A stretch of DNA of 64,000 nt from Clostridium sp. Cult3 (GTDB lineage Bacteria > Bacillota > Clostridia > Tissierellales > Tepidimicrobiaceae): the NCBI RefSeq assembly GCF_021655115.1, contig NZ_PPXY01000023.1, positions 1 to 64,000 on the forward strand, in the 5' to 3' direction. Made by a program: the position numbers and the translations under genes. Below the pieces are notes generated by a model. The model had not been told where the DNA came from, searched no databases, and saw only the letters and a program-made list of their open reading frames with translations. The stretch's first letter is position 1, and each line of letters opens with the position of its first letter. Of this stretch, positions 1 to 64,000 are shown piece after piece.

Positions 1-35
1 TATATTCAGAGGAATAAAAAATATATTTAATTTAA

Positions 36-69
36 TAAAATAAAAACATGAACCTGTTTTTGGTTCATG
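36..69 (-). terminator. Intrinsic terminator after pnp
   Basis: A perfect 8-bp stem (CATGAACC at 47-54 pairing with GGTTCATG at 62-69) encloses a 7-base loop. On the minus strand it is followed by a U-rich run (the complement of AAAAA at 42-46, then more A/T). It lies just past the pnp stop codon and should end the rpsO-pnp transcription unit. Positions 1-35 hold AT-rich sequence in which I see nothing else. Confidence 0.85.
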
Positions 70-72
70 CAT

Positions 73-2184
73 TTATTTCCTACTTTCATTATCCGATTTT
101 TTATTTTCCTTAGGTAAAGTAGCTTTCCTAGATAGATTGATTCTACCTTGATTATCGATATCTATTACCTTAACCAGTACTTCATCCCCAACATTTAACA
201 CATCTTCTACTTTATTTATCCTCTCATGAGCTATGTTGGAAATATGAACAAGACCTTCTTTGCCATTTAGTATTTCAACAAAAGCGCCAAAGGGCACCGT
301 TCTTACTACCTGACCTAGATAGATTTCCCCTACCTCCACATCCTTGATAACTCTATTAATTAATTCAATGGCTTTTTCTCCATTTTTGACATCATCAGCA
401 GCAATAGAAACCTTACCATCATCATCTATGTCAATTTTAACCCCTGTTTCATCAATTATCTTGTTGATCATCTTGCCACCAGGGCCAATGATATCCCTTA
501 TCTTATCAGGATGAACCTGCATAGTAAATATCCTTGGAGCATAAGGTGATAATTCTTCCCTTGGCTTAGAAATTACCTCGTTCATTTTATCTAAAATAAA
601 AAATCTAGCTTCTTTAGCTTTCGATAACGCTTCCTCTAATACGGGTCTATCGATGCCAGATATTTTTATATCCATTTGAATTGCAGTAATACCTTCTCTA
701 GTTCCAGCAACTTTAAAATCCATATCTCCCAGATGGTCTTCTAATCCCTGTATGTCTGTCAAAATAACTACTTTTTCATCGGATTTTATTAATCCCATAG
801 CAATACCTGCTACAGGAGCTTTTATAGGTACTCCTGCATCTAAGAGGGCCAATGTACTACCACAAACGCTAGCTTGAGAACTTGAACCGTTTGAACTCAG
901 TACTTCTGATACTAATCTTATAGTATAAGGAAATTCTTCCTCTCCTGGGATTACCGGCTCTAAAGCCCTTTCAGCTAATGCACCATGGCCTACTTCTCGT
1001 CTTCCTGGACCTCTTAACATCCTTGTATCTCCTACACTATAAGGCGGGAAATTGTAATGGTGCATATACCGTTTTGATTCTTCCTCGCTAATTCCATCTA
1101 TTATTTGTACATCGCTAGAAGCACCTAAGGTAGCAACAGTAAGCACCTGAGTTTGACCTCTCTTAAATAATCCTGAGCCATGGGTTCTTGGAAGCATCCC
1201 TACTTCACAGCTTATAGGTCGTATCTCACCAACTTTTCTATTATCTGGCCTTATCCCTTCTTCTAATATTAATCGCCTTACCTCTTCTTTTATAATTTCA
1301 TCTAGAACTTCATATATGTCCTTTTCATTTTCAGGATATTCTTCTATAAACTTATTTACTGTTTCTTCTTTAACTTCCTCTATATTTTCTTCTCTTTCCT
1401 GTTTTTCTACTGTTTGTATAGCTGAAACAAGTTTTTCAGACGCAAATGCCCTAACTTTGTCTTCTATTTCTTCCTCTGGTTTAAACACTTGATATTCTTG
1501 CTTTTCTTTGCCCACTTCCAATTGAATAGACTCTATAAATTTACATAATTTTTTGATTTCTTCATGAGCATACAAAATACCCTCCAACATAACTGATTCA
1601 GGTAATTCATTTGCCCCTGCTTCAACCATCATTATTGCATCTTTAGTTCCAGAAACAACTAAATGCATATCTGATCGATCTCTTTCCTCAGCAGTAGGAT
1701 TGATTACTAATCTTTCATCAATTAAGCCTACCAATACCGAGGCTGTTGGTCCATTAAATGGTATGTCAGATATAGATAAAGCTATGGAAGAACCAATCAT
1801 AGCCACAATATCAGGTGTACAATCTTGATCCACAGATAAGACAGTTGCTATAACTTGTACATCATTTCTATATCCTTCAGGGAAAAGAGGACGAATAGGT
1901 CTATCTATTAATCGTGAAGTTAGTATAGCCTTATCACTAGGTTTGCCTTCTCTCTTTATAAATCCACCTGGTATTTTACCAACAGAATATAGCTTTTCTT
2001 CAAAATCTACGCTTAGTGGGAAAAAGTCTATTCCTTCCCTTGGTTCTTTAGATGCAGTAGCCGTAACCAACACTACGGTATCTCCATATTGTAGCAAGCA
2101 TGCTCCATTAGCTTGTTCAGCAACTTTTCCAATAGTTACAGTTAGAGGTCTACCTGCTAAGTTGTATTGAAACTGCTTTTCCAT
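73..2184 (-). CDS. pnp: Polyribonucleotide nucleotidyltransferase (PNPase)
   Basis: A 703-residue phosphorolytic 3'-5' exoribonuclease that degrades RNA in the cytoplasm, usually as a ring-shaped trimer. The order is the family's: first RNase PH domain (about 1-215), a charged helical linker (about 240-310), second RNase PH domain (about 315-540), a KH domain with the GPGG loop near 567-570, and an S1 domain near 620-690 with the GAFVEI signature. Length is normal. The start ATG has a good AAGGAG site upstream. It follows rpsO, the classic arrangement, and has its own terminator downstream. The acidic insert in the linker (residues about 240-310) is rich in Glu and Lys but within family variation. 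Confidence 0.98.
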
Positions 2185-2257
2185 TTTCTCACTCCTTCAT
2201 AAGATAATTACTATTATTATAACCTATTAATCATATTAAAACACTAAATAAATCAAT

Positions 2258-2279
2258 AGAGCGGGAATGTCCCCGCTCT
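2258..2279 (-). terminator. Hairpin between rpsO and pnp, likely terminator or attenuator
   Basis: Immediately after the rpsO stop an 8-bp GC-rich stem (AGAGCGGG at 2258-2265 with CCCGCTCT at 2272-2279, 6-base loop) is followed on the minus strand by ATTGATTTATT, a modest U tract. Partial termination and read-through into pnp seem likely. A TATAAT-like hexamer (2216-2221) lies before pnp but has no convincing -35 partner. Confidence 0.65.
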
Positions 2280-2281
2280 TA

Positions 2282-2551
2282 TTAACCTCTAATTCCAAGT
2301 TTTTCAATTAAAGCACGATATCTTTCAATATCATTTTTCTGCAAGTAATTCAAAAGACCTCTTCTTTGACCTATCATTTTAAATAAACCCCTTCTTGAAT
2401 GATGGTCTTTCTTATGGGTCTTAAGATGATTAGTTAATGAGTTGATTCTGTAGGTTAAAATTGCAACTTGTACTTCTGGTGATCCAGTATCATTTTCATG
2501 CAATTTGTACTCTTCGATAATTTGAGCTTTTTGTTCCTTAGTCATTGTCAT
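2282..2551 (-). CDS. rpsO: 30S ribosomal protein S15
   Basis: An 89-residue protein of the normal S15 length, binding 16S rRNA in the platform of the small subunit. The conserved features [17 protein letters not shown] and KDHHSRRGL are present, as is the RRGLLNYL segment. The ribosome-binding site AGGAGG sits 8 bases before the ATG. It is preceded by a separate promoter candidate and a leader of about 90 bases in the gap after ribF, and is followed by a hairpin and then pnp, as in many bacteria. Confidence 0.98.
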
Positions 2552-2642
2552 CTATTTTACCTCCTCTATTATAAATTCACCAATAGCTAAGTAAATCGCC
2601 GAGGAAACGATAAACATAGCCAAAGGTAACACTACCAAAATA

Positions 2643-2671
2643 ATATTATCATATATATATTCAATTGTAAA
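2643..2671 (-). promoter_or_regulatory. Candidate sigma-A promoter and leader for rpsO
   Basis: On the minus strand TTTACA (2666-2671) and TAATAT (2643-2648) are separated by exactly 17 bases, just after the ribF stop. Transcription would start near 2636, giving a leader of roughly 85-90 bases before rpsO. The leader holds a CCTC segment able to pair with the GAGG of the ribosome-binding site, and a short GGTA/TACC hairpin. S15 is known to repress its own mRNA in several bacteria; that such control operates here is inference. Confidence 0.5.
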
Positions 2672-2673
2672 CC

Positions 2674-3594
2674 TCATTGATGAGCTTTTATATAATATAT
2701 ATCACTTTTTATTTGATCAATTAATTCTTTAGCAGAATTAAATTTTATATCATCTCGAATAAAATTAACAAATAATACCTCAATCAATTGTCCATATATA
2801 TTTTTATTAAAGTTCAAAATATGATTTTCTATTTTTAATTTATTTTCATTAAATGTAGGATTGTACCCAATATTAGTTAAGCTTAAGTACTGTTTGCTAT
2901 CTACTATGGTTATGGTTTTATATACCCCTATTTTAGGTATCACGTAGTTGTCGTCTAGTCTAATATTTGCTGTAGGATATCCTAGTTTTGTTCCCCTACT
3001 GCTTCCTTCGACTACATGGCCTAAAATAGTATAATATCGCCCTAAGAATTTGTTTGCCTTTTCTACCTGTCCTTTCATTAATAGATTTCGTATTATGGTG
3101 CTACTAACAATTTGATCTTCAATAGTAATAGGCATAACAATATTGGTTTCAAATCCCTCTTTTTTCCCTAATTCCTTTAAGTATTCACTGTTTCCCATTG
3201 CTTTATATCCAAATCTATAATCAAATCCAACCGTAATCAGTTTAGCATTTAATTTTCCAATTATTATATTTTCTACAAATTCTTCACTAGATAACTTCAT
3301 CAGACTCTCATCGAAATCTATGATATAGACAACTTCCACGCCAAGTTCTTCTAATATTTTTAATTTTTGCTCATTTGAAGTAAGGATAGGAATACTATCC
3401 CGATCGTTATTTAATATGGTTTTAGTGTGATTCCTAAATAATAGGACCCCAGGCTTTAATTTCTTATGCTTGGCTTTTTTTACAGTATCTTCTATTAAAT
3501 ATTTGTGCCCAAAATGGATCCCATCGAAATTTCCTAAGGCAACTGCTGTTTTATAGTTAGACTTTTCATCAATATTTAAATCTATAATCTCCAT
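2674..3594 (-). CDS. ribF: Bifunctional riboflavin kinase / FAD synthetase
   Basis: Makes FMN from riboflavin and FAD from FMN. The N-terminal nucleotidyltransferase part shows the ALGNFDGIHFGHKYLI signature near residues 20-35 and a TIIRNLL segment near 170. The C-terminal flavokinase domain begins near residue 185 with GRYYTILGHVVEGSSRGTKL and includes GYPTANI. About 306 residues, the normal size. I place the start at the ATG at 3594 because it lies 8 bases after the AAGG of the ribosome-binding site; an in-frame GTG/ATG pair further upstream overlaps that site. It follows truB by 10 bases. No FMN riboswitch is visible upstream. Confidence 0.96.
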   Translation of the reverse strand: MEIIDLNIDEKSNYKTAVALGNFDGIHFGHKYLIEDTVKKAKHKKLKPGVLLFRNHTKTILNNDRDSIPILTSNEQKLKILEELGVEVVYIIDFDESLMKLSSEEFVENIIIGKLNAKLITVGFDYRFGYKAMGNSEYLKELGKKEGFETNIVMPITIEDQIVSSTIIRNLLMKGQVEKANKFLGRYYTILGHVVEGSSRGTKLGYPTANIRLDDNYVIPKIGVYKTITIVDSKQYLSLTNIGYNPTFNENKLKIENHILNFNKNIYGQLIEVLFVNFIRDDIKFNSAKELIDQIKSDIYYIKAHQ

Positions 3595-3604
3595 ATTCAT
3601 CACC

Positions 3605-4498
3605 TTATATTAGAACTTTACACATCTTTATATAATATATATTATCCTTCCTAATAACCCTACCTATCCCAATAAATGTATCCTTAGAATATATTCTTAA
3701 TAACGAATTTTTATCGTATTCCCTAGTCATGTTTTTAAATAATGGAACTAAGGCACCGTTTTTCAATTTATTATAATACTTATCCTCCACCACTACCTTA
3801 TCCATATGAGTTAAAGCTTTATCCATTGGGAGAATCAACGTCTCTAACTCCTTTTCATCTAGGTTTTTTAAATAGTCAAGGCTATAGCTATCCTCTATTT
3901 TAAAATCCCCCACGCCCACTCTCATTAGGTAAGACATATGCCCATAAGTACCTAAAACCTTCCCTATATCATCACATAAAGTTCTTATGTATGTTCCCCT
4001 TGAACATTTAGTGTAGAAGATTACACTTCTATTCCCAATATTTGCTAATATTTTGATATCGTATATAAAAACCTCTCTACATGCTCTTTTAACAACTTTA
4101 CCCTCTCTAGCTAACTCATACAGTTTTTTCCCACTATACTTTAGTGCAGAATACATAGGTGGCTCCTGAAGTATCCTACCTTGAAATCCATTAAAAGCAT
4201 TGCATATCTCTTCTTTACTAACCTTTTTTGAAGAATGGTTTGTTATCATACCATCGCTATCTAGGGTATCTGTGGCAGTACCCAAACTTAATTCTCCAAC
4301 ATATTCTTTATCCATATCAAGTAAATATTCACTGATCCTAGTAGCTCTTCCAATACATAGGGGAAGAACTCCGGCTGCACTAGGATCTAAGGTCCCTGTA
4401 TGTCCAATTTTTCTTATCCCTGTAATTTTTCTCATTATGTTTACTACATCATGGGAAGTTAATCCTTTTGGTTTGAAAATATTTATTATACCGTCCAT
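3605..4498 (-). CDS. truB: tRNA pseudouridine(55) synthase
   Basis: Converts U55 in the T loop of tRNAs to pseudouridine. The 297-residue protein has the N-terminal family signature GIINIFKPKGLTSHDVV and the catalytic region GHTGTLDPSAAGVLPLC with Asp near residue 38. A later CSRGTYIRTLCDDIG segment is also typical. The C-terminal part is more divergent, as is usual in Gram-positive TruB. The ribosome-binding site AGGTGAT is 7 bases from the ATG. It follows nrnA with a few bases between and sits before ribF, the standard order. Confidence 0.97.
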   Translation of the reverse strand: MDGIINIFKPKGLTSHDVVNIMRKITGIRKIGHTGTLDPSAAGVLPLCIGRATRISEYLLDMDKEYVGELSLGTATDTLDSDGMITNHSSKKVSKEEICNAFNGFQGRILQEPPMYSALKYSGKKLYELAREGKVVKRACREVFIYDIKILANIGNRSVIFYTKCSRGTYIRTLCDDIGKVLGTYGHMSYLMRVGVGDFKIEDSYSLDYLKNLDEKELETLILPMDKALTHMDKVVVEDKYYNKLKNGALVPLFKNMTREYDKNSLLRIYSKDTFIGIGRVIRKDNIYYIKMCKVLI

Positions 4499-4502
4499 AT
4501 GA

Positions 4503-5477
4503 TCACCTAAAAGAATTTATTATTTCATCAAGAATAGAATCTTTTGCCTCATTTATTGTTCCGTAAATAGTGCAACCAGCAGCTCTTTTATGTCCACCAC
4601 CATCAAACTTAACACACACTTCTGAAACATCTATCATCTTTTTACTTCTCAAGCTAACTTTAATTTCATCATTCTTCATTTCCTTTAATAGACATGCAAT
4701 TTCTATAGAATCTATATCTCGAATAAAAGATACTATACCTTCTGTATCCTCTAAACTTGCATTATTAGATTTGAGCATTTGTTGGGTTACAGAAACAATA
4801 CCTACTTTTCCATCTAAAAATAACTCCAAGCTGTTTAAAGAATCTATAAATAAGTTTGTTCTCTCAAGGCTCCTACTTTGATATAAGTTGATATTAATAT
4901 GGTTTATATCAATTCCAGTTTTGATTAAATCTGCAGCAATTAAATGGGTTGAATATGTGGTATTGCTATACATAAAACTTCCAGTATCCGTGCTTATAGC
5001 TGTATATAAACAAGTTGCAATATCCTTATCTATAGGTATTCCAGCGTCCTTAATCAATTCATAGATTATTTCTCCTGTAGCACCAGCTGAAGGAGATACT
5101 ATATTAATATGACCATAGTTATTATTAGAAATATGATGGTCTATATTGATAATATTTTTAGCCTGTAGGGCAAATTGTTTACCTATACCTAGCCTTTCTA
5201 GGTCACTACTGTCTAAAGCGATAAATGTATCAATATTCTCCTCAATATCGTATTCCCTAATCATTTCTATATTTGGTAAAAACCAATAATTTTTAGGAAT
5301 GTCATCTACCTTGATAACTTTAACATCTTTATCTATCTTTCTTAAGGCCATCCCTAAAGCTAATGTAGAGCCTATATTATCACCATCTGGTTGTACATGG
5401 GAAGCAATGTATATATTCTTAGATTTTCGAATAACATCAATTACTTCATTTATTGAACTTTTAAAGGAATTAGTCAT
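4503..5477 (-). CDS. nrnA: DHH-family oligoribonuclease / pAp phosphatase (NrnA)
   Basis: A 324-residue DHH/DHHA1 phosphoesterase that degrades nano-RNAs and dephosphorylates pAp in relatives. Visible motifs are HVQPDGDNIGS near residue 28 (usual form HxxPDGDAxGS, so Ala to Asn at one position), ALDSSD near 88, the NIDHHIS triad near 115 and the C-terminal FDGGGHKRAAGC nucleotide-binding loop near 290. Two domains joined by a short linker, normal length. Its start overlaps the end of rbfA by a few bases, consistent with translational coupling. Position between rbfA and truB is the conserved one. Confidence 0.94.
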   Translation of the reverse strand: MTNSFKSSINEVIDVIRKSKNIYIASHVQPDGDNIGSTLALGMALRKIDKDVKVIKVDDIPKNYWFLPNIEMIREYDIEENIDTFIALDSSDLERLGIGKQFALQAKNIINIDHHISNNNYGHINIVSPSAGATGEIIYELIKDAGIPIDKDIATCLYTAISTDTGSFMYSNTTYSTHLIAADLIKTGIDINHININLYQSRSLERTNLFIDSLNSLELFLDGKVGIVSVTQQMLKSNNASLEDTEGIVSFIRDIDSIEIACLLKEMKNDEIKVSLRSKKMIDVSEVCVKFDGGGHKRAAGCTIYGTINEAKDSILDEIINSFR

Positions 5478-5847
5478 CGGAATTTCTCCTCTTCTCTTTG
5501 TCTTCCTTATTTACTTTATCGATTAATTTTGACATGTATATTCCCCGTTCAATAGATTCATCTAGATGAAATATAGGCTCTGGCACGTACCTTAAATCTA
5601 CTCTATTTCCAATTTCCTTCCGAATGAATCCTTTAGCACTTTCTAAACCCTCTAATGTATCTTCCTTATTTTTTTCATCTCCTAATACAGATACATATAT
5701 ATTTGCAAAACTTAAATCTCTAGTAACTTCAACCTTTGTTACGGTAATCATAGGATTTATGCGTGGATCCTTAATTTCCGTTGTAAGCAATTCTGATACG
5801 GTCTTTCTAACTTCTTCAGATATCCTATTAATCCTTTTTATATCCAT
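5470..5847 (-). CDS. rbfA: 30S ribosome-binding factor A
   Basis: A 125-residue single-KH-domain protein that binds immature 30S subunits during 16S rRNA maturation. The sequence shows the family pattern RINRISEEVRKTVSELL, then KDPRI, VTRDLSFANIYVSVLG and LRYVPEPIFHLDESIERG. I use the ATG at 5847, which lies 8 bases after AAGGAG; a GTG three codons upstream overlaps that site and is unlikely. The last residues are a charged tail. It directly follows infB; the ylxP gene often found between them is missing here. Confidence 0.96.
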   Translation of the reverse strand: MDIKRINRISEEVRKTVSELLTTEIKDPRINPMITVTKVEVTRDLSFANIYVSVLGDEKNKEDTLEGLESAKGFIRKEIGNRVDLRYVPEPIFHLDESIERGIYMSKLIDKVNKEDKEKRRNSDD

Positions 5848-5862
5848 GGAATGCACTCCTTA

Positions 5863-7881
5863 CTATTCTACTTCTTTCAATATATATGCTTCTAAAACAT
5901 CTCCCTCTTTTATATCATTATAGTTTTCAAGGCCTAAACCGCCTTCATAACCAGTTAACACTTCCCTTACATCATCTTTAAATCTTTTTAATGATGATAC
6001 ACTGCCTTCAAATATTACAATATCATCCCTTAATAGTCGTATATTACTATTTCTAGTGATTTTTCCATCTTGAACATAGATACCAGCTACAGTACCAGCA
6101 TTTGGAACTTTAAATGTGGCTCTAACCTGAGCTCTCCCTATAACTTGTTCTACATATTTTGGTTCTAACATACCCTTAATAGCAGCTTCAATATCAGCAA
6201 TAGCATCATATATAACTCTATAAGTTCTAACATCAACTTTCTCTTCTTTGGCTATATCTAGAGCATTTAGCGTTGGTCTTACATTAAATCCAATAATTAT
6301 TGCATTGGATGCAGCTGCTAACATAATATCAGTTTCCGTAATGCCTCCAACTCCTCCATGGATGATATTAACTTTTACCTCTTCGTTTTCCAACTTTTCA
6401 AGAGATTGCCTAATTGCATCTATAGTCCCTCTCACATCAGTTTTTATAATAATATTTAACTCTTTTATTTCTCCTAATTGTATTTTTTCAAATAGATCGT
6501 CTAAAGACACTTTTTGTGTAGATTTTAGTTGTTCCTCCCTATCTAGCTCCTTTTTCCTCTCTGCATAGGTTCTCGCAGTTTTCTCGTCTTCTACCGCATA
6601 GAGAACGTCCCCAGATAGAGGTACTTCAGACAAACCCAAAATCATTACAGGAATAGAAGGACCTGCTTTTTTTACATTTTTACCTTTATCATCAAACATG
6701 GCTCTTATCCTACCACTTGCACTTCCACAAACTACCATATCCCCTACTCTTAGAGTTCCTTTTTGAACTAATACTGTTGCTACTGGCCCTCTTCCCTTAT
6801 CTAATTGAGCTTCAACGACTGTGCCTACTGCCTTTCTATCAGGATTAGCCATCAGTTCTTGCATTTCTGCTACAAGCAATATCATTTCTAACAGATCATC
6901 AATACCTTCTTTTCTCAATGCAGAAACAGGTACATTAACCGTATCTCCACCCCATTCTTCTGCTACTAACCCATATTCTACTAATTCTTGTCTTATTCTA
7001 TCTATATTGGCATCTGGTTTATCTATTTTGTTTATTGCTACAATAATAGGTACGTTGGCAGCCTTAGCATGATTAATTGCTTCCACTGTTTGTGGCATAA
7101 CACCATCATCTGCTGCAACAACAAGTACAGCTATATCTGTAACTTGAGTGCCCCTAGCTCTCATAGAGGTAAAGGCCTCATGACCAGGAGTATCTAAGAA
7201 TACTATTTTTTCTCCTTTAACGTTAACAATAGAGGCACCAATATGTTGTGTTATCCCTCCAGCTTCTTGCTTAGTAACATGGGTTTTTCTAATAGCATCT
7301 AGTAATGATGTTTTACCATGATCTACATGGCCCATAACTGTAACTACCGGTGGCCTAGGTTTCAAATCTTCAGGATCATCTTCATAATCTAAGTCAAATT
7401 CATCCTCTTCCTCTAATGGTTCGAATTTAACAACCTCAAATCCAAATTCTTCTCCTATAATACTCGCTGTATCAAAATCTATAGATTGATTTTGACTAGC
7501 CATTACTCCCAAACCTATTAATTTAGTTATCAATTCTGCTGAACTTATGCCCATTTGATCAGCCAAATCCTTAACTACTATTGTATCTTCTATTTCTATT
7601 GTTGTTTTTTCTACTTCTCCATTTATATTTTCCTTGATTTCATTTTTGTTATCCATTTTCATCTTGTCTTCTTTTTTAGCTTTTTCCTTTCCATTATTTT
7701 TTATCTCGTCTTCTTTTTGCATTTCTCCTATAAAAAGTTCTTTAACGGTTTCTGCCTCACTATTTTCTATTGTAGTCATATGACTATTAACATCTAATCC
7801 CATCTCATTCATTATATCCATTAGTTCCTTACTAGTTATTTTAAGTTCTTTTGCCAACTCATATACTCTAATTTTTGTCAA
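5863..7881 (-). CDS. infB: Translation initiation factor IF-2
   Basis: GTPase that brings initiator tRNA to the 30S subunit. N-terminal IF2-N subdomain ([17 protein letters not shown]), a short lysine/glutamate-rich linker, a second IF2-N region near residue 110, then the G domain with [19 protein letters not shown] and NKIDKP, followed by domains II to IV. About 672 residues, at the short end of the family because the linker is small. The likely start is a TTG ([11 protein letters not shown]) six bases after GGGGGTG; the longer reading begins inside that site. It is downstream of ylxR, with the usual ylxQ gene absent. Confidence 0.97.
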
Positions 7882-7925
7882 ACTATACACCCCCAATGTT
7901 TTTACAGGTGATGATTGATATTGCT

Positions 7926-8195
7926 TTATTTAGAATCAATTATTGCATCCTTTAATTTGTTATATATTTCATCTGGTATATCTATTTCCAGTGTTCTAGC
8001 AAGTCTTTTATTCTTTATTACCCTTGCTAAGCAATCTTCATCTGAACAAATATATGCTCCCCTACCATTCATCTTACCTGTCAAATCCACCTCTATGTGA
8101 CCATCTCTGTCCTTAACAATTCTAATTAGCTCCTTTTTAGGTCTGTTTTGGTCACAAGCTATACATCTTCTCATGGGTATTTTCTTTTTTTTCAA
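7926..8195 (-). CDS. ylxR: YlxR family RNA-binding protein (RNase P modulator RnpM)
   Basis: An 89-residue basic protein with the DUF448 pattern: [19 protein letters not shown], then [14 protein letters not shown] and [13 protein letters not shown]. The GRGAY motif is the family hallmark. Work in B. subtilis links YlxR (RnpM) to modulation of RNase P; that role here is by family. It lies between nusA and infB as expected. Its usual partner ylxQ, an L7Ae-like protein, is not in the 44 bases that separate it from the infB start. Confidence 0.93.
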
Positions 8196-8213
8196 ATTAT
8201 CACCTCACTATCT

Positions 8214-9263
8214 CTATGAAATCAATCCTTCTTCATATTGACTTTCACTTTTTATATCTATTTTCCAATTGGTAAGCTTTGCAGCTAATCTTGCATTTTG
8301 ACCTTCCTTACCAATAGCTAGTGATAATTGATAATCTGGTACTACAACTAGTGCAGATTTTTCCTTCTCGTTTGCTTCAACTTTTATTACCTTAGAAGGA
8401 CTTAAACTATTCGCAATAAATTCCTCAATGTTTTTACTCCAGATTATAATGTCGATTTTTTCACCACTTAATTCATCAACAATAGCTTTTACCCTACTTC
8501 CTTTAAATCCAACGCATGCCCCAACCGGATCTACATTCGGATCCTTTGAAAAAACGGCAATCTTAGTTCGTGAACCTGCTTCTCTAGATATTGCATATAC
8601 ATCTACCACGCCTTCATGTATCTCTGGCACTTCTAGTTCGAATAGTCTTTTAACCAGCCCAGGATGAGATCTAGAGAGAATAATCTGCGGCCCTTTTGTG
8701 GTCTTTTTAACTTCTAATATATATAGCTTTAGCCTGTCACCTTGCTTATATACTTCTCCTTCTATTTGTTCTGTTGGTGGCAATATGCCTTCAGTTTTAC
8801 CTAGATCTATATAGACATTATTTTTGCTTATCCTCTGTATCATACCAGTTATTATCTCATTTTCTCTATTAATAAACTCATCATATATTACATCTCTTTC
8901 TGCGTCCTTTATCCTTTGTATTACTACCTGCTTAGCCGTTTGTGCTGCTATCCTTCCAAAATTTTTTGGTGTTATTTCTATGTTTACTACATCTCCTAAC
9001 TGATACTTTTCATCAATTTCTTTAGCTTCTTCTACATTTATCTCCATTAGATCATCTTCCACATCTTCGACTACTGCTTTCTTTGCATATACTTTAACTG
9101 ATCCAAAGTTTTTGTCTATTTCAACTTCTACATTTTGCGATGATCCAAAGTTTTTCTTATAGCTAGAAATAAGTGCAGATTCTAAAGCTTCGAAGATTAC
9201 CTCTTTTGATATTCCCTTTTCTTCTTCTATCTCTTCAAGGGCTTCAATAAACTCTGCATTCAT
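8214..9263 (-). CDS. nusA: Transcription termination/antitermination factor NusA
   Basis: A 349-residue RNA polymerase-associated factor. It shows an N-terminal polymerase-binding domain (about 1-125), an S1 domain (about 132-200, GMIQRISKNNVYIDLGKTEGILP), KH1 (about 225-280, DPVGACVGFKGSRVKAIVDEL) and KH2 (about 295-345, LAIGKEGQNARLAAKLTNWKIDI). It lacks the C-terminal acidic repeats of the E. coli protein, as normal for Firmicutes. The spacing to rimP is 15 bases. Confidence 0.97.
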   Translation of the reverse strand: MNAEFIEALEEIEEEKGISKEVIFEALESALISSYKKNFGSSQNVEVEIDKNFGSVKVYAKKAVVEDVEDDLMEINVEEAKEIDEKYQLGDVVNIEITPKNFGRIAAQTAKQVVIQRIKDAERDVIYDEFINRENEIITGMIQRISKNNVYIDLGKTEGILPPTEQIEGEVYKQGDRLKLYILEVKKTTKGPQIILSRSHPGLVKRLFELEVPEIHEGVVDVYAISREAGSRTKIAVFSKDPNVDPVGACVGFKGSRVKAIVDELSGEKIDIIIWSKNIEEFIANSLSPSKVIKVEANEKEKSALVVVPDYQLSLAIGKEGQNARLAAKLTNWKIDIKSESQYEEGLIS

Positions 9264-9278
9264 TAACTTAACCCTCCC

Positions 9279-9743
9279 TTAAAATTTAACCGATAATTTA
9301 ATATTTGAGATAGCATCTCTTTGAATTGCCCTTTCTTCTTGGTTCTCTTCCTTGATAGTAATATCTTCTTGGCTAAAACCTATTAACTGACCAGAATATT
9401 TCTTCTTACCATCTATATTTCTATATAAGCTTATCTCTATATCTTTTCCAATGTTTCTATTTAAATCTTTATCTGTTTTTAAAGGTCTATCTAGTCCTGG
9501 AGATGAAACCTCTAAATAATAGCTATCCTGTATAGGATCTAATTCATCTAATTTATTTCCTAGCACTTCGCTAACCTTTTGACAGTCATCAATAGTTATC
9601 CCTTCAGCTTTACCTATGAAAAACCTTAAAAATTGTTCCCCATTTTCTTTTACAAATTCTATATCTACCAAGTCATATCCTAAATCTTCTACTATAGGCT
9701 CGCAATGCTCTCCGATAAGTTTGATAATATTCCTTCTATTCAA
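9279..9743 (-). CDS. rimP: Ribosome maturation factor RimP
   Basis: A 154-residue protein needed for 30S assembly. It has the family signature YDLVDIEFVKENGEQFLRFFI, followed by the IDDCQKVSEVLGNKLDE and SSPGLDRPLKTDKDL segments. The start codon is TTG (complement of CAA at 9741-9743), supported by an excellent GGAGGTGAT site 7 bases upstream. It is the first gene of the rimP-nusA-ylxR-infB-rbfA-nrnA-truB-ribF unit, behind the polC terminator and a promoter candidate. Confidence 0.95.
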   Translation of the reverse strand: MNRRNIIKLIGEHCEPIVEDLGYDLVDIEFVKENGEQFLRFFIGKAEGITIDDCQKVSEVLGNKLDELDPIQDSYYLEVSSPGLDRPLKTDKDLNRNIGKDIEISLYRNIDGKKKYSGQLIGFSQEDITIKEENQEERAIQRDAISNIKLSVKF

Positions 9744-9788
9744 AGTATCACCTCCGCAAATTATATCTATTTTTTGTAATGGTATTTA

Positions 9789-9817
9789 TAAATATACCTA
9801 TTATATGGGCTAATCAA
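9789..9817 (-). promoter_or_regulatory. Candidate promoter for the rimP-nusA-infB operon
   Basis: On the minus strand TTGATT (9812-9817) precedes an A/T-rich -10 region. Reading TATTTA at 9789-9794 gives a 17-base spacer; reading TATATT gives 15. It is located just after the polC terminator and about 45 bases before the rimP start, which is where a new promoter is expected. The -10 match is only moderate. Confidence 0.4.
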
Positions 9818-9845
9818 ACAAATTAAGAGTGGGATGGCCCACTCT
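9815..9845 (-). terminator. Intrinsic terminator after polC
   Basis: The stem AGAGTGGG (9826-9833) pairs perfectly with CCCACTCT (9838-9845) around a 4-base loop. On the minus strand it is followed by TAATTTGTTTG, a U-rich tract. It lies about 60 bases past the polC stop and separates the uppS-to-polC unit from rimP. Confidence 0.8.
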
Positions 9846-9905
9846 CTTAAGTACAATTAACCTGTTGTTGTTATCACTACAATTATATCATATAGTTAGA
9901 AAAAA

Positions 9906-12900
9906 TCAAATATTAAAAAGGCTAATTTGATTGCTTTCAGGTAAATTAGATAGACATCCATGTTCTCTCAAAGCTTCTAAAGCTGGTTTACTCACCTTTG
10001 CTCTGGTCACTAAATCTTCTATAGATAAGAACTCTGCTATATTACGTTCTTCAACAATCTTTCTAGCAACTGTTTCGCCAACGCCTTCTAAGCTTTTAAG
10101 AGGCGGTAAAATTCCCTTGTCACCAATCAAAAATTTATCGCTATGAGAATTATATAGATGAACTTTTTCAAAATTTAGTTCTCTAGCATACATTTCTTGA
10201 ACCACTTCTAATACAGTCAATTGATTTCTCTCCTTGGCAGTTAATTCATTGTAAGTACTCTCTAATTCTTTAATCCTATCATCAACAACACCTTTTCCCT
10301 GTAAAACCAAGTGAGCATCAAAATCTTGAGCTTTCGTAGTAAAGTAAGTTGCATAAAATGCTTCCGGATAATGAACCTTAAAATAAGCAATTCTAAAAGA
10401 CATCATTACATAAGCAGCTGCATGGGCTTTAGGAAACATATACTTTATCTTTTTGCAGGAATCAATATACCACTCTGGTACATTGGAGGACCTCATATAA
10501 TCCTCTTCTTCTTCAGATAATCCTCTTCCCTTTCTTACTTTCTCCATTATCTTAAAAGATGTTTTCTTATCTAGTCCTGAATAGATTAAATATAACATGA
10601 TGTCGTCCCTAGTAGAAATAACCTGGCTTAAAGAAGCTGTACCATTTCTTACAAGATTTTGGGCATTATTTAACCATACATCTGTTCCATGGGACAGACC
10701 GCTAATTCTAACTAATTCTGAAAATGTACTTGGTTGAGTGTCAACAAGCATTTGTCTAACAAACCTAGTACCAAACTCAGGAATGCCCAAAGTACCAACT
10801 TCAGTGTTTATTGTTTTGGGTTCGATACCTAATGGTTCAGTACTAGTAAATAATTTCATAGTTTCTTCATCATCTAATGGGATATCCTTCGGCTCTACTC
10901 CTGTAATATCTTCTAGCATCCTAATTATCGTCGGAACATCATGGCCTAATATATCCAATTTAAGTATTCTACCACTGATAGAATTGTAATCGAAATGAGT
11001 GGTTATTACTCCTGACTTCTTATCATCGGCTGGATACTGAATTGGCGTAAAATCATATATGTCTTTATATTTTGGTACGATCATAACACCACCTGGATGT
11101 TGTCCCGAAGTCCGTTTTATACCAGTACAACCTGCAACTAATCTATTGATCTCCGCTGGGTGAACGCTTATGCCCTTTTGTTCGTGGTACTTCTTTACAA
11201 ACCCATAGGCTGTTTTTTCAGCAATAGTACCAATAGTCCCTGCCCTAAAAACATATCCTTCACCAAATAATTCTTCTGTATACTTATGGGCATTGGGCTG
11301 ATATTCTCCAGCAAAGTTTAAATCTATATCCGGCTCTTTATCTCCTTCAAACCCCAGAAAAACTTCAAAAGGAATGTCATGACCATCCTTGTTTAGTTTA
11401 GTGCCGCATTTTGGACACTCCTTATCTGGTAGGTCTATACCAGAGCCTATAGACCCATCTTCAATAAATTCGCTATATTTACATTTTGAACATACATAAT
11501 GTGGAACAAGAGGGTTTACTTCAGTGATACCACTCATAGTTGCTACAAAAGATGAACCGACAGATCCCCTAGAACCAACAAGATATCCATCCTCCATCGA
11601 CTTCCATACCAGTTTTTGTGCAATTATATACATTACAGCATATCCATTGTCTATTATGGAGTTCAGTTCTCTATCTAGTCTTTTCTTAACAATATCTGGT
11701 AAAGGATCGCCGTATATTTCTACAGCCCTTTTATAGGTTATTTCCTTTAATTCCTCATCTGCTCCTTCAATAATTGGTGGGTAGGTACCATCTGGAATTG
11801 GCTTGATATCTTCTATTTCATCAGCTAGTATATTAGAATTCTTTATTACCACTTCCTCTGCTTTTTTCTTCCCTAGGTAATCAAATTCCTCTAACATTTC
11901 ATCTGTAGTTTTTAAAAATAGTGGTGGTTGAAAATCTGCATCGGAATAGCCTTGCCCTGTCATTAATATTCTTCTATATATTTCGTCTTCTGGATCTAAA
12001 AAATGTACATCACCAGTAGCTACCACCGGCTTATTAAATTTATCACCTAACTCTACAATTCGTTGATTAATTTCCCTTAATTCATCTTCGTTTTTGACAA
12101 GCCCATTTCTTAACAAGTGCATATTATTGCCTATAGGCTGTATTTCTAAATAATCGTAGAAACTTACAATGTTCTTTATTTCATTAAAATCTTTGTTTTT
12201 AAGGATTGCACTATATAGTTCTCCAGCTTCACATGCACTTCCAATTATTAGACCTTCCCTGTACTCAGATAATAAGGATTTAGGTATTCGGGGTCTTCTA
12301 TAAAAAAAGTTTAAATGTGATTTAGAAATAAGTTTATATAGATTTTTTAATCCTTCCTGATTTTTTGCTAGTATAATTATGTGATAGGGTCTCTCTTTGG
12401 AAATATCCTTATTAGCCGACAGTTTGTTTATTTGACAAAAATCATCAATATTATTCTCATCTAACATAGCCATACACTTAAGAAAAATCTCTGCAGTGGC
12501 TTTTGCGTCATCCACAGCTCTGTGATGGTTGACTAAGCTTACATTTAGATGTTTTGCAACTACATCAAGTCTATGCCTTTTCAGTTGAGGAAATAAGGCT
12601 CTAGTAAGTTCTAATGTGTCAATGATTGGATTTTCTAAAGATTTTTCAAGTCTTAAGAAACCTTCTCTTAAGAAACCTATATCAAAAGAAGCATTGTGGG
12701 CTACCAATACTGAATCTTGGATAAACTTTTTAAAATCTGGTAAAACTTCTTCTATCTTGGGTTTGTTAGCAACCATTTCATCGGTAATGCCAGTAAGTTT
12801 TACTATATTATTTGGAATTGGCCTTTCTGGGTTAATTAGTTGACTATACTCATCTATAATATTACCATCTTTTATTTTTACTGCTCCAATTTCCGTTATT

Positions 12901-14192
12901 CTGTCATTAGTAGGGGATAGGCCTGTGGTCTCAATATCAAATACTACATAGGTATTATAAACTTCATCTTCGTTATAATTAGTTATAATTGGTTTGTTGT
13001 CGTTGATTAAGTATCCCTCTACCCCATATATAATTTTAAGCCCTAATTCTGCACCCGCTTCCATAGCTTCAGGGAATCCTTGTACTACACCGTGGTCCGT
13101 AATTGCTATAGCTTTATGACCCCATTTTTTAGCCCTTTTAGCTAGTTTTTTGAAGCTAGTTATACCATCCATGGAGCTCATTTGAGTATGTAGATGGAGT
13201 TCAACACGCTTCTTCTCAAAAGTATCCATTCTTTCTTCTTTTTCCAATAAGTTTAATGATTTTAGCATTAAAACAAGATGTTTGGAGAAATTATCAAATA
13301 TTATATCTCCTTCCACCTTTACATATAAATCTTCCTTAACATTTGCAATAAACTCATCAAATTGTTTTTCCGTTAAAAACACCTTAATAGTCATAGAATC
13401 CGTTAAGTCTGTAATGTTAAAGGTTACTAATTTCCTATTACCTCTAATATCTCTAGTTTCTAGGTGGAATATTTCACCAACAATTACAGCTGTCCCCGTC
13501 TCAGTTGTAATATCCTTTATTTTCATAGGTTCCTCACGGATCTTCTTGCCAAATACGTAGTCTCCACTGGTAACCAATGTTTTATTGTTTTTTTTCTTTT
13601 CTGTATCATTTTTAATATTTTTTATGGTTTCTAAAGAGATTATCTTTTCTTCTTCTATAGTCTTCTTAATTATCTCATCACCATTTTCTAAAATCTTTGA
13701 ATTGTCCAATATTACATCTAAATCTATTTTAAATTCATCCATTAATTTCTTTTTGATTTTTAATGGAATCTTGTTATTTTCCAACGCATAATTAATAACC
13801 CTATTAGTTACATGGATCACAATAGAATTATCTATAATATGAAAATCCAATTCTTCAATCCAAGAACTACTTGAAGGAATCTCTTTTTCAATAAAATATA
13901 AAATATTTTCCCAATATACATCCATAATGTTTTCAATGCTACTGTCAATCTCATATTCTATCATCAGTAATAAATTAAATTCATCAAATCTAGATTTCAA
14001 CACATTTTCTATATTATCTAAAACTTTCTCACTAACAATTTTATTTGAGCATAATATTACCTCAATAGTATAAGTGCTCATATAAACCTTAACATTTTTG
14101 ATAAATAAAGAATCTATCTCGTAATCTATTGATATATTATTTCTTGCCAATAGTTGTGATAGTTGTAGGTTTTGAGTTTTTTGTTGTTTCAT
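9906..14192 (-). CDS. polC: DNA polymerase III alpha subunit, Gram-positive PolC type
   Basis: The replicative polymerase with built-in proofreading, about 1,428 residues. Order of domains: N-terminal domains I-II (1-220), OB fold (about 225-320), the start of the PHP domain (VELHLHTQMSSMDG near 335), the inserted DnaQ-like exonuclease (VVFDIETTGLSP near 418, HNASFDIGFL and HHRAVDDAKAT), the rest of PHP, then the polymerase with the zinc-binding CSKC/CPKC pair and the catalytic EPDIDLNF, and C-terminal duplex- and clamp-binding parts ending in QISLFNI. The ATG at 14192 is chosen because GGGGAGG lies 6 bases upstream; the longer reading starts inside the mgtC-like gene. A terminator follows. 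Confidence 0.98.
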   Translation of the reverse strand: MKQQKTQNLQLSQLLARNNISIDYEIDSLFIKNVKVYMSTYTIEVILCSNKIVSEKVLDNIENVLKSRFDEFNLLLMIEYEIDSSIENIMDVYWENILYFIEKEIPSSSSWIEELDFHIIDNSIVIHVTNRVINYALENNKIPLKIKKKLMDEFKIDLDVILDNSKILENGDEIIKKTIEEEKIISLETIKNIKNDTEKKKNNKTLVTSGDYVFGKKIREEPMKIKDITTETGTAVIVGEIFHLETRDIRGNRKLVTFNITDLTDSMTIKVFLTEKQFDEFIANVKEDLYVKVEGDIIFDNFSKHLVLMLKSLNLLEKEERMDTFEKKRVELHLHTQMSSMDGITSFKKLAKRAKKWGHKAIAITDHGVVQGFPEAMEAGAELGLKIIYGVEGYLINDNKPIITNYNEDEVYNTYVVFDIETTGLSPTNDRITEIGAVKIKDGNIIDEYSQLINPERPIPNNIVKLTGITDEMVANKPKIEEVLPDFKKFIQDSVLVAHNASFDIGFLREGFLRLEKSLENPIIDTLELTRALFPQLKRHRLDVVAKHLNVSLVNHHRAVDDAKATAEIFLKCMAMLDENNIDDFCQINKLSANKDISKERPYHIIILAKNQEGLKNLYKLISKSHLNFFYRRPRIPKSLLSEYREGLIIGSACEAGELYSAILKNKDFNEIKNIVSFYDYLEIQPIGNNMHLLRNGLVKNEDELREINQRIVELGDKFNKPVVATGDVHFLDPEDEIYRRILMTGQGYSDADFQPPLFLKTTDEMLEEFDYLGKKKAEEVVIKNSNILADEIEDIKPIPDGTYPPIIEGADEELKEITYKRAVEIYGDPLPDIVKKRLDRELNSIIDNGYAVMYIIAQKLVWKSMEDGYLVGSRGSVGSSFVATMSGITEVNPLVPHYVCSKCKYSEFIEDGSIGSGIDLPDKECPKCGTKLNKDGHDIPFEVFLGFEGDKEPDIDLNFAGEYQPNAHKYTEELFGEGYVFRAGTIGTIAEKTAYGFVKKYHEQKGISVHPAEINRLVAGCTGIKRTSGQHPGGVMIVPKYKDIYDFTPIQYPADDKKSGVITTHFDYNSISGRILKLDILGHDVPTIIRMLEDITGVEPKDIPLDDEETMKLFTSTEPLGIEPKTINTEVGTLGIPEFGTRFVRQMLVDTQPSTFSELVRISGLSHGTDVWLNNAQNLVRNGTASLSQVISTRDDIMLYLIYSGLDKKTSFKIMEKVRKGRGLSEEEEDYMRSSNVPEWYIDSCKKIKYMFPKAHAAAYVMMSFRIAYFKVHYPEAFYATYFTTKAQDFDAHLVLQGKGVVDDRIKELESTYNELTAKERNQLTVLEVVQEMYARELNFEKVHLYNSHSDKFLIGDKGILPPLKSLEGVGETVARKIVEERNIAEFLSIEDLVTRAKVSKPALEALREHGCLSNLPESNQISLFNI

Positions 14193-14206
14193 ATCTAGCC
14201 TCCCCT

Positions 14207-14881
14207 TCAACTTCTATGGGATACTTCTATTATGTTTTCAATACTCATAATGGAGTTAAGTAAATTGTATTTAATATTCGGTTCCTTCATTGCTATTTCA
14301 AGATCAATCTCTATTAAATTATCGTCTTTATGCTCGTAATCAATGCTCAATATATTAGCATCGTAGTTGCCGAGAATCTGACCAATTCTCCCAACTTGTC
14401 CAGGTTTGTCAATAGAGATTATACTAAGAGAAAAAATATGATAGCCCTTCGGCCTAATTCTTTTACCTGCCTTTTGAAAAACCATTAAGGTAATAACTAC
14501 CAAGGCTGTGGTGAGTATAGCTCCTAGATAAAAACCTGCGCCTACTGCTAGTCCAATAGTAGCAACAACCCACAAACTGGCAGCCGTCGTCAGGCCTGTT
14601 ACTATACCACTATCTCTACGCAAAATAGTCCCAGCACCTAAAAACCCAATACCACTTATTACTTGCGCTGATAATCTATCAGAATAATATCCACCTTCAA
14701 TACTAGTAAACATTGAATTTAAATATAGTGATAATAGCATTACCAACGTAGAACCTAAAGATACTAACATATGGGTTCTCAATCCTGCAGGTTTTTTTGT
14801 ACTTTCCCTATCTAAACCAATAAAGCCTGATAGTATTATGGAAACCACAAGTCTAGTAACAACCTGTTTATTATTTAGCAT
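14207..14881 (-). CDS. MgtC/SapB family membrane protein with C-terminal ACT-like domain
   Basis: A 224-residue inner-membrane protein. The N-terminal half has four to five hydrophobic segments and the MgtC family motifs GFIGLDRESTKKPAGLRTHMLVSLG (split here into its parts GLDRE and AGLRTHMLV), GIGFLGAGTI and GLTTAASLW. The C-terminal 65 residues resemble the ACT-like soluble domain found in longer MgtC/YhiD proteins (IDKPGQVGRIGQILG). MgtC proteins are linked to magnesium limitation and ATPase control in pathogens, but for this subgroup the function is unknown. It occupies the place between ispG and polC where proS usually sits in Firmicutes, which is unusual. Confidence 0.85.
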   Translation of the reverse strand: MLNNKQVVTRLVVSIILSGFIGLDRESTKKPAGLRTHMLVSLGSTLVMLLSLYLNSMFTSIEGGYYSDRLSAQVISGIGFLGAGTILRRDSGIVTGLTTAASLWVVATIGLAVGAGFYLGAILTTALVVITLMVFQKAGKRIRPKGYHIFSLSIISIDKPGQVGRIGQILGNYDANILSIDYEHKDDNLIEIDLEIAMKEPNIKYNLLNSIMSIENIIEVSHRS

Positions 14882-14904
14882 AAAAACACCCTTCTACAGA
14901 ATAT

Positions 14905-15954
14905 TTAAAGGTTTTCTATTTCTTTAATCAGTTCGTCTATTAAATTTTCTTCCTTTACTTTTCTGATAATCTCGCCTTTTTTAAATATCAATCCTTCTCC
15001 TTGTCCTCCTGCAATACCTATATCCGCTTCCCTAGCTTCACCAGGTCCATTTACAGGGCAGCCCATAATTGCTACCTTTAGAGGTTTTTTAATGTGCTCT
15101 AGTCGCTTTTCTGCATTATCTACTAATTTAAAAAGATCTATATTTGTCCTGCCACAGGTAGGGCATGATATGATCTCAACTCCTTCCTCTAATAGGCCTA
15201 ATGATCTTAGGATCTCCTTTCCTACTTTTACCTCTTCTAATGGATCTCCTGTTAAGGATATTCTGATAGTATCTCCAATTCCCATGGAAAGCAAAGTACC
15301 AATGCCAACAGCCGATTTTATTGTGCCTCTCCATATTGGGCCAGCTTCAGTAACTCCTAAGTGCAAGGGATAATTAATGATTTCAGATATTTTTTCATAG
15401 GTTTTAATAGTCAAAGGTACAGAACTAGCCTTTAGAGATATTTTCATATTTTCGTAGTTTAAGTTTTCGAGTAATCTTATCTGTTCTAATGCACTATATA
15501 CCATAGCATTCTCGTTTACTCCACCATATTTATCTAGATATTCTTTTTTTATAGAACCAGAGTTTACTCCTATCCTTATTGGCACTTCTCTTTCTTTGCA
15601 AGCACTGACAACCTCCCTTACTCTAGTCTCTGAACCAATATTACCAGGATTTATCCTTAGGCAATCAGCGCCATTTTCAACAGCTGCAATGGCTAATCTA
15701 TAATCAAATTGTATATCAGCAACAAAAGGTATCCTTATGTTTTCTTTAATCTTCCTCACAGCTTTTGCATCTTCTAAATCCGTTATAGCTCCGCGGATAA
15801 TATCACAACCCGCCTCTTCTAATTTATTAATTTGACTTACCGTACTCACTATATCTTTAGTACTGGTGTTAGTCATGGATTGAACTGTAATGGGACTCCC
15901 CCCACCAACTGCCACATTGCCTACCATGATTTTCTTAGTCTTTTTTCTTTCCAT
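14905..15954 (-). CDS. ispG: 4-hydroxy-3-methylbut-2-en-1-yl diphosphate synthase (IspG/GcpE)
   Basis: Catalyses the penultimate step of the MEP isoprenoid pathway, converting MEcPP to HMBPP with a 4Fe-4S cluster. The 349-residue bacterial form shows the TIM-barrel part (VQSMTNTSTKDI, ADIQFDYRLA, LRINPGNIG) and the C-terminal cluster domain with cysteines in SCPTCGRTNIDL and GCPVNGPGEA. Its presence means the organism runs at least the late MEP pathway. It is 4 bases from rseP. The dxr gene that makes the pathway's second enzyme is not in its usual place next to this gene. Confidence 0.97.
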   Translation of the reverse strand: MERKKTKKIMVGNVAVGGGSPITVQSMTNTSTKDIVSTVSQINKLEEAGCDIIRGAITDLEDAKAVRKIKENIRIPFVADIQFDYRLAIAAVENGADCLRINPGNIGSETRVREVVSACKEREVPIRIGVNSGSIKKEYLDKYGGVNENAMVYSALEQIRLLENLNYENMKISLKASSVPLTIKTYEKISEIINYPLHLGVTEAGPIWRGTIKSAVGIGTLLSMGIGDTIRISLTGDPLEEVKVGKEILRSLGLLEEGVEIISCPTCGRTNIDLFKLVDNAEKRLEHIKKPLKVAIMGCPVNGPGEAREADIGIAGGQGEGLIFKKGEIIRKVKEENLIDELIKEIENL

Positions 15955-15958
15955 TAAA

Positions 15959-16984
15959 TCACCTTCTAAATAGATTAAATCTAATAATATCTGAATAAGT
16001 AACAGCTATCATCAAAACAATTAACAAAGCAAAACCTACAAAGTGGATAAACCCTTCCTTTTCGGGGTCTATTGGTTTACCCCTGATTATCTCAATAATC
16101 AAAAATATGATCCTACTTCCATCTAAAGCTGGTATAGGTAAAAGGTTGAAAAAACCCAAATTAACGCTAATAAATCCAAGCAAATATAATAAGTTTACAA
16201 TGCCATATTTAGCTGTTTCACCTATGGCATATATAACACCAACAGGACCAGAAAGATCCTTAGTGCTTACCTGCCCCCTAAAAGCCATCCTAATAAATTC
16301 AAACATGAGCTTTAGCATAGATCCAGTCTTTTGAAAACCACCCTTTATAGACGATGAAAAAGATTTATGGAGTTCTGGTACTATACCAATAATGGTCCTT
16401 TCTTCCTCATTTGTTTCAGGCTTTATAGTATACTTTATACTTTCTCCATGCCGTAATAGTACTATGGTCATATCTTCACCAGGAATAGATTTGCTTATTT
16501 CATCAACAACACTATCCCAATTATTAGTTTCTTTATCATTTATACTTAATATCTGGTCCCCACTTTGTATACCAATTTTTTCTGCTGGTGACTCCTCGAT
16601 GGTTTCCAAAATGGTGGTGGTTGGCATACCCATACTATATGATACAATAGAAAATACAATTATTGCCAACACAAAATTCATAATTGCCCCAGCTGCTACA
16701 ACTGCTATTCTAGATGGAGCCGAAACTTTGCTAAAACTCCTTGGATCATCAGAATTTTCATCTTCGCCTTCCATACTTACATACCCACCTATAGGCAAAG
16801 CTCTAATGGTATACTTTGTTTCTCCCTTTTTCTTTTGAAATATCTTTGGCCCCATGCCAATAGAGAATTCATTAACTTTTATACCGACTAATTTTGCAAC
16901 TATAAAATGTCCAAATTCATGAAATAATATTACCATCAAAAAGACAAATATTGCCGCTATTGCTGTTAGCAATTTAATCACCAC
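15959..16984 (-). CDS. rseP: Site-2 membrane metalloprotease RseP
   Basis: A 341-residue intramembrane zinc protease. The N-terminal transmembrane segment carries HEFGH at residues 22-26, and the second metal-binding motif is in LPIPALDGSRI near residue 280. A single PDZ domain (about 115-195) lies between. Four transmembrane helices are visible. In relatives it cleaves anti-sigma factors and signal peptides in the membrane. It sits between cdsA and ispG; in most Firmicutes dxr would lie immediately upstream, but only 8 bases separate it from cdsA. Confidence 0.96.
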   Translation of the reverse strand: MVIKLLTAIAAIFVFLMVILFHEFGHFIVAKLVGIKVNEFSIGMGPKIFQKKKGETKYTIRALPIGGYVSMEGEDENSDDPRSFSKVSAPSRIAVVAAGAIMNFVLAIIVFSIVSYSMGMPTTTILETIEESPAEKIGIQSGDQILSINDKETNNWDSVVDEISKSIPGEDMTIVLLRHGESIKYTIKPETNEEERTIIGIVPELHKSFSSSIKGGFQKTGSMLKLMFEFIRMAFRGQVSTKDLSGPVGVIYAIGETAKYGIVNLLYLLGFISVNLGFFNLLPIPALDGSRIIFLIIEIIRGKPIDPEKEGFIHFVGFALLIVLMIAVTYSDIIRFNLFRR

Positions 16985-16992
16985 CTATTTTT

Positions 16993-17772
16993 TTACAATA
17001 TAAACCAATTTACATAATAATAAACAAGAGGAGCTGTAAACAATATACTATCAAATCGATCCAATACCCCACCATGTCCAGGTATTATGAAACCAAAGTC
17101 CTTAATATTGGAGATTCTTTTGATTTTAGATGCTGATAAATCTCCTAATTGAGCCATTATACTTCCTATTATAGATAGTGGTATTAGTTTCCAAATATGT
17201 TCTAATTTTAAGTATTTAGCAAATATATAGGTCAATAATACAGGCCCTAATATCCCCCCTAAAGAACCTTCTATAGTCTTGTTGGGACTGAGATTAGGAC
17301 ATAACTTTTTCTTACCAAATAGATTCCCAAATACATAGGCAGAAGTATCCGTCCCCCAAGCTATGATAAATACTAACCATATATATATGCTTCCACCTAA
17401 ATATAGGATATGCTGGAATAAGAAAGGTATGTAAAAAATCCCGAAAAAAGTTATACTAATATCATAAAAGGTCTTATTATTAATGAATATTAGTGATATT
17501 AATAGTGCTATTATGGAAAAATACAATATAAACATCAAAGAAAACCTCTCGTAATCTAACCAGTGGAACAAAAATAATACACAACTTATATATCCTATAG
17601 GTTTTATCGGAGATACATCTTGGCCCTCAATGGCATTATAAAACTCTCTTAAACCAATTATGGATAATAGAAAGGTAAAATAGGCCATGAGAACTCCACC
17701 TTTTGAAGCTACTAATACCGTTAATAGAACTAAAATTAAACCAGTAACCGTTCTCATTAATAATTCTTTCAC
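16993..17772 (-). CDS. cdsA: Phosphatidate cytidylyltransferase
   Basis: Forms CDP-diacylglycerol from phosphatidic acid and CTP, the branch point of phospholipid synthesis. The 259-residue protein has about seven to eight hydrophobic helices and the C-terminal family signature GDLSASKIKRISNIKD followed by PGHGGVLDRFDS, with the conserved Ser, Lys and Asp residues. It begins directly after the uppS stop, so the two genes are probably translationally coupled, and ends 8 bases before rseP. Confidence 0.96.
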   Translation of the reverse strand: MKELLMRTVTGLILVLLTVLVASKGGVLMAYFTFLLSIIGLREFYNAIEGQDVSPIKPIGYISCVLFLFHWLDYERFSLMFILYFSIIALLISLIFINNKTFYDISITFFGIFYIPFLFQHILYLGGSIYIWLVFIIAWGTDTSAYVFGNLFGKKKLCPNLSPNKTIEGSLGGILGPVLLTYIFAKYLKLEHIWKLIPLSIIGSIMAQLGDLSASKIKRISNIKDFGFIIPGHGGVLDRFDSILFTAPLVYYYVNWFIL

Positions 17773-18516
17773 TTAAATTCCTCCAAATCTTCTGTTTCTT
17801 TTTTGATAGTCAATAATGGCTCTGTACAAATGTTCTTCTTTAAAATCAGGCCAGTAAATATCCGAAAACCAAAATTCCGTATAGGCTATTTGATATAACA
17901 TGAAATTACTTAATCTCAATTCACCACTTGGCCTTATTAATAAATCTGGATCTGGTATATTTTTAGTATATAGGTAATTGGAAAAAGTTTCTGTATTTAT
18001 ATCCTCTTCATCTATTTTACCCATTTTTATATCTTCTAAAATATTCATTACTCCACGGAGAATTTCATCCCTACCTCCATAATTTAATCCAATATTAAGA
18101 ATCATGTTCGTATTGTTTTTTGTTTTTTCTACGGCTTTTTCTACTTCTTGCCTAGGAACTTTGGGTAGTTTACTAATATCTCCCATAGTTTGAATCCTTA
18201 CATTATTTTTGTGTATTCTATCCAGCTCACTTCTTATATATTGAACTAGTAGTTTCATAAGTCCATCGATTTCATCTTTTGGTCGTTTCCAATTCTCAGT
18301 TGAAAAAGCATATAGGGATAGATATTTTATATCAAGCTTTTCAGCCACCTCCACAATTTCAATTACACGCTTCATTCCTTCTTGATGACCTGCAGTTCTA
18401 GGTAAAAATCTTTTCTTTGCCCATCTTCCATTACCATCCATAATAATTGCCACATGATTAGGGATATTGTTTATATCTATCTTATTTTTTAGTTCTAATA
18501 GTTCCTTTTTGTTCAT
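17773..18516 (-). CDS. uppS: Undecaprenyl diphosphate synthase
   Basis: A cis-prenyltransferase making the C55 lipid carrier for cell-wall synthesis. The 247-residue protein shows HVAIIMDGNGRWAKKR near residue 22, GMKRVIEIV, LYAFSTENWKRP, the GLNYGGRDEI segment and the PDLLIRPSGELRLSNFML motif. Length is typical. The ATG is preceded 7 bases upstream by an unusual run of seven G residues acting as the ribosome-binding site, itself just behind a terminator-like hairpin, so expression may be attenuated or slip-prone. Confidence 0.96.
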   Translation of the reverse strand: MNKKELLELKNKIDINNIPNHVAIIMDGNGRWAKKRFLPRTAGHQEGMKRVIEIVEVAEKLDIKYLSLYAFSTENWKRPKDEIDGLMKLLVQYIRSELDRIHKNNVRIQTMGDISKLPKVPRQEVEKAVEKTKNNTNMILNIGLNYGGRDEILRGVMNILEDIKMGKIDEEDINTETFSNYLYTKNIPDPDLLIRPSGELRLSNFMLYQIAYTEFWFSDIYWPDFKEEHLYRAIIDYQKRNRRFGGI

Positions 18517-18523
18517 GATACTG

Positions 18524-18530
18524 CCCCCCC
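18524..18530 (-). promoter_or_regulatory. Homopolymeric G7 ribosome-binding site of uppS
   Basis: Seven consecutive G on the minus strand sit exactly where a Shine-Dalgarno sequence is expected, 7 bases before the uppS ATG. No GGAGG-like sequence is nearby. Such a tract can change length by slippage and so alter translation, but this is inference from sequence alone. Confidence 0.6.
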
Positions 18531-18562
18531 ATCATCAAAAACCCCTTCCAAATCAGAAGGGG
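18531..18562 (-). terminator. Terminator-like hairpin between frr and uppS
   Basis: CCCCTTC (18542-18548) pairs with GAAGGGG (18556-18562) around a 7-base loop and is followed on the minus strand by TTTTTGATGATG. It has the form of an intrinsic terminator 5 bases past the frr stop. Only about 25 bases separate its U tract from the uppS ATG, too few for an ordinary promoter, so it probably acts as a leaky terminator that lowers uppS-to-polC expression. Confidence 0.75.
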
Positions 18563-18567
18563 AAAAC

Positions 18568-19125
18568 TTAAATCTCCAGTAATTCTTCTTCTTTTTTGTC
18601 GGTTATTTTGTCTATTTCTTCTATGAATCTATCTGTTATCTTTTGCATTTCATCTTCAGCTAACTTTCTCTCATCCTCGCTTATTTCTTTATCTTTCTCC
18701 ATTTTCTTAATTGTATCATTGGACTCTCTTCTCGTATTTCTTATTGCAATTTTTGCATTTTCTGCATTTTTTCTAACAAGTTTTACTAATTCCTTTCTCC
18801 TTTCCTCAGTAAGCATTGGGATTGGTAATCTGATCAACTTGCCATCATTTGATGGATTTAATCCTAGATCCGACTTCAATATTTCTTTTTCAATTGCTGG
18901 AATTAAATTTACATCCCATGGCTTAATAACCAACAATCTTGGTTCTGGTGCTGAAACACTGGCCACTTGATTCAAAGGCGTATTGGTACCATAATAATCC
19001 ACAGTAATCTTGTCCAATAAAGCTGGATTTGCTCTTCCCGCCCTAATCCCCTGAAGTTCTTCTTGATAAACAGCTATCGTTCTTTTCATCTTTTCCTCTG
19101 CTTCCTTATGAATATCTAAATACAT
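18568..19125 (-). CDS. frr: Ribosome recycling factor
   Basis: A 185-residue protein that, with EF-G, splits post-termination ribosomes. The L-shaped two-domain fold is reflected in the long coiled-coil ends ([32 protein letters not shown] at the start, read here as its parts [12 protein letters not shown] and the C-terminal [14 protein letters not shown]) and the middle domain containing [20 protein letters not shown]. Length is exactly typical. GGAGG lies 7 bases before the ATG. It follows pyrH with 2 bases between, the usual pair. Confidence 0.98.
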
Positions 19126-19127
19126 AT

Positions 19128-19844
19128 TTACTCCTCCTTTACATGAGTACCTATTTTTTTCCCTAATACTACATCAATAATATTATTAGGTTCATCAATA
19201 CCAAAAACTATCAATGGTATTTTATTATCCATACATAAAGAAGTCGCAGTAGAATCCATAATCCCTAACCCCATATTTAGAATATCAATATATCTTAGGG
19301 TGTCAAACTTTTTAGCAGATGAATTAATATATGGGTCAGAATCATAAACTCCATCTACTCCCTTTTTAGCCAACAAAATTACCTCTGCTTCTATTTCAGC
19401 GGCCCTTAATGCAGCCGCAGTATCTGTTGAAAAATAGGGATTCCCGGAACCAGCTGCAAATATAACAACTCTACCCTTTTCAAGATGGCGTATTGCTCTT
19501 CTTCTTATGTATGGTTCAGCAATTTGTCTCATCTCAATAGCTGTTTGAACTCTTGTTATAACTCCAATGTCTTCTAGAGCATCTTGTAGAGCTAAAGCAT
19601 TTATTACTGTACCTAACATTCCCATATAGTCAGAAGTTGTCCTATCCATTGTCTCTGCACTCCTGCCTCTCCAAAAATTACCGCCACCTACTACTATCGC
19701 TACTTCTACTCCTATATCCTGTAAACTCTTAATCTCTTTAGAAATCCTATTAACAGTTTCAGCATCTATTCCATGTCCTTTATCACCAGCTAAAGCCTCA
19801 CCACTTAGTTTTAGCACAATCCTCTTAAAAATTGGTTCCGTCAT
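19128..19844 (-). CDS. pyrH: UMP kinase
   Basis: Phosphorylates UMP to UDP; a hexameric amino-acid-kinase fold enzyme regulated by GTP and UTP in relatives. The 238-residue sequence has [14 protein letters not shown] at the start, [11 protein letters not shown] near residue 52, [14 protein letters not shown], and the [19 protein letters not shown] region near 130. GGAGGG lies before the ATG. It follows tsf after a long palindrome that likely reduces transcription between the two. Confidence 0.97.
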
Positions 19845-19891
19845 ACAAACCCTCCCTTGTATAGTTGGTAAGTTGTCTTATATCTTATTTA

Positions 19892-19919
19892 AATGGAGAA
19901 CAACTAGTTGTTCTCCATT
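19892..19919 (-). terminator. Perfect 28-base palindrome between tsf and pyrH
   Basis: A 12-bp stem beginning AATGGAGAACAA with a CTAG loop forms a perfect inverted repeat, three bases past the tsf stop. The following minus-strand sequence (TTTAAATAAG) is only weakly U-rich, so it may be a partial terminator, an RNase-processing or 3'-end stability element rather than a strong stop. Confidence 0.6.
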
Positions 19920-19922
19920 AAA

Positions 19923-20570
19923 TTACATATTCATCTGCTTTGCTACTTCATCAGCAAAGTTTTCTTCTCTTTTTTCTAAACCTTCTCCCACTTCATATCT
20001 TTCAAATCGTCTAATTTTGATATTTTCACCTATCTTAGCAATTTTTTCATTCAACAGATCTTGTACCTTGATACTTGGCTCTCTAATAAAAGGCTGATCT
20101 AATAAGCATATTTGTTCATAAAACTTCTCCAGTCTTCCTTCAACTATTTTTTCAGCTATATGCTTTGGTTTTCCTTCATTTACAACTTGATGGATTAATA
20201 TTTCTTTCTCTCTTTCTACTTCTTCCTCTGGAACATCTTCCCTACTTACATATTTTGGGCTCGAAGCTGCTACTTGCATAGCCATATCCCTGACAAAATC
20301 CTTAAATTCATCAGTTTTTGCTACAAAATCAGTTTCGGAATTAACCTCTATTAAAACTCCAATTCTACCACCATGTATATATGCATCAACCAAACCTTCA
20401 GCTGCTATTCTTCCTGATTTTTTAGCAGCCTTTGATAACCCTTTTTCCCTAAGTAAAACAACCGCTTTTTCAATATCCCCATCGGTTTCTACTAAAGCAT
20501 TTTTACAGTCAAGCATTCCAGCTCCAGTTCTCTCTCTCAACTCTTTTACCTGTGCAGCACTAATACTCAT
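19923..20570 (-). CDS. tsf: Translation elongation factor Ts, short form
   Basis: Exchanges GDP for GTP on EF-Tu. The 215-residue protein carries the N-terminal module [22 protein letters not shown], the conserved [14 protein letters not shown] (the EF-Tu contact) and ends with a helix. At 215 residues it is much shorter than the roughly 283-293-residue E. coli and B. subtilis proteins, with one core subdomain reduced; shortened forms of this kind occur in clostridia and Thermus. The end of the protein looks complete, so this is not a truncation. It follows rpsB. Confidence 0.97.
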
Positions 20571-20591
20571 CTAATCCCTCCTCTTATTGTT

Positions 20592-20638
20592 AAAAATGGT
20601 AAGAGCCGTAAGGGAATACCTCCCTTTAAACCCTTACC
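20592..20638 (-). terminator. Intercistronic hairpin between rpsB and tsf with alternative pairings
   Basis: Outer arms GGTAAG (20598-20603) and CTTACC (20633-20638) enclose a smaller AAGGGA/TCCCTT hairpin; on the minus strand the structure is followed by ATTTTTAAC. A competing pairing GTAAGGG with CCCTTAC is possible in the same stretch. It may act as an attenuator between the S2 and EF-Ts genes. Confidence 0.55.
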
Positions 20639-20644
20639 CTTTTT

Positions 20645-21352
20645 TTATTCTTCCACATCTTCTATTTGTTCACCTTGTTTACCCTCTAATATAGCGTTCG
20701 CCATAGTTTCCGTTAGCAATTTAACAGCTCTAATTGCATCATCATTTCCTGGTATTACATAGTCGATTTCATCTGGGTCGCAATTAGTGTCCACTATAGC
20801 TACTACAGGTATGCCAAGTATTCTTGCCTCGTTTACTGCTATTCTTTCTTTTCTAGGGTCTACTACAAATAATGCATCTGGAATTCTATCCATGTTTTTA
20901 ATACCTGATAGGAATTTTTCAAGTCTATCCCTTTCGTGGTTAAGTTGTATTACTTCCTTTTTAGGTAAAACATCGAATATTCCATCTTCCTCCATCTTTT
21001 CTAGCTCATGAAGCCTATCGATCCTTTTCCTGATAGTCTTATAATTGGTAAGCATTCCTCCAAGCCATCTTTGGTTCACATAATGCATGCCACATCTTTT
21101 AGCTTCAGCTTCAATTGCTTCTTGAGCCTGTTTCTTAGTCCCAACAAATAGGACTTGACCACCTTCAGCAGCAATTTCTTTCATGAAGTCATAAGCTTCT
21201 TCTACCTTTTTTACTGTCCTTTGCAAATCTATAATATAGATTCCATTTCTTTCAGTAAAAATATACTCAGCCATCTTGGGATTCCATCTTCTAGTCTGAT
21301 GCCCAAAATGAACTCCCGCCTCTAAAAGACCTTTCATAGTAATAACTGACAT
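20645..21352 (-). CDS. rpsB: 30S ribosomal protein S2
   Basis: A 235-residue small-subunit protein. Family motifs are [24 protein letters not shown] at the start (its core [15 protein letters not shown]), [28 protein letters not shown], and the C-terminal [24 protein letters not shown] region. Length is typical. The ATG has a GGAGGTGAA site 7 bases upstream. It is the first gene after the motility operon and has its own promoter and a leader with a stable hairpin. Confidence 0.98.
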
Positions 21353-21447
21353 ATTCTATTCACCTCCAAGTTTTATTCCTCCACTCCCATCATCTACCTA
21401 AGGAACCCTTAGGCACTACCTTAAGTATCAAGGAATGTGTGTAATCA
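21353..21447 (-). promoter_or_regulatory. Structured 5' leader of rpsB
   Basis: About 95 bases between the predicted transcription start and the rpsB ATG. It contains a 7-bp hairpin CCTAAGG/CCTTAGG (21397-21403 with 21407-21413) with a 3-base loop and, further upstream, a CTTAAG segment that could compete for pairing. Autogenous S2 leaders are known in several phyla; assignment here is only by position and length. Confidence 0.4.
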
Positions 21448-21454
21448 CTCTAGT

Positions 21455-21483
21455 AGTATACCATATACAAAGCTATTAATCAA
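21455..21483 (-). promoter_or_regulatory. Sigma-A-type promoter for rpsB-tsf
   Basis: TTGATT (21478-21483) and TATACT (21455-21460) on the minus strand have an exact 17-base spacer. The -35 begins only 11 bases after the stop of the last motility gene. No terminator separates them, so read-through from the motility operon should add to this promoter. Confidence 0.75.
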
Positions 21484-21493
21484 TATATTACAA

Positions 21494-21982
21494 TTAATTA
21501 TTTCCATATAGATTATCTTGAATTTTTTTTATTATTTCTACCTCTCTAATACCTTTATTTAATTTTTTTGCAATTTCTTCAACAGAAAATCCTTTATTAT
21601 TTAAGCTTACAATTTCATCATATATTTCTATAGTTAATGTGTTGGTTTTATTAATGTCATTCTTTGTTACAGGTTTCTTCACCAGTTGTTTGATATCCCC
21701 ATCTCTGTTAGAATTATCACATTCTTTTTTCTCTTCTTTATTAGCTCCAACATTCACTTTAAAATCTTCAAACTTGGTTAAACTTAAATCTATTAATTCT
21801 TCAAAACTTTCAAGACTGTTTTCGATAAAAAGATAATAATCTTTGATATTGTGATGAATATGAATTAATTCATCATAAATATCTTTCTCTTCTTTTGTAA
21901 TTTTATTAATATACACTAAGGAAAAAATAATACATATTACTCCAATAGCTATCAATAGAATGCTCAATATAATGCACCTCAA
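21494..21982 (-). CDS. SwrB-like membrane-anchored protein (DUF6115-type)
   Basis: A 162-residue protein with one N-terminal transmembrane helix (about residues 3-24), a helical, probably coiled-coil cytoplasmic stretch (25-75), a low-complexity charged linker (78-110) and a C-terminal helix-turn-helix-like module (VSLNNKGFSVEEIAKKLNKG, about 128-148). This layout, and the location between sigD and rpsB, match B. subtilis SwrB, which promotes assembly of the basal body by acting with FliF/FliG/FliP. I did not align it, so orthology is inference. It is the final gene of the motility operon. Confidence 0.6.
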   Translation of the reverse strand: MRCIILSILLIAIGVICIIFSLVYINKITKEEKDIYDELIHIHHNIKDYYLFIENSLESFEELIDLSLTKFEDFKVNVGANKEEKKECDNSNRDGDIKQLVKKPVTKNDINKTNTLTIEIYDEIVSLNNKGFSVEEIAKKLNKGIREVEIIKKIQDNLYGNN

Positions 21983-21983
21983 A

Positions 21984-22298
21984 TCATATTCTAATATCTA
22001 TAGTTCCGCCAATACTATCATTGTCTATATTATCCTTTTTCTTTTCTTCATCTCCATCATCTTGCTTCCTCTTATATTGATTCTTATTATTCTTATTCCT
22101 TTTGTTTGTATCTATTGTAGAATTCTCTGTTTTGTTGGTATCCCGAACTTTGCTAATATCCTGTTTTATCCGTCTTTCCTGCTGTACAAGCCCTTGCTCT
22201 GCTTGGACCTTTGGTTTGTCATTTTCTATTTGTTTTACTTTAGATACCTCTTGAGCTTTGGAAACCAAACTAGTATAGTCAACAGGTCTAATTGACAT
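21984..22298 (-). CDS. Small conserved-looking motility-operon protein of unknown function
   Basis: A 104-residue hydrophilic protein. The N-terminus MSIRPVDYTSLVSKAQEVSK is followed by a short helical segment, then about 50 residues of Lys/Asn/Asp/Glu-rich low-complexity sequence, and a hydrophobic C-terminus GGTIDIRI. No transmembrane helix or known domain. Similar short genes with an IRPV-type start lie near sigD in other clostridial motility operons as I recall; no function is established. One base separates it from the SwrB-like gene, with fapA upstream. Confidence 0.75.
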   Translation of the reverse strand: MSIRPVDYTSLVSKAQEVSKVKQIENDKPKVQAEQGLVQQERRIKQDISKVRDTNKTENSTIDTNKRNKNNKNQYKRKQDDGDEEKKKDNIDNDSIGGTIDIRI

Positions 22299-22308
22299 AA
22301 AATCACTC

Positions 22309-23721
22309 CTAATAGGGACCTACTCTTATTTCCCCTCCATCCCTGTAAAAAGTACACCTTTCCAATTCATCCCTCACATAAAAAGTGCTACTTCCTATGA
22401 TTATTCTTACTCCAGGATATACAGTCTCTGCTACTTTTATTCTACCTCTATTTACATTGTCCATATTAACTTTTATAATTTCATACTCATCTTTTAGCTT
22501 TTGTAGCTCATTTAATAAGCTATCTTTTGTTTTTAATAATCTAACATACATCCGTGCCTTTTCATCATTTAAACGATTAGTCTTCTTTAGATTATCTAAC
22601 AAAACTAAGGATTTTGTAATCTTGCCTAAATTATCTTCTATAGTATCGATACTGTTTTTTAACTCTTCGATTCTTAACTTGGTATTAGGGTCTACGCCTA
22701 CCTCCAAAACAGTCACCGTGGCCATAGTAGAACCTATGGTATTGGCTCTAATCTCTCTTCCAGCTCTACATACACCACCTACTATTAACCCTCTCTTTCC
22801 CAGTACGGTTATACTGTCTTTACTGCTAACCTGGCTATGCATAATAGCTTCAGCTGCAATATTTCTCCCAACATCTAATATAGCATTTTCAACAAACTTC
22901 GTAACCACATTCCCCTTGGTTTTTATAGTTAGCCTATTATAACCTTGTATACCTTGTTTAACTACTATATCTCCATTATTTTCAATATATGCGCCTTCCA
23001 CCACTCCTCTAACTTCTACATCACCTTCAGCTCTTATTTGAAATCCATTTAAAACATTTTCCTTTACTATAACGGTACCATTAAAATCAATATTTCCAAC
23101 CTTGTTGTCCACATTATCTACTTCAAATACTTCAGATACAATAACCCTTCCATCTTTTAATTCCACTAACCCATCCTTTTCGGATGCTAAATACATTCCA
23201 TTATCCAGAAGTCTAACATTTTTACCAAATCTAAGTCTTGGGATTTTTCCCTTCTTATAGGGTACTGGTTCTCCAGTTACTTTGTATCCATTTTGTCCTT
23301 CTAAAGGGGGGACCAGCTCAGCTAATATATCTCCTTTTTTTACATTATTGATGATTCCCAATTCCCTATAATCAACAGTATCATCCTCTAATAACTTTGG
23401 AATTAGTTTTTTCTCTACATCAAAGTGATATTTTATATACCCGTCTTTCCCATTCAATGGTTCTATTCCCTTGGCAATACAGGTCCTTTCACCGTAATAC
23501 TCATTTTGTAGCAACCTTTTCAATTCGTCCTCTTTTAACCCTACCTTAATAATATCCTTTACTTGATTAATTATCTTCTCTATATGTATTTGATTATATT
23601 TTAGATCTCCTTGAGACTTTCTTTCCAAAACACTATTGCCTTCGTCCTGAACCAATGTAATAAATCCATTCATTCCATCCCTAGAAATATCAAGTATTAT
23701 ATTTGGAGAAATTTTCAACAT
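22309..23721 (-). CDS. fapA: FapA / DUF342 family protein
   Basis: About 470 residues of the FapA (DUF342) family, a polymer-like beta-repeat protein. The N-terminal part (1-130) is mixed; residues about 140-340 form the repetitive beta-helix stretch (VELKDGRVIV, GNIDFNGTVIVKENVLNGFQIRAEGDVEV, GDIVVKQGIQGYN and so on, quoted in short parts); residues 350-420 form a coiled coil; the end carries a small beta domain. FapA proteins bind and regulate polar or flagellar components in Vibrio; in clostridia the role is unclear. I use the ATG at 23721, six bases after GGGAGG; the longer reading begins inside sigD. Confidence 0.85.
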   Translation of the reverse strand: MLKISPNIILDISRDGMNGFITLVQDEGNSVLERKSQGDLKYNQIHIEKIINQVKDIIKVGLKEDELKRLLQNEYYGERTCIAKGIEPLNGKDGYIKYHFDVEKKLIPKLLEDDTVDYRELGIINNVKKGDILAELVPPLEGQNGYKVTGEPVPYKKGKIPRLRFGKNVRLLDNGMYLASEKDGLVELKDGRVIVSEVFEVDNVDNKVGNIDFNGTVIVKENVLNGFQIRAEGDVEVRGVVEGAYIENNGDIVVKQGIQGYNRLTIKTKGNVVTKFVENAILDVGRNIAAEAIMHSQVSSKDSITVLGKRGLIVGGVCRAGREIRANTIGSTMATVTVLEVGVDPNTKLRIEELKNSIDTIEDNLGKITKSLVLLDNLKKTNRLNDEKARMYVRLLKTKDSLLNELQKLKDEYEIIKVNMDNVNRGRIKVAETVYPGVRIIIGSSTFYVRDELERCTFYRDGGEIRVGPY

Positions 23722-23734
23722 ATAATACCTCCCA

Positions 23735-24481
23735 TCAGCTTTCAATAAGCCCTTCTTTTATGAGTTGGTTTTTAAGCCCTAATATAGCCTTACTATGTAT
23801 CTGCGATATTCTAGACTCTGACAGCTCTAAAATATACCCAATCTCCTTGTAAGTTAATTCTTCATAATAATATAAAGATATTACTGTCTTTTCTTTTACT
23901 GGCAGTCTATCTATTGTGTCTACTAGTATTTCTTTTAATTCCTTATCTTCGTATATTTGTTCCGGTGTATCAGTTTTATTTTCATCTTCAATATTATGCT
24001 CCCCTTTGTTGATTAGTATGTCCTCTAAGGATGTAATGTTGAACGTCGATATATCGGCCAATGCAGATTCTAGCGCATCTAATGAAATGTTTAAATATTT
24101 TGCTAATTCAATATTAGATGGTGTTCTTCCCAAATCATTTTCTAACTTTATCATGGCATCTTGTATTTCTTTAGACCTTTTTCTTAAAGATCTGGGAATC
24201 CAATCCAACTTCCTTATATTATCTATAATAGCTCCTTTTATTCTAATTTGAGCATAAGTTTCAAATTTTATATTTTTAGTAATATCATAGCGTTCAATAC
24301 TATCTATTAGCCCCATTACTCCAAAGCCTACCAAATCATCGTATTCTACCTTGCTAGCATAGTAATTATACATTCTACCTGCCATTATTTTTACTAAATC
24401 TAAATATTCTTCAATTATTAGTTGTTTTATTTCTCTATCCTTTGTTTTCGAATATTTTAACCATAATTCATCCCTATTCAC
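23735..24481 (-). CDS. sigD: RNA polymerase sigma-28 factor (SigD/FliA)
   Basis: A 248-residue sigma-70 family factor of the FliA/WhiG type that transcribes late flagellar and chemotaxis genes. Region 2 has YDDLVGFGVMGLIDSIERYD and a KFETYAQIRIKGAIID stretch, region 3 WIPRSLRKR, and region 4 the helix-turn-helix LTYKEIGYILELSESRISQIHSKA. It lies after cheD and before fapA, so it is transcribed from the same long unit it helps control, as in B. subtilis where distance from the promoter affects its level. Confidence 0.97.
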   Translation of the reverse strand: MNRDELWLKYSKTKDREIKQLIIEEYLDLVKIMAGRMYNYYASKVEYDDLVGFGVMGLIDSIERYDITKNIKFETYAQIRIKGAIIDNIRKLDWIPRSLRKRSKEIQDAMIKLENDLGRTPSNIELAKYLNISLDALESALADISTFNITSLEDILINKGEHNIEDENKTDTPEQIYEDKELKEILVDTIDRLPVKEKTVISLYYYEELTYKEIGYILELSESRISQIHSKAILGLKNQLIKEGLIES

Positions 24482-24504
24482 TACAATTACCTCCCTGTAG
24501 GAAA

Positions 24505-24987
24505 CTAAATGACCTTAACGCCATGTCCAATTGTTTTTACCAATAATGAACCGTCTTCTGCATCTAACTCAATAGTTCTACCATAGTTTCCACCAGTATC
24601 CTCAGAGATGATTCTAATGTTTAATTCCTTTAACTTTTCTTTGGTAGCTTGTATGTTTCTTTCTCCAATTTTTAATATACTACTATTGTTGTTAAAGGAA
24701 AACATTTGAGCACCACCAACAATCTTTGCAATTAGTCTCTCTTTTACAGCCCCTTCTTTAACCATCCTTGCTATCAATAACTCAATACCCGTATCAGCAA
24801 ATTTAGCTTTATTTTCGTTGTTTTTTATCTCCTTACTAGAAGGTAACATAATATGAGCTAAACCTGCAACTCTATTAGGTTTATCATATAAAGCTATACC
24901 TACACATGAACCTAAGCCAAGAGTTGTCAATATCCCAGGTGCTTTAATCACGTTTAAATCTGCCATTCCAACTTTAATAACTCCCAT
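24505..24987 (-). CDS. cheD: Chemoreceptor glutamine deamidase CheD
   Basis: A 160-residue CheD that deamidates receptor glutamines and, in B. subtilis, binds CheC to adjust adaptation. The catalytic Cys lies in LGLGSCVGIALYD (near residue 28) and the His in GLAHIMLP (near 46). The later AKIVGGAQMFSF and GRTIELDAEDGSLLVK segments match the family. It is next to cheC, two bases downstream, which supports the functional pair. Confidence 0.96.
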   Translation of the reverse strand: MGVIKVGMADLNVIKAPGILTTLGLGSCVGIALYDKPNRVAGLAHIMLPSSKEIKNNENKAKFADTGIELLIARMVKEGAVKERLIAKIVGGAQMFSFNNNSSILKIGERNIQATKEKLKELNIRIISEDTGGNYGRTIELDAEDGSLLVKTIGHGVKVI

Positions 24988-24988
24988 A

Positions 24989-25597
24989 TTACAATACCCC
25001 TAAACTCGATAGTATTTTTTCAAAAGAGCTCATATCCGGTAATAAAAACAGATTGCCCTTTACAGTATTTTCCCCTTCCTCAAATACAGTTTCAATAAAT
25101 AAAACTTGATCAGCGATACAACCAAATTGAATAGCCGGTACACTTAAAATCGCTCCTGCCATATCTATGGCTAAAGATGGTACAGAAACTGTTATTTTTA
25201 GTCCCGTTAAAGCACTCAAAGAATTAACATAGGAAGAAGCTAATATATTACCCACCTCTGATAACGCAGAGATGGCCATAGGATCTAATTCCTCTACGGT
25301 GTAATCTCTATTTAATAACATATTGGTTAAATTGATAGCCGATTCTATATCCAATATAAACATTATATTTCCCTCAACTTCATCATTAAGATCTAGATAT
25401 ATACCAGCAACCAGTTCCTCTTCTCCCCCCAATACCGCTGCAACCTCATTAAATTCTAAAATTCTTACCTGAGGCACACTCATATCTACACGTTTAGACA
25501 ACATGCTCGATAAGGCTGTAACGGCATTTCCAGAGCCAATATTACCTATCTCTCCTAATACATCTATCATCATATTGTTTAAGTTTTCCACATCCAT
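24989..25597 (-). CDS. cheC: CheY-P phosphatase CheC
   Basis: A 202-residue CheC with the two signature half-sites: LGEIGNIGSGNAVTALSSML near residue 15 and LSEVGNILASSYVNSLSALTG near 110, each supplying the Glu and Asn used to dephosphorylate CheY-P. The size and two-site arrangement are those of CheC, not of the one-site CheX. Activity is boosted by CheD, encoded next. Its paralogue FliY, encoded upstream in the same operon, carries the same double motif. Confidence 0.95.
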   Translation of the reverse strand: MDVENLNNMMIDVLGEIGNIGSGNAVTALSSMLSKRVDMSVPQVRILEFNEVAAVLGGEEELVAGIYLDLNDEVEGNIMFILDIESAINLTNMLLNRDYTVEELDPMAISALSEVGNILASSYVNSLSALTGLKITVSVPSLAIDMAGAILSVPAIQFGCIADQVLFIETVFEEGENTVKGNLFLLPDMSSFEKILSSLGVL

Positions 25598-25610
25598 AGT
25601 TAGCGCTCCC

Positions 25611-26042
25611 TTAATATTCCAATATTTTAGATAGGTTTAATAGGATAATTAACCTATCTGAGGTTTTACCTATTCCACTTACATATTCTATGAATTTGTT
25701 ATTTTCACTTGTAGGAGGCTTGTCTATATTTTCCTTACGGATTTCTAACACCTCCGAAGAAGAGTCGACGATTAATCCTGCAACTATATCATCTACCGTA
25801 ACGATGACTATTCGAGAGTTTTTATCTACCTCTTGTTCTTCCATGCCTAGTTTTCTTCTCAAATTTATTACGGGAATTACTTCACCTCTTAAATTAGTTA
25901 CACCTGTAACATGATCGGGTGCATTAGGCACCCTAGTGGTTTTGCCCATCTTTTCTATGGATATTACATTATATATAGGTAAACCATAATATTCTTCACC
26001 TAATTTAGATATTACATATTTATTTTCAGCTTCAGAAGACAT
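25611..26042 (-). CDS. cheW: Chemotaxis coupling protein CheW
   Basis: A 143-residue SH3-like adaptor linking chemoreceptors to CheA. The sequence has the family shape: YVISKLGEEYYGLPIYNV, IEKMGKTTRVPNAPDHVTGVTNLRGEVIPVINLR (read in short parts), RIVIVTVDD and the final SDRLIILLNLSKIL. The NLRGEVIPVI stretch that contacts receptor and CheA is intact. It follows cheA by 13 bases. Confidence 0.97.
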   Translation of the reverse strand: MSSEAENKYVISKLGEEYYGLPIYNVISIEKMGKTTRVPNAPDHVTGVTNLRGEVIPVINLRRKLGMEEQEVDKNSRIVIVTVDDIVAGLIVDSSSEVLEIRKENIDKPPTSENNKFIEYVSGIGKTSDRLIILLNLSKILEY

Positions 26043-26055
26043 AGCCGGTCCTCCT

Positions 26056-28431
26056 TTATATCAATGAATTTACATCTAGTATTAGCGAAATACTACCATT
26101 CCCTAATATGGTAGCTCCTGATAGATATTTTATATTTGATAGGTATTTGCCCATAGGCTTTATAACTATTTCCTGTTGACCTATTAAGCTATCTACCAAT
26201 AAACCTGCTTGTTTTTCTCCCTTTTGTACTACTACCACTACATATTCATCAGAAAAATCATTAGACTCAATGTTCATAAGCTGATTTAGTTTCACTACAG
26301 GAATTGTTTTCCCTCTATACAACATTATTTCTTGACCTTGGATGTTTCTAATACTATCCTTTTTGATATCCGTAATTTCCGTAATGGAACTTAGAGGTAT
26401 AGCATATATTTCATCCCCTAATCTAACTAATAATGCCTGTATAATTGCAAGGGTCAGAGGAATTCTAATGATAAATTTAGTTCCAGAGTGAAGTTTTGTA
26501 TCTATTTCAACAGATCCATTTATTGATTCTATCTTACTTTTAACTACATCTAAACCTACACCTCTCCCTGAAATATCAGAAACCTCATTGGAGGTACTAA
26601 ATCCCGGAGTAAATAATAAAGCAATTATCTCTTCTTCACTAAGCATATCTCCTTCCTGCTCAGTTATAATTCCTTTTTGTATTGCTTTGTCTCTAATTAC
26701 CGTAGAATCTATACCCCTTCCATCGTCAACAACTTCAATAACCACATTATTGCCATCGGGGTAGGCCTTGAGTATTACAGTTCCTTCTTTTGGCTTGCCT
26801 TGTTGAGCCCTCTCCTGTGGCATTTCTATACCATGATCGATAGAGTTTCTAATTATGTGAATCAAAGGATCTCCTATTTCGTCAATAACGGTTCTATCCA
26901 CTTCTGTATCCTCGCCAGACATTTGAAGATCTATCTCCTTGTTTAGCTCCTTAGATAAATCCCGTACCATTCGTGGAAACCTATTAAATACTCGCTCTAT
27001 AGGTACCATTCGTACTTTCATGACTGCATCATGAAGACTTGTAGTTATCCTTTCTAAGTATTCAATTGCTTCTACCATATTATCCTTATTAGATGTTTCG
27101 CTTAAATCATCCATTCTAGTCTTTATTATTATTAACTCCGATACAAGGTTCATTAAATTATCCAAACGATCAATATCTACTCTGACAGTTTTTCCGATTC
27201 TATTTTCTCGACTTACAATATTAGATTTCTTATCTTTTGAAACACCGCTAGTTTTTTTATCATCACTTTTTGTTTTGAGATTTATTCCTTTTCGTTGCAA
27301 TCCCACATTAACTTCTTCTACTGGAGTAAGTGCTACACTATCGACTTCAGCTATACTTTCCAATTCCCTCCTCAACTTATATTGGTCAACTTTGGCAATC
27401 AAAATAACTGTAAAACTTAAATCAAACTTTTCATCTTCAATATCCTCTACCGGAGGATTAGAATATATTATATCTCCCATAGATTCTAATGTATTAAAAA
27501 TAATAAAAGCCCTAGCTGACTTTAGCATACATTGAGAATTCAAACCTATATCTATTTTATATGAGGTCAATCCTTTGTTCTTTGCCTCACCTACCAGATT
27601 TAGTACATATTCATCTAATTCCCCTATTTGTTTCTTTTCTTTCATGCCTATATTCTTTTTATACCCAGTAAAATCTTTATCTTTCATAGTATTTATATGG
27701 ATGCTATCAATCTCGGCTATACTCTCTAATCCTTTTTGTATTGTTTCTTGATTTTCTTGCGAAATCAATACAATAGTAAAACTTAAATCAAACTTTTCAT
27801 CCTCAATGTCCTCTACTGAAGGATTGGAATATATTATATCTCCCATAGATTCTAGCGTATTAAAGACAATAAAGGCTCGAGCTGACTTTAGCATGCATTG
27901 GGGATTTAAACTTATATCTATTTTATATGAGACCAATCCCCTCTTTTCCGCCTCTTGAATGGCTTTTATTGCATATTGACTTAGTTCTGTATCTTCTACA
28001 CTGTTAAGTTTGGTTTCGTCGTATATTTCTGGCTCTTTTATATCTTTATTAATTATAGCTCTTAATCTATTTACTAAATCTTCATGACTATCTTCAGCTT
28101 CTTCACCATTAACGGCTATAAAGTTAACAGAATAGTCTAGGTTATCAAAGCACTCAAATATAATATCTATTATGCTTTCATCGAGGGTAATAGTATTGTT
28201 TCTAATTTCCTGAAGTACATTTTCCATTTCGTGTGTTAAGTTAGCGATATTTGTAAATCCCATGGTACCTGCCATACCTTTTAAGGTATGGGCAACTCTA
28301 AATATCTCATTAATTAGAGATTCATTGGTAATATCCTTTTCAAGTTCTAACAATGCTTCATTCATATTTTGTAGATGTTCTTTCGTTTCCTCTACAAATA
28401 CGTCTACATATTGATTAAAATCTAGATCCAT
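26056..28431 (-). CDS. cheA: Chemotaxis histidine kinase CheA with two tandem P2 domains
   Basis: A 791-residue kinase phosphorylating CheY and CheB. P1 (1-110) has the phosphorylated His48 in RVAHTLKGMAG. Two P2 response-regulator docking domains follow: about 150-249 and 272-371. They share about 51 of 58 core residues and their DNA is about 88% identical over some 165 bases (27410-27575 against 27776-27941; offset 366 bases). A charged linker (375-415), the P3 dimerisation helices, the P4 ATPase (HIIRNSIDHGIE, DDGRGID, GRGVGLDVVKS) and the CheW-like P5 complete it. Family members usually have one P2, so this one is longer by one unit. It lies between cheB and cheW. Confidence 0.97.
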   Translation of the reverse strand: MDLDFNQYVDVFVEETKEHLQNMNEALLELEKDITNESLINEIFRVAHTLKGMAGTMGFTNIANLTHEMENVLQEIRNNTITLDESIIDIIFECFDNLDYSVNFIAVNGEEAEDSHEDLVNRLRAIINKDIKEPEIYDETKLNSVEDTELSQYAIKAIQEAEKRGLVSYKIDISLNPQCMLKSARAFIVFNTLESMGDIIYSNPSVEDIEDEKFDLSFTIVLISQENQETIQKGLESIAEIDSIHINTMKDKDFTGYKKNIGMKEKKQIGELDEYVLNLVGEAKNKGLTSYKIDIGLNSQCMLKSARAFIIFNTLESMGDIIYSNPPVEDIEDEKFDLSFTVILIAKVDQYKLRRELESIAEVDSVALTPVEEVNVGLQRKGINLKTKSDDKKTSGVSKDKKSNIVSRENRIGKTVRVDIDRLDNLMNLVSELIIIKTRMDDLSETSNKDNMVEAIEYLERITTSLHDAVMKVRMVPIERVFNRFPRMVRDLSKELNKEIDLQMSGEDTEVDRTVIDEIGDPLIHIIRNSIDHGIEMPQERAQQGKPKEGTVILKAYPDGNNVVIEVVDDGRGIDSTVIRDKAIQKGIITEQEGDMLSEEEIIALLFTPGFSTSNEVSDISGRGVGLDVVKSKIESINGSVEIDTKLHSGTKFIIRIPLTLAIIQALLVRLGDEIYAIPLSSITEITDIKKDSIRNIQGQEIMLYRGKTIPVVKLNQLMNIESNDFSDEYVVVVVQKGEKQAGLLVDSLIGQQEIVIKPMGKYLSNIKYLSGATILGNGSISLILDVNSLI
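27410..27941 (-). repeat. Direct repeat encoding duplicated CheA P2 domain
   Basis: Two copies of about 165 bases with an offset of 366 bases (122 codons), in frame inside cheA. I count about 19 differences in the aligned core, roughly 88% identity. The flanks of each domain differ much more, so the similarity is concentrated in the middle of the P2 fold, as expected after a recent duplication or repeated gene conversion. Confidence 0.9.
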
Positions 28432-28433
28432 AA

Positions 28434-29480
28434 TTACACCCCCACTATACTCACAATTTCGTGAGCAATATTGTCCAAAGGAACTATTTTATCGATATGA
28501 TTAGTATCAATTGCAGACTTAGGCATACCAAATACTACGGAAGAGTCTTTATCCTGAGCTATAGTATAACCTTTTGATTTTTTTATTTGAATAACACCTT
28601 TGGAACCATCAATACCCATTCCCGTCATAACAATCCCTATCTTTTTATAATGTTCTAATCTAGCTATCGATTCCATTAGTATGTCTACTGCAGGTCTTAG
28701 GCCTTTTATAGGTGGTTCCTTGCTAAGCCTAATGATGTTTTGTCCATCTTCATTCCTTATTCTCATATGAAAATCACCAGGCGCTATATAACAATGCCCC
28801 CTTTTTAAAACATCTCCATTCTCTCCTTCTTTCACCTTAATACTAGATAATACATCTAATCTATCTGCTAATGATTTAGTGAAATTAGGTGGCATGTGTT
28901 GTACAACCAATATAGCTCCATTTAAATTTTCAGGCAATAAAGGTATTACACTTTGTAATGCTCGAGGACCACCTGTTGAAGTACCTATTGCTACTATATA
29001 TTCATACCCATCTGTCATGATAGATCGGGCATAGTCCTGTCTAGTGATTTTAGGTATATTCCTTTTGTTATTGTTAAGCTTAACTTTAGATTCTGCGACA
29101 GATTTTATCTTGTTTATTATTTCACGTTTTATAGGCTCAGCATTTATTCCAAATATATTTTTAGGTTTTGCAATAAAATCTACTGCCCCCATTTCTAATG
29201 CTTTTAAAGTATGACAAGCTCCTTCCTCTGTCAAGCTACTAATCATTATTACAGGAATATGATATTGTTCAACTATATATTTTAAAGTTGTTATTCCATC
29301 CATTATAGGCATTTCAATATCTAAAGTAATAACATCCGGATTCAATAAGGGAATTTTTTCCAAAGCTTCCTTCCCGTCCTTAGCTTCACCTACTACGGAA
29401 ATTTCTTCGTCTTCTTGTAATATATCTGTTAATATTTTACGCATAAATAGAGAATCATCTACTACTAGTAGTTTTATCAA
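28434..29480 (-). CDS. cheB: Chemotaxis methylesterase CheB
   Basis: A 348-residue two-domain response regulator that removes methyl groups from receptors. The receiver domain (1-120) has VVDDSLFMR, the phosphorylated Asp in LDIEMPIMDG near residue 54 and the AVDFIAKP loop. The C-terminal methylesterase domain (about 155-345) has the catalytic Ser in GTSTGGPRAL, His in VQHMPPNFT and Asp in MTGMGIDGSKG. It is 2 bases from cheA. The matching methyltransferase gene cheR is not in the window. Confidence 0.97.
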   Translation of the reverse strand: MIKLLVVDDSLFMRKILTDILQEDEEISVVGEAKDGKEALEKIPLLNPDVITLDIEMPIMDGITTLKYIVEQYHIPVIMISSLTEEGACHTLKALEMGAVDFIAKPKNIFGINAEPIKREIINKIKSVAESKVKLNNNKRNIPKITRQDYARSIMTDGYEYIVAIGTSTGGPRALQSVIPLLPENLNGAILVVQHMPPNFTKSLADRLDVLSSIKVKEGENGDVLKRGHCYIAPGDFHMRIRNEDGQNIIRLSKEPPIKGLRPAVDILMESIARLEHYKKIGIVMTGMGIDGSKGVIQIKKSKGYTIAQDKDSSVVFGMPKSAIDTNHIDKIVPLDNIAHEIVSIVGV

Positions 29481-30146
29481 TTAGATCAATCCTTTTTCTA
29501 TCAAAATTCGTTCTTCCCTAAATATAAATTTTATTATAATATCTCTATTTTCTTCACTAATATCAATAAAATCTATTCCCAAACTATAAATGTAATCGAA
29601 AGTATCTATTTCTTCTACCCTTAATACTTTGCCTTTAACATTGATAACTTGTCCATCAATTTCAAATATACATCTAACAATATCTCCTATATTATGCTTG
29701 TAGTTCGAATATAGTTTAATACCACTGCCGCTTATATCTTTGGTCTTGCATTGCTCCACAATGACTTCCTCATGTCTCTTTGATTTGATCATATATTCTT
29801 TTGCCACTGGAATTGAAGTTTCGAATCTATAATATCGCCTCATTTGATACTTTTTAATATCAGATTTTTGTTGAACTTCTAGATTATAGATGTTCTCGTA
29901 TTCTCTTCTTGTAACTATGGCTTCAAAAGCATATCTACCTTTATCTTTTACAATATAGCTTATCTTAATCTTTTCACCTTTATGTATTGGAATTATTTGG
30001 TTCTGCCAAATAGGTCCACTTACTACAAAGTTGCCTTCTGGGGTAATATCCAACACTTGGCTAGGGTAGGATTTTTCCCCTCTAAGAGATGTTCTAACGA
30101 TTTCAATCCGATCTCCGATACCTATACAATCTTTTCTTTTGCTCAT
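29481..30146 (-). CDS. PilZ-domain flagellar brake protein (YcgR-like)
   Basis: About 221 residues. The N-terminal YcgR-type domain (1-100) precedes a PilZ domain with the cyclic-di-GMP-binding signature: RRYYRF near residue 108 (RxxxR) and DISGSGIKLYS near 140 (D/NxSxxG). YcgR proteins slow flagellar rotation by contacting the stator or switch when bound to cyclic-di-GMP. The start ATG at 30146 follows GAGG by 8 bases; the longer reading begins inside flhG. Location between flhG and cheB ties it to motility. Confidence 0.88.
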   Translation of the reverse strand: MSKRKDCIGIGDRIEIVRTSLRGEKSYPSQVLDITPEGNFVVSGPIWQNQIIPIHKGEKIKISYIVKDKGRYAFEAIVTRREYENIYNLEVQQKSDIKKYQMRRYYRFETSIPVAKEYMIKSKRHEEVIVEQCKTKDISGSGIKLYSNYKHNIGDIVRCIFEIDGQVINVKGKVLRVEEIDTFDYIYSLGIDFIDISEENRDIIIKFIFREERILIEKGLI

Positions 30147-30147
30147 C

Positions 30148-31038
30148 TTATCTACCTCTTCCAAACAACAGTTCTTTTAGCTTTTGAGTAAATCCAACAC
30201 TCTTTTTCAAGTTATCGTGTTTTGAAGGATTGACAAACTTCAACGCCATAATGTTTATCTTTTTAGATATGTTAGACGAAGGGTTAAGTAATAAAAAAGG
30301 TTGCTGGTTTTTAACAGCTTTATTTACAATATTATCTCTTTGGAGATATCCTAGATAAAACAATTCCACATCTAAAAAATTATTAGATACTTTATTGAGC
30401 TTATTAAAAATATTATTGGCCTCCACCCTGTTCTCGACAATATTTGCAACTACATTTATTTTACCTTTATAACCATTAGTTGTCAAAGCCTTTATTATAG
30501 TATAGGCATCCATTAAAGAAGTTGGATCTGGCGTAGTTATTAGTATTGTTTCATCAGAAGCCATTACAAAGTCTAATACAACATTAGAAACTCCAGCACC
30601 AGTGTCTATAATTATATAATCCATTTCATGTTCAAGTTTTTCCATTTCATCTAATAGTATATTGATGTTTTTATCACTCATCATCGATAACTCATAGATT
30701 CCAGAACCACCAGATATAATTTTTAGTCCCTCAGGTCCTTCTCCGATTATATCAAATATATCCTTGTCTTTTTTAATTAGGTCTGCAATAGTATAATTCA
30801 TATTTGTGCCCGTCAATATTTCAATATTGGCTAATCCGATATCTGCATCAAGTATTAATACTCTATATCCTAAACGTTTCAAAGAGATAGCTAAATTTAT
30901 AGCAAAGTTAGTCTTGCCAACACCACCCTTTCCGCTGGTAATAGCTAATACCTTGGCTTTATTTTTTGTTATAGAGTTCTTTTTTTTATTATTTTTTCCT
31001 TCCATGATGTTTCTTAATTTCTCAGCTTGATCTTTCAT
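30148..31038 (-). CDS. flhG: MinD-like ATPase FlhG (FleN)
   Basis: About 296 residues of a ParA/MinD-type ATPase that controls flagellar number and placement together with FlhF. It begins MKDQAEKLRNIM, has the deviant Walker A TSGKGGVGKTNFAINLA near residue 33, DADIGLANIEIL, and DTGAGVSNVVLDF. The start ATG overlaps the end of flhF by 17 bases and is preceded by GGGGAG at 7 bases; the longer upstream extension lacks such a site. C-terminal residues are basic with a membrane-type amphipathic helix, as in MinD relatives. Confidence 0.93.
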   Translation of the reverse strand: MKDQAEKLRNIMEGKNNKKKNSITKNKAKVLAITSGKGGVGKTNFAINLAISLKRLGYRVLILDADIGLANIEILTGTNMNYTIADLIKKDKDIFDIIGEGPEGLKIISGGSGIYELSMMSDKNINILLDEMEKLEHEMDYIIIDTGAGVSNVVLDFVMASDETILITTPDPTSLMDAYTIIKALTTNGYKGKINVVANIVENRVEANNIFNKLNKVSNNFLDVELFYLGYLQRDNIVNKAVKNQQPFLLLNPSSNISKKINIMALKFVNPSKHDNLKKSVGFTQKLKELLFGRGR

Positions 31039-32113
31039 ATACATTCTCCCCAATAAGCCAACATACTGTCTTTTCTCTATCAAATATTTCTATATCATCG
31101 GGTACGTTTTGGCCTGTAGTTATATATGATATTGGTCTTTTCGTTAAATATTTAGCATTTAAGATATTTCCATAGCCTTCTGCTTCATCGATTTTCGTGA
31201 AAATAATACAATAATCTTCAATAAATTCATAGTGGTGTATTATTGACTTTAATGTGTTGTAATTCGTAGTTCCGCTAATAACTAAATAAGTCTCTTTATT
31301 ATTGATGGAATTCATCGTCTTTATAATACCATCATCTTTATCAATTTCTTTATGATTCTTTCCAGCAGTATCTACTAGTATTATATCCTTATCCTTAAAT
31401 GTAACCAAAGCCTTATACATATCTTCATCATCATAAACAACCTCTAATGGTAATTCTAATATATCACTATAAATTTTTAATTGTTCTACAGCTGCAATCC
31501 TATAAGTATCGGAAGTTATTAGGCCTATATCATATTCATTTTCCATGACCAGTTGAGCTGCTAACTTTGCCAATGTTGTAGTTTTTCCAACTCCTGTTGG
31601 TCCTATAAAAAATATAGTCTTTTGAACCCCTTTTTTTAAATCCAAGGGTTTAGCATCGCCTATATATTCCATTAAAGTATATTTGACAATGTTTCTAATT
31701 GCTTGTTCGTCTTTGCCCTCAAGATTAACCTGTTGTCCTAATACTTTTAAAATAGAAGTAGCAGTATAATACTCTACACCATTTTCAATCAGTTTAGTGT
31801 GATAGTTTACAAGTTCTTCTGGCAACTCATATTGTTTTTGTGATACATTTTGAGATATTTCCTCAACCATGTATTTCAAGTTATTAAGTTCCCTATTTAT
31901 CTTATCAAATTTATCACTAGGCTTTTGAGAATGTAATAAATCCTTTTCCTCAAAAGCTGCAACAATTTCAACCTTTGGTTTTTTAAAAAAACCCAAAATC
32001 CCCTTCTCCCTAACGGTCCTAGTGCTCAAGATAACTGCATCTGGCCCTAGTTCTTTTTTCATTTTTAGTATTGCTTCATGGTTCGTTGCTCCAAAAAATT
32101 TTTTTACCTTCAT
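31022..32113 (-). CDS. flhF: SRP-type GTPase FlhF
   Basis: A 363-residue GTPase of the SRP54/FtsY/FlhF class that marks the site of flagellar assembly. The short basic B domain at the start (VKKFFGATNHEAILKMKKELG) is followed by the N domain and the G domain with the P loop [16 protein letters not shown] near residue 170, SDTYRIAAVEQL near 200, and DTAGKNHKEID near 255. The start overlaps the flhA stop by 4 bases, and the end overlaps the flhG start by 17, suggesting translational coupling. Confidence 0.96.
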   Translation of the reverse strand: MKVKKFFGATNHEAILKMKKELGPDAVILSTRTVREKGILGFFKKPKVEIVAAFEEKDLLHSQKPSDKFDKINRELNNLKYMVEEISQNVSQKQYELPEELVNYHTKLIENGVEYYTATSILKVLGQQVNLEGKDEQAIRNIVKYTLMEYIGDAKPLDLKKGVQKTIFFIGPTGVGKTTTLAKLAAQLVMENEYDIGLITSDTYRIAAVEQLKIYSDILELPLEVVYDDEDMYKALVTFKDKDIILVDTAGKNHKEIDKDDGIIKTMNSINNKETYLVISGTTNYNTLKSIIHHYEFIEDYCIIFTKIDEAEGYGNILNAKYLTKRPISYITTGQNVPDDIEIFDREKTVCWLIGENVYERSS

Positions 32114-34137
32114 CGTAAGCTCACCATCCCAACAGATTGAACTTCTACCGATGGCTCTATTTCACTATAGGATAAAACTATTAAATCTCTAGTAATCTGT
32201 TCCGTTAGTCGTTTAAAATAAATCCTTACTATAGGAGCCGTCAATACAATAGGCTGTTCTCCAATAGCAGTTAATTTTTGTGCTGATTTTAAAGTGTTAT
32301 TCAATATTCTCTGAGCAGTATTTGGTTCTAGAGAAAGGTACGAACCTGTCTCAGTTCTGTTAATTGAATTCATTATTATTTCTTCTACCTCACTGTCCAA
32401 TGTTATTACATTTAGCCCACTATTATCAACATACTTATTAGTGATGTATCCTGACAATCGTTGCCGAACATATTCAGTAAGTAAGTCCGTGTCTTTAGTT
32501 ACACTACCATAGTCTGCTAAGGTTTCTAATATGGTTACCATATCCCTGATACTAATCTGTTCTCTTAGAAGATTAGATAAAACCTTCTGCACTTCACCTA
32601 TAGTCAATACTTTGGGAACTACTTCTTCAACAACAGCAGGGTATTCTTCTTTAACATTGTCTATTAACAACTGTACATCTTGTCTTCCTATTAGGTCAAA
32701 GGCCCTTTCCTTTATTACTTCTGTTAAGTGGGTTGCAATAACAGAAGGTGGATCTACTACTGTATATCCAAATATTTCAGCTTTTTCCCGTTCCTTTTCG
32801 GTAATCCATTTAGCTGGAAGACCAAAAGCTGGCTCTATGGTATCAATTCCCTCAATGTCACCTTCTCCAGTACCTGGATCCATAGCTAAATAATGGTCAA
32901 ATAACACTTCCCCCTTAGCTACTTGGACCCCCTTTATTTTAACGACATATTCATTAGGATTTAATTGAATATTGTCTCTTAAACGTACAATTGGCACGAT
33001 TAATCCTAGTTCCATGGCAATTTGTCTCCGTATCATAACGACTCTATCTAATAAATCGCCTCCCTGATTTATATCTGCTAAGGGTATTAGCCCATATCCA
33101 AATTCCAACCCTATATCATCTACTTTCAGCAGACCTAAAACATTTTCGGGCTTCCTTAACTCTTCAGCTTCTGATATTTCTTCTACAGGTTCTACAAATT
33201 CTTCTTTAACAGCTTTGCTCATGGAGTAGCCTAAAAAAGCAAATGTCATTCCCAAAATCACATATGTTGGTGTAGGTAAAGGTGTAAAAACTCCTAAAAA
33301 CACCATCAAGCCTGCGATTATATATAGCAATTTAGGGTTGTTTCCAAATAGTTGTTCTATTAAATCCTGTCCTAAATTGGCTTCAGAGGCTGCCCTAGTT
33401 ACTACCAAACCGGTAGCAGTTGAAATTAACAATGCAGGTATTTGGCTAACTAGACCATCACCAACAGTTAACAATGTATATCTCTGCATAGCTTCCCTAA
33501 AGGCCATACCATTTGAAATTCCAATTGCTAAACCTGCTACTATATTAATAATGGTAATAATTATTCCAGCAATAGCATCACCTTTTACAAATTTAGTAGC
33601 TCCATCCATAGCACCATAAAAATCCGCATATCTCTGTACATCTTTTCTTCTTTTTAACGCTTCTTCTTCCGTTATTAAGCCAGAGTTTAAATCAGCATCT
33701 ATAGCCATCTGCTTTCCAGGCATAGCATCTAAAGTAAATCTTGCTGATACTTCCGCTACTCTTTCTGCTCCTTTTGTTATAACTACAAACTGAACGATTA
33801 CGATAATAATAAATATAATAAATCCAACAACTGGATCATTTTGTATTACAAATTTTCCAAAGGTTTCTACTACCCTTCCCGCATCTCCATCTTTTAATAT
33901 TCCCCTAGTAGTTGATATGTTAAGGGAGAGGCGAAACAAGGTTGCAATCAATAGCAAAGATGGAAAAATAGATATCTCCAGTACATCTTTTGAGTACATA
34001 GATATTAATAGTACAAGCAAAGAAAAAGCTATATTTAAGCTCAATAAAATACTTAGTAAAAATTTAGGAATAGGTATAATAATTATTATAACTATTGCAA
34101 TAACCCCTAACGCAACAACTATATCACCAAACTTCAT
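32110..34137 (-). CDS. flhA: Flagellar export gate protein FlhA
   Basis: A 675-residue core component of the flagellar type III export gate, forming a nonameric ring. The N-terminal half (1-310) has about eight transmembrane helices and the FHIPEP-type loop with VEVSARFTLDAMPGKQMAIDAD, and the C-terminal cytoplasmic domain (about 340-675) binds substrate-chaperone complexes. Length and motifs are standard. It lies after flhB and before flhF with short gaps or overlap, as in B. subtilis. Confidence 0.97.
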   Translation of the reverse strand: MKFGDIVVALGVIAIVIIIIIPIPKFLLSILLSLNIAFSLLVLLISMYSKDVLEISIFPSLLLIATLFRLSLNISTTRGILKDGDAGRVVETFGKFVIQNDPVVGFIIFIIIVIVQFVVITKGAERVAEVSARFTLDAMPGKQMAIDADLNSGLITEEEALKRRKDVQRYADFYGAMDGATKFVKGDAIAGIIITIINIVAGLAIGISNGMAFREAMQRYTLLTVGDGLVSQIPALLISTATGLVVTRAASEANLGQDLIEQLFGNNPKLLYIIAGLMVFLGVFTPLPTPTYVILGMTFAFLGYSMSKAVKEEFVEPVEEISEAEELRKPENVLGLLKVDDIGLEFGYGLIPLADINQGGDLLDRVVMIRRQIAMELGLIVPIVRLRDNIQLNPNEYVVKIKGVQVAKGEVLFDHYLAMDPGTGEGDIEGIDTIEPAFGLPAKWITEKEREKAEIFGYTVVDPPSVIATHLTEVIKERAFDLIGRQDVQLLIDNVKEEYPAVVEEVVPKVLTIGEVQKVLSNLLREQISIRDMVTILETLADYGSVTKDTDLLTEYVRQRLSGYITNKYVDNSGLNVITLDSEVEEIIMNSINRTETGSYLSLEPNTAQRILNNTLKSAQKLTAIGEQPIVLTAPIVRIYFKRLTEQITRDLIVLSYSEIEPSVEVQSVGMVSLR

Positions 34138-34148
34138 CCTTTTTCCCC

Positions 34149-35237
34149 CTAATAATCATCTTTTAAACTATATACATAAGCTAAAACTTCAGCAACAGCT
34201 TCATATAATTCTTCCGGGATTACATCCCCTATCTCTACAGAATCATATAAAGCCCTAGCTAAAGGTTTGTTTTCTACTACTGGTATAGAATTCTCTTCTC
34301 CAACTCTTTTTATATTTTCAGCAATTATGTCAACACCTTTAGCCAGTATATAAGGCGCATGGTACCTTTCCCTATCATACTTTATAGCAATAGCTATATG
34401 AGTAGGATTGGTTATAATAACATCAGCCTTTGGTACTTCTTGAATCATCCTTGACATTGCAATCTTTCGTTGATTCTCTCTTATCTTAGATTTAACTAGA
34501 GGATCTCCTTCCGTTTGTTTATACTCTTCTTTTATCTCTTGTTTAGTCATCATTAGGTTTTTCTCATATTCTCTCCACTGGAATAGATAATCTAAAAAAG
34601 CAAGGACAGTTAACACTCCTATAATCCTAATGCCAAAACTAAAAGATATATCTGCAATATTCCTGAAAATTATCGTAGGTTCTAGCCTTGGTAAGATTAT
34701 AATACGTGTAATGTTATTCTTAATAAAAGAATAGGCAGAATATCCGATTAGAAGTATTTTTAAAATAGACTTCAACAATTCCATTAATGCTCTTTTAGAA
34801 AATAGCCTTTTAAATCCTTCTATTGGATTTATTCGATCCAGTTTTATTTTCAAAGGTTTAGTAGTAAATAAAAATCCTACTTGTAAATAGTTAATTGCCA
34901 AGGCAGCTATAAAGGCTGTAATTAAAATAGGAATTGCTAAACCAAAAAAAATTCCTACGGTCTTTGTAAATCCAATCATTAAATTGTTTTCATAAAATAA
35001 CTGGTCAATATTTTCAATATTTTTATAAACCCTTGTCATATATTCCAAAAGATAGTTAAATCCATACTTTCCATATACTTTTAGAACTAAAAATGTCGTA
35101 AAAAGAATAAAGGCTGCAGTTACTTCCCTGCTATGTAAAACCTGCCCTTCTTCTCTTGCATCCCTTCTCTTTTTAGGCGTTGCTTTTTCCGTTTTCTCAG
35201 CTTCTGCAAATAGCTGTAAATCAATCTTTTTTTCCAT
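34149..35237 (-). CDS. flhB: Flagellar export switch protein FlhB
   Basis: A 362-residue export-gate protein controlling the switch from rod/hook to filament substrates. The start has the family feature EKKIDLQLFAEAEKTEKATPKKRRDAREEGQV (core EKTEKATPKKRRDAREEGQV). Four transmembrane segments follow (about 30-55, 80-105, 135-160, 185-210), then the self-cleaving cytoplasmic domain with VIITNPTHIAIAIKYD (cleavage NPTH near residue 266). FliR and FlhA are its neighbours. A second, N-terminally deleted relative is encoded at 61761-62039. Confidence 0.97.
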   Translation of the reverse strand: MEKKIDLQLFAEAEKTEKATPKKRRDAREEGQVLHSREVTAAFILFTTFLVLKVYGKYGFNYLLEYMTRVYKNIENIDQLFYENNLMIGFTKTVGIFFGLAIPILITAFIAALAINYLQVGFLFTTKPLKIKLDRINPIEGFKRLFSKRALMELLKSILKILLIGYSAYSFIKNNITRIIILPRLEPTIIFRNIADISFSFGIRIIGVLTVLAFLDYLFQWREYEKNLMMTKQEIKEEYKQTEGDPLVKSKIRENQRKIAMSRMIQEVPKADVIITNPTHIAIAIKYDRERYHAPYILAKGVDIIAENIKRVGEENSIPVVENKPLARALYDSVEIGDVIPEELYEAVAEVLAYVYSLKDDY

Positions 35238-35241
35238 AATA

Positions 35242-36018
35242 TCATCCTTTTACAAAGGATCTAAAAAAGTAATAGATTTCCTCAATAGTTTCATTAAAAA
35301 CTCCCGTAGCCATAGTATAAAAAATAGGAATTGACACACTAATAATTATTAGCCCAATCAATATCTTCAAAGGCATACCAACAACAAATACATTCATTTG
35401 AGGTATAGTTCTTGATAATATTCCCAGTAGTAAATCCGTTAAAAATATTATAACTACTACAGGTGCACTTAATTTAAAACCAGTTACAAAGGATTTAGAC
35501 AAAACATCTATCAGCATAAAAGCTGAAGTCTCTCCAATGGTAAATTTACCGATGGGTATAAATTCATAGCTATCTACCAATGCATTAATAATGGTGTGGT
35601 GACCATTTATAGATAATAGAAGCAGGAAAGCTAATATATAATAGAAATTACCCATTAAAGGCACTTGCACCTTATGCTGAGGGTCCATTACATTTATCAT
35701 TCCAAAACCAATCTTCATATCTATTATCTGTCCCATTACATAAAAAGTTGAAAAAAATGCATAGCTAATAAATCCAATGATAAAACCAACCATCAATTCC
35801 TTAGCAATTAAGACAGCAAAGTTTAATTCTAAATAGTCAGGACCAATATCTAATGTTAAAGTTATTAGAATAGATAATATAAAAGAAAAACCAGCTTTCA
35901 TAATATTAGGTACATTCTGGGAGCTAAAAAAAGGAGATATTAAGAATATCCCAGAGGTCCTAACTAATACCAGCAAAAAAAGTTCATATTTATCTAATAA
36001 TAGGTCAAAAGTATACAT
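35242..36018 (-). CDS. fliR: Flagellar export gate protein FliR
   Basis: About 258 residues with six hydrophobic helices, part of the FliPQR export channel. Typical FliR segments include the GIFLISPFFSSQNVPNIMKAG region near residue 25, FYVMGQIIDMKIGFGMINVMDP (read in parts) and the C-terminal LLGILSRTIPQMNVFVVGMPLKI. The ATG at 36018 is preferred because AGGTGG lies 8 bases upstream; the in-frame GTG start upstream overlaps that site. Order fliP-fliQ-fliR-flhB is the usual one. Confidence 0.96.
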   Translation of the reverse strand: MYTFDLLLDKYELFLLVLVRTSGIFLISPFFSSQNVPNIMKAGFSFILSILITLTLDIGPDYLELNFAVLIAKELMVGFIIGFISYAFFSTFYVMGQIIDMKIGFGMINVMDPQHKVQVPLMGNFYYILAFLLLLSINGHHTIINALVDSYEFIPIGKFTIGETSAFMLIDVLSKSFVTGFKLSAPVVVIIFLTDLLLGILSRTIPQMNVFVVGMPLKILIGLIIISVSIPIFYTMATGVFNETIEEIYYFFRSFVKG

Positions 36019-36034
36019 TATTGTAACCACCTAT

Positions 36035-36304
36035 CTACTGTATGTAAAGATTAATGTTGTTTAACAAATCCGTTGCAAACTGAGTGATAACTTTTAAAAT
36101 CCAAGGTCCAAATATGAGCAAAGACAGTAATACAGCAACGATCTTAGGTACAAAGGCTAGTGTTGCCTCTTGAATTTGGGTAACAGCCTGCAAGATACTA
36201 ACTATTAATCCAACGATTAAACTAACAATTAGCATGGGCGCTGAAACTGCCAAAATAGTCCTTATTGCATCTTGAGCTAACTTTAAAACATCACCATGAT
36301 TCAT
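36035..36304 (-). CDS. fliQ: Flagellar export gate protein FliQ
   Basis: An 89-residue protein with two transmembrane helices (about 15-40 and 52-75), the standard FliQ size. Typical sequence features are AQDAIRTIL, APMLIVSLIVGLIVSILQAVTQIQE (in parts) and TLAFVPKIVAVLL. It assembles with FliP and FliR as the core of the flagellar type III export channel. The gene sits between fliP and fliR. Confidence 0.96.
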   Translation of the reverse strand: MNHGDVLKLAQDAIRTILAVSAPMLIVSLIVGLIVSILQAVTQIQEATLAFVPKIVAVLLSLLIFGPWILKVITQFATDLLNNINLYIQ

Positions 36305-36314
36305 TTTACCACCT

Positions 36315-37073
36315 CTACTTAAAGCCTAATACTAAAGATTTAACTATTAAATTCCACCCATCAACCAATACAAACAATAAAATTTTAAAAGGTAATGATA
36401 TTATAACAGGTGGCAACATCATCATACCCATTGACATTAGTGTACTTGATACCACCATATCTATAACTAAAAATGGAATGTATATTACAAATCCAATTTG
36501 AAAAGCAGTCTTTAATTCACTAATGACAAATGCTGGTATCAAAACATGATTAGGTATTTCTTCTAATTTATTTACCCCTTCCATATTCTTCATATTTAAG
36601 AATAAACCTAGATCCTTGTCTCTGGTCTGCTTAAACATAAATTTACGAATTGGATCCATTGCCCTTTCAATAGCTACTTCTTGATTTATATCCTCCTTTA
36701 GGAAGGGTTGTATCGCATCATTGTTTATCTGAGTAGCAATAGGCGCCATAATAAAAAATGTTAAAAACAAAGCTAAACCAATAACCACCTGATTAGGAGG
36801 TGTTTGTTGAAGACCTAATGCATTTCTAATAAATGACAATACGATTATAATTCGTGTAAAGCTAGTCATCATTATCAATATAGAAGGTGCTAATGTAAGT
36901 ATGGTTAAAACAAATAGTATTTGAAGAGAAAATACATAATTTTGAGGGTCTTTGCTATCTTCTAATCTTATGTTTTTCCCAAATAAAGACATCTCTGGTT
37001 GTGCGTAAGTAACTCCTGTGGTTAAAATTACTATTGTAATTGCAAGTAAAAGAACTTTAACACTTTTTTTCAT
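36315..37073 (-). CDS. fliP: Flagellar export gate protein FliP
   Basis: About 252 residues. It begins with a basic stretch and cleavable signal peptide (MKKSVKVLLLAITIVILT, then TGVTYAQ), as typical of FliP, followed by transmembrane helices and the family signatures MTSFTRIIIVLSFIRNALGLQQTPPNQV (core RIIIVLSFIRNALGLQQTPP) and ELKTAFQIGFVIYIPFLVIDMVV. The ATG at 37073 starts at the signal peptide; a longer TTG-start reading adds seven charged residues and is unlikely. The start overlaps fliO by 17 bases. Confidence 0.95.
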   Translation of the reverse strand: MKKSVKVLLLAITIVILTTGVTYAQPEMSLFGKNIRLEDSKDPQNYVFSLQILFVLTILTLAPSILIMMTSFTRIIIVLSFIRNALGLQQTPPNQVVIGLALFLTFFIMAPIATQINNDAIQPFLKEDINQEVAIERAMDPIRKFMFKQTRDKDLGLFLNMKNMEGVNKLEEIPNHVLIPAFVISELKTAFQIGFVIYIPFLVIDMVVSSTLMSMGMMMLPPVIISLPFKILLFVLVDGWNLIVKSLVLGFK

Positions 37074-37566
37074 GGTTTTCGTCTTCCTTATCAATTAATT
37101 TATTAGCTTTGATAAAAAATTTACTAATATTACTTTTAAATCTATTTATATAAGTTCGATTGTCTACATTCATATTTTTATACTTGTCCAATTGTTCATC
37201 AAAATCTATAGTTGTTTCTATTTCCTCTTTAGGAAATTTATCTACCATTTCAATGTTGTTGTTGCTAATAGCAAACACATATATATAATTTTTTATCTCT
37301 ACTAATGTTATTTTTGTATTAGCATCTAGATGTAAAATATCAACAATCCTCATGTATTTGCTATTAACAAACTTTTTAGAGCTTTTAGCTATAAACCTAG
37401 TACCATAAATTGCTGCTATTATTACCAATATAAATATTACCGTATAGAATATCAGCTTAAATACAGCCTTTCCCATGCCATAGTCTGGACCTACAGCATA
37501 TGCTATATCCTTTGTTAATAATGCCATAATGAATATTAGGCTAAATCTTTGCTTACTATTGTCCAT
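37057..37566 (-). CDS. fliO: Flagellar biosynthesis protein FliO (FliZ of Bacillus)
   Basis: A 169-residue membrane protein, the least conserved export-apparatus component, which helps FliP assembly. It has an N-terminal signal-like helix (about 8-24), a transmembrane helix (about 32-55, LIFYTVIFILVIIAAIYGTRFI in parts) and a small cytoplasmic beta domain typical of the family (KYMRIVDILHLDANTKITLVEI). The gene is just before fliP, the expected position. The last 17 bases overlap fliP. Confidence 0.88.
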   Translation of the reverse strand: MDNSKQRFSLIFIMALLTKDIAYAVGPDYGMGKAVFKLIFYTVIFILVIIAAIYGTRFIAKSSKKFVNSKYMRIVDILHLDANTKITLVEIKNYIYVFAISNNNIEMVDKFPKEEIETTIDFDEQLDKYKNMNVDNRTYINRFKSNISKFFIKANKLIDKEDENHEKKC

Positions 37567-37568
37567 TC

Positions 37569-37931
37569 TTAGCTCAAGACCTTTTTTACAGCTTCTATGA
37601 CTCTATCAGCTTGGAAGGGCTTTACAATAAAATCCTTAGCCCCTGCTTGTATTGCCTCTATAACCATAGCTTGCTGTCCCATTGCAGAACACATTACTAT
37701 TTTTGCATTTCCATCTATATTCTTTATTTCCCTTACAGCTTGAATTCCATCCATCTCTGGCATTGTAATATCCATTATAACCAATTCTGGGTTTAGTTCT
37801 TTAAATTTTTCTACTGCTTTTACTCCATTTTCAGCTTCTCCCACTACTTGAAAACCATTTTTTGTGAGGATGTCTTTTATCATCATCCTCATAAATGAAG
37901 CATCATCTACGATTAAAATTCCTTTTGCCAT
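37569..37931 (-). CDS. cheY: Chemotaxis response regulator CheY
   Basis: A 120-residue stand-alone receiver domain. Conserved residues are the acidic pair in ILIVDDASFMR near residues 9-10, the phosphorylated Asp in LVIMDITMPEMDG near 53-54, Thr/Ser in MCSAMG near 83 and Lys in FIVKPF near 104. CheA phosphorylates it; CheC and FliY remove the phosphate. Encoded between fliY and fliO, as in B. subtilis. Confidence 0.97.
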   Translation of the reverse strand: MAKGILIVDDASFMRMMIKDILTKNGFQVVGEAENGVKAVEKFKELNPELVIMDITMPEMDGIQAVREIKNIDGNAKIVMCSAMGQQAMVIEAIQAGAKDFIVKPFQADRVIEAVKKVLS

Positions 37932-37963
37932 ATTGATTCCTCCCTTTGAAATTTTATTACCCG

Positions 37964-39103
37964 TTACTTGCCATAGGAATTGTCTATATCCGTTATTCTT
38001 ATGCCAAAATTATCATCGATTACAACGACTTCTCCTTTTGCAATATATTTTCCATTTGCATAGATATTCAAAGGCTCCCCAACTAACTTATCCAATTCCA
38101 CTACAGTACCTGGGCCATATTCTAATATCTCACCAATTTTTTTGGTAGTTCTTCCTAGTTCAGCAGTAATCTCAACTGGTATATCACCAACTAAATCAAT
38201 AGATTCATTATAACTGACATCAACATCGGTGTCAAAGGTTTCAAACTGCGGTTTTTTAATGACTACAGGGTCTTTTTTATCTTTATCAAACTCTTTTTCC
38301 CTTATAGGCGTTTCTTCTATAGTTGCATTATAACTATCTATACCCTTTTCTACTAAATTATTTGGACTATCTAGATTATATTCATCTTCGTAATCCATAG
38401 AATTTGCGGTCTCTACATCTTGATCTTGAGAAGTATCCCCTAATAGATTTTCTACCATATCCTGTCCAAATTCTAAAGGTATTAATTGCATAAGTTCACT
38501 ATCTATTAAATCATCAACGATCATTTTAAAGGACACTTTAATTATAGGATCAGAACTTTTTAAAACTTCTAAAGTTTCCCTTCCTTCATCAAAAGTTATT
38601 TCATATGATTTTGGAGGCTCAATATCTATTTTTTTCATAAATATTTCCGATAAAGAAGTACATGCGGAACCCATCATCTGGTTCATTACCTCCGATATAG
38701 CGCTTAAATCCAACTCTGTTAATTCCCTATCTGTATCTATTTCATTGTTTCCCAACATTATGTCGGTTATTATTTTTACATCATCTACATTTATCATCAA
38801 TACATTTGAACCTTCAAATCCTTCCCTATACTTTACATCAACTGCAACAAATGGAATCGGATACTCGTAGGAAAGCTCTCCAGTAGTAGTTACTGTAACC
38901 GTTGGAGTTGTAATTATGACTTTTCTATTTAATAGAGTGGATAAAGTTGTTGCAGCAGTTCCCATGCTTATATTGCCAATTTCGCCTATTGTATCTTTTT
39001 CAATTTCCGATACTACATCATTTTCAACATAATCCTCATTTATATCCTCTGTACCTTTTAGTAGAGAATCAATTTCTTCTTGCGAAAGCATGTCTTTAGT
39101 CAT
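37964..39103 (-). CDS. fliY: Flagellar switch protein FliY (CheC-like domain plus FliN domain)
   Basis: About 379 residues. An N-terminal EIDSLL motif in MLSQEEIDSLLKG resembles the CheY-P-binding peptide of FliM. The CheC-like phosphatase domain has two sites, GEIGNISMGTAATTL near 40 and ISEVMNQMMGSACTSL near 135. A long acidic linker (about 235-295) leads to the C-terminal FliN/SpoA domain (VEITAELGRTTKKIGEILEYGPG). It is both a C-ring component and a CheY-P phosphatase in B. subtilis. The start is one of several in-frame ATGs at 39103-39115; all overlap the end of fliM, so the exact start is uncertain. Confidence 0.94.
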   Translation of the reverse strand: MTKDMLSQEEIDSLLKGTEDINEDYVENDVVSEIEKDTIGEIGNISMGTAATTLSTLLNRKVIITTPTVTVTTTGELSYEYPIPFVAVDVKYREGFEGSNVLMINVDDVKIITDIMLGNNEIDTDRELTELDLSAISEVMNQMMGSACTSLSEIFMKKIDIEPPKSYEITFDEGRETLEVLKSSDPIIKVSFKMIVDDLIDSELMQLIPLEFGQDMVENLLGDTSQDQDVETANSMDYEDEYNLDSPNNLVEKGIDSYNATIEETPIREKEFDKDKKDPVVIKKPQFETFDTDVDVSYNESIDLVGDIPVEITAELGRTTKKIGEILEYGPGTVVELDKLVGEPLNIYANGKYIAKGEVVVIDDNFGIRITDIDNSYGK

Positions 39104-40088
39104 ATTCATCACCATCCTTTACAACCTTTGCTATTTTAATTGCCATCTTATTTCTAGATACACCAATATCGCCTAAAAATTTGATCTGGGAGCCAATTCT
39201 AACCCTAGCCCTTTCATCTGTGCTTCTATTTAATTTTACTACATCTCCTTCTTGCAAATCCAAAACATCTCTTATTCTCACAAAAGTTGAACCCAATTCA
39301 ACTTTTACTGGCACTCTTGTCTCTAACATTCTTTCCTTTATAGCCAACATTTCCTTTTCGGATAATTCCTTCTGTTCTGTTGAAAACCAATATTTAGTAC
39401 TAAGTTTATCTAATATTGGTTCGATAACAAGATGGGGTATACAAACATTTAACATTCCTTCTGTTGAACCAACTTCTATATTCAAGGTCACAAGAGCAAT
39501 AGTTTCATTCGGAGGCACTATTTGAGCAAATTGTGGATTGACTTCAATCTTATCTAACGTTGGTTTCAATTGGATTACATTACCCCAAGCTTCTTGGATA
39601 ATAGGCATTATCTTTTCTATCATACTATCTAGCAATGATAATTCTATTTCAGTAAATGCCCTAATTTCTTGTTTCTCGGTACCGTCTCCACCTAAAAGCC
39701 TATCTAATATGGAGTATACAACATTTGTTGATATATCCATGAGGATTTGACCATTCAATGGTCTGAAATCAATTATGCTTAAAAATGCTGGATTAGAGAT
39801 TGCATTGCTAAATTCATTATAGGCGAATTGATCTACAGTTAAAATTGATATCTTGACTGGTGCTCTTAAGTATCCAGACAAAAATGTTTGGAGTAGTCTA
39901 CCAAAGTTTTCATGGATTATTTCCAATGTTCTTAATTGGTCCTTTGCTATTTTTTGTGGATTCCTGAAATCGTACTTTTTTACTTTGGTTGAACTTTCTA
40001 CCTCTTGTATTTCTTCGACATCTACTTCTCCAGAACTCAAAGCTTGAAGTAGTGCATCAATTTCATTTTGTGATAGTACTTCAGACAA
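39096..40088 (-). CDS. fliM: Flagellar motor switch protein FliM
   Basis: A 330-residue C-ring protein that binds CheY-P and controls rotation direction. The N-terminal peptide LSQNEIDALLQALSSGEVD is the CheY-P-binding motif. The middle domain (about 40-230) includes HENFGRLLQTFLSGYLRAPVKI in parts and the GGDGTE motif near residue 130; the C-terminal SpoA domain covers 255-325. The protein has the normal length. Its end overlaps the start region of fliY. Confidence 0.97.
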   Translation of the reverse strand: MSEVLSQNEIDALLQALSSGEVDVEEIQEVESSTKVKKYDFRNPQKIAKDQLRTLEIIHENFGRLLQTFLSGYLRAPVKISILTVDQFAYNEFSNAISNPAFLSIIDFRPLNGQILMDISTNVVYSILDRLLGGDGTEKQEIRAFTEIELSLLDSMIEKIMPIIQEAWGNVIQLKPTLDKIEVNPQFAQIVPPNETIALVTLNIEVGSTEGMLNVCIPHLVIEPILDKLSTKYWFSTEQKELSEKEMLAIKERMLETRVPVKVELGSTFVRIRDVLDLQEGDVVKLNRSTDERARVRIGSQIKFLGDIGVSRNKMAIKIAKVVKDGDEYD

Positions 40089-40107
40089 TGGCCTCCACCT
40101 CCCCTCC

Positions 40108-40533
40108 TTACTGTATAATCAAATCATCAAAATATACATTAGTTATGGTCTCATCGTTAAACAATTTTATCAAACTTTCATTAATTTCTTTCTGTAACTT
40201 CACTTGTCCTTCTTCCCCTTGGAGTTCTTCTTCTGTTTTACTTCTGATGATCTTATTTATATCATCCCTTATTAAAAATTGTTTCTCCTCTAGGAATTCT
40301 AAAGTTTTTTTGTTGTTTGTTTCTATAGTTGTTTTAACCTTGACTATTTTTTTACTATCTTTAATATTGCAATACATGTCTTGTAAGGTCAAATTAAAAG
40401 TTTCAGTATGTTTTCTATTAGAAACGTTGGCATTATTATTTCGATAAAATACAACACCTAATCCAATTCCTACAACTGCCAAAATAACAACTATTATTAA
40501 AAGAACTACCAGTATTGTATTTCTATTATTCAT
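40108..40533 (-). CDS. fliL: Flagellar basal body-associated protein FliL
   Basis: About 141 residues with one N-terminal membrane anchor (about 6-30, ILVVLLIIVVILAVVGIGLG in part) and a periplasmic-type FliL domain on the outer face. FliL rings surround the stator and support torque. The ATG at 40533 follows GGAG by 7 bases; an upstream GTG that adds six residues has only a weak site. The end ETITNVYFDDLIIQ matches the family's usual conserved C-terminus. Located between motB and fliM. Confidence 0.9.
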   Translation of the reverse strand: MNNRNTILVVLLIIVVILAVVGIGLGVVFYRNNNANVSNRKHTETFNLTLQDMYCNIKDSKKIVKVKTTIETNNKKTLEFLEEKQFLIRDDINKIIRSKTEEELQGEEGQVKLQKEINESLIKLFNDETITNVYFDDLIIQ

Positions 40534-40554
40534 ATTATCACTCCATTTCACCTG

Positions 40555-41271
40555 CTAAGGTTCTATTTCTTCAAAGGAAGATCTTAATATAACAATATCC
40601 ACCCTTCTATTTTTAGCTTTGTTCTCCCTTGTATCATTGGGAGCTATTGGTCTGTAATAGCTATAACCCGAAGAGGAGATTCTACTACCGTCTATGTTTT
40701 CTTCCTCCACAAGATACCTTAATACATTGGTAGCCCTAGTAGAGGACAACTCCCAATTAGTTGGATATTTTTTAGAATATAATATTGGATCTGTGTCCGT
40801 GTGACCTTCTACCTTAATCAATCTATCTCGGAACTCATCCCTATTTAATATTTCTGCTACGGTTTCTAATATTTCTATAGATTCTGGCTTCAATTCAGCT
40901 TTTCCTGAATCAAACAATACATTGTCCATAAAGCGAACTATAAGACCCCTTTCTTCTACAGAAAGAAGAATCTCTGCTCCAAGCCCAACGCTATCAGCAT
41001 ATTCTTCTAAAATACCTTTTAGTTTTTCTAAATCTTCTTCTAATAGATCCTCTGACGACTCAGCATTTTCACCAAGTTCTAAGGTTGTTCCTCCTTCTAG
41101 TACTCCCGTACCGCCTTGAAAACTACTCATTATAGTTCTAAATTTTTGTGCATCAATATTCGAAAAAGAAAATAAAAGTACAAAAAAACATAATAGAAGA
41201 GTTACCAGGTCGCTATAGGTTGTCAGCCAACTATCAGTGTTGCTTTCTTCCGTCTTTCTTCTTTTTTTCAT
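40555..41271 (-). CDS. motB: Flagellar stator protein MotB
   Basis: A 238-residue stator subunit. A basic N-terminus is followed by one transmembrane helix (WLTTYSDLVTLLLCFFVLLF in part) containing the essential proton- or sodium-binding Asp in TYSDLV near residue 21. The plug/linker region follows, then a C-terminal OmpA-like peptidoglycan-binding domain (about 115-230) with VEGHTDTDPI and NRRVDIVI. The motB start overlaps the motA stop by one base (TAATG), so they are coupled. Ion type cannot be decided from this. Confidence 0.96.
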   Translation of the reverse strand: MKKRRKTEESNTDSWLTTYSDLVTLLLCFFVLLFSFSNIDAQKFRTIMSSFQGGTGVLEGGTTLELGENAESSEDLLEEDLEKLKGILEEYADSVGLGAEILLSVEERGLIVRFMDNVLFDSGKAELKPESIEILETVAEILNRDEFRDRLIKVEGHTDTDPILYSKKYPTNWELSSTRATNVLRYLVEEENIDGSRISSSGYSYYRPIAPNDTRENKAKNRRVDIVILRSSFEEIEP

Positions 41272-42056
41272 TATACTCCCTCTCTCTCCATCTGCTTTCT
41301 ATAATCCCTTCTCATTTCAGGAGGTATGAAAGTTTTAAGTTTCTCTTCTATTATCCTTGGATTTTCACCTGCCTGTATTGATAACAAGCCTTCTACCATT
41401 AACTCCTTAACCAATATTTCTGATTTACTTCTTACTTTTAGCTTTTTAGCTAAGGGTAAGAAGATTACATTAGCTAACATGGAGCCATAAAAAGTAGTTA
41501 CCAATGCAACAGACATATTTGGTCCTATAGCACTAGGGTCATCTAAATATTTCAACATATTTATAAGCCCTATTAATGTACCAATCATACCAAATGCAGG
41601 AGCATATGTACCCATAGTTTCAAATATACTTTGACCTTCCATATGTCTTTCCTCTAAAAACACTAGCTCTGTTTCCAATATGTTTCTTACTAGTTCAGGA
41701 TCTGTACCGTCAACTATCAACATAATTCCCTTTTTTAAAAATTCATCCTCTAAATTCTCTGCATATTCTTCCAAAGAGAGAAGGCCTTCTTTTCTCGCTA
41801 CATTGGCCAAGCTAATTATTTCTTCAATTACTTCATCGGGAGAAGTCTCCTTGTATACGAAGGCTTTCTTAATAACCTTAGAAGTATTAAGAAAATTTTT
41901 TATGGGAAAACTAGCTAAAGTTGAAGCTATAGTTCCACCTAATACAATAATTAAAGAGGGTAAGTGAAAATATGAACCTAGCTCCCCTGATGTAACAATA
42001 CCCCCTATGATAAACACAAGTCCCAAAAAGAGACCAACAACCGTTGATATATCCAA
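41271..42056 (-). CDS. motA: Flagellar stator protein MotA
   Basis: A 261-residue membrane protein with four transmembrane helices (about 1-20, 30-50, 145-170, 180-205). The loop with conserved charged residues and the family segment FETMGTYAPAFGMIGTLIGLINML is present in parts. The start is TTG, backed by GAGGTG 6 bases upstream that overlaps the flbD stop. In clostridia motAB often sits inside the fla/che operon, as here; in B. subtilis it is elsewhere. Confidence 0.96.
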   Translation of the reverse strand: MDISTVVGLFLGLVFIIGGIVTSGELGSYFHLPSLIIVLGGTIASTLASFPIKNFLNTSKVIKKAFVYKETSPDEVIEEIISLANVARKEGLLSLEEYAENLEDEFLKKGIMLIVDGTDPELVRNILETELVFLEERHMEGQSIFETMGTYAPAFGMIGTLIGLINMLKYLDDPSAIGPNMSVALVTTFYGSMLANVIFLPLAKKLKVRSKSEILVKELMVEGLLSIQAGENPRIIEEKLKTFIPPEMRRDYRKQMEREGV

Positions 42057-42059
42057 TTG

Positions 42060-42272
42060 CTACACCTCTTTCTCTTCAACTCTTCTTTTACATTCAATAG
42101 ATCTAGATTTAAAATTAATAACTTTATCTATTATTTCATCTACAGTTTCTACAACTACTACTTTTTGTCCAGTAGTTAATGTTATAACCGTATCAGGGGT
42201 TTCCTCGACATACAGTATTAAATCACTATTCACTACAAATTCTTTTCCATTTAATCTTTTTACCTTAATCAT
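42060..42272 (-). CDS. flbD: FlbD/SwrD family flagellar protein
   Basis: A 70-residue protein whose start MIKVKRLNGKEFVVNSDLI and following LILYVEETPDTVITLTTGQK are diagnostic of FlbD (SwrD in B. subtilis, where it increases motor torque through stator function). Direct adjacency to motA, with the motA ribosome-binding site overlapping its stop, fits that role. It follows flgE by 48 bases. Confidence 0.93.
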   Translation of the reverse strand: MIKVKRLNGKEFVVNSDLILYVEETPDTVITLTTGQKVVVVETVDEIIDKVINFKSRSIECKRRVEEKEV

Positions 42273-42320
42273 AGTATCCCACCTTTTTTAGGTAGGGTAG
42301 ATCTACCCTACCTAAATAAA

Positions 42321-43712
42321 TTATCTTTTCATGTTAACTAGTTCTTGTAACATCTCATCGGATGTTGTGATGATCCTAGAATTGGCCTGAAAACCCCTTT
42401 GAGTAGTAATCATCTCTGTAAATTCCATAGATAGATCTACATTAGACATCTCTAATGTACCAGCTGCAATTGGCCCATAGCCGCTACTAGCAGCCTTTCC
42501 AAATTGGGGTTCGCCTGAGTTTCTGGTATCTACGAAGAAGTTGTTCCCTATTTTTTGAAGTCCCATTGAGTTGTCAAATTTAGCTAATATAATCTGGCCT
42601 AAGGCTTTCCTTTCACCATTTGTAAATACGCCTAATACAGTACCTGTAGCGTCGATAGAATATCCTTCTAATTTACCTGATGAATTTCCATCCTTAGCGT
42701 GGGGTTTTGCATCCATATCATTAGCATGCTGAGTAAGTAGCCTATAGCTATCACTGTTATTAGAATCAAATATGGTTATATCCTTAAAATTTCCTGATGG
42801 TTCTATTTCACCAATTTTGTCTCCAGCTTTGTTTCTATCGAATTTAATACCATTTAAATTAGTTAATTTCACTGTAAAATCTTCTACATTGTCACCCTTT
42901 ACAGGTTTGTCCCCAATTTCGATCAATTTTCCATTAGCATCAAAGGTTAGCCCTAATGAATCCCCTTCTAATACACCCGCTGGAACTTCCACATAATTTC
43001 CTGTTGATTGTTCCGTTATTCTGTCCAAGCTCATAGTCCAATTGTGTACTTTTTCTTCTCCTTCTCCCTCGCTTTGTCTTTTAACAAACTTAAAAGTTAT
43101 TATATAAGAATTTCCCAGACTATCCTTAATGACCGTATCTGCCTTATATGCACCTGAATCTCCTTCCTCATTTCTAGAATCTAGATTCCCTTCGAAATAT
43201 ATCTTCTCAGTTGCCGTAGGTGCCTTAGTTTCTGACTTATTAACTCGAATTCCTCCAACCTCCGATGTTATATTTCCCTCTTCATTAGCTAAGTACCCTA
43301 ACACCTTATATCCATCAGCTGTAACTAAGTTTCCATCTCTATCTAAAGTAAAGTTCCCCGCCCTAGTGTAGTATCTATTTTCAAAATTAGTATCGTCAGA
43401 TACCACGAAGAATCCTTCTCCATCTATCATCAAATCTTCTGGGTTGTCCGTCCTTTGGGCTGGCCCTTTGGTATGGATAGTATTGATGGAACCAATATTT
43501 ACACCCAATCCTATTTGCTGAGGATTGGTACCTCCTCTACCCCCTTGGGGAGCACTAGCTCCTCTAATTACTTGACTAAACACCTCTTGAAAGGTCATAG
43601 TGTTTTTCTTATAGCCTATGGTGTTCACATTGGCTATATTATTTCCTATGACATCCATCTTATTTTGGTGCACCCTCAAACCCGATACACCTGCATACAT
43701 TGATCTCATCAT
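42321..43712 (-). CDS. flgE: Flagellar hook protein FlgE
   Basis: A 463-residue hook subunit. The N-terminal D0 region has MRSMYAGVSGLRVHQNKMDV and GNNIANVNTIGYKK, the central D1-D2 region is variable, and the C-terminal D0 helix ends EMITTQRGFQANSRIITTSDEMLQELVNMKR (in parts). The size is normal for a hook protein, longer than the rod proteins FlgF or FlgG. SD GGGAGG lies 8 bases upstream. A 76-base gap with a weak AT-rich hairpin separates it from the gene upstream. Confidence 0.95.
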   Translation of the reverse strand: MMRSMYAGVSGLRVHQNKMDVIGNNIANVNTIGYKKNTMTFQEVFSQVIRGASAPQGGRGGTNPQQIGLGVNIGSINTIHTKGPAQRTDNPEDLMIDGEGFFVVSDDTNFENRYYTRAGNFTLDRDGNLVTADGYKVLGYLANEEGNITSEVGGIRVNKSETKAPTATEKIYFEGNLDSRNEEGDSGAYKADTVIKDSLGNSYIITFKFVKRQSEGEGEEKVHNWTMSLDRITEQSTGNYVEVPAGVLEGDSLGLTFDANGKLIEIGDKPVKGDNVEDFTVKLTNLNGIKFDRNKAGDKIGEIEPSGNFKDITIFDSNNSDSYRLLTQHANDMDAKPHAKDGNSSGKLEGYSIDATGTVLGVFTNGERKALGQIILAKFDNSMGLQKIGNNFFVDTRNSGEPQFGKAASSGYGPIAAGTLEMSNVDLSMEFTEMITTQRGFQANSRIITTSDEMLQELVNMKR

Positions 43713-43788
43713 ACTTATTACCTCCCATTAGTTGGGCAGCTATATATCCTCTTTCAATCAGATATATATAACCTCCTATCAGGTCCGG
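43713..43788 (-). other. 76-base gap before flgE with weak AT-rich hairpin
   Basis: The longest non-coding stretch inside the motility operon. TATATATC (43741-43748) can pair with GATATATA (43761-43768) around a 12-base loop. No U tract follows on the minus strand, so it is not an intrinsic terminator. An AGGAGG-like sequence also lies here with no convincing small ORF behind it. It may be an mRNA processing or stability site, or nothing. Confidence 0.35.
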
Positions 43789-44169
43789 CTATACAATGAC
43801 TGCCCCGTCAATATTAGTAAATACGTTGTTTCTTAACTGTTCTTTATTTACTGTTGTTATTATAGTCTTGTTTTTAATACTTGCGATAAAGGCTTTGTCT
43901 CCCATTAGTATGAGAGCATCCTTCACGCCTTTTTCTTCTGCCTTATTAAAGCCATATTTTAACCTATCCATCTCCTCGTTGCTTAATGCTATATCCCTTG
44001 TATTCATTCTAGTGATAGCATGTTTGGAAAACTTAATTTCATCATTTTTCCTTTGAGCTCTACCAAGTATCTCTTCAAAGTTCTTCTGCTCTAACTTCTT
44101 ATAAGAATTATTGATAGGAGATGAATTAATCAATCGGTTTTCTAATTGCTTTATATGAATATCATTCAT
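43789..44169 (-). CDS. Flagellar operon protein of the TIGR02530 type
   Basis: About 126 residues. The conserved pattern is FEEILGRAQ, then KFSKHAITRMNTRDIALSNEEMDRLKYG and KAEEKGVKDALILMGDKAFIASIKNKTIITTV, matching the TIGR02530 flagellar-operon family seen between flgD and flgE in Gram-positive bacteria. The function is not established; the position suggests a role in hook assembly. The ATG at 44169 has AGGG 9 bases upstream; a second ATG three codons earlier overlaps that site. Confidence 0.85.
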   Translation of the reverse strand: MNDIHIKQLENRLINSSPINNSYKKLEQKNFEEILGRAQRKNDEIKFSKHAITRMNTRDIALSNEEMDRLKYGFNKAEEKGVKDALILMGDKAFIASIKNKTIITTVNKEQLRNNVFTNIDGAVIV

Positions 44170-44184
44170 ATTAATCATCCCTGT

Positions 44185-44589
44185 CTATTCAATATTTTCC
44201 CCTTCTCCAGGTCCTTCAGGTATAGGTTCCATATCAAAGTAGCTTTCCATAGCCTTTCTAATATTAGTTATCTCCTTAAGTATTTGAACATTGGCTTGAA
44301 TTTGGTTTAAATTTAAACCGTCAATGGAGTCCAACAACTCTTCTCCTAAATTCTCCACATTTTTATTTAGGTTTTGTATTTGCTCTAAGGAAGTAAACTG
44401 AGCTAATTGTGCAATAAATTCCCTATCCTCCATCGGGTTTAATGGGTCTTGATTAGCTAATTGAGTAGTCAATAACCTTAAAAAAGCATCTTTATCTAAG
44501 TCGTTTTTTCTAGTCTCTAATGGTTTTTCGTCCTTTTTATCATCAAAATAATGGATATACTCTTTATACTCTGTATTATCAATTTTCAT
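44185..44589 (-). CDS. flgD: Flagellar hook cap/assembly protein FlgD (short form)
   Basis: A 134-residue FlgD of the short Firmicute type, lacking the large C-terminal Fn3/tudor domains. The N-terminal signature is [43 protein letters not shown] (in parts [20 protein letters not shown]). The C-terminal part ends in an acidic proline-rich tail. FlgD scaffolds hook polymerisation. It sits between fliK and the TIGR02530-type gene. Confidence 0.95.
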
Positions 44590-44601
44590 CCTTCCACCTC
44601 C

Positions 44602-45945
44602 TTAGGCTAGTAAATTTAATCGTCCTCCTTCATAAAGTCCAACCAGCTTCTCCGTAGTATTGTTTACATAGGTTTCCACTCCATCAATTTCTTTGTTATT
44701 AATCTTAAATTTATTATTTTTTCTGTTTAAATAAAATTCTTGTCTACCTTCCCTTTCAAAGTCTTCATTTGTTCCCACAAATACTTCAAAGGTTTTAATT
44801 TCTAAACCGTTCTCCCGCATATCTTCCTTAAGTTGATAAAGATTTGTTTCTAATATCTCCTTAGTCCTATAGTTGTCTACCATTATCTTTGCTACAACAT
44901 CACCCTTTTCCATTTCCATCCTCAGCATTAATTCTCCCAGGATTTCTGGTTTCAACTTAATTCTTATTTCCTGCTTAAAATCATCTTGGATTAATTTTAC
45001 CTTATCTACTATCTGTTTAAATAAGTCTTTTTGAGAAATTTCCTTTAAATCCTGTTCTCTTACTTCTAAATTTTCCATAGATGTTGACCTATCTACCATT
45101 TCCAGTATAGGATTATTAGTCTCTAGCACCTCTGTTGACTGTTCTTGGGGTAATTCTTGCACATCATCAGCTATTACTTCCCTTAAGTTTAGATTTTTCT
45201 CCTCAAACATTTCTTCTTTATTTTCAATGTTTTTATCTGGTTCTACCTCTACACCTACTTCTTCATTTTGAATATTTGCAAGTTCCTGTTGATTTCTCAA
45301 GCCATCTAAATTTTCTATTCCGCCATAGCTTTTTTCAATTGTAGATTTATGCCTTACTCCTGTTGGTTTAATGTTTGTTTTAAGTTTGTTTAATTCCGTA
45401 AGAATTTGTTCCATTTCTTTAGCTATTATTTTATTATCTGCATCCATAGTATCTTGGTTCAGATGAATGTCCTTCTTCAAAAACAAGTCTTCAACGTCTT
45501 CTAATAGTTCCTCTATAATATATTCTGGATCTAAATTTTCATCTATTGCATGTCCAAGTCTAGAAATGATTGATTCTAGATCTAGCTGAAGTTGTGACAT
45601 ATCTTCTGTATTTTCTAAATCAAAGCTCAATTCATCTAATATCTGGTAAAGGGAATTTATCAATACCAACAGATCATCTATTATACTTTCTTCTATTTCA
45701 TCCTCTTTTTCCGTGGGTAGTTTATTATCTATAGAATCCTTCTCAGTTTTTTTATGTGTCTCTACTTTATCTATTGGATTTTTATTATGTCCATAACTAT
45801 GTTCCACTTTGTTCTGCACATGTTTTTGTTTTTCAAGTATTTTTGAAAAATCCTTGCTCTTATCATCCACTAGAAGTGTAGTATTGGAATGTGAATTGTT
45901 TGAAGACAACTTCACGTTTTCTAGTATAAAACTTGTATCTAACAT
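44602..45945 (-). CDS. fliK: Flagellar hook-length control protein FliK
   Basis: About 447 residues. The N-terminal two-thirds are hydrophilic, glutamate/lysine/asparagine-rich and of low complexity, typical of the ruler part. The C-terminal FliK domain (about 310-420) is recognisable: IRIKLKPEILGELMLRMEMEKGDVVAKIMVDNYRTKEILE (core LKPEILGELMLRMEM). The ATG at 45945 follows GAGGAGGTGA closely; an in-frame start further up lacks this. Located between the MotE-like gene and flgD, the standard place. Confidence 0.92.
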   Translation of the reverse strand: MLDTSFILENVKLSSNNSHSNTTLLVDDKSKDFSKILEKQKHVQNKVEHSYGHNKNPIDKVETHKKTEKDSIDNKLPTEKEDEIEESIIDDLLVLINSLYQILDELSFDLENTEDMSQLQLDLESIISRLGHAIDENLDPEYIIEELLEDVEDLFLKKDIHLNQDTMDADNKIIAKEMEQILTELNKLKTNIKPTGVRHKSTIEKSYGGIENLDGLRNQQELANIQNEEVGVEVEPDKNIENKEEMFEEKNLNLREVIADDVQELPQEQSTEVLETNNPILEMVDRSTSMENLEVREQDLKEISQKDLFKQIVDKVKLIQDDFKQEIRIKLKPEILGELMLRMEMEKGDVVAKIMVDNYRTKEILETNLYQLKEDMRENGLEIKTFEVFVGTNEDFEREGRQEFYLNRKNNKFKINNKEIDGVETYVNNTTEKLVGLYEGGRLNLLA

Positions 45946-45976
45946 GTTTTCACCTCCTCGCAAAAAAATCTTTAAT

Positions 45977-47230
45977 CTATGGTCTAACTAACATCTGAGT
46001 TAGTGTAGAGGCTTTATCAGTACTTACATAATTCATAACATTAGATAAAGTCTTCTTTCCCATCCTAGATAAAACATCTACTACAATAGTAGCATCAGAT
46101 ATTTCATAAACTGGTTCAGCAAATATTTCTAACTGTGTTACAGTATTGTCATTTTCCATCATTCTTTCTACAATTTTTGCCACTTTGTTTGGACTCATCT
46201 TTTCATATACCAAAACCAGATCATCAACTTTTTTATTGTACTCAGTCATAAACTGTATTGATTTACTGATTTCTGCAGCAATAGATTCCTCACTGCCAAT
46301 TAATTCTTCTTGTTTCCTTATGGCATTGAATAATTCCTGGATAAAATCATCATCATCAACTTTTGAAAGTATTTCAGCTGATTTTAGAACGGATAAATTT
46401 CTATAGATAGTACCTAACTCATCTATTTTATAATTTTCAGTACTACCTATCTCTTCAACAGCCGTTTCTGCAGGTTTTACTTCATACAATCTTGCTAAAT
46501 CCCCTAACTTTATGTACTGAGTCCTTTTATCAAGTAATTTGCTTTCAACATTAGCTTTTTTGTTACCACTTAAAGAGTATAGGATCTCATCTTTTTTTGG
46601 TTCATCTAGATAATACAGTATATCCGCTACCTTATCCTCATTCATTAAACTAAATATTTCAGTCAAATTATCTTTAAATTCCTTATCTTCCTCTATCCTA
46701 TTAGTTATTTCATTTATTGTAATCAGCAAATCTTGATTTTCCAATCTATTTATTTCATCAAAAAACATACTTTCTTCTTCCATCTTGATTTCATCATAAA
46801 TTGAGGATAGTAGATTCTTTCTTTGCTCTCTATTTCTGACTAGCGTGATTATTTCTCCAGTCTTTGATGAAGAGTTTGAATTCATGATCCTAATTATTTC
46901 CGCATAAAGTTTTTCATCTTCCTTCTTGATTATATATAGTTTGTCAGCAGCTGCTTCATTATCAAGAGATGAAAAGTAGTTAGCTAAATAATTTTTTTTA
47001 TATTCTCCATCTACATCATTGGACGATAAAGTAAAATGCTCTCCTACAGCGCCTGGTAGCTTGCCTAATAGATTATTTACCTTGTTCTTAAAGGATTTAT
47101 TATTGAAATACCTGAAAGTTAATATTAATAAAGGTATGACAACCAGCACAATAATAAATATCGATTTTAACTTAGGCTTTTTCTCCTTTTTTGCATTGTC
47201 TATATTCTCCACATTGTCCACTTTTTCCAT
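45977..47230 (-). CDS. Membrane-anchored MotE/YlxF-like flagellar protein, extended
   Basis: A 417-residue protein: a short cytoplasmic N-terminus rich in Lys, a transmembrane helix (about 25-43), then an extended helical region with several MgtE-N/FliG-like units: about 82-125 (NEAAADKLYIIKKED), 205-245 (MNEDKVADILYYLDEPKKDEI), and 340-415 (MSPNKVAKIVERMMEND, then ATIVVDVLSRMGKKTLSNVM). MotE (YlxF in Bacillus) usually has one such C-terminal unit and stabilises the motor or chaperones stator parts. Here it is longer. Its place between fliJ and fliK is that of ylxF. Domain assignment is by eye. Confidence 0.7.
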   Translation of the reverse strand: MEKVDNVENIDNAKKEKKPKLKSIFIIVLVVIPLLILTFRYFNNKSFKNKVNNLLGKLPGAVGEHFTLSSNDVDGEYKKNYLANYFSSLDNEAAADKLYIIKKEDEKLYAEIIRIMNSNSSSKTGEIITLVRNREQRKNLLSSIYDEIKMEEESMFFDEINRLENQDLLITINEITNRIEEDKEFKDNLTEIFSLMNEDKVADILYYLDEPKKDEILYSLSGNKKANVESKLLDKRTQYIKLGDLARLYEVKPAETAVEEIGSTENYKIDELGTIYRNLSVLKSAEILSKVDDDDFIQELFNAIRKQEELIGSEESIAAEISKSIQFMTEYNKKVDDLVLVYEKMSPNKVAKIVERMMENDNTVTQLEIFAEPVYEISDATIVVDVLSRMGKKTLSNVMNYVSTDKASTLTQMLVRP

Positions 47231-47241
47231 TTTTACTCCCC

Positions 47242-47685
47242 CTACTGTTGTTGGGTACTAGACCTGTAGCTTGTAATCGTATCTGTCTGTTTCTCCTCAT
47301 CTCTTTTCAGCTGATATAGATGTTCTTCATATTCGTGTTCTTTCAACTTTTCAAATATTTTCTTTTCCTTAGCAGCCGCTATCAGCTCTTCTTTTGCTTC
47401 ATTAGCATCATCTCGAGTTTTCGTTACAACTTTCTCCTGTGCTCTTATCATTTTGCTCAGATCATTGATATAATTGTTGTACATAGCTAAATTTCCAACC
47501 TTTGTCTTGACGGCTGTCACGTTTTTTTCATCTTTTATATTGTTTTTATACTGATTGAACTCATCTAATTTATTTTCTTCATTGTGTAATCTTTGTTGCA
47601 CCATACCATATTGACTTTTCTTATAATCTTCCACGGTTTTTTTGTAGTTAAGAACCCTCTCTAGCCTAAAGTTAAAATTCACCAT
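47242..47685 (-). CDS. fliJ: Flagellar export chaperone/ATPase stalk FliJ
   Basis: A 147-residue, almost wholly alpha-helical coiled-coil protein with the FliJ start NFNFRLERVLNYKKTVEDYKK (core RLERVLNYKKTVED). FliJ forms the stalk inside the FliI ATPase ring and links it to FlhA. It follows fliI, the usual position. The sequence is low in complexity with many Lys and Glu residues, so identity rests mainly on the N-terminal pattern and context. Confidence 0.92.
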   Translation of the reverse strand: MVNFNFRLERVLNYKKTVEDYKKSQYGMVQQRLHNEENKLDEFNQYKNNIKDEKNVTAVKTKVGNLAMYNNYINDLSKMIRAQEKVVTKTRDDANEAKEELIAAAKEKKIFEKLKEHEYEEHLYQLKRDEEKQTDTITSYRSSTQQQ

Positions 47686-47701
47686 CTGCCATTCCTCCTA
47701 C

Positions 47702-49033
47702 CTAAGTATTATTTATTTGACTATATATTTCATTCATCATAGAAATGGTTTCTTCAAACGGATAACTTTTTAAAACCTCCTGGGTCAGAAATCCATCAAT
47801 ACTTTCTTTTAATTCTATAGCTGTATCTATTTTTTTATTTGAACCCATTTTATAGGCACCAATATTTATTAAATCCTCCGACTCCCTATATGTTGCCATT
47901 ACATCTTTTATAGCATTTGCCATTCTCAAATGTTCTTTGTCTATGATATTTGGCATAACCCTACTCACACTCGCTAAAACATCTATAGCCGGATAATGAT
48001 TTTGATTTGCCAACTTTCTAGATAGTATAATATGTCCATCTATAATTCCCCTAACGGTATCCGTTACTGGCTCATTTAGATCATCCCCGTCTACTAATAC
48101 CGTATATAAACCTGTTATAGTACCTTTAGAAGAAGTGCCAGCCCTTTCTAGTAACTTAGGCATTATTGCAAATACCGAAGGAGTAAACCCTCTAGTTACA
48201 GGAGGTTCACCTATAGCTAGCCCAATTTCTCTTTGAGCCATTGCAAATCTAGTAAGGGAATCCATTAAAAGCATTACATCCCTGCCACTATCCCTAAAGT
48301 ATTCAGCAATAGCAGTAGTTACTAAAGCTCCCTTTACCCGTATAAGAGCTGGTTGATCTGAAGTAACTACTACCACAACAGATTTTTTTAATCCTTCCTC
48401 CTTTAAATCCTTCTCCAGGAATTCCCTAACTTCCCTTCCTCTCTCTCCTATTAAACCTATTACGTTGATGTCAGCAGAACTATTTCTAGAAACCATACCC
48501 ATAAGGGTACTTTTTCCAACTCCACTTCCTGCAAATATACCAATTCTTTGGCCTTTGCCACAGGTTAGTAATCCATCAACAGCCTTAATTCCAAAAGATA
48601 AGGGTTCTGATATTACTTTACGCTCCAATGGGTTAGGGGGAGAGTTAGATACAGCATAAGTCTTTTCCGTCTTAATAGGTCCCTTGCCATCAATAGGATT
48701 GCCTAGCCCGTCTATAACTCTGCCGATAAGTGCTTCGCCTACATTAACCCTTAGAGTTTTTCCACTGGCAACCACTGAGCTACCCGATGCAATTCCTTCC
48801 ATATCCCCTAAAGGCATAAGTAATATTTTATCATCCTTAAAACCTACTACTTCTGCCAATACTGGTTCTAAACTGTTGTGAGGATATATATAACATAGTT
48901 CACCAATTGTAGCTATAGGTCCATCTGATTCTATAGTTAAACCAGTGACTTTTGTGATCTTTCCAGTATATTTAATAAATCTTCTTCTATTAACTTCCCT
49001 TATGTATTTTTTTATATCTAATGTCTGTTCCAT
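47702..49033 (-). CDS. fliI: Flagellum-specific ATP synthase FliI
   Basis: About 443 residues, an F1-beta-like ATPase energising flagellar protein export. Walker A is GIFAGSGVGKSTLMG near residue 160, Walker B VMLLMDSLTRFA near 245. The family GFTPSVFAIMPKLLERAGTS stretch and the C-terminal ESIDGFLTQ region are present. The ATG at 49033 lies 8 bases after GAG in a weak ribosome-binding region; an upstream GTG would overlap fliH. Confidence 0.96.
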   Translation of the reverse strand: MEQTLDIKKYIREVNRRRFIKYTGKITKVTGLTIESDGPIATIGELCYIYPHNSLEPVLAEVVGFKDDKILLMPLGDMEGIASGSSVVASGKTLRVNVGEALIGRVIDGLGNPIDGKGPIKTEKTYAVSNSPPNPLERKVISEPLSFGIKAVDGLLTCGKGQRIGIFAGSGVGKSTLMGMVSRNSSADINVIGLIGERGREVREFLEKDLKEEGLKKSVVVVVTSDQPALIRVKGALVTTAIAEYFRDSGRDVMLLMDSLTRFAMAQREIGLAIGEPPVTRGFTPSVFAIMPKLLERAGTSSKGTITGLYTVLVDGDDLNEPVTDTVRGIIDGHIILSRKLANQNHYPAIDVLASVSRVMPNIIDKEHLRMANAIKDVMATYRESEDLINIGAYKMGSNKKIDTAIELKESIDGFLTQEVLKSYPFEETISMMNEIYSQINNT

Positions 49034-49038
49034 ATATA

Positions 49039-49809
49039 TCACTCATTACTTAATATTGTTAGTAATAAATCCTTAATTTCCTCCAGCTGATTATGGATAC
49101 TTACATCCACGTTCCCCTTTGAAGTCTCTAATATACAATCACCTTTAATCATATCGCTATTTACACGTATATCAATTTCGTCGACTAAACTTGCCTTAGC
49201 TAATATAATATCTTTCGACTTCTCTACCATATCCTTGTCCTCCTGTGACACTATTATGGTAAGCTTTTGTGATATTTCTAGATTGTCTATTCCATTTAAT
49301 ATTAGAGATACTATCAGTTCTTCATCTTCTTCAACTTTTTCATATAGCACCTTCTCATATACTGATATGACAAGTTGAATTAAATCCCCTTCTAAATCTC
49401 TTAACAATCTATTTCTTTTCTCTATATAATATTTTTTAATATCCAGTGCCTCAGATATTAGATCCTCTGAATCCTTTTTCCCTTCTCCATACCCTTTTTC
49501 GTATCCCTGCTCATATCCTTCCTTGTAGCCAACTTTATGGCCTTTATCATATCCATTAACTTCAGCATCCTTAAATAGCTCCTGGGCTCTTTCATAAGAA
49601 TCATTTAATACTTCTTCAGATTTTTCATATGCAGAATTAATTATGTGGTTTGATTTTTTATTTGCATTTGTAATTATTTCTTCGTATTTTTCTCTAGCCT
49701 CTTCTAATAGAGATTCATCTATTGCTGTTTCAGCATCCTTTTTATCCCTAGATATTACACTTCTCTCTATGACTCTTGTAGATTTAATGATATTAGACAA
49801 TGATTTCAT
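49039..49809 (-). CDS. fliH: Flagellar assembly protein FliH
   Basis: A 256-residue regulator of the FliI ATPase. Residues about 15-85 are helical and charged. Around residue 85-112 there is a glycine repeat, GYDKGHKVGYKEGYEQGYEKGYGEG, read in units of GYxxG, an expanded form of the GxxxG repeats characteristic of FliH. The C-terminal domain (about 145-250) resembles the delta subunit of F1 ATPase. The start overlaps fliG by 17 bases. Confidence 0.9.
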   Translation of the reverse strand: MKSLSNIIKSTRVIERSVISRDKKDAETAIDESLLEEAREKYEEIITNANKKSNHIINSAYEKSEEVLNDSYERAQELFKDAEVNGYDKGHKVGYKEGYEQGYEKGYGEGKKDSEDLISEALDIKKYYIEKRNRLLRDLEGDLIQLVISVYEKVLYEKVEEDEELIVSLILNGIDNLEISQKLTIIVSQEDKDMVEKSKDIILAKASLVDEIDIRVNSDMIKGDCILETSKGNVDVSIHNQLEEIKDLLLTILSNE

Positions 49810-50797
49810 CTCCTCCTCTAGGAGTGATTATCTCTCCATCTTCTTCAAGTTTTCTAATTATATTTACTATGTTTTGCTGTGCCTCTTCAATATCCCTAAT
49901 CCGAACAGGTCCCATAAATTCTATGTCTTCTTTTATCATTTCTACAAGTCTTTTACTCATATTTGCAAATACGACTTCTTTCACCTCTTCGCTAGCACCC
50001 TTTAATGCAATAGCCCATTGGGAATTGTCGATTTCTCTAGTAATTCTTTGAATACTTCTATTATCTAAAGATACAATATCCTCAAATACAAACATCCTTC
50101 TTCTAATTTCTTCACTCAGCTCTGCATCTCTTATATCTAGTTCTTCCATAATAAATTTCTCCGTTCCTCTATCTACAGAATTTAGTATATCAACGACTGA
50201 TTGTACCCCTCCAGTGGTAGTGAAATCTTGAGATAGCATACCAGAAAATTTGGTCTCTAATACCTTTTCAATTTCCTTTACAACTTCTGGAGATGTCCTA
50301 TCCATTATGGCAATTCGCCTTGTAACCTCTCCCTGTTTTTCTGGTGGCAAACTAGCTAAAATCTGAGCTGCTTGTCCAGGATTAAGATAAGAGAGTATTA
50401 ATGCTATGGTTTGAGGATGTTCATTTTGTATATAATTTAATAGTTGGTTTGGGTCTGCCTTTCTAATAAATTCAAAAGGTCTTACATGTAAAGATGAAGT
50501 AAGTCTATTAATAATATCAACAGCTTTGTCAGGACCTACAGCCCTTTCCAATATTTCCTTTGCATAGTTTATTCCTCCTTCGGAAATATACTCTTGAGCT
50601 AATGCAATTTGATAAAATTCTTCAATAACCTCTTTTTTTTCCTCTGATGATACCATACGAGTATTTGCGATTTGCAATGTAAGCTCTTCGATCTCCTCTT
50701 CACTTAAGTGTTTGAAGATTTCTGCTGACTTCTCCGGACCTAAAGAAATTAACAGTATAGCAGCCTTTTCTTTCCCATCAAATTGTCTTTTCGCCAT
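49793..50797 (-). CDS. fliG: Flagellar motor switch protein FliG
   Basis: A 334-residue C-ring protein that turns stator force into rotation. It begins RQFDGKEKAAILLISLGPEKSAEIFKHL (core EKAAILLISLGPEKSAEI), has the middle armadillo region with EHPQTIALILSYLNPGQAAQILA (EHPQT core) near residue 125 and the C-terminal domain with the charged torque helix DNRSIQRITREID near 245 and MSKRLVEMIKEDIEFMGPVR. Ordinary length. It follows fliF by 12 bases and overlaps fliH. Confidence 0.97.
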   Translation of the reverse strand: MAKRQFDGKEKAAILLISLGPEKSAEIFKHLSEEEIEELTLQIANTRMVSSEEKKEVIEEFYQIALAQEYISEGGINYAKEILERAVGPDKAVDIINRLTSSLHVRPFEFIRKADPNQLLNYIQNEHPQTIALILSYLNPGQAAQILASLPPEKQGEVTRRIAIMDRTSPEVVKEIEKVLETKFSGMLSQDFTTTGGVQSVVDILNSVDRGTEKFIMEELDIRDAELSEEIRRRMFVFEDIVSLDNRSIQRITREIDNSQWAIALKGASEEVKEVVFANMSKRLVEMIKEDIEFMGPVRIRDIEEAQQNIVNIIRKLEEDGEIITPRGGDEIIV

Positions 50798-50809
50798 ATT
50801 AAATCGCCC

Positions 50810-52333
50810 CTATTCATTTAGCCAAGTTCTTAGTAGTTGTGCAACTGCATCTGGTTTATTATCTACAAGTTTTTCAATCTGTGTTTTCATTTTCGATTCT
50901 TCTGTTTCAAATTCAAGATCTTTTACTTCAGTCTCTATTAGAGTTACATCGTCTAACTCTGGTTCAAGTTCATCAATATCTTTCTCTTTTTTCCTTCTAT
51001 ACACAACAAACGTTGCTATAGAAAATGCTGCAATTGCTGCTAATATAAATGCTAGCCAATTAATCTCTCTTTTGTCCTCTGCTGCATCTAGATCATCTCT
51101 TCTGAAGTTTTGAGCCTTTACTTCTACTTGTTTTGTATCTAGACCCGTTGCAGCATAGATTAAATCAGCAATTTCTTCTTCTAAGCCTGATGTAAATTCA
51201 CCATCAATTATAGCATTTCTATTGATAAGCACTGCCACTGTAATATCCTCTACTTGGCCCGGTGCTTTCCTAATCTCTTTATTTATTTCATCTAGTTCAT
51301 AATTTATAGTATTGCTTATCTTGTCATATCTTTCGTTCCCATCCTCTAGCATCTGATAATCTTCTTCGTCAACATTTGAATCTGCTCCAGGTACGCCTCC
51401 TGCTGCATTGCCTACCATGTGTTCTTCTATCTGTTCCATGCTCCTAATTAACCCTTCTTCATTTCCCTCAACAGGAGGAGCAAATTCAACAATAGTAGTT
51501 TTTTCACTGTCAAAGTTTATCTTCACACTAGATCTAATGTCCACATTGCCACGACCAAATACATTTTCTAAAAACTCCCTCAAACTATCATTTATACGAA
51601 GTTCCAAGTTGTTTTTAATAGTAAATTGATCCGTCATTAAAAAGTCCGTTTCATCCTGTTCATCGGTTAGTAATCTACCTTCACTGTCTACAATTTGAAC
51701 ATTTTCCGGATCCATGTTTATAGATCCTGCTACTAAATTTTTTATTGCAATAACTGTTTCACCTTTTAAAGGTCTATTATCGGCTTTTTCTATAAATACC
51801 GATGCAGTCGTTTCCATTTTGTTCTCTTCTAATACAAACCCAGTACCTTCTTTAACATCTATGTACACAGTAGCATTTTCAATTCCATCAATATCCGATA
51901 TGGTTGAAGATAGTTCACTTTGAAGAGCGTATTTCATCCTCTCTTTTTTGTCATAATCTGTCATAGTCCAGCTACTGTCATTAAAGGCATCCATAAAACT
52001 GTAACCTTCTTTTGGAAGTCCATAGGAAGCCAACTCTATTTTAATTTTGTTTTTCATATCTGCTGGAACCAATATTGTAGTAGTATCGTCTTTACTAGGG
52101 GTTTTCCATTTAATTCCCAGTTCGTCAAGCTTTTTGGTAATTTGAGCCATATCCTTTAGAGATAGGTCTTCGTAAAGCACTTCATATTTAGGCCTAGTAA
52201 GTATAATTGAAAGTATGATTATTGAAAGAAGAATAATTACAGAAATAATAAGTATTTTATTTCTCTTGCTCTTATCTAATCCCTGCCAATATTCATTTAA
52301 TTGATTCCTCATTTGCTGTATTGTTTCCCCCAC
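50810..52333 (-). CDS. fliF: Flagellar MS-ring protein FliF
   Basis: A 507-residue double-membrane-spanning MS-ring subunit. Transmembrane helix 1 (about 25-46) is followed by the ring-building domains (about 48-225), with ELSSTISDIDGIENATVYI and PENVQIVDSEGRLL, a beta-collar insertion and a second transmembrane helix (about 425-443, INWLAFILAAIAAFSIATFV in part). The C-terminal tail (about 450-507) interacts with FliG. The start is GTG with GAGGTG 5-6 bases upstream. It is the fourth gene of the operon. Confidence 0.96.
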   Translation of the reverse strand: MGETIQQMRNQLNEYWQGLDKSKRNKILIISVIILLSIIILSIILTRPKYEVLYEDLSLKDMAQITKKLDELGIKWKTPSKDDTTTILVPADMKNKIKIELASYGLPKEGYSFMDAFNDSSWTMTDYDKKERMKYALQSELSSTISDIDGIENATVYIDVKEGTGFVLEENKMETTASVFIEKADNRPLKGETVIAIKNLVAGSINMDPENVQIVDSEGRLLTDEQDETDFLMTDQFTIKNNLELRINDSLREFLENVFGRGNVDIRSSVKINFDSEKTTIVEFAPPVEGNEEGLIRSMEQIEEHMVGNAAGGVPGADSNVDEEDYQMLEDGNERYDKISNTINYELDEINKEIRKAPGQVEDITVAVLINRNAIIDGEFTSGLEEEIADLIYAATGLDTKQVEVKAQNFRRDDLDAAEDKREINWLAFILAAIAAFSIATFVVYRRKKEKDIDELEPELDDVTLIETEVKDLEFETEESKMKTQIEKLVDNKPDAVAQLLRTWLNE

Positions 52334-52364
52334 CTTAACACCTCATTTCTTGCAGCAATATTTT

Positions 52365-52664
52365 CTATATCTGCATTCTCATTATTTCTCTATAGGCTTC
52401 TACGACCTTGTTTCTTATGCTTAAGGTCAATTGCAAAGCAATATTTGCCTTTTCCCCTGCAATAGTCACATCGTGTAGATTGTCTATTCCTCCAGTAACG
52501 AGCAACTCCTTATATTCATCCTTTTCCATTTGTAACTGGTTTACTTTATTTAGTGCATCCCCTAACAATGCGCTAAATTCTTTAGTTTCTTCTGGTTTGG
52601 GATTTTGTTTTTCATCTTCCCAAGGTATAGTTAACTTATTTGAAGAAATTGTTCTAACTTGCAT
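52365..52664 (-). CDS. fliE: Flagellar hook-basal body adaptor FliE
   Basis: A 99-residue rod-base protein joining the MS ring to the rod. The conserved C-terminal half DLHDVTIAGEKANIALQLTLSIRNKVVEAYREIMRMQI (in parts: HDVTIAGEKANIALQLTLSI and NKVVEAYREIMRMQI) is unmistakable. The N-terminal third is variable, as usual. It follows flgC by 4 bases. Confidence 0.96.
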   Translation of the reverse strand: MQVRTISSNKLTIPWEDEKQNPKPEETKEFSALLGDALNKVNQLQMEKDEYKELLVTGGIDNLHDVTIAGEKANIALQLTLSIRNKVVEAYREIMRMQI

Positions 52665-52668
52665 CTAA

Positions 52669-53106
52669 TTACCTCCTACCTATTTCTAAAGCTTTCATCA
52701 GCATTGATTTACTTGCATTCATAGCTGTAATATTGGCTTCATAGGCCCTTTGGGCATCTATCATATCTACCATTTCCTTTACCATATCTACATTAGGCAA
52801 CATCACATATCCATTCTCATCAGCATCAGGATGGCCTGGTTCATAGACTAATCTAAAGGGGGTATCATCTTCTACTACTTCTCTGATCTTTACCCCCTCA
52901 CCGTTAAATTTGTTGCTATACTTTTCAAGATAAGCTGAAAAAGGTTTCTTATCCTCTTCAAATACTACCATCTGTCTCCTGTAGGGCAATCCCCCAGTTC
53001 CCCTGGTAGTATTTACATTAGCCATATTTTTGCTGATAATATCGATTCTAGTTTTCTCTGCAGTTAGTGCAGAGGCACTTATGTTGATAGAATCAAACAT
53101 ACTCAT
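52669..53106 (-). CDS. flgC: Flagellar basal-body rod protein FlgC
   Basis: A 145-residue proximal rod protein. The N-terminal helix contains MFDSINISASALTAEKTRID with KNMANVNTTRGTGGLPYRRQ, and the C-terminal helix ends with VDMVKEMVDMIDAQRAYEANITAMNASK in parts (DAQRAYEANITA core). Normal length and order directly after flgB. Confidence 0.97.
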   Translation of the reverse strand: MSMFDSINISASALTAEKTRIDIISKNMANVNTTRGTGGLPYRRQMVVFEEDKKPFSAYLEKYSNKFNGEGVKIREVVEDDTPFRLVYEPGHPDADENGYVMLPNVDMVKEMVDMIDAQRAYEANITAMNASKSMLMKALEIGRR

Positions 53107-53108
53107 TA

Positions 53109-53516
53109 TTACTTACTCCCTTCGTTAATAACATTTTTAATTTTATCAAACTCATCTATTGTTTGATTAATAAGAGCATTGTACATAATAGTATTCTTTG
53201 CTAAATTTGCCGACTCCGTATCTATATTTACATTGTTTTTATCAAATCTATAGGAAGTTTTTTTGTCTACATCTATTGTTGGTTCTATATCATTTATTTT
53301 TCTTGATACAGGTAGGTGTTTACCATGGGTTCTAGTTAACTTGCTCTCCTGTCCATCTATTGCTTCTTTTAATTTACCTTCAAAGTTTACCGTTAACCTT
53401 TTATAATTAGGAGTATTGGCATTTGATATATTATGATTTATGGCTTTGTTTCTAAGCCATACAGCATCTAGGGCCTTATTCATAATGTTTACATTATTAT
53501 AAAATTGCTTTAACAC
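53109..53516 (-). CDS. flgB: Flagellar basal-body rod protein FlgB
   Basis: A 135-residue proximal rod protein and the first gene of the long motility operon. The N-terminal motif LRNKAINHNISNANTPNYKR and the C-terminal NTIMYNALINQTIDEFDKIKNVI region (in parts) identify it. The start codon is GTG (53514-53516), placed by GAGGTGAT 4-8 bases upstream. A sigma-A-type promoter lies just before it and CodY-box-like palindromes further upstream. Confidence 0.96.
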   Translation of the reverse strand: MLKQFYNNVNIMNKALDAVWLRNKAINHNISNANTPNYKRLTVNFEGKLKEAIDGQESKLTRTHGKHLPVSRKINDIEPTIDVDKKTSYRFDKNNVNIDTESANLAKNTIMYNALINQTIDEFDKIKNVINEGSK

Positions 53517-53537
53517 ATTATCACCTCTTTACATTAA

Positions 53538-53566
53538 ATAATAGTACAATACCTAGTAAAATTCAA
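53538..53566 (-). promoter_or_regulatory. Sigma-A-type promoter of the fla/che operon
   Basis: On the minus strand TTGAAT (53561-53566) and TATTAT (53538-53543) are separated by exactly 17 bases, with transcription start expected near 53531, only about 15 bases before flgB. This matches the sigma-A promoter role of the B. subtilis fla/che operon. No convincing sigma-D promoter is visible nearby. Confidence 0.7.
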
Positions 53567-53640
53567 CGTAAATCGTCAGTATTTCCTATTTGAAAGCCTT
53601 TTTCTATAGTAAAAAAGCTTATATAACTTTATATTCTACA

Positions 53641-53655
53641 TAATACCAGAAAATC
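53641..53655. promoter_or_regulatory. Weak CodY-box-like sequence upstream of flgB
   Basis: Read on the minus strand it is GATTTTCTGGTATTA, matching the CodY consensus AATTTTCWGAAAATT at 10 of 15 positions by my count. On its own it is weak, but it lies about 19 bases from the better match at 53674-53688. It sits about 75 bases upstream of the flgB promoter. Confidence 0.3.
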
Positions 53656-53673
53656 CTCTTTATTTGTAGTAGG

Positions 53674-53688
53674 ATTTTGCTGAAAAAT
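53674..53688. promoter_or_regulatory. CodY-box-like palindrome between codY and flgB
   Basis: Read on the minus strand it is ATTTTTCAGCAAAAT, matching the CodY consensus AATTTTCWGAAAATT at 12 of 15 positions by my count. It lies about 110 bases upstream of the flgB promoter -35 and downstream of the codY terminator. CodY represses fla/che directly in B. subtilis, so the site is plausible; its distance from the assigned promoter leaves the mechanism open. Confidence 0.5.
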
Positions 53689-53713
53689 GGCAAATCCATC
53701 TTAAGACCTATGG

Positions 53714-53746
53714 ATATAAAAAAATAGTGGGACATCCCACTATTTT
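53714..53746 (-). terminator. Strong intrinsic terminator after codY
   Basis: A perfect 12-bp inverted repeat centred at 53733-53734 (arms at 53721-53732 and 53735-53746, GC-rich middle GTGGGA/TCCCAC) followed on the minus strand by a run of U (complement of AAAAAAA). It ends the hslVU-codY unit before the motility promoter. The plus-strand flank is less U-rich. Confidence 0.9.
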
Positions 53747-53757
53747 CTCCTTAATAG

Positions 53758-54537
53758 CTATTCTTTTACCTTTTCCAATTCTTCTAATAGTTTGTCATTC
53801 AATATTTTAATATGCGTACCTTTCATACCTAAAGACCGAGATTCGATCACCCCTGCAGATTCAAACTTACGCAAGGCATTGACAATTACAGATCTTGTAA
53901 TTCCAACCCTATCGGCAACCTTACTTGCTACTAATAGTCCTTCATCTCCGTCTAGTTCTTCAAATATATGCTCCATAGCTTCTAGCTCAGAATAAGATAG
54001 AGTCCCTATTGCCATCTGGACTACAGCTTTCTTTCTAGCTTCTTCCTCCATCTCCTCACTCTTAGACCTTAATATTTCCATTCCTACAATTGTAGCACTA
54101 TATTCGGCTAATACCAAATCATCTTCGGTAAATTCTCTACCAAATCGTGCTAATACTAAAGTTCCTAATCTAACACCACCACTATTTATGGGTATTATAG
54201 TCGCAATCTTATCTGGATAATCACATTCTGAAATTTGATCGAATACACATTCAGTGATTTCTTCTACATTTTCTTTTGTTTCACTAACTTTTAACAATTC
54301 ATCATTGTATTTTTTAGGAAATCTCTTTTCATTCACAATCTCTGACTGAATTATATCACAATCAAACCCAGTAGATAACTCATATCCTAATACCCTGCCT
54401 TTTTTGCTAGCAATATATACATTGGCATCTAGTATTTCACTAAGTATCATGCTTAGCTCTTGAAACGATACAGGCTTTGAACCTGAACTCTGTAATGTCT
54501 TATTTAATCTTCTTGTTTTTTGTAATAAACTTTCCAT
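53758..54537 (-). CDS. codY: GTP-sensing global transcriptional repressor CodY
   Basis: About 259 residues. The N-terminal GAF-type domain (about 1-150), which binds branched-chain amino acids in relatives, starts with [15 protein letters not shown] and includes the [13 protein letters not shown] region. The C-terminal winged helix (about 195-255) has [41 protein letters not shown] in parts ([20 protein letters not shown]). I favour the ATG at 54537; a TTG immediately before it has slightly better spacing to GGAGG. It is the last gene of the hslV-hslU-codY unit and ends at a terminator. Confidence 0.97.
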
Positions 54538-54553
54538 CAATTGTATCCTCCTT

Positions 54554-55939
54554 TTATAATATATATTTTGATATATCCTTTTGGTGTATATGTTCCATCA
54601 ATTTTTCATTTACGTAAGTCTCATCTACCACTATTTTGTCAGCATCTAGGTCAGATGCTTCAAAAGAAATATCCTCCAAAAGTTTCTCCAAAACTGTCTG
54701 CAGTCTTCTTGCTCCTATGTTCTCAGACTGCTCATTTGCTATATATGCAACTTTCGCAATAGCTTTGATGGCTTCTTCAGTAAATTCTAGGTCTATACCC
54801 TCAGTTCCTAACAACAACTGGTACTGTTTTATTATTGCATTCTTAGGTTTGGTCAAAATTTCTACAAAGTTTTCTTCAGTTAAATTCTCTAGCTCAACCC
54901 TAATTGGAAATCTACCTTGAATTTCAGGTATCAAATCACCAACCTTTGAAACATGAAAAGCTCCAGCTGCAATAAATAATATGTGATCCGTTTTTACAGG
55001 TCCATACTTAGTCATAACTGTGGTTCCTTCAATAATTGGAAGTATGTCTCTCTGAACTCCTTCCCTGGAGACATCTGGTCCACCAGCATAGTCTTTGCCT
55101 GCAATCTTATCTATTTCATCTATGAATATAATTCCCGTTTCTTCTGCTTTAGCTATACCTATATTTATAGCTTCATCCATATCAATTAGTTTTTGTGCTT
55201 CTTGATTGCAAATTATCTTTCTAGCCTCTTCTATTGTTACTCTCTTTTTTTTAGTTTTCTTTGGTAAAAAATCCCCAAATATATCTTCCATATTAATATT
55301 ATATTCTTCCATTCCCAAACCACTAAATAGCTCTATAGTAGAATTATGATTATCTTCTACATCTATTTCTATTACTTCATTTTCTAATTCTCCCTTTAAC
55401 AATTTTTCCCTTACTTCTTTACGTTTATTCATAATCAGTTCTTTCTCAGTTATAGTCTTTTCGTCCTCTTCTTTTTCAGTACTAAACAAAGCTTCTAGAG
55501 GATTAGAACCTCTTTTTTTTGAAGGCAATGGAAATAATATATCCAGAATCCTTTCATTTGCTATCTTCTCACTTTTTTCATAAACTTCTTCTATTTTTTC
55601 AACCTTAACCATTCTAATGGATTCTTCTACCAGATCTCTAATCATTGAATCTACATCTCTTCCAACATATCCAACCTCTGTAAACTTTGTAGCCTCCACT
55701 TTTATAAAAGGGGCTTCTACTAGTTTAGATAATCGTCTTGCTATTTCAGTTTTTCCTACTCCCGTTGGTCCTATCATAAGAATATTTTTAGGTTTGACTT
55801 CTTCTTTAAACTCTTCAGATAGTAGGTTCCTTCTATATCTATTTCTAAGGGCGATGGAAACAGCCTTTTTGGCTGGGTTCTGACCTATAATATATTTATC
55901 TAATTCTTCTACTATTTGTTTTGGTGTAAGTTCAACCAT
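54554..55939 (-). CDS. hslU: ATP-dependent protease ATPase subunit HslU (ClpY)
   Basis: A 461-residue AAA+ unfoldase that feeds HslV. Start [34 protein letters not shown] (in parts: [16 protein letters not shown]), Walker [17 protein letters not shown] near residue 60, the [20 protein letters not shown] pore region, an inserted I domain (about 110-245, highly charged), Walker [13 protein letters not shown] near 270 and the C-terminal sensor-2 helix with [17 protein letters not shown]. The extreme end YIL, which docks into HslV in relatives, is present. It lies between hslV and codY. Confidence 0.97.
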
Positions 55940-55951
55940 ATAACAACCCCC

Positions 55952-56482
55952 CTAAATTACTTCAATGGTAATACAGTTATTTGTATATATACAGATAGAT
56001 GAAGCTATTAGGATGGACTCCTGGGCTATTTCCTCTGCAGTTAATTCTGAGTGTCTTAGGAGGGCTTTCCCAGAAGCATAGGCATAGTTACCCCCAGAGC
56101 CTATAGCTATGATTCCATCTTCCGGTTCAATTACTTCCCCGTTTCCTGATATGAGAAGTAAATTTTCCTTATCTGCTGCAATCAACATAGCTTCTAGCCG
56201 TCTTAGAACCTTATCCCTTCTCCACTCTTTAGCTAGTTCCACAGCAGACCTTCTAAGGTTCCCACCATATTGTTCCAACTTTTCCTCTAGAATTTCTGCT
56301 AAAGTTAGAGCATCAGCCACCGAACCAGCAAATCCTACAACAACATTATCATCATATATTTTTCTAACCTTTTTCGCAGTATTTTTCATTATTGTCGAAT
56401 CCCCAAAGGTAATCTGCCCATCCCCTGCTATAGCGACTTTCCCTTCCTTTTTAACCGCTACGATAGTGGTACCTTTTAACAC
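55952..56482 (-). CDS. hslV: ATP-dependent protease peptidase subunit HslV (ClpQ)
   Basis: A threonine protease forming double hexamers with HslU. The conserved N-terminus is [20 protein letters not shown], in which the catalytic Thr of TTIV becomes residue 1 after removal of the short leader. The start is a GTG at 56480-56482 with GAGGTG ending 6 bases upstream, giving 176 residues, the normal length; a 20-residue longer reading from an upstream ATG is not family-like. Later motifs [21 protein letters not shown] and [16 protein letters not shown] are intact. Promoter and CodY-box-like sequence lie in front. Confidence 0.96.
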
Positions 56483-56520
56483 TGTCAACACCTCAATTCC
56501 AATAAATTCGTCAAAGATAA

Positions 56521-56535
56521 TGTATTCTGAATATT
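56521..56535. promoter_or_regulatory. CodY-box-like palindrome before hslVU-codY
   Basis: Read on the minus strand it is AATATTCAGAATACA, 11 of 15 matches to AATTTTCWGAAAATT by my count and with an inner palindrome ATATTCAGAATA nearly symmetric. It lies immediately downstream of the predicted -10, over the expected transcription start, where a bound CodY would block. Autoregulation of codY is inferred. Confidence 0.45.
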
Positions 56536-56544
56536 CTATCATAT

Positions 56545-56572
56545 ATATTATACATTACTATACATCAGTCAA
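56545..56572 (-). promoter_or_regulatory. Sigma-A-type promoter of hslV-hslU-codY
   Basis: TTGACT (56567-56572) and TAATAT (56545-56550) on the minus strand with a 16-base spacer, about 60 bases before the hslV start. An overlapping TATAAT gives a 14-base spacer, too short. It begins 17 bases past the topA stop. No strong terminator follows topA, so some read-through is expected. Confidence 0.65.
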
Positions 56573-56588
56573 AATGTACAGTAATTTT

Positions 56589-58673
56589 TTATTCTTTTTC
56601 GATCCTACTATAACCACATTCCTTATCCATACATCTAATTTTCGTTCCCTTTTTAGTCTTCTTCTTTACCAAAACTCCATTACACTGAGGGCATTTTTCC
56701 TCAATTGGTTCATCCCAAGAAATAAAATTGCAATCTGGAAAATTACTGCATCCATAGAAGATCCTTCCTTTCCTGGATCTTCTTCTAATTATATTTCCAC
56801 CACAAAGAGGACAAGGCACATTCAGTTCATCTACTATGGCTTTGGTGTTTTTACACTCAGGGTATCCAGGACAAGCCAAGAACTTTCCATATCTGCCATA
56901 CTTAACAACCATATTCCTGCCACATTTTTCACAGATTTCATCAGTTACTTCATCTTCAATTTCTATCTTGTCTATTTCCTCCTCAGCTTTTCTCAACACT
57001 ACCTCGAAATCTTTATAAAAATCATCTACTACTAACTGCCATTCATAATCACCTTCTGCTATTCTATCCAACTTTTCTTCTAATTCTGCAGTAAATTCTT
57101 CGTTTACTATATCTTCAAAATACTCTCCTAGCAAATCATTAACTAAAATCCCTAACTCTGTAGGTGCAAAAGACCTATTATTTAAATTTACATACTCTCT
57201 ATTTAATATTGTAGATATAGTCGGTGCATAAGTACTTGGCCTACCAATACCCAAATCCTCTAAGGTTTTAATTAAAGAAGCTTCAGTATATCTAGAAGGT
57301 GGTTGAGTGAAATGTTGATTAGGTTCGATTTTATTTACCTTTAACTTTTCTCCTTCCTCCAAAATAGGTATTTCTAAGTCCTTATCTTTATCTTCTTGAT
57401 TGCTATATACCTTTAAAAATCCATCAAAGCTCATCTTAGATCCGGAAGCTCTGAATATATTCCCATTAGAAATAATCTTAACAGAAATAGTATCAAACTT
57501 AGCAGGACTCATCTGAGAGCTTACAAATCTTTTCCATATTAAATCATACAACTTAAATTGATCTGGAGTTAAAGATTTTTTAATATCTTCAGGTTTTCTC
57601 AATATCGAAGAAGGTCTAATACCTTCGTGAGCATCTTGAGTTTCTTTTTTACTCTTGTTGCTATATGTCTTTCCCCCGCTGCTATATGCTTTACCATAGT
57701 TATCGGTAATAAAGGTTTTTGCGAGATTTGCAGCTTCATCCGATACCCTAGTGGAGTCAGTTCTAATATAAGTAATAAGCCCCACAGTACCTTCTCCTTT
57801 AATATCAATTCCTTCATAAAGCTGTTGTGCAATCATCATGGTTTTTCTAGTAGAAAAGCCTAATTTTTTTGATCCTTCCTGCTGTAATGTACTAGTAGTA
57901 AAAGGTGCATAAGGATTTCTTCTTTTAGTTCCCTTTTTTACCTCATCTACTATAAAACTATCTTTATCCATAGAGCTTATAATCTCATCTACCTCTTCCT
58001 TACTAAAAATCTCAACCTTTTTATCTTTCCCATTTTCCAATATTCCATAAAAATTTGCCTCAAAAGGTATGTTGTCCTTTTCCAATAAAGCTTTAATACT
58101 CCAATATTCTTGAGGAACAAAAGCTTCAATTTCCTTCTCCCTATCACATATAAGCTTAACAGTTACCGATTGGACTCTACCAGCACTTAGACCCCTTTTT
58201 ATTTTACGCCAAAGTAATGGGCTTATTTTGTATCCTACTAATCTATCCAATATCCTCCTCGCCTGTTGTGCATCTACAAGATTCTTATCTATGGTTCTTG
58301 GTTTATCTATGGCATTGAATATAGCATCCTTTGTAATCTCATTAAATTCAATCCTCACAAGTTCATCCTCATTGATACCTAATATATGGGCTAAATGCCA
58401 TGATATAGCCTCCCCCTCCCTATCTGGGTCAGTGGCTAAAAAGATTTTATCAGCTTTTTTCGCTTCATCTTTTAATTCTTTTACCACTGGTCCTTTGCCT
58501 CTAATTGTAATATATTTAGGCTCATAATTATTATCTATATCAATGCCTAAACTGCTTTTAGGCAGATCTCTCACATGTCCTACAGAAGCCTTAACTTTAT
58601 AGTTTTTACCTAAAAACTTTCCAATAGTTTTTGCCTTTGCAGGTGACTCAACTATTACTAAATTTTTTTGCAA
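56589..58673 (-). CDS. topA: DNA topoisomerase I (type IA)
   Basis: A 694-residue enzyme that relaxes negative supercoils. The Toprim domain (1-115) has LVIVESPAKAKTIGKFLG and ATDPDREGEAISWHL. The active-site Tyr is in GLITYIRTDSTRVS near residue 300. The C-terminus carries three four-cysteine zinc motifs: CEKCGRNMVVKYG...C..C near 583, CPLCGGNIIRRRS...C..C near 624, CPQCNGVLVKKKT...C..C near 665. The start is TTG with GGAGGTG about 8 bases upstream. In Bacillus trmFO and xerC (codV) lie between topA and hslV; they are absent here. Confidence 0.98.
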   Translation of the reverse strand: MQKNLVIVESPAKAKTIGKFLGKNYKVKASVGHVRDLPKSSLGIDIDNNYEPKYITIRGKGPVVKELKDEAKKADKIFLATDPDREGEAISWHLAHILGINEDELVRIEFNEITKDAIFNAIDKPRTIDKNLVDAQQARRILDRLVGYKISPLLWRKIKRGLSAGRVQSVTVKLICDREKEIEAFVPQEYWSIKALLEKDNIPFEANFYGILENGKDKKVEIFSKEEVDEIISSMDKDSFIVDEVKKGTKRRNPYAPFTTSTLQQEGSKKLGFSTRKTMMIAQQLYEGIDIKGEGTVGLITYIRTDSTRVSDEAANLAKTFITDNYGKAYSSGGKTYSNKSKKETQDAHEGIRPSSILRKPEDIKKSLTPDQFKLYDLIWKRFVSSQMSPAKFDTISVKIISNGNIFRASGSKMSFDGFLKVYSNQEDKDKDLEIPILEEGEKLKVNKIEPNQHFTQPPSRYTEASLIKTLEDLGIGRPSTYAPTISTILNREYVNLNNRSFAPTELGILVNDLLGEYFEDIVNEEFTAELEEKLDRIAEGDYEWQLVVDDFYKDFEVVLRKAEEEIDKIEIEDEVTDEICEKCGRNMVVKYGRYGKFLACPGYPECKNTKAIVDELNVPCPLCGGNIIRRRSRKGRIFYGCSNFPDCNFISWDEPIEEKCPQCNGVLVKKKTKKGTKIRCMDKECGYSRIEKE

Positions 58674-58699
58674 TGTTTACACCTCCAAATAACAATCGA

Positions 58700-59797
58700 C
58701 TATGACAAGGTAAATATTCTACCCGTCATTTCCTTAATCATCCCTTTTAGTTCCAATATGGTAAGTACACTATTTACAGTAGAAATATCTAGCCCAGTAC
58801 TTATTGCTATACTATCACTATGGATAGGTCCCTCTTTTATTAATTCAACTATCTGTATCTCCAAAGGACTTAGCCCAGATAGATCTAATGCATTGTCTTT
58901 ATTCAACTTTATTTTTTCTTGTAACTCGTAGATCTCCTCAATTATATCATCTATATCCATTACCAGCTTAGCACCATCTTTAATCAATTTATTTGTACCT
59001 CGGCTAAAAATACTATTTATGTTGCCAGGTAAAGCAAAAACTTCTTTGCCTTGTTCTAAAGCGTGATGTGCCGTTATTAAAGATCCGCTCTTTTCTTTAG
59101 CTTCAATAACTATAACACCTAAAGATAAGCCACTAATCATTCTATTTCGTTGGGGAAAATTATATGCTAGCGGTGGTACACCCATAAAATATTCAGTAAT
59201 TACGGCACCATTTTTTGGTATATCTCCATACAGTTTTTCATTTCTCTTAGGATAGATGACATCTAAACCATTTCCCAAAACTCCTATTGTTCTCCCATTT
59301 TCCTCTAAAGCTACCTTATGAGCTATAGCGTCGATACCTAAAGCTAAACCACTAACAATGGTTATGTTTAATTTAACTAATTCTCTTACAAATTTTTCAG
59401 TAGCCCACTTTCCATAGTTAGTAGCTTTCCTTGACCCTACAACAGCTATTGAGAGTTCATCTTTTTCATTCAGTTCTCCCCTTCTATACAAAACCTTTGG
59501 ATTATCATAAATATAATGGAGTTTTTTTGGATAATCTTCGTCTAATACAGTAGTTATACTTATATTTTGATCCTCAATTGCATGAAATATTTTCTTTATA
59601 TAATCTTCGCTACGATAATGTATTATTTTCTCTATAATCTTAGGTTTAATGCCTTTAAGGTCGTACAATTGATCAGTAGATGCTTTCCAGATATCTGTCA
59701 ATTGGGTGAACTGCATCATTAAATTATCTATATTTCTATTTCCAATTCCCAAGCTACTTAACCATATTAAAATCTCCCTATTGGAAATCCCCTTCAC
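58700..59797 (-). CDS. dprA: DNA processing protein DprA (Smf)
   Basis: A 365-residue Rossmann-fold protein that loads RecA on incoming single-stranded DNA during transformation, and whose wider role is in recombination. N-terminal helix-hairpin-helix/SAM-like part (1-90), then the DprA core with VVGSRKATNYGKWATEKFV near 118, VSGLALGIDAIAHKVALE near 150, GLSLGVIVIEAKEKSGSLITA near 228, and a C-terminal winged-helix domain (about 300-365). Start GTG with GGGGG 9 bases upstream. It follows comM, as in several Firmicutes. Confidence 0.96.
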   Translation of the reverse strand: MKGISNREILIWLSSLGIGNRNIDNLMMQFTQLTDIWKASTDQLYDLKGIKPKIIEKIIHYRSEDYIKKIFHAIEDQNISITTVLDEDYPKKLHYIYDNPKVLYRRGELNEKDELSIAVVGSRKATNYGKWATEKFVRELVKLNITIVSGLALGIDAIAHKVALEENGRTIGVLGNGLDVIYPKRNEKLYGDIPKNGAVITEYFMGVPPLAYNFPQRNRMISGLSLGVIVIEAKEKSGSLITAHHALEQGKEVFALPGNINSIFSRGTNKLIKDGAKLVMDIDDIIEEIYELQEKIKLNKDNALDLSGLSPLEIQIVELIKEGPIHSDSIAISTGLDISTVNSVLTILELKGMIKEMTGRIFTLS

Positions 59798-59803
59798 ACC
59801 ATA

Positions 59804-61330
59804 TTACCCCCAATACTTATTATCTAAGCTTCTATACCTAATGGCTTCCAATATATGTTTTTCTCTAATCATGGTTTCTTCGTCTAAATCAGCAATTGTT
59901 CTTCCTACTTTTAGAATCTTATTATAAGTTCTAGCACTAAACCTATATCTCTTAAAAGCTTCCTTCATAATAAATTCAGCCTCATTGGTCAATTTACAAT
60001 ATTTTTTTATATCTTTTGGTCCTAACTGAGAATTACTATATATATTATGGTCTTTAAATCTATTTATTTGAATCTTTCTAGCCTTATTAACCCTAGCCCT
60101 TATCTCCTGTGAAGTCTCTAGCTTTCTGTCTTCTTTTAAATCCTTATAATTTACTGGTAAAACCTCAATATGAATATCTATCCTGTCCAATAATGGATTG
60201 CTAATTTTAGATAAATATCTGTCTATACTACTTTGAGTGCAGCTACATTCATGGAAGGGATCGCCATAATAACCACACGGACATGGATTCATGCTAGCTA
60301 TCATCATGAATTTAGACGGATAGGTTAGAGTAGCATTTACCCTAGATATTGTTACGACTCCATCTTCCATAGGTTGTCTTAGCACCTCAATAACATCCTT
60401 TTTAAACTCTGGTAACTCATCTAAAAACAAAACCCCATTGTGCGCCAATGATACTTCCCCAGGTTTAGGAATCCTTCCACCACCAATTAAAGAAGTTGCT
60501 GATGCAGTATGATGGGGAGCCCTGAAGGGACGGTTCTTTACTAATGCATTAGCCTTTAGAAGTCCAGAAACACTATATATTTTAGTCACTTCAATAGCTT
60601 CATCAAAAGTTAATTTAGGCAATATAGTGGGTAACCTTCTAGCTGCCATAGTCTTCCCAGCTCCTGGTGGCCCTAAGATGAGCATATTATGAGCCCCAGC
60701 AGCAGCCACTTCTAAAGCTCGTTTCAAACCTTCTTGTCCTTTTATATCGCTAAAATCTATATTAAATTCAGATTCTTCATCTAAACATAAATTATCTATC
60801 TTATAGGGTTCTATATGCTCTAGTCCGTTTAAAAAATTTACTACTTGTTTTAAATTTTTAGCAGGTATGACTTCCACATCCTCAACAACAGCAGATTCAT
60901 CTTTATTATCATAGGGTACTATACATCTTCTAATATTAGATTCTCGCATGGAAATAACCATAGGTAGCGCCCCTTCTATGGAATTTAATCTACCATCTAG
61001 GGCTAATTCTCCTATAAATGCTATATCACTACAGTCTAATTTGTCAATTACGCCCATAGCCATAAGAAGCCCTACTGCAATAGATAGGTCTAGCTGAGAG
61101 CCTTCCTTTTTTAGGTTGGCTGGAGCTAAGTTGACCGTAATTCTACTCAAAGGAAATTCAAACCCACTGTTTTTTATTGCAGTTCGAACCCTTTCCTTTG
61201 ATTCTTTAATTGAAGTATCTGCTAGGCCTACAATATTGAATACGGGAAGTCCTCTAGATAAATCCGTTTCTACTTCTATAATATATCCATTTAACCCCTG
61301 TAGTACACAGGTATTAACCTTAGAATACAT
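59804..61330 (-). CDS. comM: YifB/ComM family Mg-chelatase-like AAA+ ATPase
   Basis: A 508-residue AAA+ protein with an N-terminal Lon-protease-like S5 fold domain (about 1-180: FNIVGLADTSIKESKERV, RITVNLAPANLKKEGSQLDL) and a magnesium-chelatase-type ATPase domain with ILGPPGAGKTMAARRL near residue 220, FRAPHHTASATSLIGGG near 275, GVLFLDELPEF, and the MNPCPCGYYGDP zinc-like cysteine cluster near 355. ComM helps branch migration in transformation in Gram-negatives. Here it lies before dprA. Confidence 0.95.
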   Translation of the reverse strand: MYSKVNTCVLQGLNGYIIEVETDLSRGLPVFNIVGLADTSIKESKERVRTAIKNSGFEFPLSRITVNLAPANLKKEGSQLDLSIAVGLLMAMGVIDKLDCSDIAFIGELALDGRLNSIEGALPMVISMRESNIRRCIVPYDNKDESAVVEDVEVIPAKNLKQVVNFLNGLEHIEPYKIDNLCLDEESEFNIDFSDIKGQEGLKRALEVAAAGAHNMLILGPPGAGKTMAARRLPTILPKLTFDEAIEVTKIYSVSGLLKANALVKNRPFRAPHHTASATSLIGGGRIPKPGEVSLAHNGVLFLDELPEFKKDVIEVLRQPMEDGVVTISRVNATLTYPSKFMMIASMNPCPCGYYGDPFHECSCTQSSIDRYLSKISNPLLDRIDIHIEVLPVNYKDLKEDRKLETSQEIRARVNKARKIQINRFKDHNIYSNSQLGPKDIKKYCKLTNEAEFIMKEAFKRYRFSARTYNKILKVGRTIADLDEETMIREKHILEAIRYRSLDNKYWG

Positions 61331-61405
61331 AATTAGGCCCCTTTCATGAGAAATATATATTTATTCCCTGGGTAATAGTGAAAACAATGGATATTTCAAC
61401 TGTTA

Positions 61406-61759
61406 TCAACAAAAAGCATTCTCTATATGGTTTATTTTGCTTTTTTTACTCAAAAACACTTCTATTATATCGTATCTTACTTGATAGTCAAATAGATTTT
61501 TTTGTTTGATGTATACAAACGAAGTTTTTATGATTTTATCCTGCTTTCTAAAATTAACTGCTTCATAAGGATAGCCATAATCAACACTGGTCCTAGTTTT
61601 CACTTCAATAAAAGTCAAAATATTTGATTTAATTGCTATTATGTCTATTTCTCCTATATTAGTTCTATAGTTTCTATCTAATATATTATAACCATTAGAG
61701 ATAAGATATTTTATGGCTATATTCTCTCCTTGAAAACCCTTGTGTATATTATTAGTCAT
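61406..61759 (-). CDS. yraN: YraN family endonuclease-fold protein (UPF0102)
   Basis: A 117-residue small protein with the restriction-endonuclease-like core GEIDIIAIKSNILTFIEVKTRTS, matching UPF0102. The D and E-x-K residues of the nuclease fold are present. The function is unproven in most species. It lies between the FlhB-like gene and comM; the common Firmicute neighbour. The 75 bases that follow (61331-61405, before comM) contain no clear promoter or terminator. Confidence 0.9.
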   Translation of the reverse strand: MTNNIHKGFQGENIAIKYLISNGYNILDRNYRTNIGEIDIIAIKSNILTFIEVKTRTSVDYGYPYEAVNFRKQDKIIKTSFVYIKQKNLFDYQVRYDIIEVFLSKKSKINHIENAFC

Positions 61760-61760
61760 T

Positions 61761-62039
61761 TTATTCTCCTTTATCTTTATCTAAAGAATATACAAATAAG
61801 ATTATTTCAGATATAGCTTCATATAATTCTGGTGGTATCTCTTCGTACAGATCTAAATTTATTAAATCCTCTATTAGCTTTTCATCCTCATATATCCTAA
61901 TTCCTGCCTCTTGCCCCGTTTTGACAATTTTCTCCGCAATGTCCCCTTGCCCCTTTGCAATCACTTTTGGAACATTGTACTCTTCTTTATATGCTAAAGC
62001 TACAGCCTTTTTTTTAAGGGTATCCTTATTGTATTTCAT
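61761..62039 (-). CDS. ylqH: Orphan FlhB C-terminal-domain protein (FhlB/YlqH type)
   Basis: A 92-residue protein equal to the cytoplasmic end of FlhB without the membrane part. Its segment KVIAKGQGDIAEKIVKTGQEAGIRI aligns by eye with AKGVDIIAENIKRVGEENSIPV of the FlhB at 34149-35237, and both end in IPxELYEAxxExxxxVYSL. It lacks the NPTH cleavage motif. The homologue FhlB in some proteobacteria can replace the cleaved C-terminus of FlhB. It lies immediately after a FliK-like gene (3 bases), a pairing also seen in Bacillus (ylqG-ylqH). Role here is inferred. Confidence 0.85.
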   Translation of the reverse strand: MKYNKDTLKKKAVALAYKEEYNVPKVIAKGQGDIAEKIVKTGQEAGIRIYEDEKLIEDLINLDLYEEIPPELYEAISEIILFVYSLDKDKGE

Positions 62040-62042
62040 TCT

Positions 62043-63368
62043 TTACACCTGCACATCTAAAAAATAAATAGGTTTAGTATTAATAATCAAATGATCTAAT
62101 ATACTTTCTTCATCCCTAGTCGAATATCTAATTGAGTTTACGCTATATCCTGTAACGCTTACCATGTCTTTTAATATATTTTCTTTATTCTTGAAAAGTG
62201 CCATATCCTCTTCATTAATATTGTTAAACAAAATGTCCATTATATCATTGTTAACTTTGCAAGATATCTTTATATCTCCCAATCTATTAGTCTGTAAATT
62301 GATAAATATATTTATTGTGTTTAGAGGGTTCTCCCTTTTCCTTCTATCCTTAATCAAGGTAACTATGCCTTCTCTCCTGGTCTCACCTATAATTAATGGT
62401 AAGTAAACCATATTTAATTGATCCCTTAGTTCGTGAAAAAACTCTAATTTGTTCTGGAGTTCACCTATTTTATTAAGAACGTTTTTATTCCCTCTAATAT
62501 CATCATCTTTATACAATTCTATTAATTTTTCTAAGGTATCTTTATGCTTTATGATATTTTGCTCGATGATATTTTTGGAACCGCCACTTTTTATAATATC
62601 CTTTTTGTTGAACTTTGTAAACTTTTCTTCTAAAATAGTCTCTAAAACTTTGAAATTTTCTGAAAATGCATAGGGATCTTCTGTTAATTGTAGAAAAAAT
62701 TTTATATTATTCATAGTTGGTTTAATATCATATTTTGTAAAGATACTTATGACTTTAATTATATTCGAATCTATATCTCTTTCTAACAGCTGATTAAAGT
62801 TTTCTTCTAACATTGGCATCAAATCTATCTGCTTATTGCTTTCATCCTTTGATTGTATTATTAGATTTCGTATGTCCTCTTTTCCTATAGATGCAAATTC
62901 CTCATGAGGATTTGCTAACATAACCACTTCTTTTTCATTAATATTCATTAGCTGTTCTAACTTGTCTAAAGCTTTCAGTCCGTTCTCTAGATTATCCTTA
63001 TTTATAGAAACATTATACTTTAACAAACTATCTAAATATTCTAAGTTTATTGGATCCTCTTCTATATGATATTCCCTCAGTATGTTAATCAAATAATCCT
63101 CTTTTTTTGTAACTAAATCTAAAGGCTCCTGCTTGTTTTCATTGATGATAGGGCTTAGTTCTATCTTATTGGGTAGTAAAGTTTTTACAGCAAAAGTTAA
63201 GGATTTAGATTCGTATTCAGTAAAATCACCTTGTAGACGGGCCTTCATAACTCCAAAATCTTTTAATTCAATTATCGCTAAGTCCTCTAATATTTCTAAA
63301 ATTCTCCCTTCAATTATATCCCCTTCTTTTAGCAATCCGTAGTCCATATTCATATATATATTGTCCAT
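62043..63368 (-). CDS. FliK-like C-terminal domain protein (YlqG-like)
   Basis: About 441 residues, mostly hydrophilic helices with a small N-terminal beta domain (GLLKEGDIIEGRILEILEDLAIIEL, in parts). The C-terminal stretch INIFINLQTNRLGDIKISCK near residue 360 resembles the hook-length-control FliK domain core (LxPxxLGxLxV). It lies between rnhB and the orphan FlhB-domain gene, so it is a second FliK/FlhB pair outside the main motility operon. The start is uncertain: I prefer the ATG at 63368 (AAGG 10 bases upstream) over a GTG 13 codons earlier. Confidence 0.65.
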   Translation of the reverse strand: MDNIYMNMDYGLLKEGDIIEGRILEILEDLAIIELKDFGVMKARLQGDFTEYESKSLTFAVKTLLPNKIELSPIINENKQEPLDLVTKKEDYLINILREYHIEEDPINLEYLDSLLKYNVSINKDNLENGLKALDKLEQLMNINEKEVVMLANPHEEFASIGKEDIRNLIIQSKDESNKQIDLMPMLEENFNQLLERDIDSNIIKVISIFTKYDIKPTMNNIKFFLQLTEDPYAFSENFKVLETILEEKFTKFNKKDIIKSGGSKNIIEQNIIKHKDTLEKLIELYKDDDIRGNKNVLNKIGELQNKLEFFHELRDQLNMVYLPLIIGETRREGIVTLIKDRRKRENPLNTINIFINLQTNRLGDIKISCKVNNDIMDILFNNINEEDMALFKNKENILKDMVSVTGYSVNSIRYSTRDEESILDHLIINTKPIYFLDVQV

Positions 63369-63414
63369 ATTAATAAAGCCTTCTACCCTCACGAAAAACT
63401 TCACCACCCTGATT

Positions 63415-64000
63415 TTATAATATATTGCCTAGAAAAGTCATCCTATGTATAGGCGACGGGCCAATCTCCTTAACAGCTTCTCTATGTTCTCTAGTCCCAT
63501 ATCCTTTATTTTTGTTAATTTTGTATCCTCTATATTGCTTATCCCAAATTTGACATAACTCATCTCTATACACCTTTGCTACTATAGATGCACAAGCAAT
63601 GCCATGGCTTTTTTCATCACCTTTAATCAAATTGGATTGAGGAATATCTAAAGGAATAATCTCCGCATCTACTAATAGATAATCTGGAATTACCATGTGA
63701 TTTTCCTTATCCTTTAAATTTAATACAGCCTTTTTCATAGCAAGTCTTGTGCTTTCTTTTATATTGATTTCATCAATAACATTTGGGCCTACTTGCCCTA
63801 AACCGATGGCAATAGATTTTTCTATTATCTCATAATATAGTTTCTCCCTTTTTTTAGCCGATAGTTTCTTGGAATCATTAACTCCATTAATCAATATACC
63901 TTTGGGCATTATAATAGCACAGGCAACTACATCACCGGCTAGACAGCCACGACCTACCTCATCGATACAAGCAATAAGCTCATAACCTTTATCATGAAGT
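63415..64000 (-). CDS. rnhB: Ribonuclease HII, 5' part outside the window
   Basis: Removes RNA from RNA-DNA hybrids. The reading frame runs through to the window edge (frame from 63999): IDEVGRGCLAGDVV near 63945-63963 carries the catalytic Asp-Glu pair, followed by NDSKKLSAKKRE, LVDAEII (catalytic Asp) and KGDEKSHGIACASIVAKVYRDEL (catalytic Asp). An internal ATG at 63909 would drop the active site and is not the start. The motif DEVGRGCLAGD replaces the more usual DEAGRGPLAGP. The C-terminus, ending GNIL, is complete. It lies before the FliK-like gene. Confidence 0.96.
   Translation of the reverse strand, partial: LHDKGYELIACIDEVGRGCLAGDVVACAIIMPKGILINGVNDSKKLSAKKREKLYYEIIEKSIAIGLGQVGPNVIDEINIKESTRLAMKKAVLNLKDKENHMVIPDYLLVDAEIIPLDIPQSNLIKGDEKSHGIACASIVAKVYRDELCQIWDKQYRGYKINKNKGYGTREHREAVKEIGPSPIHRMTFLGNIL

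Follow-up and report, generated by a model that had tools for sequence, protein, structure and literature searches.

The P2 domain of the chemotaxis kinase CheA is a binding site for CheY, with a sub-micromolar Kd of about 0.5 uM in E. coli (PMC5705603), and deletion of P2 leads to slower phosphotransfer, the domain itself being non-essential (main text of PMC10782961). The CheA of Thermotoga maritima has one P2, known from its complex with CheY (PDB 1u0s). Borrelia burgdorferi CheA2 has two in tandem (P2alpha and P2beta), joined by a short linker of 18 residues and accompanied by an extended P3 (PMC10703414; PMC10782961, main text), and these two copies share 26% identity (PMC10703414). According to the main text of PMC10782961, this duplication is present in all Borreliales, and several other independent duplications of P2 or CheY-binding domains have occurred among CheA proteins. 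Long-lasting concerted evolution has also been described in prokaryotes, where paralogues are closer within than between species (PMC6053082).

Here, we describe the CheA encoded in a window of 64,000 nt from Clostridium sp. Cult3 (contig NZ_PPXY01000023.1; genome G000), together with its orthologs in two members of one sister genus, a complete single-contig genome (G008) and a metagenome-assembled genome (MAG; G016). Whereas T. maritima CheA has one P2, the window CheA has two, both of the same fold and family as the T. maritima domain. As in B. burgdorferi the linker between them is short (about 22 residues), but the cores of the two copies are 90% identical in protein and 88% in DNA, and signs of conversion set the window clade apart from Borrelia, as the extended P3 sets Borrelia apart. 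CheA with a duplicated P2 is already documented, and the window clade is a further, clade-restricted case, situated in a B. subtilis-type chemotaxis operon. It is apparently independent of the Borreliales duplication, to judge from the sequences, because, among the matches listed, the remaining genomes sampled from the family, the order and the phylum have single P2 domains; the main text of PMC10782961 names neither a case in Tissierellia nor P2 homogenisation. What appears to be a new detail beyond the documented duplication is concerted evolution inside one CheA gene. As in the paralogues of PMC6053082, the copies are closer within than between genomes, but the exchanging units are domains within one gene and not paralogous genes. 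The evolutionary twist is modest, namely an old duplication whose copies are alike partly because DNA of one has replaced that of the other. Overall, we consider it probable that an old, shared tandem duplication of P2, conversion of its core and the presence of two equivalent docking sites together explain this locus.

The tandem P2 domains and their likely partners

The features discussed are the following:

26056..28431, minus strand: cheA, ORF of 791 residues with the architecture P1-P2a-P2b-P3-P4-P5 (ORF and Pfam domains)
28138..28413, minus strand: P1, Hpt phosphotransfer domain, residues 7-98 (PF01627, E 1.3e-19)
27694..27993, minus strand: P2a, first predicted response-regulator docking domain, residues 147-246 (PF07194; 1u0s_A, E 1.4e-10; model TM 0.95 to 1u0s_A)
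27775..27927, minus strand: P2a core, 51 codons, putatively homogenised segment (sequence comparison of the copies)
27628..27693, minus strand: linker between P2a and P2b, residues 247-268 (alignment of the copies)
27328..27627, minus strand: P2b, second predicted response-regulator docking domain, residues 269-368 (PF07194; 1u0s_A, E 1.3e-10)
27409..27561, minus strand: P2b core, 51 codons, putatively homogenised segment (sequence comparison of the copies)
27013..27192, minus strand: P3, dimerisation domain, residues 414-473 (PF02895)
26452..26871, minus strand: P4, ATPase domain, residues 521-660 (PF02518)
26059..26439, minus strand: P5, CheW-like domain, residues 665-791 (PF01584)
28434..29480, minus strand: cheB, predicted as a likely client of P2 (NF001965 CheB, above cut-off)
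25611..26042, minus strand: cheW (PF01584)
24989..25597, minus strand: cheC (PF04509)
24505..24987, minus strand: cheD (PF03975)
37569..37931, minus strand: cheY, stand-alone receiver of the flagellar operon, predicted as a likely client of P2 (PF00072; adjoins fliM/fliY)

A Pfam search placed Hpt, P2, P2, H-kinase_dim, HATPase_c and CheW in this order along the ORF, the four families other than P2 each scoring above its cut-off and in the order typical of CheA, and the translation contains an HTLKG motif with the predicted phosphorylatable histidine of P1. The P2 family matched twice between P1 and P3 (E 5.6e-55), with 104.1 and 95.9 bits for the two copies against a curated cut-off of 23. 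P2a and P2b are in register at an offset of 366 nt, or 122 codons, and their identity reaches its highest value, 87.9%, across a stretch of 165 nt, compared with only about 35-60% in the outer segments; an independent repeat search returned 84% over 199 nt (27390-27588 against 27756-27954). These results confirm the two P2 domains that the earlier note had recognised. P2a alone and P2b alone each matched the T. maritima structure 1u0s_A with E about 1e-10, and a model of P2a (pLDDT 90.5) agreed with it at an rmsd of 0.9 and a TM of 0.95 by target length, the fold being assigned from model and sequence for P2a and from sequence for P2b. The tandem P2 of the window CheA is real; the contig is continuous across both copies, and these differ at many sites, synonymous ones included.

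The operon resembles that of B. subtilis, with fliM, fliY, cheY, more fli/flh genes, cheB, cheA, cheW, cheC, cheD, a sigma factor gene and rpsB-tsf, and the order from flhB to tsf is the same in G008. One CheA, one CheB and one CheY-sized stand-alone receiver in the operon are found in the window genome; a receiver-domain search of this genome gave a single flagellar-operon CheY, as in relatives, and no CheV-sized frame was seen among its CheW matches. An extra CheY or CheV was thus ruled out as the cause of the second P2. In the same operon, FliM (window 39402-39974) seems N-truncated under an ATG-start rule. The fliM frame is open upstream, with a full-length FliM match and a NEIDALLQ motif, pointing to a non-ATG start, so that a candidate frameshift in fliM (39096-39740, seemingly N-truncated) was discarded as a start-codon effect.

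Most likely, the tandem P2 equips a single kinase with two equivalent sites for docking CheY/CheB. P2a and P2b would bind the same partners, CheY and probably CheB, and as flexibly tethered sites near P1, two per monomer and four per dimer, they would concentrate CheY, and perhaps CheB, locally; a similar proposal has been made for Borrelia CheA2 (PMC10703414). Alternatively, docking could be subfunctionalised, with P2a serving one response regulator (e.g., CheY) and P2b another (e.g., CheB), and the outer parts of the copies (the N-terminal helix and the last helix and strand) have diverged in a copy-specific manner across the two genera. We regard this as unlikely, since the core is kept alike by homogenisation, the flagellar operon has no additional CheY relative to single-P2 relatives, and the single-P2 CheAs of these relatives serve a similar gene set. 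Of the two effects on docking that the earlier note had put forward, a higher capacity is therefore plausible from the sequence, while separate binding of CheY and CheB is mildly disfavoured. Close genera with similar operons and either a single or a double P2 offer a natural comparison for the effect of P2 copy number on phosphotransfer.

Exchange between the P2 cores

The core (153 nt, i.e., 51 codons) and the flanks (117 nt) were delimited after viewing the alignment, so that the p values reported for them are descriptive, and for the conversion tests the segments are short and some dS values close to saturation. In the flanks, the topology tests accepted orthology of each copy across the genera and rejected the concerted tree (p-AU 0.0027), and the ratios of concerted to orthologous site patterns were 10:12, 4:13, and 3:13. 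The flanks also kept copy-specific signatures, NQY/SQY vs DEY and EI vs EV. In the core, by contrast, orthology was rejected (p-AU 0.0018) and the signal was that of concerted evolution, with site-pattern ratios of 12:0, 14:3, and 12:1. At conserved core residues, the same codon was used within genomes in 35/45 (window gene), 47/48, and 40/42 cases, compared with 58-66% for P3-P5 orthologs.

The synonymous core codons of G008 and G016 match within genomes far above the level between orthologs (Fisher p 2e-8 to 2e-5). The two P2 copies of G008 are 96% identical, and the core dS within genomes is 0.07 in G008 and 0.20 in G016, whose P2a was stitched from two contigs ending inside the repeat, so that the homogeneity of its copies may be overstated. 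By comparison, dS between the orthologous cores of G008 and G016 is 0.74-0.83, and that of their P3-P5 is 0.88. Synonymous likeness is thus higher within than between genomes, strongly so in G008 and G016 and suggestively in the window genome, and we take the sequence evidence for gene conversion of the core in the sister genus as decisive.

For the window's own lineage, the sequences are suggestive of core exchange between the copies. Core dS within the window gene is 0.72, against 1.3 to saturation for the comparison with sister-genus orthologs; a tree that pairs its two cores gains only 0.7 log-likelihood units on the alternatives, and none of the alternative placements relative to the sister genus was rejected by p-AU. 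For the 35/45 same-codon fraction, the codon bootstrap gave 8% for no excess, and the run-length test for this gene alone gave p 0.08. The core-concentrated conversion that the earlier note had read from this gene consequently holds for the clade, with the decisive signal lying in the sister genus and a suggestive one in the gene from which it had been proposed.

Core likeness could also reflect an old duplication without any conversion, maintained by purifying selection and AT-rich codon bias. Among relatives with a single P2, the core of the domain is conserved (mean protein identity 71%, vs 43-44% in the flanks), and much of the 88% identity of the window's own copies seems to be constraint, because orthologous cores of the two genera are already about 79-83% identical in DNA and the 88% lies only somewhat above this range. 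Core dN between the genera is low for both copies (0.04-0.09), indicating that both are under constraint. This explanation could account for the window gene taken alone, but for the clade we find it rather improbable, given the codon matching within G008 and G016 far beyond that of orthologs and the rejection of orthology by the core tree.

For our preferred reading of an old duplication with core conversion, the sequences show that the flanks have retained their copy-specific identity and that the central 51 codons were overwritten between the copies within the sister genus, through intragenic gene conversion or some comparable process. In the lineage of the window, a separate exchange at a later time is likely, though the signal is only suggestive. 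Purifying selection on the P2 core together with exchange would then hold the two sites alike. A stronger version, in which selection favours two identical docking sites and conversion has recurred in both lineages from before the genera split, keeping the cores identical as the edges diverge, may be entertained tentatively.

Age and distribution of the duplication

Comparison with the CheA of relatives, as the earlier note had proposed, revealed the duplication to be common to G008 and G016. Among the 20 genomes of the family sample, only these two and the window genome have a tandem P2, the CheA frame of G008 (788 residues) showing the same arrangement. P2 was found in 89/140 genomes of the order sample and in 166/199 of the phylum sample, and no further tandem pair was present among the matches listed for the P2-bearing genomes of the family, order, and phylum samples; where genomes had several P2 matches, those listed lay in separate frames. 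The window CheA is 78-80% identical in protein to that of the sister genus. In a P3-P5 tree, the three tandem-P2 proteins form one clade (support 97/92), within which G008 and G016 pair (99/96).

That the cores cluster by genome and that the G008 copies are nearly identical would also be expected if P2 had duplicated independently and recently in each genus, the cores being alike from youth and without conversion. We consider this quite improbable, since the topology of separate duplications was rejected for the core (descriptive p-AU 0.014) and for the flanks (descriptive p-AU 0.025), the flanks of the same proteins retain their copy-specific signatures, and the CheA tree joins the two genera as sisters, with a tandem P2 in no other sampled relative among the matches listed. 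Judging from these sequences, the duplication is older than the split of the window genus from its sister genus, because the tandem P2 is common to both genera and a separate origin in each is rejected by the trees. Despite the alike cores it is thus not recent, contrary to the description of the domain as recently duplicated in the earlier note, and the window copies themselves differ at core synonymous sites. The case of the CheA P2 shows that copy identity cannot date a domain duplication. We propose that, before the two genera separated, about 122 codons of an ordinary flagellar-operon CheA would have been duplicated in tandem and in frame, giving this kinase its second P2.

A false tandem copy produced by assembly, to which the breaks and the chimera inside the repeat of the G016 MAG might lend some support, is extremely improbable and is rejected as the origin of the second P2, because the window contig reads through two copies that differ at many sites and the complete one-contig genome G008 carries both in the same arrangement.

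The assembly of the G016 MAG breaks within the P2 repeat (contig parts G016:C169 5530-5747 and G016:C5 1-200), and one of its contig ends (record JAAYFV010000228.1) is a chimera in which the start of P2a is joined to the end of P2b. This is a repeat-induced misassembly in the public record, which itself shows that the cores are near-identical; short-read MAGs break or chimerise at loci such as the tandem P2. In G040, from another family of the order, a TGA stop lies within the CheA match and leaves a frame of 523 residues, which may represent either a sequencing error or a broken gene. Pieces of a second, broken CheA-like gene with several stops were found in G014 (G014:C7:157379-158206), a genome that also has an intact single-P2 CheA elsewhere.
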